Shown: positions 1-32,393 of the stretch, in pieces | Layout of the letters: each line of letters starts with the position of its first letter | Position numbering within the stretch: position 1 is the first letter of the stretch | Virus record (IMG/VR): IMGVR_UViG_3300028392_000020 | Coordinates: 1-32,393 of that record | Reading direction: 5' to 3' (one strand) | DNA length: 32,393 nucleotides | From: a virus | Notes under the pieces: model-generated | Database searches by the model: none | Seen by the model: only the letters and a program-made list of their open reading frames with translations | Told to the model about the DNA's origin: nothing | Translations under genes and position numbers: made by a program

Positions 1-104
1 CTACTGCTGCTGGAACTGGTTTAGGCACTACTGCTGCTGGAACTGGTTTAGGAACAACCGGCGCAGGCTTGGGAACTACTGCTGCTGGAACTGGTTTAGG
101 CACT
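1..104. repeat. terminal direct repeat, left copy (assembly closure)
   Basis: These 104 bases are identical to 32290-32393. The natural reading is a circular or circularly permuted genome with overlapping contig ends. Because the ends lie in a tandem array, the overlap could also be a within-array coincidence that hides extra units. Confidence 0.85.
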
Positions 105-371
105 ACTGCTGCTGGAACTGGTTTAGGAACAACCGGCGCAGGCTTGGGAACTACTGCTGCTGGAACTGGTTTAGGCACTACTGCTGCTGGAACTGGTTTA
201 GGAACAACCGGCGCAGGCTTGGGAACTACTGCTGCTGGAACTGGTTTAGGCACTACTGCTGCTGGAACTGGTTTAGGGGCAACCGGCGCAGGCTTGGGAA
301 CTACTGCTGCTGGAACTGGTTTAGGCACTACTGCTGCTGGAACTGGTTTAGGGGCAACCGGCGCAGGCTTA
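1..371 (+). repeat. 75-bp coding tandem repeat array (left part)
   Basis: Four complete 75-bp units lie at 72-146, 147-221, 222-296 and 297-371. A fifth spans the circle junction (32286-32289 plus 1-71). Each unit has two 27-bp half-units encoding GTTAAGTGL and one 21-bp unit encoding GTTGAGL (GATGAGL in the last two copies). Copies are nearly identical in third codon positions too. The length is a multiple of three, so copy-number change would keep the frame. Confidence 0.95.
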
Positions 372-1424
372 ACGGCAGGCGGCGCTGGCGCTGCTGGAAT
401 GGGCGGTGGCACAGGGCTAACTGCTGGATTAAATACGGGCCTTACTGGAGGCTTAACAACTGGCGGCGCTGGTCTTGCCTCAATGGGTGGTGGCACGGGA
501 CTAACTGCTGGATTGAATACTGGTCTTGCCGCTGGTGGTGCATTAACTGCTGGAGGGGCTGGTCTTGCTTCAATGGGCGGCGGTACAGGTCTTACAACAG
601 CAGCCGCTGGCGGTGGCACTTTAGGCGCTGGTGGCGTTACTGGCGCAGGAACGGCACTTGGAAGCGGTGTTGGCTCGGCACTTACTGGAGCAGGCGCTGG
701 CGCATCAAGTCTTGTTCAACAACTGCAAGCAGCAACTGGTCTATCAGGCCCGCAACTTGCCGCTTTGTTAAGCGGAGGCGTGGGCGCAGCAAATGCCGCT
801 AATTTGTCAAGCGCAATTAATACTGGATTAGATGCAACGATTGCAGCAAATACGGCATCGCAAGGCACGTTGAAGGACATTTACAACCAGCAATTAGGGT
901 TCCAAAAACCTTATCAACAAACTGGTTTGACTGGTCTAAATCAACTGGGTCAACTTGCAGATACGGGTTATTTGACTCATCAATTTAATGCTCAAGACCT
1001 TGCTGGTGGACTTGCACCTAACTACGACTTTATGCTCCAACAAGGGCAGATGGCAAACCAACGTGCAGCAAACGTAGGCGGTGGCGCGTTGTCAGGCAAT
1101 ACACTACAAGGATTGCAACAATATACGCAAAACTATGCAGGCAACGCATATCAAAATGCGTTTAACAATTACCAATCGCAGCGTAACAACATTTATACAA
1201 ACTTGGCAAACATGGCTGGAATTGGTCAGACTGCAAATACAGGCGCACAAGCCGCTGGTACTGCTTACGGCAAAGGCACAACAGACTTGCAAACCGCATT
1301 GGCTAACGCTCAAGCCGCAGCCGCAGTCGGTAAGGCACAAGCATTGGCAGGAGGAACGTCAGGTGTAGCAAACTCTACGTTCCTTGCCTCTTTGCTTGGA
1401 CAAACCGGCACAGTTCCTCAATAA
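1..1424 (+). CDS. C-terminal part of giant repeat-rich ejection (gp7-position) protein
   Basis: The frame is open from base 3 (473 codons here) with no convincing start; the TTG at 69 lies inside a repeat. It continues the frame of 29271-32393 across the circle junction, giving about 1480 aa. Order: 75-bp units encoding GTTAAGTGL, GTTAAGTGL, GTTGAGL (to base 371); a second repeat family around the motifs LTAGGAG and SMGGGTGL (about 369-600); then a non-repetitive C-terminal domain from about base 705. That domain has Gln/Asn/Tyr-rich helices and motifs such as PYQQTGLTGLNQLG, PNYDFMLQQGQMANQRAA and NIYTNLANMAGIGQ, of the kind seen in phage DNA-transfer/internal virion proteins. The gene lies directly before two more candidate ejection proteins, the place of gene 7 in P22. 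The role in DNA ejection is inferred from that domain and synteny; the repeat function is unknown. Confidence 0.8.
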   Translation, partial: TAAGTGLGTTAAGTGLGTTGAGLGTTAAGTGLGTTAAGTGLGTTGAGLGTTAAGTGLGTTAAGTGLGTTGAGLGTTAAGTGLGTTAAGTGLGATGAGLGTTAAGTGLGTTAAGTGLGATGAGLTAGGAGAAGMGGGTGLTAGLNTGLTGGLTTGGAGLASMGGGTGLTAGLNTGLAAGGALTAGGAGLASMGGGTGLTTAAAGGGTLGAGGVTGAGTALGSGVGSALTGAGAGASSLVQQLQAATGLSGPQLAALLSGGVGAANAANLSSAINTGLDATIAANTASQGTLKDIYNQQLGFQKPYQQTGLTGLNQLGQLADTGYLTHQFNAQDLAGGLAPNYDFMLQQGQMANQRAANVGGGALSGNTLQGLQQYTQNYAGNAYQNAFNNYQSQRNNIYTNLANMAGIGQTANTGAQAAGTAYGKGTTDLQTALANAQAAAAVGKAQALAGGTSGVANSTFLASLLGQTGTVPQ

Positions 1425-1433
1425 GGATTAGAC

Positions 1434-2783
1434 ATGGCAGACTATTTCACAGGCTACACAAACCTTGCTACTCCGCAAACGTCCCTTGCGGATATGATGA
1501 ATTTGGCATCGGGTGTTCAACAATACCAGCAAGCGCAGCAAATTAATCCTTTGTTGTTGCAACAGCGTCAACTTGAGTTAAAAAAAGCGCAAGAAACTTA
1601 CGCTCCTGACATAGCCCGAAATCTTGCAGAGTCTCAACGCGCACAGACAGAAGCCGGTGTTTCTGCTGGTACTGCTCAGCCGCGAATAAGCGCCGCAACA
1701 AGTGAAGCAAACATTAAAAATATTCAAAAGTTACAAGCATTTCAATCTAATGCTGCGCGTCAATTGCTTGGTCTTGCAACTAAAAAAGACCTTACGGCTC
1801 AAGACATTGAAGATTCCATGACCAAAACCCTAAAGGATAGCGGTGCTGGTGATGATGCAATTAAGCAATCAATGGCGCAAATTCCTAAAGGTGGATCGCC
1901 TGCTGAACTGCAATTATGGGTTGGTCGTAATGGTTTGCAATCGTTAGAGGCATCGGCTCACTTAGATCGTTTGTATCCATCAACTCAAATGGTATCTACG
2001 GGCGCAGGAACTATGCCCGTGACTACCGGCAGCGCACTTGCCGCCCAAACCCCAGGCCAGCAAGCAGGCCCAATGACAGAAGCGCAATTACCGCCCACAA
2101 CGCCTGTTGTTGGCCCAACTGGTGCATCTACCTATCTTGGCCCAGCATCACAGCGTCCGCAAGGCCCAATCCAAGCTGGTATTGGCCCTGCTGCTGGTGC
2201 TTTGCAAACAAACCTTGGTTCAACTTTGGGCGCAGATTGGACTGCAACATCACAAAAAGCAAGTGAAGCGCCTCAGAAAATTGCAATTTACCAAAATATC
2301 AAAAAACTTATTCCAGAATCGTATACGGGCGCATTGTCTGAAAAGAAACAATTTGCTGCCAATCTTGCTCAATCTTTGGGAATTGATTACAACGTATTGG
2401 AAAGTTCTTCTACGGACGAATTGGCAAAGAACACCAAACTTTTGCAACTTGCTGGCGGCAATACAGATGCTGCCCGTGGCTTGGCTGAACTTGCAAGCCC
2501 CAACACCAAGATGACCAAAGAAGGTATGGTGCGCGTTACTAATCAATTGATTGGTCAAGAGCAATATAACGCTGCCAAAGCCAACTTTATGCAAGCGGCT
2601 ACTGGCGACCCTGCTGCATATCAAAACAAACTCTTACAATGGCAAAATGCTGCTGACCCACGTTTCTTCCAAGAAATGTCGCAAGTGGACGCGCAAAAGA
2701 TGATGCAAGCAATGAGCCCTGCGGAACTTGCTGCGCTGCGTCAAAAACGTGCATTGGCTAAACAACTTGGGATTATTCGATAA
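1434..2783 (+). CDS. putative ejection/internal virion protein (P22 gp20 position), 449 aa
   Basis: The start ATG follows AAGGATTAGAC, a strong ribosome site nearly the same as that of the giant gene at 29271. The N-terminal 100 residues are Gln/Ala-rich and helical (runs such as QQYQQAQQINPLLLQQRQLEL). A Pro/Gly/Thr-rich low-complexity stretch follows at about residues 180-260, then a helical C-terminal half ending in LAALRQKRALAKQLG. No signal peptide, membrane segment or enzymatic motif is visible. It overlaps the next gene by one base (TAATG). The size (449 aa) is close to P22 gp20 (471 aa), and it is the middle of three large genes between the tail accessory genes and the fibre, as gp7-gp20-gp16 are in P22. 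Function is inferred from order and composition, not from a recognised domain. Confidence 0.7.
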   Translation: MADYFTGYTNLATPQTSLADMMNLASGVQQYQQAQQINPLLLQQRQLELKKAQETYAPDIARNLAESQRAQTEAGVSAGTAQPRISAATSEANIKNIQKLQAFQSNAARQLLGLATKKDLTAQDIEDSMTKTLKDSGAGDDAIKQSMAQIPKGGSPAELQLWVGRNGLQSLEASAHLDRLYPSTQMVSTGAGTMPVTTGSALAAQTPGQQAGPMTEAQLPPTTPVVGPTGASTYLGPASQRPQGPIQAGIGPAAGALQTNLGSTLGADWTATSQKASEAPQKIAIYQNIKKLIPESYTGALSEKKQFAANLAQSLGIDYNVLESSSTDELAKNTKLLQLAGGNTDAARGLAELASPNTKMTKEGMVRVTNQLIGQEQYNAAKANFMQAATGDPAAYQNKLLQWQNAADPRFFQEMSQVDAQKMMQAMSPAELAALRQKRALAKQLGIIR

Positions 2784-4957
2784 TGCCTACATTTGCCGAT
2801 TTCCTTGATTCAAGCCAGCCAAGTGCTGCGCCTAATTCTGCGCCGCCTGCAAAAAAAGGTGGTCAGTTAACCAAAGAGGCAATCCTTGGTTATAACGACC
2901 TTGCGGAAAGATTGAGGCAATTTCAATCAGTCACAAAAGACATAAAGCCTGGAACTGACACATATCAAAGAAACATGGCAGACATTGCTGAAGCGCAAAA
3001 GGCAATGCAACAAGCCGGTTTATCTTCTGCGCCAGCAGCACCAGCCGCCCCGCAAACAGGTACATTCGCAGACTTTCTTGATATGCCTGCGCCTACTGGT
3101 GGCAGCGGTCGAGGCGTTCAAGGTGGCCCAACAGCAGCAGAATTGCAGGCTTATCAACCCAAGCCTCAAGGCATGGTTGCCCAAGCCTTCCAACGCGCAT
3201 TCCAAATGAAACAACGCGCACCAGGTGAGATTGCATCAATACTTGATATCCCTGGCAATATCCCTTCTGCAATTGCTGGAACAGTCGGTTATGGTGCTGG
3301 TCGTGCATTTGGCTTAAGCCCCGAGGAAGCTACCGCAGCATCCCAGCCTGTTGCTCAAGCATTGGCAAATCCTGTTGGTCGGCTTACCGGCACAGTCGGA
3401 ACGCCTGGCTATCAAGGCTCATTACCCACCCAAGCCCAGCAAGCGGTCGGCGGCGCTTTGGCCCAAGGCGCAGAGGCATTAGGCCAACGCACAGGCATTA
3501 GCCCTACCGACATTGAGCAAGGCGTTAATGCCGCAATGATGGCCCTTCCCGCGGGTATTAAGCCCGTAAAGGCAGGCGTTGCTAGGATCAAGGCGGCTTT
3601 GCCTGAGTACACCATTGAGGCGGCAACACCTGGTTCCGTTGGCGCAGCAGCAGTTCCAACTGAAACAACAATTAAGGCGGCATTGGCAAGCGCCAGCCCC
3701 GAACTGCAAAAAGCCGTTGGTAGCGTCCCTGTAAACAAAGTCAACGTGCCTGTCCTGCAACGTCACATTGAGGCAGATTCCTTGCCCGAGCCGGTGCGCC
3801 TCACCAATGGCCAGGCAACGGGTGACGTTAGCCAATTGTCTATGGAGCAAAACCGCAGAGGAGCAGACCCTGCATTGGCGGCACGTTTCAATGAACAAAA
3901 CGGACAATTGATTAAAAACATGGACGCAATCCGTGAAATGGCTGCGCCTGATGCCTATGGCACAAAAATCATTGAAAACAGTGATGAATTGATTAACACA
4001 TACAAAAAATTAGACGCTGAACGTAATACCGCAATTGACCAAAAATACAAGGCTTTGCGTGATGCTAACGGCGGTGATTTTCCTATTGATGCTGCTACTT
4101 TATTGGATAACGTAAAGGCTACGCTGAAAAAAGATTTGTTGTCCAATGACGCGCCGACAAGCCAAATGGCTGAACTTAGCCGCATGGCAGCAGAAAAATC
4201 AATGACGTTTGAAGACTATTTGAGCTTGCGCCGAAACCTTGGTGATATTGCCCGCACTAGCACGGATGGCACAACGCGCCGCGCTGCCTCTTTGATGATT
4301 CAAGAACTTGAGAATCTTCCGTTGCAAGAGGGCGCAAAGCAACTTAAACCATTGGCTGATGAAGCTAGAAACGCTGCCAAGGCTCGATTCCAAATGCTGG
4401 AGAAAGACCCTGCTTATAAAGCGGCGGTAGATGATAGCGTTGCTCCTGACAAGTTTATGGAAAAATTTGTTGTAAATGGAACGCGAGACAATGTGAAATC
4501 CATGATTGACCAATTGGGCCGTGACTCTGTTGCCCACCAGCACATGAGCGCAGGCACGTTAAATTGGTTGCGTGAAAAATCAATAGATCGTCAAGGCAAT
4601 TTTTCGCAAGCAGCGTTTAACAAAGCCCTTAATCAATTAGACAAGTCGCAAAAGCTAAACCTTGTGTTTAACCCTGACGCATCTTCTACATTGAAAACAT
4701 TGGGCAATGTGGCTCAATACACACAAGCACAGCCTAGAGGAAGTTTTGTCAATAACTCTAATACTTTAGTTGGCGCAATGGCTGAAAAAGCTGCTGGTGG
4801 ATTGGAAACTCTTGGAAACATTGGGAGCAGCAAAATAGGGTTGCCATTGGGAACAATTGTTCGCGGTCAATTTCAAAACTTAAAAGCTGCCCAGCAAACG
4901 AAAAAAGCACTTGAGCCAGCCGCTGGCGTAACATCATTAAAGGACATTGGCAAATGA
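2783..4957 (+). CDS. putative ejection/internal virion protein (P22 gp16 position), 724 aa
   Basis: The start overlaps the preceding stop by one base. The N-terminus carries the motif TFADFLD twice (residues 3-9 and about 94-100), joined by an Ala/Pro-rich linker. Residues about 140-280 are rich in Ala and Gly with weakly hydrophobic stretches (IPSAIAGTVGYGAGRAFG; NAAMMALPAGI) that might contact membrane. From about residue 320 on the protein is long, charged and helical. No lytic transglycosylase motif was recognised, unlike some internal virion proteins. It is the last of the three large proteins between the giant gene and the collar fibre. The assignment as an ejection protein is by synteny with P22 gp16 (609 aa) and by composition. 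Confidence 0.7.
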   Translation: MPTFADFLDSSQPSAAPNSAPPAKKGGQLTKEAILGYNDLAERLRQFQSVTKDIKPGTDTYQRNMADIAEAQKAMQQAGLSSAPAAPAAPQTGTFADFLDMPAPTGGSGRGVQGGPTAAELQAYQPKPQGMVAQAFQRAFQMKQRAPGEIASILDIPGNIPSAIAGTVGYGAGRAFGLSPEEATAASQPVAQALANPVGRLTGTVGTPGYQGSLPTQAQQAVGGALAQGAEALGQRTGISPTDIEQGVNAAMMALPAGIKPVKAGVARIKAALPEYTIEAATPGSVGAAAVPTETTIKAALASASPELQKAVGSVPVNKVNVPVLQRHIEADSLPEPVRLTNGQATGDVSQLSMEQNRRGADPALAARFNEQNGQLIKNMDAIREMAAPDAYGTKIIENSDELINTYKKLDAERNTAIDQKYKALRDANGGDFPIDAATLLDNVKATLKKDLLSNDAPTSQMAELSRMAAEKSMTFEDYLSLRRNLGDIARTSTDGTTRRAASLMIQELENLPLQEGAKQLKPLADEARNAAKARFQMLEKDPAYKAAVDDSVAPDKFMEKFVVNGTRDNVKSMIDQLGRDSVAHQHMSAGTLNWLREKSIDRQGNFSQAAFNKALNQLDKSQKLNLVFNPDASSTLKTLGNVAQYTQAQPRGSFVNNSNTLVGAMAEKAAGGLETLGNIGSSKIGLPLGTIVRGQFQNLKAAQQTKKALEPAAGVTSLKDIGK

Positions 4958-5496
4958 GCGTTAATCTTTCCCCCATCGGTAACGGATTTCAGTTCTTTAC
5001 CACTACCGGCATCCCTCTAAATGGGGGATATATCTATACCTACCTAGCTGGCAGCACAACGCCTGCGGCAACGTATACGACATCATCGGGTTCTATTGCT
5101 AACACCAATCCAATCCAACTTGGCACGGATGGTCGCCCGCCACAAGAAATTTGGTTTACATCGGGAACAAATTACAAGTTTGTCCTGACAGATTCGGGAA
5201 ACAATGCCATTGCCACATACGATAACTTGTATGGAATTATTGGCACAACGGCGGCAGTTAGCGCAGTTCCATCGGGCGGTATCATTATGTGGTCAGGCTC
5301 TATTGCGTCAGTTCCAACTGGATACTACCTTTGCGATGGGTCTAACGGCACTCCCAATTTGAAAGACTCTTTTGTTGTTGGGGCTGGTAACACTTACTCA
5401 GTCGGCAATACAGGTGGCTTTACGTCATCGGTGACAAGCAGCGTTGGCACTAACCTTCCAACTTATTACGCACTTGCATTCATTCAAAAATCATGA
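4954..5496 (+). CDS. short tail fibre with head-binding-like N-terminus and collar domain
   Basis: The start ATG overlaps the previous stop (ATGA). Residues about 8-95 have the pattern GNGFQFFTTTGIPLNGGYIY ... NPIQLGTDGRPPQEIW ... YDNLYGI, a module found at the N-termini of many podovirus fibres and resembling a tailspike particle-binding domain. Residues about 105-180 resemble the tail-collar fold: GGIIMWSGS, PTGYYLCDGSNGTPNLKD, a Gly-rich turn, then LPTYYALAFIQKS at the end. At 180 aa it is far shorter than P22 gp9 and has no beta-helix enzyme domain, so it is more likely a short adhesin or adaptor than a depolymerase. It sits between the ejection genes and the lysis genes, where P22 carries its tailspike gene. 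Confidence 0.8.
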   Translation: MSVNLSPIGNGFQFFTTTGIPLNGGYIYTYLAGSTTPAATYTTSSGSIANTNPIQLGTDGRPPQEIWFTSGTNYKFVLTDSGNNAIATYDNLYGIIGTTAAVSAVPSGGIIMWSGSIASVPTGYYLCDGSNGTPNLKDSFVVGAGNTYSVGNTGGFTSSVTSSVGTNLPTYYALAFIQKS

Positions 5497-5663
5497 CCGA
5501 AACAGAAGCCCGCTTAAATTCGCATGAAGCCGTCTGTGCTGAGCGTTACGAACAGATTAACGCCAGGTTAAAACGCCTTGAAAGAATATTAATGAGCGCT
5601 GCCGGTTCTATGTTGCTTGGCATGGCGGGGATTATCTTTACCTTTATAAGCCATGTGAAATGA
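5493..5663 (+). CDS. small coiled-coil plus one-TM membrane protein (56 aa)
   Basis: This 56-codon gene has ATGA overlaps at both ends (start inside the fibre stop, stop inside the next start), which supports real translation. The N-terminal half is charged with heptad-like spacing (AERYEQINARLKRLERIL). The C-terminal half is a single hydrophobic helix (SMLLGMAGIIFTFI) followed by SHVK. This layout matches small XhlA-like proteins, which sit next to phage holins and endolysins. The position at the head of the lysis cassette fits a role in lysis, but no family was confirmed. Confidence 0.75.
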   Translation: MTETEARLNSHEAVCAERYEQINARLKRLERILMSAAGSMLLGMAGIIFTFISHVK

Positions 5664-6133
5664 TTGATCCTCTAACCGCCTTTGCAGCAGCGCAAGCCGC
5701 CGTAAAGGGGGTTAAGGCAGCCATTGCTTTAGGCAAAGACATTCACGCCATCACTGGCGACATGATGAAGTTCTTTGAGGCTAAAGACGTAGTTCAAAAA
5801 GCCGCCTCAAATCCAAAATCAGCGTTTGGAAAGTCAGATACCGCTGCGGCCTTTGAAATCGTCATGCAAGCCAAGCAACTTGCGGATGCCGAACGTGAAT
5901 TAAACAATTACATGGTAATGTCTGGCAATGCTGACTTGTGGCAGCAGTTGATGATTGAGCGTAACAACATCATTCAAACCCGCAAAAAACAAGAAATCTT
6001 GGACGAAAAACACGCCGCTGCCAAGAAAAAAGAGATGGATGAATTCATTAATTGGTTGCTTGGTGGCGCAATTGTGATTTTGGTTTTGGGCCTTGTTTTT
6101 TGGTGGCTTACTATGCTTTTGGAGAAACACTAA
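5660..6133 (+). CDS. C-tail-anchored protein in lysis cassette, unknown function
   Basis: It encodes 157 aa. The first 130 residues are soluble and helical, rich in Ala, Lys and Gln. Residues about 131-153 form one strong hydrophobic segment (WLLGGAIVILVLGLVFWWL) near the C-terminus, leaving only a short tail (LLEKH), so the protein is probably tail-anchored in the inner membrane with its bulk in the cytoplasm. It overlaps its neighbours by a few bases on both sides and lies directly before the holin-like gene. It could be a holin partner or antiholin; no lipobox or Rz-like N-terminal anchor is present, so it does not look like a standard spanin. Confidence 0.8.
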   Translation: MIDPLTAFAAAQAAVKGVKAAIALGKDIHAITGDMMKFFEAKDVVQKAASNPKSAFGKSDTAAAFEIVMQAKQLADAERELNNYMVMSGNADLWQQLMIERNNIIQTRKKQEILDEKHAAAKKKEMDEFINWLLGGAIVILVLGLVFWWLTMLLEKH

Positions 6134-6627
6134 TGTTTGAATTATTAGGTGGCGGTGTCATTGGTTCTTTGCTTGGTGGCGTGTTCCGGCTTGCGCCGGA
6201 GGTTCTCAAATGGATGGATAAGAAAAACGAGCGTGCGCATGAGCTGTTAATGTTTAGTCAGCAGTGCCAGTTAGAGACGCTGCGCGGTCAACAGAAACTG
6301 GCCGAGATTGGCGCCCAACGCGAGGCAACCGTGGATGCTGGCGTCATGGATGCGTTTAACTCTGCTATTGAGCAGCAGACAGAGATGGTTAAGGCTGCCG
6401 GCGGCTGGGTGGCTAGTCTTTCGGCATCCGTTCGCCCTGTGGTGACGTACTGGATATTGCTTCTTTGGTCATTCATTCACATTTGGTTTGCCTGGAATGC
6501 GTGGGTAACTGGCGCATCTCCTGATGCCGTTTTCCGCTTAATGATGAGTGGCGACATGGCTGCGCTTGTGTCCGGCACTCTTAACTACTGGTTCCTTGAT
6601 CGTACTCTTGCCAAGCGTGGTCTATGA
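6133..6627 (+). CDS. putative holin (GTA_holin_3TM-like), 164 aa
   Basis: The chosen ATG overlaps the preceding stop as TAATG; an in-frame extension to 6052 would run through the upstream gene and was rejected. The protein begins with a hydrophobic Gly-rich helix (LLGGGVIGSLLGGVF), followed by a charged helical middle rich in Gln/Glu. A second hydrophobic segment follows the VRPVVTYW motif (ILLLWSFIHIWFAWNAWV), then a third weaker one (AALVSGTLNYWFL) before a basic end. This arrangement matches the three-transmembrane holin family of gene-transfer agents and podoviruses. It would make inner-membrane lesions at lysis. The stop overlaps the endolysin start (ATGA), which supports the holin-endolysin pairing. 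Confidence 0.75.
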   Translation: MFELLGGGVIGSLLGGVFRLAPEVLKWMDKKNERAHELLMFSQQCQLETLRGQQKLAEIGAQREATVDAGVMDAFNSAIEQQTEMVKAAGGWVASLSASVRPVVTYWILLLWSFIHIWFAWNAWVTGASPDAVFRLMMSGDMAALVSGTLNYWFLDRTLAKRGL

Positions 6628-7100
6628 ACTTAGACATTGCTGCTGCCCTGTGTAAGCAGTTCGAGGGCTTCAAATCGAGGGTTTACCTATGTCCAGCCGG
6701 TATCCCCACGATAGGCTTTGGATCAACTTATTATGGCAATGGTGCAAAGGTTGCACTATCTGATCCACCAATATCTGAAGCTGATGCAGAGGCTTTATTG
6801 CTCCACGAACTGCAATTTACCTACCTTCCAGGGGTGTTGCGTAATTGCCCTATTTTGTTAACAGATGAACGTAAGTGTAATGCTGTAGTGGATTTCTGCT
6901 ATAACCTCGGGATTGGCAGACTCCAGACCAGCACATTGAAGCGCAAAATCAATGAGCAAGATTGGGAAGCCGCCAAAGAACAATTGATGTTGTGGACTAA
7001 GGGCGGTGGGCGCGTACTTCCTGGCCTTTTAAAGCGCCGCACCGCTGAGTGTCAATTGTTTGGTTTAGGGCAATCCTCTGGTACATCTATTTTGACGTAA
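6624..7100 (+). CDS. GH24 endolysin (phage lysozyme) with Cys at the catalytic Asp position
   Basis: This is a muramidase of T4-lysozyme type that would cut the peptidoglycan glycan chain. Glu14 in the FEGF motif, Cys23 in YLCPAGIP and Thr29 in TIGFGSTY follow the family spacing Glu-8-Asp/Cys-5-Thr. The usual aspartate is a cysteine, a variant known in phage lysozymes and tolerated in T4 lysozyme. Further family motifs are NAVVDFCYNLGIG and KGGGRVLPGLLKRRTAECQLF near the end. The length (158 aa) is normal. There is no signal peptide or SAR segment, so release should depend on the holin just upstream. The 3' end overlaps the end of the convergent minus-strand gene (7052-7285) by 49 bases. Confidence 0.92.
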   Translation: MNLDIAAALCKQFEGFKSRVYLCPAGIPTIGFGSTYYGNGAKVALSDPPISEADAEALLLHELQFTYLPGVLRNCPILLTDERKCNAVVDFCYNLGIGRLQTSTLKRKINEQDWEAAKEQLMLWTKGGGRVLPGLLKRRTAECQLFGLGQSSGTSILT

Positions 7101-7285
7101 ACAGGGACATACATACCGCCATCGGTGTGTTGTGTCCATCTATCAATGTAAACGTCTGCCATAGTGCTTAAAGATCGTTTTACCGCATCGGCAGGAACGC
7201 CAAGCAATGCCGCTATGTGTCGTGCGGTTAAGCCTTCCTCATATTGGGTAAGAATGGGCCTAATTCTTTCTGTCATTGCCCTCAT
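7052..7285 (-). CDS. small HTH-like protein, last gene of leftward operon
   Basis: It encodes 77 aa and starts in an ATGA overlap with the upstream gene. The segment LTARHIAALLGVPADAVKRS (residues about 19-38) reads as a helix-turn-helix: an A/I-rich first helix, the turn LGVP, then a polar recognition helix. The rest resembles a small wing (VYIDRW, GGMYVPVYV). It probably binds DNA; target unknown. The last 49 bases run antisense to the end of the endolysin gene, so leftward early and rightward late transcripts meet here with no terminator visible between them. Confidence 0.75.
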   Translation of the reverse strand: MRAMTERIRPILTQYEEGLTARHIAALLGVPADAVKRSLSTMADVYIDRWTQHTDGGMYVPVYVKIDVPEDCPKPNN

Positions 7286-7467
7286 TTATCTTGTTCTTTC
7301 ATGTGTTTGATTGCTTCCATGATGCTGGCAATATATGTTAGCGCAACCGTACATTCGTAAATTGCATCATCGTAGTGATTGTTCAACATACATTGGTGTA
7401 CTTCCTTGAGTGCGTGTTCTGCCTGCATACAAGGTAGTGCGTAGTCTTTTATTACTTCAATTTTCAT
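7282..7467 (-). CDS. hypothetical small early protein (61 aa)
   Basis: It encodes 61 aa, with ATGA overlaps with both neighbours. It is predicted almost entirely helical and contains Cys, Met and His residues but no clear metal motif (HALKEVHQCM, DAIYECTVALTYI). No family recognised. Confidence 0.7.
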   Translation of the reverse strand: MKIEVIKDYALPCMQAEHALKEVHQCMLNNHYDDAIYECTVALTYIASIMEAIKHMKEQDK

Positions 7468-7736
7468 GTGTTCTTATCCTTCAACATGGCTTCAACCATC
7501 TTCATCATTCCCGTTGGTGTTCGTCCCATGTCATAAATCAATTGGGATTCCGCATCCGTCAACCCCACCCAAGGGCGCTGTAATGGTGTGGTGTAGACAG
7601 GGAAGCAGTCTTTGCAAGCCTTGTGAGTTGTTGGTAATTCAAATAAGCCGTTTTTGTCTGGGCTACAAAGATACGCCACCGGCTCCTGCGCCAGTTTGTC
7701 CCGCGCTGATGCTTTCTTTGATTCGTAGCCTGTCAT
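7464..7736 (-). CDS. hypothetical early protein with Cys motif (90 aa)
   Basis: The start at 7736 overlaps the upstream stop (ATGA); an upstream in-frame ATG at 7787 lies inside the neighbour and is rejected. The sequence EPVAYLCSPDKNGLFELPTT and the CKDC pair, followed by RPWVGLTDAE, resemble small phage proteins of unknown function; three cysteines might bind a metal. The C-terminal part (TDAESQLIYDMGRTPTGMMKMVEAML) is helical. No function is assigned. Confidence 0.72.
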   Translation of the reverse strand: MTGYESKKASARDKLAQEPVAYLCSPDKNGLFELPTTHKACKDCFPVYTTPLQRPWVGLTDAESQLIYDMGRTPTGMMKMVEAMLKDKNT

Positions 7737-7900
7737 TTGAACACCGCCGCAACTAACATGGACGCACCCACCACAAAGATCACCCACACGATCAAGCCCT
7801 TGACTTGCTGCACAAACTGCGAGTAGTCGCTAGGCTCGGGCTCGTCAAACTCCCATTCCTTTTGCTTGCGCTCCATGTATTTTTTGTCTGCTTCAGTCAC
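7733..7900 (-). CDS. small membrane protein, GTG start (55 aa)
   Basis: The GTG start at 7900 overlaps the upstream stop (GTGACTGA), and the stop overlaps the next start. The N-terminal 34 residues are highly charged (EADKKYMERKQKEWEFDEPE). The C-terminal segment GLIVWVIFVVGASMLVAAVF is one clear transmembrane helix. The gene would fill the otherwise empty gap between 7736 and 7893. Function unknown; a small early membrane protein could act on the host envelope or in exclusion. Confidence 0.7.
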   Translation of the reverse strand: MTEADKKYMERKQKEWEFDEPEPSDYSQFVQQVKGLIVWVIFVVGASMLVAAVFK

Positions 7901-8090
7901 GTTTGTATTCCTTCATGCGTTCGTTAAGACGCTCAATGCGGGCTAGGCTGAGTTGGAGACAAGCCTTTGCGTACTCGGTGGCGTTCTCTGACTCAAGCCT
8001 CTCCAGATGCGCCTGGGCCAAAGAATGCGTAATGACTTCTAGGGGAGTTAAGTCACGCCAATAGTCTTTAAAGAATTTCAGAAATCGCAT
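7893..8090 (-). CDS. hypothetical small helical protein (65 aa)
   Basis: It encodes 65 aa, beginning MRFLKFFKDYWRDLTPLEV and continuing as one long charged, heptad-rich helix (ERLESENATEYAKACLQLSL, ARIERLNERMKEY). Small proteins of this build are frequent in phage early regions, but their role is not known. The start lies within the end of the upstream gene (23-base overlap). Confidence 0.75.
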   Translation of the reverse strand: MRFLKFFKDYWRDLTPLEVITHSLAQAHLERLESENATEYAKACLQLSLARIERLNERMKEYKRD

Positions 8091-8367
8091 ACCATTCCCT
8101 TTCGTTACGATTGGTTTTTGACAAGACTTTGTTGCCTGTCAAACCAATAAGCCCTTCACGTTCCATTTCGGGCAAGCGCTTGCCAATTTGATGCGACTCA
8201 AGATTGGTAAAGCGGGAGATTCCATCTTTGCCCAATGGCCCGTAATCTTTCAAGCATTGCAAAATAATTTGCGAATGGTGCTTGGCAAGTTCTTTAGCAG
8301 ACCCTGCTGCTTGCCAACTGGTTATAGGGTCGGTATTCCGTGCGCGTGGATGCTCAAAATGGTACAT
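8068..8367 (-). CDS. winged-helix/HTH DNA-binding protein candidate
   Basis: The start at 8367 is chosen because AAAGG precedes that ATG by about six bases. The first codons overlap the end of the SSB-like gene; a longer in-frame start at 8442 would lie well inside it. The 99-aa product has DPITSWQAAGS, then a helical stretch ending ILQCLKDYGPLG, then GISRFTNLESHQIGKRLPEM followed by EREGLIG and a basic end (SKTNRNEREWY). This is the order expected for a winged-helix domain with a recognition helix and wing. It lies in the recombination part of the leftward operon and could regulate transcription or assist replication. Confidence 0.72.
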   Translation of the reverse strand: MYHFEHPRARNTDPITSWQAAGSAKELAKHHSQIILQCLKDYGPLGKDGISRFTNLESHQIGKRLPEMEREGLIGLTGNKVLSKTNRNEREWYAISEIL

Positions 8368-8590
8368 CTTCATCCTTTGGCAAACCTTTGAATTGTTCTT
8401 TGGGTTGTGGTTCATTGAGATATGCCCAACCTGCCCAACCACCTTCTACCAAAGGGATAACGTCAATCTTTAACATTTCCCCATTCTTGGTGTTAATGAT
8501 TGAGCCGATACGCTGGTAACGGTTCTTTTGTTGTCCGTCCTTGTTGGTGTATGTCCCAACTACGCAAGAAATTTCTTTAGTGATTGCCAT
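8354..8590 (-). CDS. SSB-like protein with acidic C-terminal tip (78 aa)
   Basis: It starts two bases after the ERF gene stop, with AAAGG in front of it. The beta-rich sequence (EISCVVGTYTNKDGQQKNRY, IGSIINTKNGEMLKIDVIPL, GGWAGWAYL) fits a small OB-type fold. The last residues, DEDVPF, mimic the acidic SSB tip (E. coli SSB ends DDDIPF) that binds partner proteins. Together with ERF directly upstream, this suggests a single-strand-binding partner in annealing. Full-length SSB is about twice as long, so the call is tentative. Confidence 0.6.
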   Translation of the reverse strand: MAITKEISCVVGTYTNKDGQQKNRYQRIGSIINTKNGEMLKIDVIPLVEGGWAGWAYLNEPQPKEQFKGLPKDEDVPF

Positions 8591-8592
8591 GA

Positions 8593-9198
8593 TTAACCTT
8601 TCATTAGTTCTGCTTGTTTCTTAATGCTGCTGCGGGTTTTGCTATCAAGCATTGCCCATAAAGCCGTCTTTTCTTCAATGTCCGTGATGCCTTGGTATTC
8701 CTCCACAGCACCAACTAGATCATTTGCGCTCATGCGTTCGTTTATGGCTGCGGCTACGTCTGCAAGGATTGACAAACGATTTTGCGGCACAAGGTCAGTT
8801 TTAGTGGCTGACACTTTAGGCGCTTGCCTAGATGCTGCGTTACCGTCATCATCTTCCGGCGCAATACCGCAAGCTGCCATCAAAGAATAGCGCCTAGCGT
8901 AAGTAAGCGCCGAGCCGTAACCTTGCGGGTCATGCTTAGCAGCAGGAACGTGCAATTTTCCGCACTCCAGCATTTCGCCCGATTCGTGAATAAAGACTGT
9001 TTCTACAGTTACGCCATGATCGTCTTCCGATGTGCGCTGGATAAGGGCTATTCCCGCGGCATTTAAGCTATCTACAACCGCCTCCACGCAACCGGCAAGG
9101 TCAACGTACTTTGACCGAAAATGCGGGTTTGTAGAAGTCTTTAAAGCCGGTGCAAAACCGCGCTGGGCTTTGACTAATGCTGATGCAATGTTTTTCAT
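8593..9198 (-). CDS. erf: ERF-family single-strand annealing protein
   Basis: This is a recombinase of the P22 Erf family, which anneals complementary single strands and in P22 promotes genome circularisation. Diagnostic segments: FRSKYVDLAGCVEAVVDSLN (residues 28-47), GIALIQRTSEDDHGVTVETV (49-68) and PQGYGSALTYARRYSL (91-106), then an acidic linker and a small C-terminal helical region. The length (201 aa) is typical. An excellent ribosome site (GGAGGTGAT) lies just before the ATG, the strongest in the operon, so expression should be high. The start overlaps the preceding stop (ATGA). A likely SSB-like partner follows. No exonuclease was identified in the operon. Confidence 0.9.
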   Translation of the reverse strand: MKNIASALVKAQRGFAPALKTSTNPHFRSKYVDLAGCVEAVVDSLNAAGIALIQRTSEDDHGVTVETVFIHESGEMLECGKLHVPAAKHDPQGYGSALTYARRYSLMAACGIAPEDDDGNAASRQAPKVSATKTDLVPQNRLSILADVAAAINERMSANDLVGAVEEYQGITDIEEKTALWAMLDSKTRSSIKKQAELMKG

Positions 9199-9377
9199 AA
9201 ATCACCTCCAAAATCTATCCCGCATTTTTCGCAGGAAAAGTAATACAAAATGTGAATGTCATCGACTGTATGCCGAGCCATGTCGCCGCAATCTTCCCCG
9301 CATTCGGGGCATTCGTAGTCCTCACGATCTGTCCCACGTTCTGTCAAGTTGTTCTTTAAGCCATTTGATTCGTTCAT
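9195..9377 (-). CDS. small Cys-rich zinc-ribbon-like protein (60 aa)
   Basis: The start at 9377 is preferred because GGAGAT precedes it; a longer in-frame start at 9422 has no such site. The 60-aa product has CPECGEDC (Cys23, 26, 30) and CEKC (Cys49, 52), a two-knuckle arrangement that could bind one zinc. The gene starts inside the end of the upstream gene (56-base overlap in another frame) and ends in the ERF start. Function unknown. Confidence 0.72.
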   Translation of the reverse strand: MNESNGLKNNLTERGTDREDYECPECGEDCGDMARHTVDDIHILYYFSCEKCGIDFGGDL

Positions 9378-9492
9378 TTTGTATCTCCAGTTGTCCACAT
9401 AAATGCCACACATAAATCTCAAGAAAGCCGGTTGGGTCTAATTTGGATTTGCATTCCTCAATAATCTCCTTGGGGTTGTTGCTGGTAATCAT
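9322..9492 (-). CDS. hypothetical small early protein (56 aa)
   Basis: The ATG at 9492 overlaps the stop of the micro-ORF upstream (ATGA), which favours it over an in-frame ATG at 9519. It encodes 56 aa, helical and charged toward the end (EIQNERIKWLKEQLDRTWD). No family recognised. Confidence 0.62.
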   Translation of the reverse strand: MITSNNPKEIIEECKSKLDPTGFLEIYVWHLCGQLEIQNERIKWLKEQLDRTWDRS

Positions 9493-9572
9493 GCTGCCCA
9501 CCCATACACAAGTACCCAAGCCAGCGATACGCCGATAAACACGGCAAGCGTGATGTCTTTTGCTTTATTCAT
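9489..9572 (-). CDS. 27-aa single-TM micropeptide
   Basis: This reading frame is very short but has ATGA overlaps at both its start (with 9569-9778) and its stop (with 9322-9492), and it exactly fills the gap between them. The product begins MNKAKDI and then forms a hydrophobic helix (LAVFIGVSLAWVLVYGWAA), so it is a membrane micropeptide if made. The overlap architecture is the main evidence. Confidence 0.55.
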   Translation of the reverse strand: MNKAKDITLAVFIGVSLAWVLVYGWAA

Positions 9573-9778
9573 TTGGTGTTCTCCGCGCAATAAACTGCTT
9601 TGTGAATTTCGTGGTGGATGTCGCCTAGATCGGTGTTCATCCAGGTATGCACAGGCCGAAAAAATGCGTAGAGTGAGTGTTCCATGATGTTGATGATTTC
9701 TGCCATCATTGCGGGAGTGATTAAGCCTTGGTGTAGGGCTTCCTCGTACTCTGCTTGAAGTAGTGCTATGTCTTTCAT
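9569..9778 (-). CDS. hypothetical early protein (69 aa)
   Basis: It encodes 69 aa, starting in an ATGA overlap with the upstream gene and ending in one with the micropeptide. It is helical, with an acidic N-terminal helix (LLQAEYEEALHQGLITPAMM) and a His-rich C-terminal part (GDIHHEIHKAVYC). The histidine spacing does not match a known metal enzyme. Function unknown. Confidence 0.72.
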   Translation of the reverse strand: MKDIALLQAEYEEALHQGLITPAMMAEIINIMEHSLYAFFRPVHTWMNTDLGDIHHEIHKAVYCAENTK

Positions 9779-10056
9779 GCTGTGTACTCTAGTGCGCTTA
9801 GTTTGCTGATGCGGGTGTTGATGTCCATCACGGTCTTGTTGAAGTCGGACATTGCCCTTGCTTTTTGTGCCTCCAGCGCGGCGATCTGCTGGGCAGTTGG
9901 GTCGTAATTGTCTGGCACTTCTATTTCAATCTGTTGCTCACAGACAAAGGTGCGGGTTTCATCGTCACTTGCTTTGAACGAATACACTTGGTAAGTGCCT
10001 TCGTTGTCCCAGTCGTACTTTACGTAGTAGACGTAAATGGTGGTTTTGATTTTCAT
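9775..10056 (-). CDS. hypothetical early protein (93 aa)
   Basis: The ATG at 10056 is chosen because TTAAAGGAAA stands just before it; an upstream in-frame start at 10155 would overlap the preceding gene. The N-terminal half is beta-rich (TIYVYYVKYDWDNEGTYQVY) and the C-terminal half a long helix (AQQIAALEAQKARAMSDFNK). No family recognised. A UUCG-capped hairpin (10090-10104) lies in the short gap upstream and may stabilise or modulate this mRNA. Confidence 0.75.
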   Translation of the reverse strand: MKIKTTIYVYYVKYDWDNEGTYQVYSFKASDDETRTFVCEQQIEIEVPDNYDPTAQQIAALEAQKARAMSDFNKTVMDINTRISKLSALEYTA

Positions 10057-10089
10057 GATGTTTCCTTTAAAGACCCTTGCGGGATTGAT

Positions 10090-10104
10090 GGGGCCGAAGC
10101 CCCC
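10090..10104 (-). promoter_or_regulatory. UUCG tetraloop hairpin in leftward operon
   Basis: On the minus strand a five-base stem (GGGGC/GCCCC) closes a TTCG loop, an unusually stable RNA hairpin. It lies between the first and second genes of the leftward operon. No T-run follows, so it is not an intrinsic terminator; transcript stabilisation or processing is possible. Confidence 0.6.
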
Positions 10105-10111
10105 GTTAAAT

Positions 10112-10282
10112 TTATTTGTTTTTAAATGGGGAATTAGATTTGAAATCGTAACCAAGTGATTTCAATTCTTGAGTTGTATCAGCAAGGCTCATGCTGTTTA
10201 CTTGTTGTGAGGTGTAACCCATATCAAGCAATGCTTTGCGTTGTGCTATTGCTAGGGTTACCATCCAGTTTGCATTCATCAT
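10112..10282 (-). CDS. first gene of leftward early operon, 56-aa unknown protein
   Basis: This is the promoter-proximal gene of the leftward operon, with a clear ribosome site (AGGAG) before ATGATG; the second ATG could equally be the start. The product is 56 aa: NANWMVTLAIAQRKALLDMG, then YTSQQVNSMSLADTTQELKS, ending in a basic tail. The middle might form two short helices around a turn, but a DNA-binding motif cannot be claimed. Being first behind the operator-controlled promoter makes it a candidate regulator or host-takeover factor. No CI-like repressor occupies this place, as it would in a temperate lambdoid phage. Confidence 0.68.
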   Translation of the reverse strand: MMNANWMVTLAIAQRKALLDMGYTSQQVNSMSLADTTQELKSLGYDFKSNSPFKNK

Positions 10283-10295
10283 TTTGCTTACTCCT

Positions 10296-10319
10296 AAAAA
10301 GACCCCGAGAAGTTCAGGG
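10296..10319 (-). terminator. attenuator-like hairpin plus T-run in leader of leftward operon
   Basis: On the minus strand, CCCTGA pairs with TCGGGG (one G-U) around a five-base loop and is followed by TCTTTTT. This is a weak intrinsic-terminator shape lying between the leftward promoter and the AGGAG of the first gene. It could attenuate the operon or simply be a leader hairpin. Confidence 0.45.
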
Positions 10320-10328
10320 CATGGGTGA

Positions 10329-10380
10329 ACTATATCACAATTGTGATGTCTTGCAAGCCTTTTTTAACTTTTTTTATAGG
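10329..10380 (-). promoter_or_regulatory. leftward early promoter with internal operator and A-tract UP element
   Basis: On the minus strand: two A-tracts (10375-10369 and 10365-10360) resembling an UP element, -35 TTGCAA (10356-10351), a 16-base spacer, and an extended -10 TGATATAGT (TATAGT at 10334-10329). The spacer holds a perfect 14-bp palindrome (10334-10347, core TCACAATTGTGA), placed so that a bound repressor would block polymerase. The start would be near 10323, giving a leader of about 40 bases. Confidence 0.65.
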
Positions 10381-10402
10381 TACTTTCCCTAATAAATTGA
10401 CT

Positions 10403-10420
10403 TCACAAATGTGATATAGT
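10403..10420 (+). promoter_or_regulatory. rightward operator and extended -10 promoter of the Cro-like gene
   Basis: The near-palindrome TCACAAATGTGA (10403-10414) is followed directly by TATAGT (10415-10420), giving an extended -10 (TGATATAGT). This 18-base element matches the leftward one in 17 of 18 positions and points the opposite way. A TTGACT (10397-10402) is too close to act as a normal -35. The expected transcription start is at or beside the ATG at 10426. Confidence 0.6.
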
Positions 10421-10425
10421 GCGGT

Positions 10426-10605
10426 ATGGACATTTTGGACACAGCAATCAAAGCGGCTGGCGGGGTAGGCAGATTGGCCTATCTCCTGGACGTAAAGCAG
10501 AACACGATCAGCAACTGGCGGCAGCGCGGTGTGCCTAAGAGTTGGCAACAGGTGCTGGTGTACAAGTTTAAAAAACAGATTGCGGAAGCGCAAAAAATCG
10601 TTTAG
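10426..10605 (+). CDS. Cro-like / YdaS-type DNA-binding regulator (59 aa)
   Basis: The product has an HTH of YdaS/Cro type: DILDTAIKAAGGVGRLAYLL, the turn DVKQNTISNW as recognition helix, then RQRGVPKSWQQVLVY. The AIKAAGG and W-x-RG-VP patterns are typical of the YdaS family, which act as Cro analogues in lambdoid prophages. At 59 aa it is a minimal single-domain repressor. The ATG lies only five bases after the -10 TATAGT and has no ribosome site, so the mRNA is probably leaderless, like lambda cI from PRM. It most likely binds the two TCACAAWTGTGA operators. No YdaT or CII partner was recognised downstream. Confidence 0.82.
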   Translation: MDILDTAIKAAGGVGRLAYLLDVKQNTISNWRQRGVPKSWQQVLVYKFKKQIAEAQKIV

Positions 10606-10706
10606 AGTTGGGGCAATGGCTAGGCTTAGCGGCTGAAAAGGTGATTCGTTACCACCCTGCCAATTGTTCCTTTATGTAACGCTTAACCTAGAACGTAAGG
10701 TTGTCA

Positions 10707-11432
10707 ATGTACTACTACCAGTTCAATATCGGTGATTACGCCAGTCACACGCAGCGCCTATCTTTGCTTGAAGATTTGGCCTATCGCAGGCTCCTGGACG
10801 AATACTATTTGCACGAACGCCCGTTGAACAGCGGTTTAACGTCCGTTGCACGTCAGATCGGTATGCGCGACCATGAGGCAGAAGTTAAATTTGTCCTTGA
10901 ATCGTTTTTTAGCCTGACTGAAGATGGCTGGGTAAACGCTAGAGCCGACAAAGAAATTGCGCATTTCAAAGGGAAAATTGAGCAGGCTTCTAAGGCAGGA
11001 AAGGCATCTGCTGAACGGCGGTTCAACGGACGTTCAACGGACGTTCAACCAACCAATAACCAAGAACCAATAACCAATAACCATAAATCAATTAAGAATA
11101 CAGTCGCTTCACCTGACGGTGTGACGGATATTGTTTGGCAGGATTGGCTAACTTTACGCAAGACGAAAAAAGCCGCCGTAACCCAAACCGCCTTGAACGG
11201 CATTATCAAGGAGGCTGGCAAAGCGGGGATAAGCCTTCAATCCGCTTTGGAAACCTGTTGTGCAAGGGGCTGGACAGGATTCAAGGCTGATTGGCTGAAA
11301 GACAAAGACGCAGGGCAAAAATCCTTTGCCGAGAAGGAATACGATTTCAAGCGCAAGCGATGGGAGGCCATGACAGGCAGAACGTCCGAATATTCACCAT
11401 TTTTGGAGATTGAAGATGACACAACCCATTGA
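10707..11432 (+). CDS. DUF1376/YdaU-type replication protein
   Basis: The ATG at 10707 is preferred over a TTG at 10701 because AAGG lies six bases upstream. The N-terminal 90 residues are DUF1376: MYYYQFNIGDYASHTQRLSL then LEDLAYRRLLDEYYLHERPL, a domain found in phage replication-initiation proteins. A basic, Asn/Thr-rich linker follows (residues about 110-135), in which the DNA has short direct repeats (CGTTCAACGGA; AACCAATAACC), and then a C-terminal helical domain (WQDWLTLRKTKKAAVTQTAL). Repeats inside a replication gene are where lambda keeps its origin, so the origin may lie at about 11020-11095. It overlaps the next gene by 17 bases. Confidence 0.8.
   Translation: MYYYQFNIGDYASHTQRLSLLEDLAYRRLLDEYYLHERPLNSGLTSVARQIGMRDHEAEVKFVLESFFSLTEDGWVNARADKEIAHFKGKIEQASKAGKASAERRFNGRSTDVQPTNNQEPITNNHKSIKNTVASPDGVTDIVWQDWLTLRKTKKAAVTQTALNGIIKEAGKAGISLQSALETCCARGWTGFKADWLKDKDAGQKSFAEKEYDFKRKRWEAMTGRTSEYSPFLEIEDDTTH
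11020..11095 (+). other. candidate iteron cluster inside replication gene
   Basis: Short direct repeats occur in the linker region of the DUF1376 gene: GGTTCAACGGACG-like copies around 11020-11048 and AACCAATAACC-like copies around 11050-11085, with an A/T-rich flank (AAATCAATTAAGAATA). The arrangement recalls the lambda O gene origin. This is positional analogy only. Confidence 0.35.
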
Positions 11433-11853
11433 TCGACTCTTTGAAAGATTGAGCATGACTTACGGGAACGCATGGGACAACTCGCTGGGAAGCGCGCCGC
11501 TAAACGAAATAAAATCGTTTTGGATGCACGAACTGGCTGGGTTTTTGAAATCCAAAGAGGCGATGATGTCAATATCCTATGCCCTGGATCACTTACCCGA
11601 GCGCCCGCCAAACCTTGTCCAGTTAAAAAACCTGTGTATGCAAGCGCCGGTTGTCAAACCATTGGCCTTACCCGAGCCACCGGCAAATCCCGAGCGTGTA
11701 AAGCAGGAGTTGGCAAAACTTGCGCCTTTGCGGATGGGGCCAGGGGTTGATCCAAAGGCATGGGCGCACAGAATCCTTGCGGAATACGCTGCGGGACGTA
11801 AAAAGCCGGTAGCCGTTATACAGATGGCCCGCGATGCCTTGGCAGCAGGATGA
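11416..11853 (+). CDS. putative replication loader (lambda P-like) protein
   Basis: The ATG at 11416 has GGAG eight to eleven bases upstream; a TTG at 11410 is less likely. It encodes 145 aa. Residues about 1-75 contain IDRLFERLSMTYGNAW and a patterned helical segment EIKSFWMHELAGFLKSKEAM then LPERPPNLVQLKNLC, which resembles lambda P-type helicase loaders around their PP-x-LxQF-x-LC region. A Pro-rich linker follows (VVKPLALPEPPANPERVKQE). Its place directly after the DUF1376 protein mirrors the lambda O-P order. Similarity is modest, so a role in helicase recruitment is an inference. Confidence 0.6.
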   Translation: MTQPIDRLFERLSMTYGNAWDNSLGSAPLNEIKSFWMHELAGFLKSKEAMMSISYALDHLPERPPNLVQLKNLCMQAPVVKPLALPEPPANPERVKQELAKLAPLRMGPGVDPKAWAHRILAEYAAGRKKPVAVIQMARDALAAG

Positions 11854-12016
11854 GGCAAGGGCCAAGATGTTTGTTCATTACCTTGCCCTTTGCCGTATAC
11901 CTGGCGCAAAAGCCTATGCATGGCAGCGGGTCAAGGAACTGGACGAACAGGAATTGTACAAAGGCATTAAAAATTACATTGTGGAGAAAATAAATGCGCA
12001 GAGCAGCAAGGGTTGA
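11834..12016 (+). CDS. hypothetical small protein (60 aa, or 49 aa from 11867)
   Basis: The reading frame overlaps the previous gene by 20 bases. An internal ATG at 11867 has a better ribosome site (CAAGGGCCAAG) and would give 49 aa; the longer form is kept because EARAKMFVHYLALCRIPGAK reads as one continuous helix across the second ATG. The sequence GAKAYAWQRVKELDEQELYK is helical. No function assigned. Confidence 0.62.
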   Translation: MPWQQDEARAKMFVHYLALCRIPGAKAYAWQRVKELDEQELYKGIKNYIVEKINAQSSKG

Positions 12017-12269
12017 CGCTAATCAAGACCAGGTGGTGGGCGCACTACGGGCGGCAGGCGCTTACGTTTGGATTATTGGCCTGCCGGTGGACTTAATGGT
12101 TGGCTACAAAGGTCACACCGTCTTGATAGAAGTTAAAGATGGCCCTGGGAAGCGTTTAACGGCCTTACAAGAGGCTTTTTTTGCAAAGTGGGAAGGTGGG
12201 ACGCTATCTAGGGTTGACGGGCCAGAATCTGCTCTAAATGTCTTAAAGGTGATAGATGCGCAGCCTTGA
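11994..12269 (+). CDS. VRR-NUC-type nuclease (resolvase-like), 91 aa
   Basis: This is a small PD-(D/E)xK nuclease. LPVDLMVGYKG carries Asp33, and VLIEVKDG carries Glu46 and Lys48, giving the D-ExK site; the helix LTALQEAFFAKWEGG follows as in VRR-NUC and Holliday-junction-resolvase-like proteins. The start ATG follows GGAG. It lies in the rightward replication/recombination operon beside NinB, the region where lambdoid phages keep Rus, NinG or Rap resolvases, so a branched-DNA nuclease role is likely. It overlaps neighbours on both sides by a few bases. Confidence 0.82.
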   Translation: MRRAARVDANQDQVVGALRAAGAYVWIIGLPVDLMVGYKGHTVLIEVKDGPGKRLTALQEAFFAKWEGGTLSRVDGPESALNVLKVIDAQP

Positions 12270-12537
12270 GCAAAACCGCATGATGTGGGCAAACCTTGAG
12301 GATATTGCCAGCCAGGTCGTGTGGTATGGTCAAAAACTCCACAAAGAGGAATGGAAGGACGTATTGACCGCCGCCCTTAAAAGACAAAAGGTTGTGCCTG
12401 GTATTGATGGGGGATTTGTCATCATTGGGGCGCGCACTAGCAAAATGACCGTGGCTGAGATGAACGAACTAATCGAGTTATCCACAGCCTTTGGGACTGA
12501 ACAAGGGGTGAAATTCCGTGCTTTTTCCGAAGCGTAA
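12256..12537 (+). CDS. ninB: NinB / Orf-family recombination mediator
   Basis: The sequence matches the NinB (lambda Orf) family along its length: SLEQNRMMWANLEDIASQVV, WYGQKLHKEEWKDVLTAALK, VVPGIDGGFVIIGARTSKMT and VAEMNELIELSTAFGTEQGV. At 93 aa it is shorter than lambda NinB (about 146 aa). In lambda this protein binds single-stranded DNA and SSB and substitutes for RecFOR in loading recombinases. Here it would act alongside the phage ERF and SSB-like proteins encoded on the other strand. Confidence 0.9.
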   Translation: MRSLEQNRMMWANLEDIASQVVWYGQKLHKEEWKDVLTAALKRQKVVPGIDGGFVIIGARTSKMTVAEMNELIELSTAFGTEQGVKFRAFSEA

Positions 12538-12868
12538 ATATGTCCGCAGCAAAGCGCTGCTGGAAGCCTGCCGCACAATTGCTTGCCAACATTGCGGAAT
12601 TGACGATGGGACAGTCTGCGCCGCGCATATAAATTGGGGCGGCGGGAAAGGGAAAGCGGTCAAGGCAGACGATAACCTGGTCGCCAGCCTTTGTTTTGTT
12701 TGTCACTCAGCGCTTGACCAGGGCGCAGACATGAGTAAGGAAGAACGGCAGGAGATGTGGCTAAAAGCCCACCAGCGTACCGTCCTGATCCTGTTGACCA
12801 CCCGAAAGTGGCCCGAAAAAGTGCCTATTTCCGCATTGACGGAAGCGGGGCATTCTTTTGCGATTTAG
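12518..12868 (+). CDS. HNH-like/DUF1364-type protein
   Basis: The start is a GTG at 12518 inside the end of ninB (20-base overlap), preceded by AAGGGGTG. The product (116 aa) has paired Cys motifs: CQHCG (Cys23, 26) and later CFVCHSALDQG, with AHINWGGGKGKAVKADDNLV between. This is the Cys/His layout of DUF1364 and HNH-fold proteins that replace NinG-type nucleases in lambdoid phages. It may therefore be a zinc-bound endonuclease. Its last 44 bases overlap the end of the minus-strand gene 12825-13025. Confidence 0.75.
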   Translation: MLFPKRKYVRSKALLEACRTIACQHCGIDDGTVCAAHINWGGGKGKAVKADDNLVASLCFVCHSALDQGADMSKEERQEMWLKAHQRTVLILLTTRKWPEKVPISALTEAGHSFAI

Positions 12869-13025
12869 GATGGGCATGGGCCATATCAGTGCGCTCATGT
12901 TTGTGCAATTCTTTTGCCAAAGCCATGATTTTTTGGTTTTCGGTTTTGTGTTCTCGCACCATTTCGTAAACCTTGGGGGTTTCGTGAACTGCTTTTTCGC
13001 GTTTGAGGGTAAAATTTGTAGCCAT
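12825..13025 (-). CDS. lone minus-strand small basic protein (66 aa)
   Basis: It is the only leftward gene inside the rightward region. The ATG at 13025 is preceded by AGGAG (about nine bases); an upstream in-frame start at 13067 lies in the promoter region and is rejected. The 66-aa product is Lys/His/Glu-rich (ATNFTLKREKAVHETPKVYE, MVREHKTENQKIMALAKELH) with a flexible C-terminus. The opposite strand encodes only an implausible hydrophobic frame. The gene is divergent from 13092-13304 and convergent with 12518-12868. Its own promoter suggests separate timing. Function unknown. Confidence 0.65.
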   Translation of the reverse strand: MATNFTLKREKAVHETPKVYEMVREHKTENQKIMALAKELHKHERTDMAHAHPKSQKNAPLPSMRK

Positions 13026-13078
13026 GGGAAAAAATCTCCTATAATGACCCCGACATTGTAATGTCACCCGTTAACCTT
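13015..13078. promoter_or_regulatory. divergent promoter pair with palindrome
   Basis: Plus strand: TTGTAG, 18-base spacer, consensus -10 TATAAT (13040-13045). Minus strand: TTGCAA, 16-base spacer, TACAAT. The inverted repeat GACATTGTAATGTC (13052-13065; six-base arms, two-base spacer) covers the likely plus-strand start and the minus-strand -10, so one bound regulator could control both genes. It is the only non-overlapping gap in this gene cluster with a perfect TATAAT. Confidence 0.6.
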
Positions 13079-13091
13079 GCAAGGAAATATC

Positions 13092-13304
13092 ATGGGAAAA
13101 ATGGACAAAGAGATGTATAAATCTGGCGCTTCTGGCGAAAAAATGCCTAAAAGCGTTTTGGCAAGCGACGAATCTGGCGAACGCCGCGAGAAAATTGTTG
13201 GTGGTACTGGCATGGGTAAAAAAGATGCCTACATGAGCAAAGACCTCAAAGGCGGTTCTAAAGAGGCTGTCTGCTACACGCACGACCGTTCGCACTACCG
13301 TTAA
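13092..13304 (+). CDS. hypothetical small basic protein (70 aa)
   Basis: The ATG at 13092 has a good site (AAGGAAATATC) in front. The 70-aa product is Lys/Gly/Ser-rich and probably flexible: GKMDKEMYKSGASGEKMPKS, then GGTGMGKKDAYMSKDLKGGS, ending in TYTHDRSHYR-like aromatic/basic residues (VCYTHDRSHYR). No folded domain can be named. It is first behind the TATAAT promoter. Confidence 0.72.
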   Translation: MGKMDKEMYKSGASGEKMPKSVLASDESGERREKIVGGTGMGKKDAYMSKDLKGGSKEAVCYTHDRSHYR

Positions 13305-13310
13305 TAAGGC

Positions 13311-13349
13311 GGGGGACGATTGGAGGGAACTAAGCCCCAATCGCCCCCC
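13311..13349 (+). promoter_or_regulatory. strong intergenic hairpin
   Basis: The arms 13311-13323 and 13337-13349 pair over 13 positions with one mismatch (GGGGG-a-CGATTGG against CCAATCG-c-CCCCC), with a 13-base loop. No T-run follows, so a Rho-independent terminator is unlikely. A partial terminator, mRNA stabiliser or processing site between 13304 and 13373 fits better. Confidence 0.65.
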
Positions 13350-13372
13350 TAACCAAACCAAGGAGAGTTGGC

Positions 13373-13618
13373 ATGGCTGAGAACTATTGTAGTTCATGTA
13401 TTTATTTCGTTGACCACCACATAATGGGTCAATGTAGGCGCTTTCCCACGTTCCAACACCGGCACAAGACGGAATGGTGCGGGGAATACAAAGCGCCCGT
13501 GGTTATGACCATAACGGTGACCGACGACACTTTGACGGTCACGGAAACCCCTATAAAAAAGCGCGGCAGACCGGCCCGAGTGCTTGTTCCCCTGACTGTA
13601 GAGGGGGAAACGACATGA
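13373..13618 (+). CDS. Cys4 protein with C-terminal AT-hook-like motif (81 aa)
   Basis: AAGGAGAGTTGGC precedes the ATG. Cys6, Cys9, Cys21 and Cys36 (CSSCIYF, QCRRFP, EWCGEYK) form a plausible single zinc site seen in short phage proteins. The C-terminus has KKRGRPARV (residues 62-70), matching an AT-hook core (RGRP) that enters the minor groove of AT-rich DNA. The combination suggests a small DNA-binding accessory protein. The stop overlaps the GroES start (ATGA). Confidence 0.7.
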   Translation: MAENYCSSCIYFVDHHIMGQCRRFPTFQHRHKTEWCGEYKAPVVMTITVTDDTLTVTETPIKKRGRPARVLVPLTVEGETT

Positions 13619-13875
13619 ATTTAAGCCCACTTCAAGATAGGGTTGTGGTCAAACCACAGGTCAGAAACTTATCTGATATCATTATTGTGAACAACAAAGA
13701 GCCTTTTAACGAAGGCACCATTGTTGCGGTCGGCCCTGACGTTTACGAAGTACAGGTCGGGGATTTCATTAAATACGGCAACGGCGATTACCTAAAATGG
13801 CCTACCCACAAGATTGACGGGCAGGACTACCAAGTAATCCAAGAAGCCGACATCTGCGCGGTGGTGGAAGAATGA
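13615..13875 (+). CDS. phage GroES-like co-chaperonin (Cpn10)
   Basis: The ATG at 13615 overlaps the previous stop (ATGA). The 86-aa product aligns with GroES: PLQDRVVVKP at the N-terminus, the mobile-loop region with hydrophobic IIIV (VRNLSDIIIVNNKEPFNEG), GTIVAVGPDVYEVQVGDFIK, YG, then DGQDYQVIQEADICAVVEE as the closing strand. It is a little shorter than bacterial GroES (about 95 aa). T4 gp31 and similar phage co-chaperonins replace host GroES to fold the coat protein in host GroEL. No GroEL is encoded here, so it would use the host chaperonin. It precedes the packaging and capsid genes. Confidence 0.88.
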   Translation: MNLSPLQDRVVVKPQVRNLSDIIIVNNKEPFNEGTIVAVGPDVYEVQVGDFIKYGNGDYLKWPTHKIDGQDYQVIQEADICAVVEE

Positions 13876-14144
13876 AAAAGCACGACAAGCCCATAGCCCA
13901 CAAAACCACAGGCAAGGACAAAACCTACAACCCTACCGACAAGGGCGCAGGAATGACCGCTAAAGGCCGTGCTGAGTACAACGCCAAGAACGGAAGTAAC
14001 CTAAAGCCGCCCGCCCCAAATCCTAAGACCAAGAAGGACGAAGGCCGCAAAGCAAGTTTCTGCGCTCGGATGGAAGGGGTGGTAAAACACTCCAAAGGCC
14101 CAGCCGAACGCGCCAAAGCCTCCCTCAAAAACTGGAACTGTTAA
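13872..14144 (+). CDS. small Lys-rich phage protein (DUF6321-like)
   Basis: It encodes 90 aa. The motifs TDKGAGMTAKGRAEYNAKNG, SNLKPPAPNPKT and SFCARMEGVVKHSKGPAERA match a small conserved family of phage proteins of unknown function. It is very basic, with a likely disordered N-terminus. It overlaps GroES by an ATGA junction. Confidence 0.75.
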   Translation: MKKHDKPIAHKTTGKDKTYNPTDKGAGMTAKGRAEYNAKNGSNLKPPAPNPKTKKDEGRKASFCARMEGVVKHSKGPAERAKASLKNWNC

Positions 14145-14145
14145 T

Positions 14146-14286
14146 ATGCCACTCAAGAAATCAGCTTCTCCAAAAGCGTTCAAAGAAAACATCAAGGCCG
14201 AAGTCAAGGCCGGCAAACCCGTGAAACAGGCGGTGGCAATTGCCTATGCTGAAAAGCGGGAAGCGCAAAAGGCAAAGAAAAAGTGA
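14146..14286 (+). CDS. small basic phage protein, KQAVAIA family (46 aa)
   Basis: This 46-codon gene fills the gap between its neighbours and overlaps the next start (GTGA). The product, PLKKSASPKAFKENIKAEVK, then AGKPVKQAVAIAYAEKREAQ, matches a widespread short phage protein with the KQAVAIA motif (DUF6496-like). It is Lys/Ala-rich and probably one helix. Function unknown; such proteins often sit close to terminase genes. Confidence 0.75.
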   Translation: MPLKKSASPKAFKENIKAEVKAGKPVKQAVAIAYAEKREAQKAKKK

Positions 14287-15485
14287 AAATTACTCAAAAA
14301 AAGGTCACAGAACTAATCCCTTATGTAAACAACAGCCGCACCCACTCTGACGAACAGGTGGCTCAGATCGCGGCAAGCATTAAGGAATTTGGCTGGACTA
14401 ACCCGATATTGGTGGATGGGACAAACGGAATCATTGCAGGGCATGGCAGGCTTTTAGCCGCCCGCAAGCTGGGATATACCGAAGTGCCTACCATTGAGTT
14501 GGCAGACTTGACGGAAACCCAAAAAAAGGCATACATCATTGCCGACAACCGCTTGGCGTTGAACGCTGGGTGGGACAATGAGATGCTGACCATCGAGTTA
14601 AACGACTTGCTGGCAGACGGTTTTGCGCTCGAAATGCTGGGTTTTGACCCCAAAGAGTTAGCCGCCTTGCTTGAGCCCGAGGTAATTGAGGGATTGACGG
14701 ACGAGGATGCCGTACCCGAAGTACCCGAGGAGCCTAAAACCAAGTTGGGGGATATTTACCAGTTAGGCAATCACAGGCTGATGTGTGGGGATTCCTGCAG
14801 CCAGGAAGCGGTGGAGAAGCTGACTAACGGTGCAGGCGTGGATATGCTTTTGACAGATCCGCCTTATAACGTGGCTTATGAAGGCAAAACCAAAGAAAGC
14901 CTAACTATTCAAAACGATAGTATGGGCGATGAGCAATTTCGTCAATTTTTGCGGGATGCCTTTGTAACAGCCGACACGGTAATGAAAAAAGGCGCTGTTT
15001 TTTACATTTGGCACGCTGATTCAGAGGGATACAACTTTCGAGGCGCCTGCCATGATGCTGGATGGAAAGTGCGCCAATGCCTTATTTGGAAGAAGTCTTC
15101 TATGGTGATGGGGCGGCAAGACTATCACTGGAAGCATGAGCCTTGCCTTTATGGGTGGAAGGACGGGGCTGGCCATCTATGGGCGACAGACCGCAAACAA
15201 ACCACAATCTTGGAATTTGAGAAGCCGCACCGTAATGGTGAACACCCAACTATGAAGCCGGTGGCTTTGTTTGAGTACCAAATGCTCAATAACACTAAGG
15301 GCGGGGATATTGTGCTGGATTTGTTTGGTGGGAGCGGAACAACCATGCTGGCAGCAGAAAAGCACGGCAGGCACGGTTATTTGATGGAACTAGACCCTAA
15401 ATACTGCGATGTAATCGTAAAGCGTTGGGAAGATTTCACCGGCAAAAAAGCCGTTTTATTGACAGAATCTGCCAAAATTGCTTAA
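14283..15485 (+). CDS. ParB/Srx-like domain fused to beta-class DNA methyltransferase
   Basis: The GTG start overlaps the preceding stop. Residues 1-about 90 form a ParB/Srx-type domain (NNSRTHSDEQVAQIAASIKE, NGIIAGHGRLLAARKLG). An acidic linker follows, and the catalytic domain runs from about residue 155. DPPY at 192-195 (motif IV) precedes FGGSG at 348-352 (motif I), the beta-class order of N6-adenine or N4-cytosine methyltransferases. The end, DPKYCDVIVKRWEDFTG, is also typical. The target sequence is unknown. It is an orphan methyltransferase (no restriction nuclease seen), probably guarding phage DNA from host restriction or marking it near packaging. It lies directly before the terminase genes. 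Confidence 0.92.
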   Translation: MKITQKKVTELIPYVNNSRTHSDEQVAQIAASIKEFGWTNPILVDGTNGIIAGHGRLLAARKLGYTEVPTIELADLTETQKKAYIIADNRLALNAGWDNEMLTIELNDLLADGFALEMLGFDPKELAALLEPEVIEGLTDEDAVPEVPEEPKTKLGDIYQLGNHRLMCGDSCSQEAVEKLTNGAGVDMLLTDPPYNVAYEGKTKESLTIQNDSMGDEQFRQFLRDAFVTADTVMKKGAVFYIWHADSEGYNFRGACHDAGWKVRQCLIWKKSSMVMGRQDYHWKHEPCLYGWKDGAGHLWATDRKQTTILEFEKPHRNGEHPTMKPVALFEYQMLNNTKGGDIVLDLFGGSGTTMLAAEKHGRHGYLMELDPKYCDVIVKRWEDFTGKKAVLLTESAKIA

Positions 15486-15494
15486 AATTTAAGC
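15480..15494 (+). promoter_or_regulatory. perfect 15-bp palindrome at methyltransferase stop
   Basis: GCTTAAAATTTAAGC (seven-base arms, one-base centre) covers the methyltransferase stop and precedes the terminase small-subunit gene. It may be a protein-binding site or a short hairpin. Its role is unknown; a pac-related role is possible because it sits just before terS. Confidence 0.4.
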
Positions 15495-15511
15495 GAGTTC
15501 CCCTTTATAAA

Positions 15512-15862
15512 ATGCCAGTAATACCACAAAAGGCCCATGAGCCAACTGACGAAGCCCGCCGTTTGGTTGAATCCAGCAGCGGTTTAGGCTTGCCGCACGA
15601 GCAAATTGGCATTCTTGTGGGAATAGACGATAAGACGCTGCGCAAGTATTACCGGCACGAATTAGACATGGGCAAGGCTAAAGCCAATGGTCAGATTGCC
15701 AAAACGTTGTATTCCAAGGCTATATCGGGCGACACAACCAGCCTGATATGGTGGACAAAAGCTCAAATGCGCTGGTCTGAGACGGTTAAACAAGAAGTTA
15801 CCGGCGCGGATGGTGAGCCGCTGCAAGGCATCCAAGTCACCTTTGTAAAGCCCAATGAGTGA
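15512..15862 (+). CDS. terminase small subunit
   Basis: The ATG at 15512 is chosen; an in-frame start at 15425 lies inside the methyltransferase gene. No good ribosome site is seen in front of it. The 116-aa product has a helix-turn-helix (GLPHEQIGILVGIDDKTLRK, residues about 27-46) followed by YYRHELDMGKAKANGQIAKT and a C-terminal segment with TSLIWWTKAQMRWSET and a beta-rich end (LQGIQVTFVKP). This is the common phage TerS layout: DNA binding, then oligomerisation, then a tail that meets the large subunit. It overlaps terL by eight bases. Confidence 0.82.
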   Translation: MPVIPQKAHEPTDEARRLVESSSGLGLPHEQIGILVGIDDKTLRKYYRHELDMGKAKANGQIAKTLYSKAISGDTTSLIWWTKAQMRWSETVKQEVTGADGEPLQGIQVTFVKPNE

Positions 15863-17135
15863 AGTTCAAGGCCAAATTGCCAACGCGCAGTTCCCGCAGA
15901 AACTGCAATGCCTGTTCCAGCCTGAGAAGCAAAGATATCGAATCCTGTATGGTGGACGGGGCGGCGCTAAGTCTTGGGGGGTAGCAAGGGCGCTTTTAAT
16001 TAAAGGCGCGCAGAAGCCATTACGCATCCTTTGCGCCCGTGAGTTTCAGACTTCTATTAGGGATTCCGTCCACAAACTGCTGTGCGACCAAATCATTGAC
16101 CTACAATTAGACGGGTTCTATGAAATCACCCAAAGCAGTCTACGGGGCAAGAACGGCACAGAATTCTCTTTTGTTGGCCTTAAGAACAACGTGGCAAACG
16201 TCAAATCCTACGAAGGCGTGGACATTTGCTGGGTAGAAGAAGCCCAAACGACCAGCCGCCTGTCTTGGAATGTCTTAATTCCCACGATTCGTAAGCAGGA
16301 TTCCGAGATATGGGTTACGTTCAACCCTGAGTTGGAGACGGATGAAACATATCAGCGGTTTGTAATCCACCCGCCTGGTAATTCCGTGGTGCAGAAAATC
16401 AACTGGTCTGACAACCCTTGGTTTCCAGAAACGTTAAAGTTGGAGAAGAATTCCCTGCGGGACAGGGACATTGAATCCTATAACACCGTCTGGGAGGGTA
16501 TCTGCCGCCAAACCGTGGATGGAGCCGTATTTGCCCGCGAAATGCAGATGGCAGACCTTGAGGAACGGATCACCAAGGTGGCCTACGATGCCACAAAACC
16601 CGTCCATGCAGTGTTTGACTTGGGCTGGTCGGATGCTACGGCGATATGGTTTGTCCAGTTCATCGGCATGGAAACCCGCCTGATTCGCTATCATGAGGAC
16701 AGCCAAAGGACGATTTCTGACTATCTAGCCAAGATGCAAACCTACGGTTACGTCTACGATACATTATGGTTGCCACACGATGCAGAGAACAAGACTCTCG
16801 CAGCGGCAGGGCGTTCCATTGACCAAATTGTTCGGGCAGCAGGCTACAAAACCAAAATTATCCCAAGAACGCCAATTCCTGATAGTATTAACGCCGCAAG
16901 GACGCTTTTTAGGAATTGCTGGTTTGATAGGGAAAACTGCGCGGATGGGCTACAATGTTTGCGACATTATCGGTTTGACGTTGACCCTGACACTAAGTTG
17001 TTCAGCAAAAACCCACTCCATGACGAGTATTCGCATGGTGCGGATGCGTTCAGAATGTTGGGGCTGGTTGTCAATGAGCCAAAGAAACGGGTAGCAAAAC
17101 CGACCTACAACGCACCACAGTCATGGATGGCCTAA
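15855..17135 (+). CDS. terL: terminase large subunit (Terminase_3/PBSX-type)
   Basis: This is the packaging motor and nuclease. Walker A is GGRGGAKS at residues 33-40; Walker B with the catalytic acid is VDICWVEEA (122-130); the coupling region TFNPELETDE follows (about 155-164). The RNase H-like nuclease has acidic residues in FDLGWSDATA (Asp255, Asp260), PHDAENK (Asp309) and DEYSHGADAF (Asp390 to Asp397). The 426-aa length is normal. It belongs to the Terminase_3 group rather than the P22 gp2 type, although the downstream portal is P22-like. It ends one codon boundary before the portal start. Confidence 0.93.
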   Translation: MSEVQGQIANAQFPQKLQCLFQPEKQRYRILYGGRGGAKSWGVARALLIKGAQKPLRILCAREFQTSIRDSVHKLLCDQIIDLQLDGFYEITQSSLRGKNGTEFSFVGLKNNVANVKSYEGVDICWVEEAQTTSRLSWNVLIPTIRKQDSEIWVTFNPELETDETYQRFVIHPPGNSVVQKINWSDNPWFPETLKLEKNSLRDRDIESYNTVWEGICRQTVDGAVFAREMQMADLEERITKVAYDATKPVHAVFDLGWSDATAIWFVQFIGMETRLIRYHEDSQRTISDYLAKMQTYGYVYDTLWLPHDAENKTLAAAGRSIDQIVRAAGYKTKIIPRTPIPDSINAARTLFRNCWFDRENCADGLQCLRHYRFDVDPDTKLFSKNPLHDEYSHGADAFRMLGLVVNEPKKRVAKPTYNAPQSWMA

Positions 17136-19220
17136 ATGGATATTGACCCAATTATTGACGAAGCAATTGACTTCCTCAAACTCTGCAACGATGCAGACAC
17201 CATGAATCGCCAAGAAGGTTTGGAGGATTTAAAGTTTGTTAATGGCGACCAATGGCCCGTTGAACTGCAAAACTCTCGCAATCTTGAATCGCGCCCTGTC
17301 CTGACAATAAATAAGCTGGATGGCTACTGCCGCCAAGTTACTAATCAGCAGCGCCAGCAACGTCCCCGCATCAAGGTTCACGCCACAAACAACGAAGCGG
17401 ATGTAAAAACGGCAGATGTCATCGAAGGAATGTGCCGTCATATTGAGGTCAATTCCAACGCTGATAACGCCTACGACACCGCCTTTGACCATGCCGTGCG
17501 GATGGGATGGGGCTACTGGCGCATCACCACGGATTACGTCAAAGAAAATTCGTTCGATCAAGAAATCTTTATTGATGCCATTCCTAATCCATTTACCGTT
17601 TACTTTGACCCTAATTCAGAGAGCGTAAATGGATCGGATGCCGAGCGTTGTTTAATTACAACAATGATGAGCAAGGCTAAATTCCGTAAACTCTACCCCG
17701 ACAATGATGATGGCACGTCATTTACCCAGCGTGGGACGGGTGACACACAGTCGGAATGGATTACTAAGGAAGATATCCGCATTGCCGAGTATTTCTACGT
17801 CCACCGCGAATCGGCGACCCTGTACCAATTGAGCAATGGAACGTCCACGTTTGCGGATGGCAAGGACTTTAAAGCGCGTCTTGAGGCTGCTGGCATTGAA
17901 ATCATTGGTGAGCGCAAATCCTACAAGCGGACAATCAAGTGGAAAAAGCTGACCGCAATGGAGGTTATTGAGGAGCGCGATTGGCCTGGTCAATTCATTC
18001 CTGTCGTGCCGGTTTACGGTCGCCACGTGGTCATTGGGGACAAACGCCACAAGTTCGGCATGGTGCGTCACGCCAAAGATGCACAGCGGATGTACAACTT
18101 CTGGCAGACCACCATTACGGAATCGGTTGCTTTGGCTCCCAAGGCCAAGTGGATCATGGCAGAAGGCCAAGATGAGGGCCACGAAAGTGAATGGGCAGCG
18201 GCTAACGTTAAGTCGTTCCCCTTGCTGCGTTACAAACAAACCGACATTGACGGACAGTCTGCGCCGCCTCCCCAGCGTCTCCAGCCCGAGCCGCCGCCTT
18301 CTGGTGTCATGGCAGCAGCCGCAGGGATAAACACCGATATTGCCACCCTGATGGGCATTTACGACCCGTCTCAGCAACTGCCAGGCAATATATCAGGTAA
18401 AGCGCTAAATGGGCAGCAACAACAAGTTGACCTGACCAATTTCGACTTTTACGACAATCTTACAAAGTCTATTGCTCAGACCGGCAAGATCATCCTTGAT
18501 TTGATTCCGCATATTTATGACTCGCAGCGGGTTATGCGGATCATTGGCGCAGACGGCAAACCTGACTTAGTGCAGATTAACCAGCCAAGCCAAGACGATC
18601 AAGGTGTTTACAAAGTAATGCACGACATGACTGTGGGCCAATATGATGTGGTGATGGACACCGGCCCAGGCTTCAATTCAAAGCGCCAAGCCGCAGTCGA
18701 GGCAATGATGCCATTAGTTACTGGCAACCCCGAACTGTTCAAAGTTGCGGGCGATTTGGTGTTCCGAAACATGGATTTCCCTGGCGCAGAGGTCATTGCA
18801 GACCGCCTTGCCGCCTCCAATCCCATGGCTCAGATTGACGATAAATCGCCTGTGCCGCCCCAAGTTCAGATGCAACTCAAGGCAAATCAGGCCCAAATGC
18901 AGCAAATGCAGCAACAATTGCAGCAAATGCAGATGATGATTAAGCAGCGTCAGGACATTGAACAGGTCAAGCAAGATGCCGAGACCAAGCGCGTGTTGAT
19001 TAAAGAGACCAACCGCGCCCACGAACTTGAACTGACAAACGCCGAGCGCCTCCAAGAAATGCAAATGCGGATGGAAACAACGGCTCATGAAACTGTAATT
19101 AAAACCGAAACCCAAAAGGAAATTGAGCGTATGAAGGGTGAAATTGCCCTCATGCTGGCCCAATTGGATAGGTCGGCGGCTCATGCAGCATCATTGGAAA
19201 CAACCGAACGCGCTATATAA
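17136..19220 (+). CDS. P22-type portal protein
   Basis: It encodes 694 aa (P22 gp1 is 725). The N-terminal region (QEGLEDLKFVNGDQWP, RPVLTINKLDGYCRQVTNQQ, RQQRPRIKV) and the stretch AFDHAVRMGWGYWRITTDYV are typical of the P22 portal family. The crown-stem core continues to about residue 560, with the segment TGPGFNSKRQAAVEAMMPLV near its end. The C-terminal 130 residues are a long Gln/Met-rich coiled coil (QAQMQQMQQQLQQMQMMIKQ), comparable to the helical barrel of the P22 portal, which reaches into the capsid. It would form the dodecameric DNA channel that binds terminase outside and ejection proteins inside. It starts immediately after the terL stop. Confidence 0.93.
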   Translation: MDIDPIIDEAIDFLKLCNDADTMNRQEGLEDLKFVNGDQWPVELQNSRNLESRPVLTINKLDGYCRQVTNQQRQQRPRIKVHATNNEADVKTADVIEGMCRHIEVNSNADNAYDTAFDHAVRMGWGYWRITTDYVKENSFDQEIFIDAIPNPFTVYFDPNSESVNGSDAERCLITTMMSKAKFRKLYPDNDDGTSFTQRGTGDTQSEWITKEDIRIAEYFYVHRESATLYQLSNGTSTFADGKDFKARLEAAGIEIIGERKSYKRTIKWKKLTAMEVIEERDWPGQFIPVVPVYGRHVVIGDKRHKFGMVRHAKDAQRMYNFWQTTITESVALAPKAKWIMAEGQDEGHESEWAAANVKSFPLLRYKQTDIDGQSAPPPQRLQPEPPPSGVMAAAAGINTDIATLMGIYDPSQQLPGNISGKALNGQQQQVDLTNFDFYDNLTKSIAQTGKIILDLIPHIYDSQRVMRIIGADGKPDLVQINQPSQDDQGVYKVMHDMTVGQYDVVMDTGPGFNSKRQAAVEAMMPLVTGNPELFKVAGDLVFRNMDFPGAEVIADRLAASNPMAQIDDKSPVPPQVQMQLKANQAQMQQMQQQLQQMQMMIKQRQDIEQVKQDAETKRVLIKETNRAHELELTNAERLQEMQMRMETTAHETVIKTETQKEIERMKGEIALMLAQLDRSAAHAASLETTERAI

Positions 19221-19223
19221 AAT

Positions 19224-19270
19224 TGTGGTATAAACCACACAACCTTACCAGTTAGGTTTTAACTGGGTAA
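19224..19270 (+). promoter_or_regulatory. two tandem hairpins between portal and scaffold
   Basis: Hairpin 1: TGTGGT/ACCACA with a four-base loop (19224-19239). Hairpin 2: TTACCAGTT/AACTGGGTAA with one bulged G and a seven-base loop (19245-19270). They lie in the 67-base gap before the scaffold. They might slow or process the transcript and so set the ratio of portal (12 copies) to scaffold and coat (hundreds). There is no T-run. Confidence 0.5.
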
Positions 19271-19287
19271 AAATCTTGAGGAAACTC

Positions 19288-20193
19288 ATGTCAAGTGAAA
19301 AAGAAGCCGGTCAAGTATTGACTAGCGAGAATGCAGCAGATTTTTATGCTCAAAAAATGAGTTTAGCCGACCAAGGGTTTAACGAGGCTGAAGTTGAGGA
19401 TTCTCCTTCAGAGCCGTCAGACAAAGGAAGTCGGAGTGAGCCAGGGGCAGACAAAAATGCGAAATCGGCAGAGGAACGGAAACAAAATCCGAAACTCGAA
19501 AAGCGGTTTTCAGAGATAACCAAGCAACGCGAACAGGCCCGCCAAGAAGCGGCGCAGGAACGTGAAGTAAGGCAAAGGCTGGAAGCACAATTAGCGGCAG
19601 TACGCCAGCAGCAACAACCCCAACAGGTTCGACCCGCTGACGGAAAGCCTCAACCGAGTCAATTTACTGATGCCTTTGAGTATGCAGAGTCATTAGCAGA
19701 TTGGTCGGCTGAGCAAGCATTAGGTAGGCGAGATCGTGAAGATTTGGAACGCAGGGCAGACGAAGCGCGTCAGAAAGTAATTTCTACATGGGCACAGAAA
19801 GTTGCAACAGCGAAATCAGATATTCCCGATTTTGATGACATGGTGGCCTCTAGTGGTGTTGCGGTAAGCGACCCCATTCGTGATGCCATTTTGGAGAGTG
19901 ACGTAGGCCCACAAATCCTATACCACTTAGCCAAAGAGGACGATCTTGCAAAGAAGATAGCCTCAATGTCGCCATTTGCTGCGCTACGAGAGATTGGAAA
20001 GTTGGAAGCCAAATTTGAGACGCAAACTCAAACGAGGCAGAGTAATCCTGTCGGTAAGAGTAAAGCACCACCACCGATTAGCCCGATTCGGAATGCTGGA
20101 GGCGCTAAAAACGCAGAAATTGGCTCTGACGGTCAATTTCATGGTAGTTATCAAGCGTGGAAAGAAGCCCGTAAGGCTGGTCGAATTCGATAG
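19288..20193 (+). CDS. scaffolding protein
   Basis: The ATG at 19288 follows AGGAAACTC; a TTG at 19276 is less likely. The 301-aa product is highly charged and mostly helical: an acidic N-terminus (NEAEVEDSPSEPSDKGSRSE), a long coiled coil rich in Arg, Glu, Gln (FSEITKQREQARQEAAQERE), a Gln/Pro linker, then helices ending in HGSYQAWKEARKAGRIR. The basic C-terminal tail fits the coat-binding helix of P22-like scaffolds (gp8, 303 aa). It lies between portal and coat, the standard place. It would fill the procapsid and exit before DNA packaging. Confidence 0.88.
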   Translation: MSSEKEAGQVLTSENAADFYAQKMSLADQGFNEAEVEDSPSEPSDKGSRSEPGADKNAKSAEERKQNPKLEKRFSEITKQREQARQEAAQEREVRQRLEAQLAAVRQQQQPQQVRPADGKPQPSQFTDAFEYAESLADWSAEQALGRRDREDLERRADEARQKVISTWAQKVATAKSDIPDFDDMVASSGVAVSDPIRDAILESDVGPQILYHLAKEDDLAKKIASMSPFAALREIGKLEAKFETQTQTRQSNPVGKSKAPPPISPIRNAGGAKNAEIGSDGQFHGSYQAWKEARKAGRIR

Positions 20194-20213
20194 TTTTTAT
20201 TTAAGGAAAAATC

Positions 20214-21446
20214 ATGGCAAACAATTTGCTAACCATTTCCAAGATCACCAACGAAGCGCTGATGGTCTTGGAGAACGAACTTACGTTCACAAGTGAAGTA
20301 GACCGCAACTATGACGACCAATTTGCCGTTGTTGGTGCAAAAATCGGTAACACCGTTAACGTCCGTAAACCTGGTCGTTTTATCGGTACAACTGGCCCCG
20401 CATTGAACGTTGAAGATTTCAACGAGACATCGGTTCCTGTTACCTTGTCCACTCAGTTCCACGTTGATACCCAGTTCACCACTCAGGACTTGGCTCTGTC
20501 TCTGGATATGTTCTCGGATCGTGTGCTGAAGCCCGCCGTTGCTGCAATCGCCAATAAGATTGACCGCGATGGTATGGTTATGGCTAATCTGAACACCGCG
20601 AACATTGTTGGCACTGCCGGTACGCCCCCCACTGGTCTGATTACTTATCTGACCGCTGGTGCATACTTGGACAGCGAAGGCGCTCCCCGTGACGGTCGCC
20701 GTTCGGTCATCATTGAGCCATTCACCTCTGCAACTATCGTTGACAGCCTCAAGGGTTTATTTGTACCCCAAGAAGCCATCGGCGAACAGTATCGCAAAGG
20801 CTTGATGGGTCGTGATTCGGCTGGATGCAACTGGAAATTGGATCAGAACGTTGTTAGCCAAACCTTTGGTTCGTGGTCTGCAAACACCATTGCAGTTAAC
20901 GTGACTACAGCAACCGGCTTCCTGACTTCTGGTTGGGCTTACAGCAGCACTCTGTCTATGGCTGCATCGTCTGCCTCGACTCTGAATGCTGGCGATGTGT
21001 TCACCATTCCTGGTGTGTTCGCCGTTAACCCCCAAAACCGTCAATCGTACGGCAAACTACGTAATTTCGTGGTTCTTGCTACTACGACTGTTGGAACGGG
21101 CGCTACCAGCGTTCAAGTATCGCCTGCGGTTATCACTGCCGGTCAATTCCAAAATGTCAGCGTAACTTCTAGCGGTTCGCAAAACATCACAGCGTTTAAC
21201 AACACTGGTGTTGCTTCCCCGCAAAATCTGATGATGCACCGCAATGCGTTTACGCTTGCAGTCGCTGACTTGGAATTGCCTGATGGCGTTCACTTTGCTG
21301 GTCGTGCAAGCGACAAGGAAATCGGTCTGTCTATGCGTGTTGTGCGTCAGTACACCATCAATAACGACTCGATTCCTACCCGTCTTGACGTTCTTTATGG
21401 CTGGGCTCCACTCTATCCTGAGTTGGCCTGCCGTATCGCCTCCTAA
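20214..21446 (+). CDS. P22-type major coat protein
   Basis: A good ribosome site (AAGGAAAAATC) precedes the ATG. The 410-aa product matches the P22 coat family (gp5, 430 aa): N-terminal ANNLLTISKITNEALMVLEN and ELTFTSEVDRNYDDQF, the segment IGNTVNVRKPGRFIG, then LSLDMFSDRVLKPAVAAIAN. A middle region at about residues 220-340 (SSASTLNAGDVFTIPGVFAV, NPQNRQSYGKLRNFVV) includes the beta-rich insertion characteristic of this family. The C-terminus (YTINNDSIPTRLDVLYGWAP) is typical. It would form the T=7 shell with the scaffold. Host GroEL plus the phage GroES probably help it fold. Confidence 0.94.
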   Translation: MANNLLTISKITNEALMVLENELTFTSEVDRNYDDQFAVVGAKIGNTVNVRKPGRFIGTTGPALNVEDFNETSVPVTLSTQFHVDTQFTTQDLALSLDMFSDRVLKPAVAAIANKIDRDGMVMANLNTANIVGTAGTPPTGLITYLTAGAYLDSEGAPRDGRRSVIIEPFTSATIVDSLKGLFVPQEAIGEQYRKGLMGRDSAGCNWKLDQNVVSQTFGSWSANTIAVNVTTATGFLTSGWAYSSTLSMAASSASTLNAGDVFTIPGVFAVNPQNRQSYGKLRNFVVLATTTVGTGATSVQVSPAVITAGQFQNVSVTSSGSQNITAFNNTGVASPQNLMMHRNAFTLAVADLELPDGVHFAGRASDKEIGLSMRVVRQYTINNDSIPTRLDVLYGWAPLYPELACRIAS

Positions 21447-21503
21447 TTGGACAGGGGGGGAGAAATCCTTCCCGTTCATTAACTTTTTTTAAGGAAACTT
21501 ATC

Positions 21504-21947
21504 ATGGCAAATCCAGGCCCAGCAGTAACCATTTCTGCTCATCCCCAAGGTGCTACCACTGGCACAACCTTGCGTCTTATTGGCACGATTAAAAACGTGA
21601 CTGCTAACGCTACCGGCAACTATGCTATCCCCGTGGTTAACTCCGCTGTTTATCTGTTGCAAAGTCTTATCGTCACCAATCTGAACAATGCAGGCGCTGC
21701 TGTAACGCCTACTGGTTTGGCAATGGGTGTTGCTACTACTTCTGGTGGTTCTAGCCTATACGGTGCAATTACTGCGGCAAACCTGAGTACCCCTCCAGGC
21801 GTGTCGTTGGTTGCCCCTACTGCATCGACTACTGGTAACACAGTACAAAACCTGTACTTGAATGTGACCGCTGGACTGACTACTGTCGTTCCTGGCGCTA
21901 CGTTTGACGTATATGTTTACGGCTACGACTTTAGCGTACCGTTCTAA
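21504..21947 (+). CDS. putative head/structural protein (147 aa)
   Basis: AAGGAAACTTATC precedes the ATG. It encodes 147 aa, rich in Thr, Ala, Val and Gly with alternating hydrophobic strands (TLRLIGTIKNVTANATGNYA, VYLLQSLIVTNLNNAGAAVT, FDVYVYGYDFSVPF) and nearly no charged residues. It looks like an all-beta surface or decoration protein. The position directly after the coat gene, before a terminator, suggests high expression with coat. Not homologous by eye to a named family. Confidence 0.72.
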   Translation: MANPGPAVTISAHPQGATTGTTLRLIGTIKNVTANATGNYAIPVVNSAVYLLQSLIVTNLNNAGAAVTPTGLAMGVATTSGGSSLYGAITAANLSTPPGVSLVAPTASTTGNTVQNLYLNVTAGLTTVVPGATFDVYVYGYDFSVPF

Positions 21948-21964
21948 ACTGATGTAAAAGAAAG

Positions 21965-21996
21965 AGGGCCATCTCTGCAAGGGGGTGGCCTTTTTT
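21965..21996 (+). terminator. Rho-independent terminator after capsid genes
   Basis: GGCCATC pairs with GGTGGCC (one G-U) around a short purine-rich loop and is followed immediately by six T. It ends the transcript of coat and 21504-21947 or reduces read-through into the fibre region. Confidence 0.85.
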
Positions 21997-22032
21997 CGTT
22001 ACAATTTAAACACCTTTACAAAGGAAATCAAA

Positions 22033-22473
22033 ATGTCAAATTCACAAGCAATTGGCGCAGCATATCTTGACCAAGATATCATTGATGCCAACTATTCTTT
22101 GGTTAATTCGGTGACAGGCCAAATGGGTTACACCACAGGCAGCCCAACAATTGCAGTTAGTTCTGTTACCCAAGCAACTAACAAAGCAACAGGCGTAACC
22201 ATCAACGCAGCAGCAGGACAAATTGTTACAAGCAATGCGGCCCTGGCAGCAGGCGCTGAAGTTGCATTTGTAGTCACAAACAGCGCAGTAAGTGCTTATG
22301 ACATCCCCGTCATTGCATTGGCATCTGGTGCAACTACTGCTGGAACTTACCTTTTGTCGATTGCAACAGTCGCCAATGGTTCGTTTACTGTTGTAATTTC
22401 TAATGCAAGCGCAGGCTCTTTGAGCGAAGCCCTGACACTTAATTTTGGCATCATTCACGTTGCTCAACTTTAA
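22033..22473 (+). CDS. putative structural protein (146 aa)
   Basis: The ATG at 22033 follows AAGGAAATCAAA; the frame is open upstream to 21985 but that part spans the terminator. The 146-aa product is Ala/Thr/Ser-rich and beta-type (QMGYTTGSPTIAVSSVTQAT, AEVAFVVTNSAVSAYDIPVI, GTYLLSIATVANGSFTVVIS). It resembles small head-decoration or fibre-adapter proteins in composition. It sits downstream of the terminator, so read-through or a new promoter is needed (TACAAT at 22000-22005 is a weak candidate). Confidence 0.7.
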   Translation: MSNSQAIGAAYLDQDIIDANYSLVNSVTGQMGYTTGSPTIAVSSVTQATNKATGVTINAAAGQIVTSNAALAAGAEVAFVVTNSAVSAYDIPVIALASGATTAGTYLLSIATVANGSFTVVISNASAGSLSEALTLNFGIIHVAQL

Positions 22474-22475
22474 TC

Positions 22476-22820
22476 ATGGCAAACACAACTGTCCTGCGAG
22501 TGGTTGGTAAAACAACCGCTATCTCTGTGACAGCATCTTCTACAACGGCAACATCTATAGATGACCAAGTAAACGATCAAGTTAACTACGCATCGTTTCT
22601 AAACACCGGCGCAGTCGCCGTTGCGGTCAAATTAGGTGATGCCAATGTGGGCGCTGCTGTGTTGCCGGTGTCTGGTACACCTGGCGACTTTTTGCTTCCT
22701 GCTGCAATGACATTTCCCATTGTGCTGGCTTGCCCAACTGTCCCTTTCAATGTTCGCATGATTGGTGCAGCGGCTGGCCCTTCACTTGTGTATGTAACAC
22801 CTGTTGCGGATCAAAGTTAA
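22476..22820 (+). CDS. putative structural protein (114 aa)
   Basis: It follows the previous stop by two bases. The 114-aa product is beta-rich with low charge (LRVVGKTTAISVTASSTTAT, VNYASFLNTGAVAVAVKLGD, PFNVRMIGAAAGPSLVYVTP). Build and position are like those of the two preceding genes. No specific family recognised; it may be part of a head surface or fibre-attachment set. Confidence 0.68.
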   Translation: MANTTVLRVVGKTTAISVTASSTTATSIDDQVNDQVNYASFLNTGAVAVAVKLGDANVGAAVLPVSGTPGDFLLPAAMTFPIVLACPTVPFNVRMIGAAAGPSLVYVTPVADQS

Positions 22821-22821
22821 T

Positions 22822-24648
22822 ATGTCTGACCCTGCTAAAACAATAGACCAAAACATTTTGCCAGTCCAGGCGTTGTTTAACGTTGATAAGACGTTTCAAA
22901 CGTTTATTGGGCAGGGTCAGCCATTTACGGCAACAATCAGCCCCGACCAGTCGGGACTGAATATTACCAATAGCACGATTAATAGCACAACAATCGGCGC
23001 TACATCCCCAACAACGGCGGCATTTACCACCGCCACAGCGTCAAACGCTCCTGTTGGCGCGACAGACTTGGTAAACAAGTATTACGCTGATGCACTTTCC
23101 CTTGGGCTTTCATTCAAACAGCCTGTTTTATGTGCAACCACGGCAAATATTGCGCTTACCGGCCTGCAAACTATTGACGGAATCACGGTTGCAGCGGGTG
23201 ATCGAGTTTTGGTTAAAAACCAAGGCACACAAGCAAACAACGGTATTTATCTTGCCGCCACAGGCGTTTGGTCACGCGCTCCTGATGCTGATGCATATTC
23301 CGAACTGGTGTCGGCCTTCCTGTTTGTGGAAAGCGGATCAACATTGGCAGGGACTGCTTGGTATTGCACAAGTCAGCCAGGTGGCACTTTAGGCGTTACT
23401 GCAATTGTATGGAGCAACTTTAGTGTTGCATCGTCTTACACCGCAGGCACAGGGTTAACCCTAGCAGCAAGTCAATTCAGCATTACAAATACAGGTGTAT
23501 CAGCGGCGACTTACGGCTCGGCCTCTGTTGTCCCTGTCGTGGCGGTCAACGCCCAAGGGCAGATCACCAGTGCGACAAATACTACGATTGCCATTACAAA
23601 CTCGCAAGTTTCGGGTCTTGGCACAATGTCCACCCAAAACGCAAACAATGTTGCAATCACGGGTGGATCAATTGCAGGAACGCCGATTAGCGGCTCTACG
23701 GTCGGTGGCACTACTATCACCGCCTCCACGCAATTTAGCGGCCCTGGCACGGGTTTAACAGGCACGGCAAGCGGTTTATCCATTGGAGGCAATGCAGCTA
23801 CTGCAACCAGCGCCACATCTGCGACCACTGCGACCACCGCAACAAATCTCGCAAACGGGGCCGCAGGATCGGTTCCATATCAGTTGGCATCAGGCACAAC
23901 TGCCATGCTTGGCATTGGTTCTACAGGGCAGATTTTGTCCGTGGTTGCTGGCTTGCCCGCATGGGGATCACTCTCAACTAGCGCGGTTACATCGTTCAGC
24001 GCAGGGACAACAGGTTTAACGCCTTCTGCGCCTGGTACTGGTGCAATTACCCTTGCTGGAACGTTGAACACAGGTAATGGCGGCACAGGACTGACAACGT
24101 TCACATCTGGCGGCGCGGTTTACGCCACATCCACTTCTGCGCTGACCACAGGCACTTTGCCGGTCGCCTCGGGCGGCACAGGGGTAACGTCAAGCACCGG
24201 CTCGGGCAATGTCGTATTGTCCACCAGCCCAACATTGGTAACGCCTATTTTGGGAACTCCCACATCGGTGACGTTAACAAACGGCACGGGTTTACCCTTA
24301 ACCACAGGCGTGACAGGAACATTGCCAATTGCAAATGGAGGCACAAATGCTACAGCAACTCCAACTGCGGGCGCGGTTCCGTATGGCACGGGTACGGCTT
24401 ATGCGTTTACTGCGGCAGGCACTACAGGCCAGGTCTTAACGTCCAACGCCTCGGGCGCACCAACTTGGACAACGCCATCGGGCGGCATTTCAATTACTGA
24501 TGACACAACTACGGCATCGGTGCGTTATCCGTTGTTTTCGTCTGCAACAAGCGGAACGGTTACCACAGAATACACTAGTTCAACTAAACTTAAATATACG
24601 CCTTCAACAGGCGCGTTAACAGCCTCGCAACTTATAATTGCACCATAA
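22822..24648 (+). CDS. large repeat-bearing fibre protein (608 aa)
   Basis: The ATG at 22822 directly follows the previous stop. Residues about 20-80 are Asn/Thr-rich (SGLNITNSTINSTTIGATSP). Residues about 95-200 form a common phage-fibre module (LCATTANIALTGLQTIDGIT, VLVKNQGTQANNGIYLAATG). The remainder is a low-charge Gly/Thr/Ala/Ser shaft with short repeats such as NGGTGLTTF, ASGGTGVTSS, ANGGTNATAT and TPTLVTPILGTP-like segments. This fits an elongated trimeric fibre. It lies between coat genes and the P22 gp4-like gene, so it could be a head or tail fibre. No chaperone or peptidase domain is visible. Confidence 0.78.
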   Translation: MSDPAKTIDQNILPVQALFNVDKTFQTFIGQGQPFTATISPDQSGLNITNSTINSTTIGATSPTTAAFTTATASNAPVGATDLVNKYYADALSLGLSFKQPVLCATTANIALTGLQTIDGITVAAGDRVLVKNQGTQANNGIYLAATGVWSRAPDADAYSELVSAFLFVESGSTLAGTAWYCTSQPGGTLGVTAIVWSNFSVASSYTAGTGLTLAASQFSITNTGVSAATYGSASVVPVVAVNAQGQITSATNTTIAITNSQVSGLGTMSTQNANNVAITGGSIAGTPISGSTVGGTTITASTQFSGPGTGLTGTASGLSIGGNAATATSATSATTATTATNLANGAAGSVPYQLASGTTAMLGIGSTGQILSVVAGLPAWGSLSTSAVTSFSAGTTGLTPSAPGTGAITLAGTLNTGNGGTGLTTFTSGGAVYATSTSALTTGTLPVASGGTGVTSSTGSGNVVLSTSPTLVTPILGTPTSVTLTNGTGLPLTTGVTGTLPIANGGTNATATPTAGAVPYGTGTAYAFTAAGTTGQVLTSNASGAPTWTTPSGGISITDDTTTASVRYPLFSSATSGTVTTEYTSSTKLKYTPSTGALTASQLIIAP

Positions 24649-24657
24649 GGAAATATC

Positions 24658-25491
24658 ATGGGTCAACTTACATTTCAAGCAACTTTAGGCGGCGCGGTCA
24701 ATCTTGCTGGCCCCAATACCGCTTCAACAACTACTTTTACATTGCCTAGCGCAGACGGTTCTGCAAATCAACCATTAACAACTAATGGCAGCGGAACGCT
24801 TGCTTTTCAAACATTACCTGTTGCTGGTGGAGGAACTGGTGCAACATCTTTGACGGCAAATAACGTTTTGCTTGGAAATGGAACATCTGCATTTCAAACG
24901 GTTGCGCCTGGAACAAGCGGCAATATTCTTACATCTAATGGCACTACATGGGCAAGCACTGCGCCTTCAGCATCAAGCAGTGGTTTGACTTTAGTTCAGA
25001 CAATTAATGCTTCTACTGGTTCAGTAATAGTAAATGGATTTTCTAGTACTTACGATAACTATAAATTGATTATTACAGATATTTATAATTCGACTAATAA
25101 TAATTACAATCTTGAGATGCAATTTTACATAGGTGGAACTTTAATTACTGCGTCAACTTATGCTTATGCAAATACATGGATAAATTCAAGTAGCACTGCC
25201 AATGATATTGGCGCTACAGCAAATGACACAATTAGACTTGCAAATGCACTTGGTAATACTGGTTTCAATCCATCAAATTATTTTGAAGTAGATTTTTTTG
25301 CTGTAAATGGTGCAAGTTCTTATAAGTCAGTAATGTATAACGGTGTTTATCATTATAGCGACATTACAAATAGACTTATGGGAGGCGGTACGCAAACTGG
25401 TACTTCTGGCGTATTAACAGGTGCAAAAATATTTTTTACTGGTGGAACAATGAGTGGAAAATTTCAACTTTATGGTTATGCAAAAACATAG
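24658..25491 (+). CDS. second fibre protein with AT-rich, probably acquired, C-terminal domain (277 aa)
   Basis: AAGGAAATATC precedes the ATG. The N-terminal 110 residues repeat the shaft style of the preceding protein (LPVAGGGTGATSLTANNVLL, SGNILTSNGTTWAS). From about residue 115 the sequence changes to Asn/Tyr/Ser-rich beta segments (FSSTYDNYKLIITDIYNSTN, YFEVDFFAVNGASSYKSVMY, IFFTGGTMSGKFQLYGYA), with clearly more AT-rich codons (AAT, ATT, TAT, AGT). This is the layout of an exchangeable receptor-binding tip. It probably acts with the 608-aa fibre; which host structure it binds is unknown. Confidence 0.75.
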   Translation: MGQLTFQATLGGAVNLAGPNTASTTTFTLPSADGSANQPLTTNGSGTLAFQTLPVAGGGTGATSLTANNVLLGNGTSAFQTVAPGTSGNILTSNGTTWASTAPSASSSGLTLVQTINASTGSVIVNGFSSTYDNYKLIITDIYNSTNNNYNLEMQFYIGGTLITASTYAYANTWINSSSTANDIGATANDTIRLANALGNTGFNPSNYFEVDFFAVNGASSYKSVMYNGVYHYSDITNRLMGGGTQTGTSGVLTGAKIFFTGGTMSGKFQLYGYAKT

Positions 25492-25500
25492 GAAAAAATA

Positions 25501-25755
25501 ATGACACGTTATAACTCTACATCAGAAGGCAACATTCCTTTTACTGCTGAAGAAGAAGCAGAATGGGATGCAATGGAAGCCAGACGCGCAGCAGAGCAAG
25601 CAGAATTGGCGCGTACTAAGTATCAACGTGACCGTGCTGCGGAATACCCACCGATGGCTGATTACATTGATGGCATAGTGAAGGGTGACCAAGCACAAGT
25701 ACAAACGTACATTGATGCGTGTCTTGCTGTTAAAGCAAAATATCCAAAACCATGA
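25501..25755 (+). CDS. small fibre-associated protein (XkdW-like), 84 aa
   Basis: It encodes 84 aa. An acidic N-terminus (FTAEEEAEWDAMEARRAAEQ) is followed by a charged helix and YPPMADYIDGIVKGDQAQVQ, ending in [11 protein letters not shown]. The pattern YPPxxDYxDGIxKGD ... KAKYPKP is typical of small proteins next to phage fibre genes (XkdW-like, DUF-type). Possibly an assembly helper. Its stop overlaps the next start (ATGA). Confidence 0.72.
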   Translation: MTRYNSTSEGNIPFTAEEEAEWDAMEARRAAEQAELARTKYQRDRAAEYPPMADYIDGIVKGDQAQVQTYIDACLAVKAKYPKP

Positions 25756-26087
25756 TTGCAAAATGGAAAATTCTTGAAATTTCCGTAGAAGGCGAGGCAA
25801 TAACCCACGCCAAATATCACGTTTTGGCGACTGATGACACAAATGTAGTGGAAACTGAGGGAGATTGGCAGTTTGACAAGTTCAACGTCCAAACGCCTTA
25901 TGCTGAAGTTACAGAGCGACAAGTGATTCAATGGATCAAGGATGGAGCAACGCAATACGGGCAAAATGTAATAGAATCACGGCTAGAGGAACAATTGGCG
26001 CTTCTCAGTAAGACGAAATCTGTTGTGCCTCCGTGGAAACCGCCTGTGTTTACCTTGGAGCAACAATGGCACAGCCAATCGACATAG
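25752..26087 (+). CDS. small tail-region protein (111 aa)
   Basis: It starts in an ATGA overlap. The 111-aa product is compact and mixed alpha/beta ([60 protein letters not shown]). It resembles small conserved proteins found between phage fibre and tail genes, of unknown function. The end overlaps the next gene by 22 bases. Confidence 0.7.
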
Positions 26088-27037
26088 TATCAAGAGCATT
26101 AAAAGACATCGGCGCGTTAGAAGCCGGTGAAACGCCTACGCCCGAAGCGGCGCAAGATGCGTTTGAAATGCTTAATGATATGTTAGATCAATGGTCTAAC
26201 GAAGATATGATGGTCTACAACTTCACGGAAATTATTTTTCCCGTGGTTGGTGGACAGACCCAATACACCATTGGCCCAGGCGGGTCTGTTGGATCAAGTT
26301 TTACCGGCTCAATCACCGGCAACATCCTGACAATCACAGCTATTGCCTCGGGCGCAGTTACGTTAAACCAAACCCTATCTGGCACAGGAATTACCCCAGG
26401 CACTAGCATTGTGTCGTTTATCAGCGGCTCTGGTGGTAACGTGCTAGAGGTTGGAACGTACCAAGTCAACATTTCGCAAACGGTTGCAAGCACGACAATT
26501 ACAGGCTACTACCAAAAACCTTTGCGCGTCAATTCGTCTTTTGTACGGATTAACACAACGTCCAACGGTCAGCCAATTTATGGCGGTGGCCTTGATTACC
26601 CTATTGCTGTTCTAACCCTTGATGACTATTCTTTGATCGGACTAAAAAGTCTGAATGGCCCGTGGCCCAAGGCTTTGTATTACAACCCTGGAGATACATT
26701 GGGAAATCTGAGTGTTTGGCCTAATCCTGCCCAAGGCGAGATGCACTTGTTTACAGACACAATCTTTGCTCGATTTACCACAATGTACGACATCATGCGA
26801 ATCCCACAGGGTTACGTTAACGCGCTGCGCTGGTGTCTTGCTGAGCGCCTTATGCCTATGTATGGCAAGGCAAGCCCCGTGCAAATTGGCATGATTCAAA
26901 AGTTTGCAGGCGAAGCCAAGGCGACAATCAAACGCACCAATATGCGTCCGCAGATGGTTTCTCGCTATGCAGATGCTTTGCTAACAGGACGTTCTAAAGA
27001 CGCTGGCTGGATTTTGACCGGCGGCTTTTTGCGTTAA
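26066..27037 (+). CDS. P22 gp4-like tail accessory factor with inserted module (323 aa)
   Basis: The ATG at 26066 has GGAGC upstream; an in-frame start at 26033 lies in the previous gene. The N-terminus is typical of P22 gp4 (packaged-DNA stabilisation protein): [50 protein letters not shown]. The family core resumes at [13 protein letters not shown] and ends with [20 protein letters not shown] and [21 protein letters not shown]22 gp4 is 166 aa; the extra length here includes an inserted beta-type module at residues about 78-148. It would bind beneath the portal and, with the gp10-like protein, seal the packaged genome. Confidence 0.85.
26297..26509 (+). other. inserted beta-type module in gp4-like protein
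   Basis: Residues about 78-148 ([60 protein letters not shown]) interrupt the family core between IGPGG and KPLRVNSSF. The same pattern (FTGSI-G-LTVT-SG-L-G-GT-I-GTY-VN-SQTV) occurs twice in the next gene. Confidence 0.75.
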
Positions 27038-27046
27038 AGGACTGTC

Positions 27047-29032
27047 ATGCCCGAATTCGGATTTGTCGGCCCAAGTTACGAAGCACCCTCGATTTATCAA
27101 GAATCGCAGGAGTGCATCAACTTTTTCCCCGAAGTTGACCCGCTTAAACAAGGCGGCGTTCGGGGCGTTGTGGCGCTTTATCCAACACCAGGCTTAACCC
27201 TTGAAGCGGTGCTAAACAATGCCGAAGTGCGCGGATTGCGTACTTTGTCGGGCGGCAGTCAAATGATTGCAGTTTGCGGCTCCTACGTTTACGTTTTTAC
27301 GTCAAACCTTTCTGCCACTGTGGTCGGCATTCTTAATTCGTCTACGGGTCGTGTTGGCCTATCTGACAACGGAATTAACGCTTACATTGTGGACGGAGCC
27401 TATCGGTACACATGGCGCATTTCCAGCCCCGCAAACGCTGTTTTTACGGGCTCTATCAGCGGGACAACCCTGACTGTTACGGCAGTCAGTAGCGGCACAA
27501 TTACGGCCCACCAATCACTAACAGGCATTGGTATTACCGCAGAGACAGTGATTACGGCTTTGGGATCAGGCTCGGGTGGGGTTGGCACTTATACAGTAAA
27601 CCTTTCCCAAACCGTGTCAGCAGAAACAATGACTTCTGCTGCGGTCGGCGCTCGATTTACCGCAACCATTGCAGGAACAACGCTTACCGTTCTTTCAGTC
27701 GCAAGCGGGACTATTTACCTTGGTCAAACCCTGCAAGGCGCAGGCATTACCGCTGGCACAATTATTAAAGCATTGGGTACAGGTACGGGTGGAGCGGGGA
27801 CTTATACAATCAGCACTGCCCACACAATTGTGACTGGCATCACAATGTATGCGCTGAACTTCAGCGTTTTGCCAAGTTCAGACGGCGCTTTTAGCGGCGG
27901 CACATCGGTAGACATTGTGGACAATTACTTTGTTTACAACAACCCAGGCACTCAGCAATGGGGATCGTCTGACCTGTTAAGCCCGATTTCTTCATCTACG
28001 TCTTACGCGCTCAAAGACGGTGCGCCTGACAAACTGATCGCCCTTATTGTTGACCACCGCGAAGTTTATTTGATGGGCGAAGCATCGTCTGAAGTTTGGA
28101 CGGACGTTGGCGCAGTTCCTTTCCCTTTTCAACGTATCCCTGGAACATCTACCCAGCATGGTATTGCTGCCCAATTCTCGGTTGCCCGCCTCGGCAATTC
28201 TTTTGCCTACGTTTCCCGAAACAATCGGGGCCAAGCGCAGATTATGCAAATGGAAGGGTACATTCCCAAAAGGATATCTACCCATGCAGTCGAGAATACC
28301 TTAACAAATCAATACATTGATGACGCTATTTCGTACACTTACCAATTGGAAGGCCACGAAATTTACGTTACAACATTCCCGACTTTGAATTTGACTTGGG
28401 CTTATGACTCTACAACAACAATGTGGCATAAGTGGCTTGGCATGGCCTCTGATGGCACTTATATGCGTCATTGGAGTAATTGCGCTGCATCGTTCCAAGG
28501 CAAGGTTTTGGTTGGGGATTATTCCAACGGCAAAATCTATTCTTTAGACAAACTGAACTACACCGACAACGGAACAAATGTCCGCAGACTGCGCCGTGCG
28601 CCTCATTTGGTTACAGACTTTCAACGCCAATATTTTGATGAATTGCAGATTCAGTTTCAGCCTGGTGTTGGCACTACTGGTTTGTCTAGCCCTCAATTTT
28701 TTGTTGTTTATTTAGGTCAAAATTACACCATAACAAGCAATGGCACATTGACTATATTGCCAAACTATCAAGATGTAATTGGTCAGCCAATTGAGCCGCC
28801 AAATCCAACAACCACTTATCCCAAAGCAATGCTGCGGTGGTCTAATGATGGTGGTTCTACTTGGTCAAAAGAGTATTGGGTCAGCATTGGACAATTGGGC
28901 AAGTTTAAAAACCGTGCGATATGGCGGCGTTTGGGCATGGCCCGTGATCGAGTGTTTGAGGTTGCAGTTTCTGATCCTGTAAATGCAGTCATTGTGTCCG
29001 CTAACCTTAAAGCATCAAATGGGGAAAACTAA
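27047..29032 (+). CDS. P22 gp10-like tail accessory/DNA stabilisation protein with two inserted modules
   Basis: It encodes 661 aa, against 472 for P22 gp10. The N-terminus is family-like: [59 protein letters not shown]. Two related modules of about 65 aa (residues about 132-199 and 203-268) interrupt the core between YRYTWRI and [20 protein letters not shown]. The remaining core ([60 protein letters not shown]) is the beta-propeller-like body of this family. It would join the gp4-like ring to the tail tip. The stop overlaps the next start (TAATG). Confidence 0.85.
27440..27643 (+). other. inserted beta-type module 1 in gp10-like protein
   Basis: Residues about 132-199: [40 protein letters not shown] and [20 protein letters not shown]. 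Closely patterned on the module in the gp4-like protein. Confidence 0.75.
27653..27850 (+). other. inserted beta-type module 2 in gp10-like protein
   Basis: Residues about 203-268: [40 protein letters not shown] and [20 protein letters not shown]. It is tandem to module 1 and diverged from it. Confidence 0.75.
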
Positions 29033-29262
29033 TGGCTTTATCTAATACGCAACAGATCAATCCATACCCGCAAGCGGCGTTTTTGGATGCAAACACTAAC
29101 CGTCCCACTCGGGCATGGCAACAGTTTTTCCTTAATTTGCTTAATTTTTCAAGCGCAACCACGGCAACCGCAGGGTCAGCAACTTTGCCCGCCAACCCAG
29201 TAGGATTTATAAACGTTACCGTCAACGGCAATGCTTATAAAATTCCGTATTACAACGTCTAG
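29032..29262 (+). CDS. small tail-region protein (76 aa) at the gp26/gp14 position
   Basis: It starts in a TAATG overlap with the gp10-like gene. The 76-aa product has NPYPQAAFLDANTNRPTRAW, then QQFFLNLLNFSS, an Ala/Thr segment and GFINVTVNGNAYKIPYYNV at the end. P22 carries the tail needle gp26 (233 aa) and gp14 here; this protein is much smaller and lacks the needle coiled coil. It may be a small tail-tip or plug protein. The family is not recognised. Confidence 0.7.
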   Translation: MALSNTQQINPYPQAAFLDANTNRPTRAWQQFFLNLLNFSSATTATAGSATLPANPVGFINVTVNGNAYKIPYYNV

Positions 29263-29270
29263 GATTAGAT

Positions 29271-32200
29271 ATGGCAGTAACTAAATTATCAAATTCCGAA
29301 TTGGCCAATTTGGTCAAGCAATGGAAGCCATCTAATGAATGGGATTACGATCCAAAGAATAAGTATGCAGGCACTAACATTAGGCTTGGTGACGGAACGC
29401 TTGTTCCTTATGACGCTATTGTTCAGCAAGTTTTAGCACGATACGATCAAGACAAAAAAAATCCAACGCTTGCAGTCAAGTCAGGAATTGAACTTGGTAT
29501 TTCTGATGACATCTTAAAAACCCTTCCTGGCGTTGATGAAAACGCTTTAGCCGCTGGCAAACAATTGTTGGCAAGTGGGGCTTTTAACCCAGGCGATACA
29601 GGAGAAGGACGCGCAGGATTTGTGCAGCCTGCTGCCCCTGGCTCTGACACTTACAAAGCGCGAATGGCTGCGGGATTGGATGCTTATGGTTATCCTCCTG
29701 CGCAAGTTGAAGCATTAAGGGCATCAGGACAATATAGAGAGCCAACAACGTCACTTGCTGATATTGCTCAAGCAGCACCAGCAGCAGCCGTACCCGCCGC
29801 CGGTACAACTCCGCTGTCTAACATTACTCAAGCAGCCGCCCCCGCCGCACTCGCTGCGCAAAAACAATATACAGATGCAGAAATCATAAATGCAATTAAG
29901 GGCTCAAGGGAGCAAGGTTTTAATGACCAACAAATTATTCAAGGTGCACAAGCTAATTTTGGATTGTCAGCGGATCGCATAAATTCTTTAATTAAAACGG
30001 TTCCTGCCCCACAAGCTGCAGCACCAGCAGCAGCAGCCTCCAACGCCGGTACAACTCCGCTGTCTGACATTACGCAATCATCGCCATTGGCTCCTGTTTT
30101 ACGTCCAAATCAGCCAACGCCTATTCCTACGCCTATTCCTACGCCTATTCCTGCGCCTATTTCTACGCCTATTTTTACGCCTATTCCTACGCCTATTTCT
30201 ACGCCTATTCCTACGCCTATTCTTACGCCAACGCCCGTTGCGCAAAAACAATATACAGATGCAGAAATCATAAATGCAATTAATGGTTCAAGGGAGCAAG
30301 GTTTTAATGACCAGCAAATTATTCAAGGTGCACAAGCTAATTTTGGATTGTCAGCGGATCGCATAAATTCTTTAATTAAAACGGTTCCTGCTGCACAAGC
30401 TGCTGCGCCAGCCGCTGCACAAACTGCCGCACAAGGCCCAGCAGTAAAAGACGCATCAGGCAACATTATTGGCTATCAATCAACACAAGGCGCTCCTGGC
30501 GCAATACAAGTGCAAACAGGGCAAAATAGAGATGGCCCTGTATACAGTTATTTAACTCCCCCAAGTGGGCAATACGCAACTCGATTGCAAACGGGTACTG
30601 ATCGCAATGGAAACCCAATTTATAGCGATCAAATGGTCATTACGCCCCAAGCGCAACAAGCGCAAGGGCAAGCCGCAGCATCAAGTTTTGTTGAGCCTGA
30701 TTGGGTAAAAAATGCCAAACAAACTATTGGCACGGGTGTAGAGCCTGTATATCCAACAAAAACAGGTCGAGACGGAAGTGTTATTCAAGACACAAGCCAA
30801 GCGCCTGTTGGGTATCGTTACGACAACGGACAAAGCCAATACGTTTACCTTGATTTAGCGGGAAAACCTACGGGAGCCGTAGAAAGCCGTGGTAGTGGCA
30901 TTGGCTCAAGCATATTGGACATTGGTAAAACGCTTGCGCCAATAGGTTTGGCAATGTTAGGCGCTAACTTTCTTGCTCCTGCGCTTGGCGAATTATTTGG
31001 TGGCGTTGCTGCTGATTTAGGTGGTGGTGCTGGCACATCATTAAACGAAATGATTGCATCAGGTCTTGCACCTGGATCGGCTGGTGCTGCTGGTGCTGCT
31101 GCTGGCGCATTAACTCCCGAGGCACTTGCTGCTGCTGCTGGCACAACTGCCGGAGGAGCAGGATTACTAAGTACTGAAGCTGCAGACGCTGTTAGAAATT
31201 TAAATATTAGTGCAACTTCTGCGCCAACAGGCGCTTTAAACCAATCAATTGCTGCTGGAACATTTACGCCTGGCTCGATTGCAGATATTGCCGCAGCAAA
31301 TGGATTAACAACAGATCAACTTGTTTCTGCTGTAAATGCAAATCTTGCGGCTGCTGGCAGTGCTGGAACAACATTGGCAGATTTGGCTGCAGCAGGAACT
31401 CCTGGAGCAGGGACAGTAAGCCCTGGAGCAATAAATCAAGCTGTTGCAGCGGGAACATTTACCCCAGGTGCGCTTGCAGATGTTGCGGCGGCTAATGGGC
31501 TTACAACAGATCAACTTGTTTCTGCCCTTTCTTCTTCTGGCGCACTTAATGCTGCTGCTGGAACAACATTAGCGGATTTAGCGGCAGCAGGAACGACTCA
31601 ATTAACTCCTGCGGCAATTGATTCTCTTACAGGAACTGCTGGTTACGGAACTAATGCTTCTGCAGTACAAGCCGCAATTGATGCTGGGATTAATCCCGCA
31701 ATTGTAGGTTCTGGCGCTTTGGGCACTACTGCTGATTTGTTGGCTGGAACAACAGGCGCAGTCGGAGCAACTCCTGGGGCAGCATCAGTAAATGAAATGA
31801 TTGCATCTGGCATGAGCCCAGGTTCTGCTGGCGCTGCTGGTGCTGCTTCTGGCGCTTTGACGGGCGCAGGACTTGCTGCTGCTGGTGGAACAGGACTTGC
31901 AGACCTTGCTGGCTTGGGTACAACTCAGTTAACTCCTGCTGCAATTGAATCTTTATCAGGAACTGCAGGATATGGGACTAACGCTTCTGCGTTACAAGCA
32001 GCAATTGATGCAGGCATTAACCCTGCAATTGTTGGCTCTGGAGCAGGCTTATCGGTTGCTGACTTGCTCGCTGGTACTACAGGCGCTGGTGCAGGATTAA
32101 CTCCCGCCGCAGCATCAGTAAATGAAATGGTTGCTTCAGGATTGGCCCCTGGCTCTGTTGGTGCGGCTGGCGCTGCAACAGGAGCATTGACAGGATTGGG

Positions 32201-32393
32201 TCTTGCTGGTGCGGCTGGAACTGGATTAGCTGATCTTGCTGCCTTAGGTACAGGTGCAGGCTTGGGTGCTGCTGGAACTGGTTTAGGCACTACTGCTGCT
32301 GGAACTGGTTTAGGCACTACTGCTGCTGGAACTGGTTTAGGAACAACCGGCGCAGGCTTGGGAACTACTGCTGCTGGAACTGGTTTAGGCACT
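29271..32393 (+). CDS. N-terminal part of giant repeat-rich ejection protein (runs off window end)
   Basis: The frame is open from the ATG at 29271 (site AGGATTAGAT) to the last base (1041 codons) without a stop. Across the junction it joins 1-1424 in the same frame, about 1480 aa in all. Order: a unique N-terminal domain (residues 1-185; LSNSELANLVKQWKPSNEWD); two near-identical copies of a 50-aa helical domain (YTDAEIINAIKGSREQGFND) at about 196-245 and 324-373 separated by a TPIP repeat linker; a Gly/Tyr-rich stretch; a hydrophobic segment at about 543-580 (LAPIGLAMLGANFLAPALGE); then Ala/Gly/Thr repeat families up to the 75-bp array. Candidate membrane-crossing ejection protein at the P22 gp7 position. 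Confidence 0.85.
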   Translation, partial: MAVTKLSNSELANLVKQWKPSNEWDYDPKNKYAGTNIRLGDGTLVPYDAIVQQVLARYDQDKKNPTLAVKSGIELGISDDILKTLPGVDENALAAGKQLLASGAFNPGDTGEGRAGFVQPAAPGSDTYKARMAAGLDAYGYPPAQVEALRASGQYREPTTSLADIAQAAPAAAVPAAGTTPLSNITQAAAPAALAAQKQYTDAEIINAIKGSREQGFNDQQIIQGAQANFGLSADRINSLIKTVPAPQAAAPAAAASNAGTTPLSDITQSSPLAPVLRPNQPTPIPTPIPTPIPAPISTPIFTPIPTPISTPIPTPILTPTPVAQKQYTDAEIINAINGSREQGFNDQQIIQGAQANFGLSADRINSLIKTVPAAQAAAPAAAQTAAQGPAVKDASGNIIGYQSTQGAPGAIQVQTGQNRDGPVYSYLTPPSGQYATRLQTGTDRNGNPIYSDQMVITPQAQQAQGQAAASSFVEPDWVKNAKQTIGTGVEPVYPTKTGRDGSVIQDTSQAPVGYRYDNGQSQYVYLDLAGKPTGAVESRGSGIGSSILDIGKTLAPIGLAMLGANFLAPALGELFGGVAADLGGGAGTSLNEMIASGLAPGSAGAAGAAAGALTPEALAAAAGTTAGGAGLLSTEAADAVRNLNISATSAPTGALNQSIAAGTFTPGSIADIAAANGLTTDQLVSAVNANLAAAGSAGTTLADLAAAGTPGAGTVSPGAINQAVAAGTFTPGALADVAAANGLTTDQLVSALSSSGALNAAAGTTLADLAAAGTTQLTPAAIDSLTGTAGYGTNASAVQAAIDAGINPAIVGSGALGTTADLLAGTTGAVGATPGAASVNEMIASGMSPGSAGAAGAASGALTGAGLAAAGGTGLADLAGLGTTQLTPAAIESLSGTAGYGTNASALQAAIDAGINPAIVGSGAGLSVADLLAGTTGAGAGLTPAAASVNEMVASGLAPGSVGAAGAATGALTGLGLAGAAGTGLADLAALGTGAGLGAAGTGLGTTAAGTGLGTTAAGTGLGTTGAGLGTTAAGTGLGT
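29856..30006 (+). repeat. duplicated 50-aa domain, copy 1
   Basis: This about 151-base segment recurs 384 bases downstream (30240-30390) with only a few base changes. It encodes AQKQYTDAEIINAIKGSREQ and GFNDQQIIQGAQANFGLSAD, then RINSLIKTV. Confidence 0.93.
30117..30224 (+). repeat. 12-bp tandem repeat encoding TPIP linker
   Basis: Nine 12-base copies of ACGCCTATTCCT with single-base variants encode Thr-Pro-Ile-Pro repeats (variants TPIS, TPIF, TPIL, APIS). This should be a stiff, extended proline-rich linker between the duplicated domains. Confidence 0.95.
30240..30390 (+). repeat. duplicated 50-aa domain, copy 2
   Basis: Second copy of 29856-30006, differing at a few bases (for example AAGGGC to AATGGT). 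The high DNA identity points to a recent duplication. Confidence 0.93.
31018..32280 (+). repeat. diverged long Ala/Gly/Thr repeats within the giant gene
   Basis: Several older repeat families are visible. AAGTFTPG then ADIAAANGLTTDQLVSAV (about 31252-31335) recurs at about 31447-31530. A longer unit starting TQLTPAAIDSLTGTAGYGTN and running through INPAIVGSGA and SVNEMIASGMSPGSAGAAGA (about 31596-31850) recurs at about 31926-32180, with a partial third copy at about 31045-31110. They are more diverged than the 75-bp array. Confidence 0.8.
32286..32393 (+). repeat. 75-bp coding tandem repeat array (right part)
   Basis: One full 75-bp unit (32286-32360) and part of the next. A shortened unit stands before it. 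The last 104 bases equal bases 1-104, so this part overlaps the left array when the sequence is circularised. Confidence 0.93.

Follow-up and report, generated by a model that had tools for sequence, protein, structure and literature searches.

A gene split across the ends of an uncultured freshwater phage contig encodes a probable giant, modular ejection protein of the P22 gp7 type

The window analyzed here, the whole 32,393-nucleotide stretch of IMG/VR contig IMGVR_UViG_3300028392_000020, carries a single gene, about 1,480 codons long, that the contig ends cut in two, and its product is probably a giant, modular ejection protein of the P22 gp7 type whose long N-terminal extension would act in the DNA conduit as an ejected arm. 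The first part of the gene is a plus-strand frame (29271–32393; codons 1–1041) with an ATG start, located 8 bp past the stop of a 76-aa ORF and with an AGGA just 5′, which stays open for 1,041 codons to the final base. A second plus-strand frame of 473 codons (3–1424; codons 1008–1480 plus stop) is open from base 3 of the contig to the stop at 1424. The first 104 bases of the contig (1–104) are an exact copy of its last 104 (32290–32393), and removing one copy leaves a circle of 32,289 bp, divisible by 3, on which both end frames fuse in phase into a stop-free product of 1,480 aa. The initial annotation had described two open end frames, their in-phase join, a share of about 14% of the genome and the largest protein of the phage. 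Our ORF check bore out each of these points: the joined gene measures 4,443 bp and takes up 13.8% of the circle, followed in length by an ORF for 724 aa. The initial annotation also forecast that a linear annotation would miss both halves or mis-start the second at an internal TTG; gene callers in which genes may run off a contig end would instead give two partial genes.

A chance open frame was ruled out by frame length, codon-position bias and dN/dS. In random sequences of the same dinucleotide content as the contig, the longest open frame averaged 187 codons and never exceeded 300. The third-position GC content is 0.18–0.33 throughout the gene, on either side of the junction, compared to 0.485 for the entire contig, and conserved segments compared in the frame of the gene yielded dN/dS values of 0.10–0.29, likewise on both sides. 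We regard the two end frames as one gene, confirmed as such.

The exact length of this gene is a separate matter. The junction falls within plus-strand tandem repeats of 75 bp (25 codons) that encode Gly, Ala, Thr and Leu (1–370; 4.9 copies with 99% match by TRF); the array continues from the opposite end of the contig (32267–32393), where a 27-bp sub-unit is found. Overlaying the two contig ends gives a perfect match over either 29 bp or 104 bp, a difference of one 75-bp unit, and the contig is therefore compatible with more than one number of units. The 104-base overlap invoked in the initial annotation is thus exact and in phase, as claimed, but it falls within the tandem array and leaves the end overlap ambiguous by steps of 25 codons; 1,480 aa is the as-assembled length. 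Since the overlap belongs to the array, we read it as an assembly overlap and not as a genome terminus; the analysis gave no support for a true terminal repeat. The array is likely the reason why the contig breaks there. Every tandem period called by TRF in the gene (9, 12, 27, 48, 75 and 84 bp) is a multiple of three. An exact 34-mer search for a same-species contig over the 3′ side of the array returned no match.

To place the gene among its relatives, we searched IMG/VR with the C-terminal region, which identified 277 relatives, and kept the best 80 of the 277. Most kept relatives that reach far enough upstream share one gene order, consisting of a gp10-like gene, the 76-aa ORF and a single ORF ending in the same C-terminal core, usually followed in continuous DNA by homologues of the 449-aa and 724-aa ORFs that lie downstream in the contig. 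These neighbors flank an unbroken ORF with the same C-terminal domain in dozens of contigs from related freshwater phages, and in the closest relatives this ORF starts about 12 bp beyond the final sense codon of the 76-aa ORF, like the frame from 29271. One relative, L082, is 99.9% identical across 9.6 kb, remains open over the first part of the gene, and runs beyond the last base of the contig into the array without a stop. Relative to the contig, it has one 195-bp unit perfectly duplicated in tandem (+65 codons) and lacks one 27-bp unit (−9 codons), and near-identical strains therefore vary by in-frame repeat changes. In another relative, L005, the N-terminal module and the core again lie between these neighbors, in a frame broken by frameshifts that look like sequencing error because its gp10-like gene and 76-aa ORF are also hit.

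These comparisons bear on whether the halves could come from different genes or phages that meet merely through a similar end repeat. The position of the junction within a tandem array and the two equally exact overlaps would allow for such an assembly artefact. Against it, both flanks are syntenic around a single ORF in dozens of contigs, L082 passes the junction into the same array, the coding frame and codon bias are continuous over the junction, and L005, though frameshifted, links the N-terminal module to the core. We rejected the joining of different genes via a shared repeat on the basis of synteny and L082, and consider such an artefact highly improbable. The proposal in the initial annotation that one gene had been split by the contig ends is upheld by the same two lines of evidence, which, as judged from the sequence comparisons, give gene continuity stronger support than the end overlap does.

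The C-terminal part of the protein (residues 1216–1480; 627–1421, plus strand) forms the gp7-type core. It matches PHROG 598 (DNA ejection) at residues 1263–1466, with E = 1.3e-15 when the 473-aa frame is used as the query and 3.7e-17 when 240 aa are used, consistent with the conserved C-terminal DNA-transfer-type domain predicted earlier, which maps to the ~240 C-terminal residues. An alignment of 63 sequences contains 35 invariant core columns. P22 gp7 matches the same profile at 2e-95, as does gp29 of Rhodoferax phage P26218, and a profile-profile comparison of the core family with a set of the P26218, Manatee Spring phage ctn9Y15 and P22 gp7 proteins gave a probability of 99.9%. When P22 gp7 alone was compared to the core family profile by hhalign, the result was non-significant, and the link between the core and P22 gp7 therefore runs via PHROG 598 and short homologues. 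Structure prediction for the core reached only a low confidence (pLDDT 48.6). Judged by these profile matches, the C-terminal domain is a PHROG 598 member and the whole protein an extended variant.

Gene order is consistent with this assignment. The contig encodes a P22-type portal (profile match 1.5e-176), and the core gene is located, as in P22, between a gp10-like gene and two large ORFs. Upstream lie the gene of the head-closure protein (gp10/Hc3-like; 27047–29032, plus strand; phrog_578, 6.3e-90) and the 76-aa ORF (29032–29262, plus strand), which is conserved by synteny in relatives. Downstream, a 449-aa ORF (1434–2783, plus strand) and a 724-aa ORF (2783–4957, plus strand) are syntenic in relatives and were placed, mainly by position, as P22 genes 20 and 16; the former has a weak, composition-biased profile match to P26218 gp28 and the latter a weak match to P22 gp16 (16.9 bits). 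The adaptor-like gene at 26033–27037 and the head-closure-like gene at 27047–29032, both on the plus strand, contain a common domain with about 48% identity in relatives; this repeated domain has the same PHROG matches in both genes, also to tail-fibre families.

The contig core and P22 gp7 thus share a profile family and a place after a gp10-type gene and before two ejection-gene positions, in line with the gp7 position and the 229-aa P22 protein cited in the initial annotation. In contrast to the ~1,480-aa contig protein, P22 gp7 is devoid of N-terminal modules or repeats, and whereas genes 26 and 14 separate genes 10 and 7 in P22, the contig has only the 76-aa ORF there. The closest relative with a known cultured host, within the phage records that the core matched, is P26218 gp29 (246 aa, DNA ejection; 41% identity over 66 residues), from a phage of a freshwater betaproteobacterial host with a similar gene order around gp29. 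P26218 gp29 lacks the extension, and a 291-aa tail-fibre-type gene lies directly upstream of it. Relatives with a short gp7 usually carry such an added gene, of about 120–290 aa and of tail-fibre type in P26218 and ctn9Y15, directly upstream; it is absent at this place in the contig. We rejected a simple fusion with this small gene as the origin of the extension, since no similarity was found between the small gene and any extension.

Elsewhere in the window, a plus-strand gene at 13474–13875 encodes a chaperonin-10 (GroES-type) domain, a phage-encoded co-chaperonin (Pfam Cpn10, E = 2.4e-9), and a second at 14283–15485, 5′ of the terminase, fuses a ParB-like N-terminal domain to an N6/N4 DNA methylase. 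An ERF-family single-strand annealing protein is encoded on the minus strand (8593–9198), with the structural genes on the plus strand. A search of genome contigs found matches only in one contig of an uncultured betaproteobacterial MAG and in two contigs of Pseudomonadota MAGs; the betaproteobacterial match, together with P26218 (Rhodoferax), suggests a host among the Betaproteobacteria.

Within the N-terminal extension of ~1,215 residues, a number of small folded modules are combined with a single hydrophobic segment and with Gly/Ala/Thr repeats that span ~600 residues; all are encoded on the plus strand. It begins with a module predicted to be folded (residues 1–160; 29271–29750), which is also found in L005 and has a dN/dS of about 0.15 in L084–L086. 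A three-helix module follows in two copies. The first (residues ~199–243; 29865–29999; pLDDT ~90) has homologues in L084 and L170, and the second (residues ~327–371; 30249–30383), a predicted three-helix module as well, belongs to a 184-bp near-copy of the first with 94.6% identity; between them, a 12-bp repeat array (30117–30229; 9.4 copies by TRF) encodes a Thr-Pro-Ile-Pro linker. Residues 388–540 (30432–30890) hold a beta-rich stretch and an EPxWV...GYRYDNGxSQYV module (pLDDT 82–93 at residues 471–540) that is common to up to 16–20 family members and occurs in proteins without a gp7 core as well. The hydrophobic segment (residues 554–576; 30930–30998), with its conserved GANFLxPAL motif, is the only one in the whole protein to pass the Kyte-Doolittle hydropathy threshold. 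Long-period degenerate Ala/Gly-rich repeats (31200–32266), which include the 195-bp unit tandemly duplicated in frame in L082, precede the junction, and beyond the 75-bp array lies an 84-bp (28-codon) repeat (365–527; 1.9 copies by TRF).

A model of residues 1–1041 shows confident small domains (pLDDT 80–93) with disordered stretches between them, and the ~600-residue Ala/Gly/Thr-rich string carries very little charge. L002, L003, L006, L008 and L012, all among the closest relatives, have a Pro-rich linker in place of the repeat string. The modules and the hydrophobic segment are under purifying selection (dN/dS 0.15–0.29). The initial annotation had proposed more than 1,000 residues of repeats; the protein is indeed extended by more than 1,000 residues, but only about half of these are repeats, and residues 1–540 are largely conserved modules, predicted to be folded and shared with other phages. 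A PHROG search with residues 1–1041 and a tblastn search of annotated phages with residues 1–571 gave no match, a Pfam search of the extension nothing above the cut-off, and PDB sequence and fold searches of the modules no known fold, with nothing below E = 0.45 in the fold search. Assignment of the extension to a tail-fibre, needle or tape-measure family was rejected, as PHROG, Pfam and the PDB sequence and fold searches offered no match. A fold search of a viral library returned one match below 0.001, to an uncharacterized uncultured-phage protein (E = 2.3e-9).

Parts of the extension also occur apart from the core. L084, which has a different gp10-like protein, carries a separate 1,084-aa ORF shortly after the gp10-like gene; this ORF lacks the gp7 core and is 62% identical to the extension over residues 6–192 and 39% over residues 377–645. 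In L178 and L184, the EPxWV...GYRYDNG module has its own gene, complete with Ala/Gly repeats, directly 5′ of a DNA-ejection protein of PHROG 4287, a family other than that of the contig core; the cassette is not fused to this PHROG 4287 protein. In L176, the EPxWV module is fused to a region that constitutes the next gene in L175 and that matches no named PHROG family. The occurrence of the cassette as a fusion in some phages and as a neighboring gene in others suggests a role shared with the ejection proteins. Another giant in a similar gene place, the 1,196-aa protein of L172 (L172:5812–9402), has an EPxWV module and many ITDSxLPVxAxVG...VTITGxRG repeats and is followed by a separate 376-aa gene. 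It is conceivable, though we advance it only tentatively, that freshwater podophages use an exchangeable ejection-associated cassette, fused or adjacent to different ejection families, as an ejected arm tunable by recombination. If so, docking domains on a length-variable repeat string would adapt the trans-envelope conduit to the host envelope.

The extended form is not restricted to the contig. The 82 distinct complete core-bearing proteins fall into two size classes: 14 measure 246–289 aa and one 305 aa, while the other 67 span 423–1,018 aa, and the 1,480-aa protein is longer than all of them; core homologues in the annotated phage records inspected range from 228 to 352 aa. By these sequence comparisons, an extended gp7 is typical of an uncultured freshwater group and not unique to this contig. 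A size of 1,480 aa lies outside the 181–240 aa, with less than 30% variation, given in a review for the gp14/gp7 class (PMC8954989), a range that describes the class and is not a membership criterion. Our search of the literature turned up no paper on freshwater-phage ejection proteins that contain repeats, and we found a comparable size and mosaic build described nowhere for the gp7 class.

Known systems offer a framework for what such a protein may do. P22 gp7 is packaged in the head in about 12 copies and is needed for DNA delivery; it is apparently the primary portal binder and is required for efficient gp20 packaging (PMC4992974). T7 gp14, the outer-membrane component of the ejectosome, spans the outer membrane (PMC11784390); a review treats it as the counterpart of P22 gp7 and first small ejection protein of the cassette, and it is through this description that the 196-aa T7 protein is likened to the ~1,480-aa contig protein. 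By analogy with P22, the core would hold the protein near the portal within the head and help load other ejection proteins (PMC4992974), and, as in P22 and T7, the protein may exit with or before the DNA and contribute to an outer-membrane conduit (PMC11784390). With its small domains strung along an extended, flexible and almost uncharged chain, the extension could thread the narrow portal channel and, once ejected, form an arm of the trans-envelope conduit that acts as a tether or lining over the outer membrane and periplasm. The hydrophobic segment may provide a membrane contact and the small modules docking sites, with recombination between repeats altering the length of the extension.

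In our analysis, an ejected flexible arm is the most likely role of the extension, ahead of two others. Several observations do not sit easily with it, including the modules without a known fold, the low-confidence core model (pLDDT 48.6) and the non-significant hhalign result with P22 gp7 alone. Moreover, only one segment passes the hydropathy threshold, whereas four or five membrane helices are reported for the gp14-like proteins of T7-type phages. P22 gp7 itself is annotated as losing its first 20 N-terminal residues to a host protease, which counts against an ejected arm and at the same time lends some weight to a cleaved pro-region or packaging signal, one that helps load the ejection proteins and is cut off no later than during assembly, leaving the core alone to be ejected. 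The strong conservation of the core, next to an extension that varies greatly in length and sequence, would also fit a pro-region. We nevertheless hold this to be unlikely: the modules and hydrophobic segment are maintained by purifying selection (dN/dS 0.15–0.29), 1,200 residues are a large cost for a 32-kb genome, and module genes stand as separate proteins beside other ejection proteins.

No more probable, in our view, is exposure of the extension at the tail tip as a needle, plug or adhesin that replaces the small gene between gp10 and gp7, with repeat variation reflecting host-range or surface variation. Such a replacement would be in keeping with the 120–290 aa gene of short-gp7 phages, of tail-fibre type in P26218 and ctn9Y15, and with its absence from the contig, where the gene begins 8 bp past the 76-aa ORF. 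The extension, however, has no tail-fibre, needle or adhesin profile match, and the small gene shares no similarity with any extension.

Together, these data caution that a break at a coding repeat can conceal the largest gene of a contig, as here, where the contig ends cut the gene in two. The gp7/gp14 type has been described as the most size-conserved ejection protein, a rule from which the uncultured group departs by a factor of about two to six. Its N-terminal arm, modular and variable between strains, would present a testable case in which short-tailed phages could adapt their DNA conduit to differing cell envelopes.
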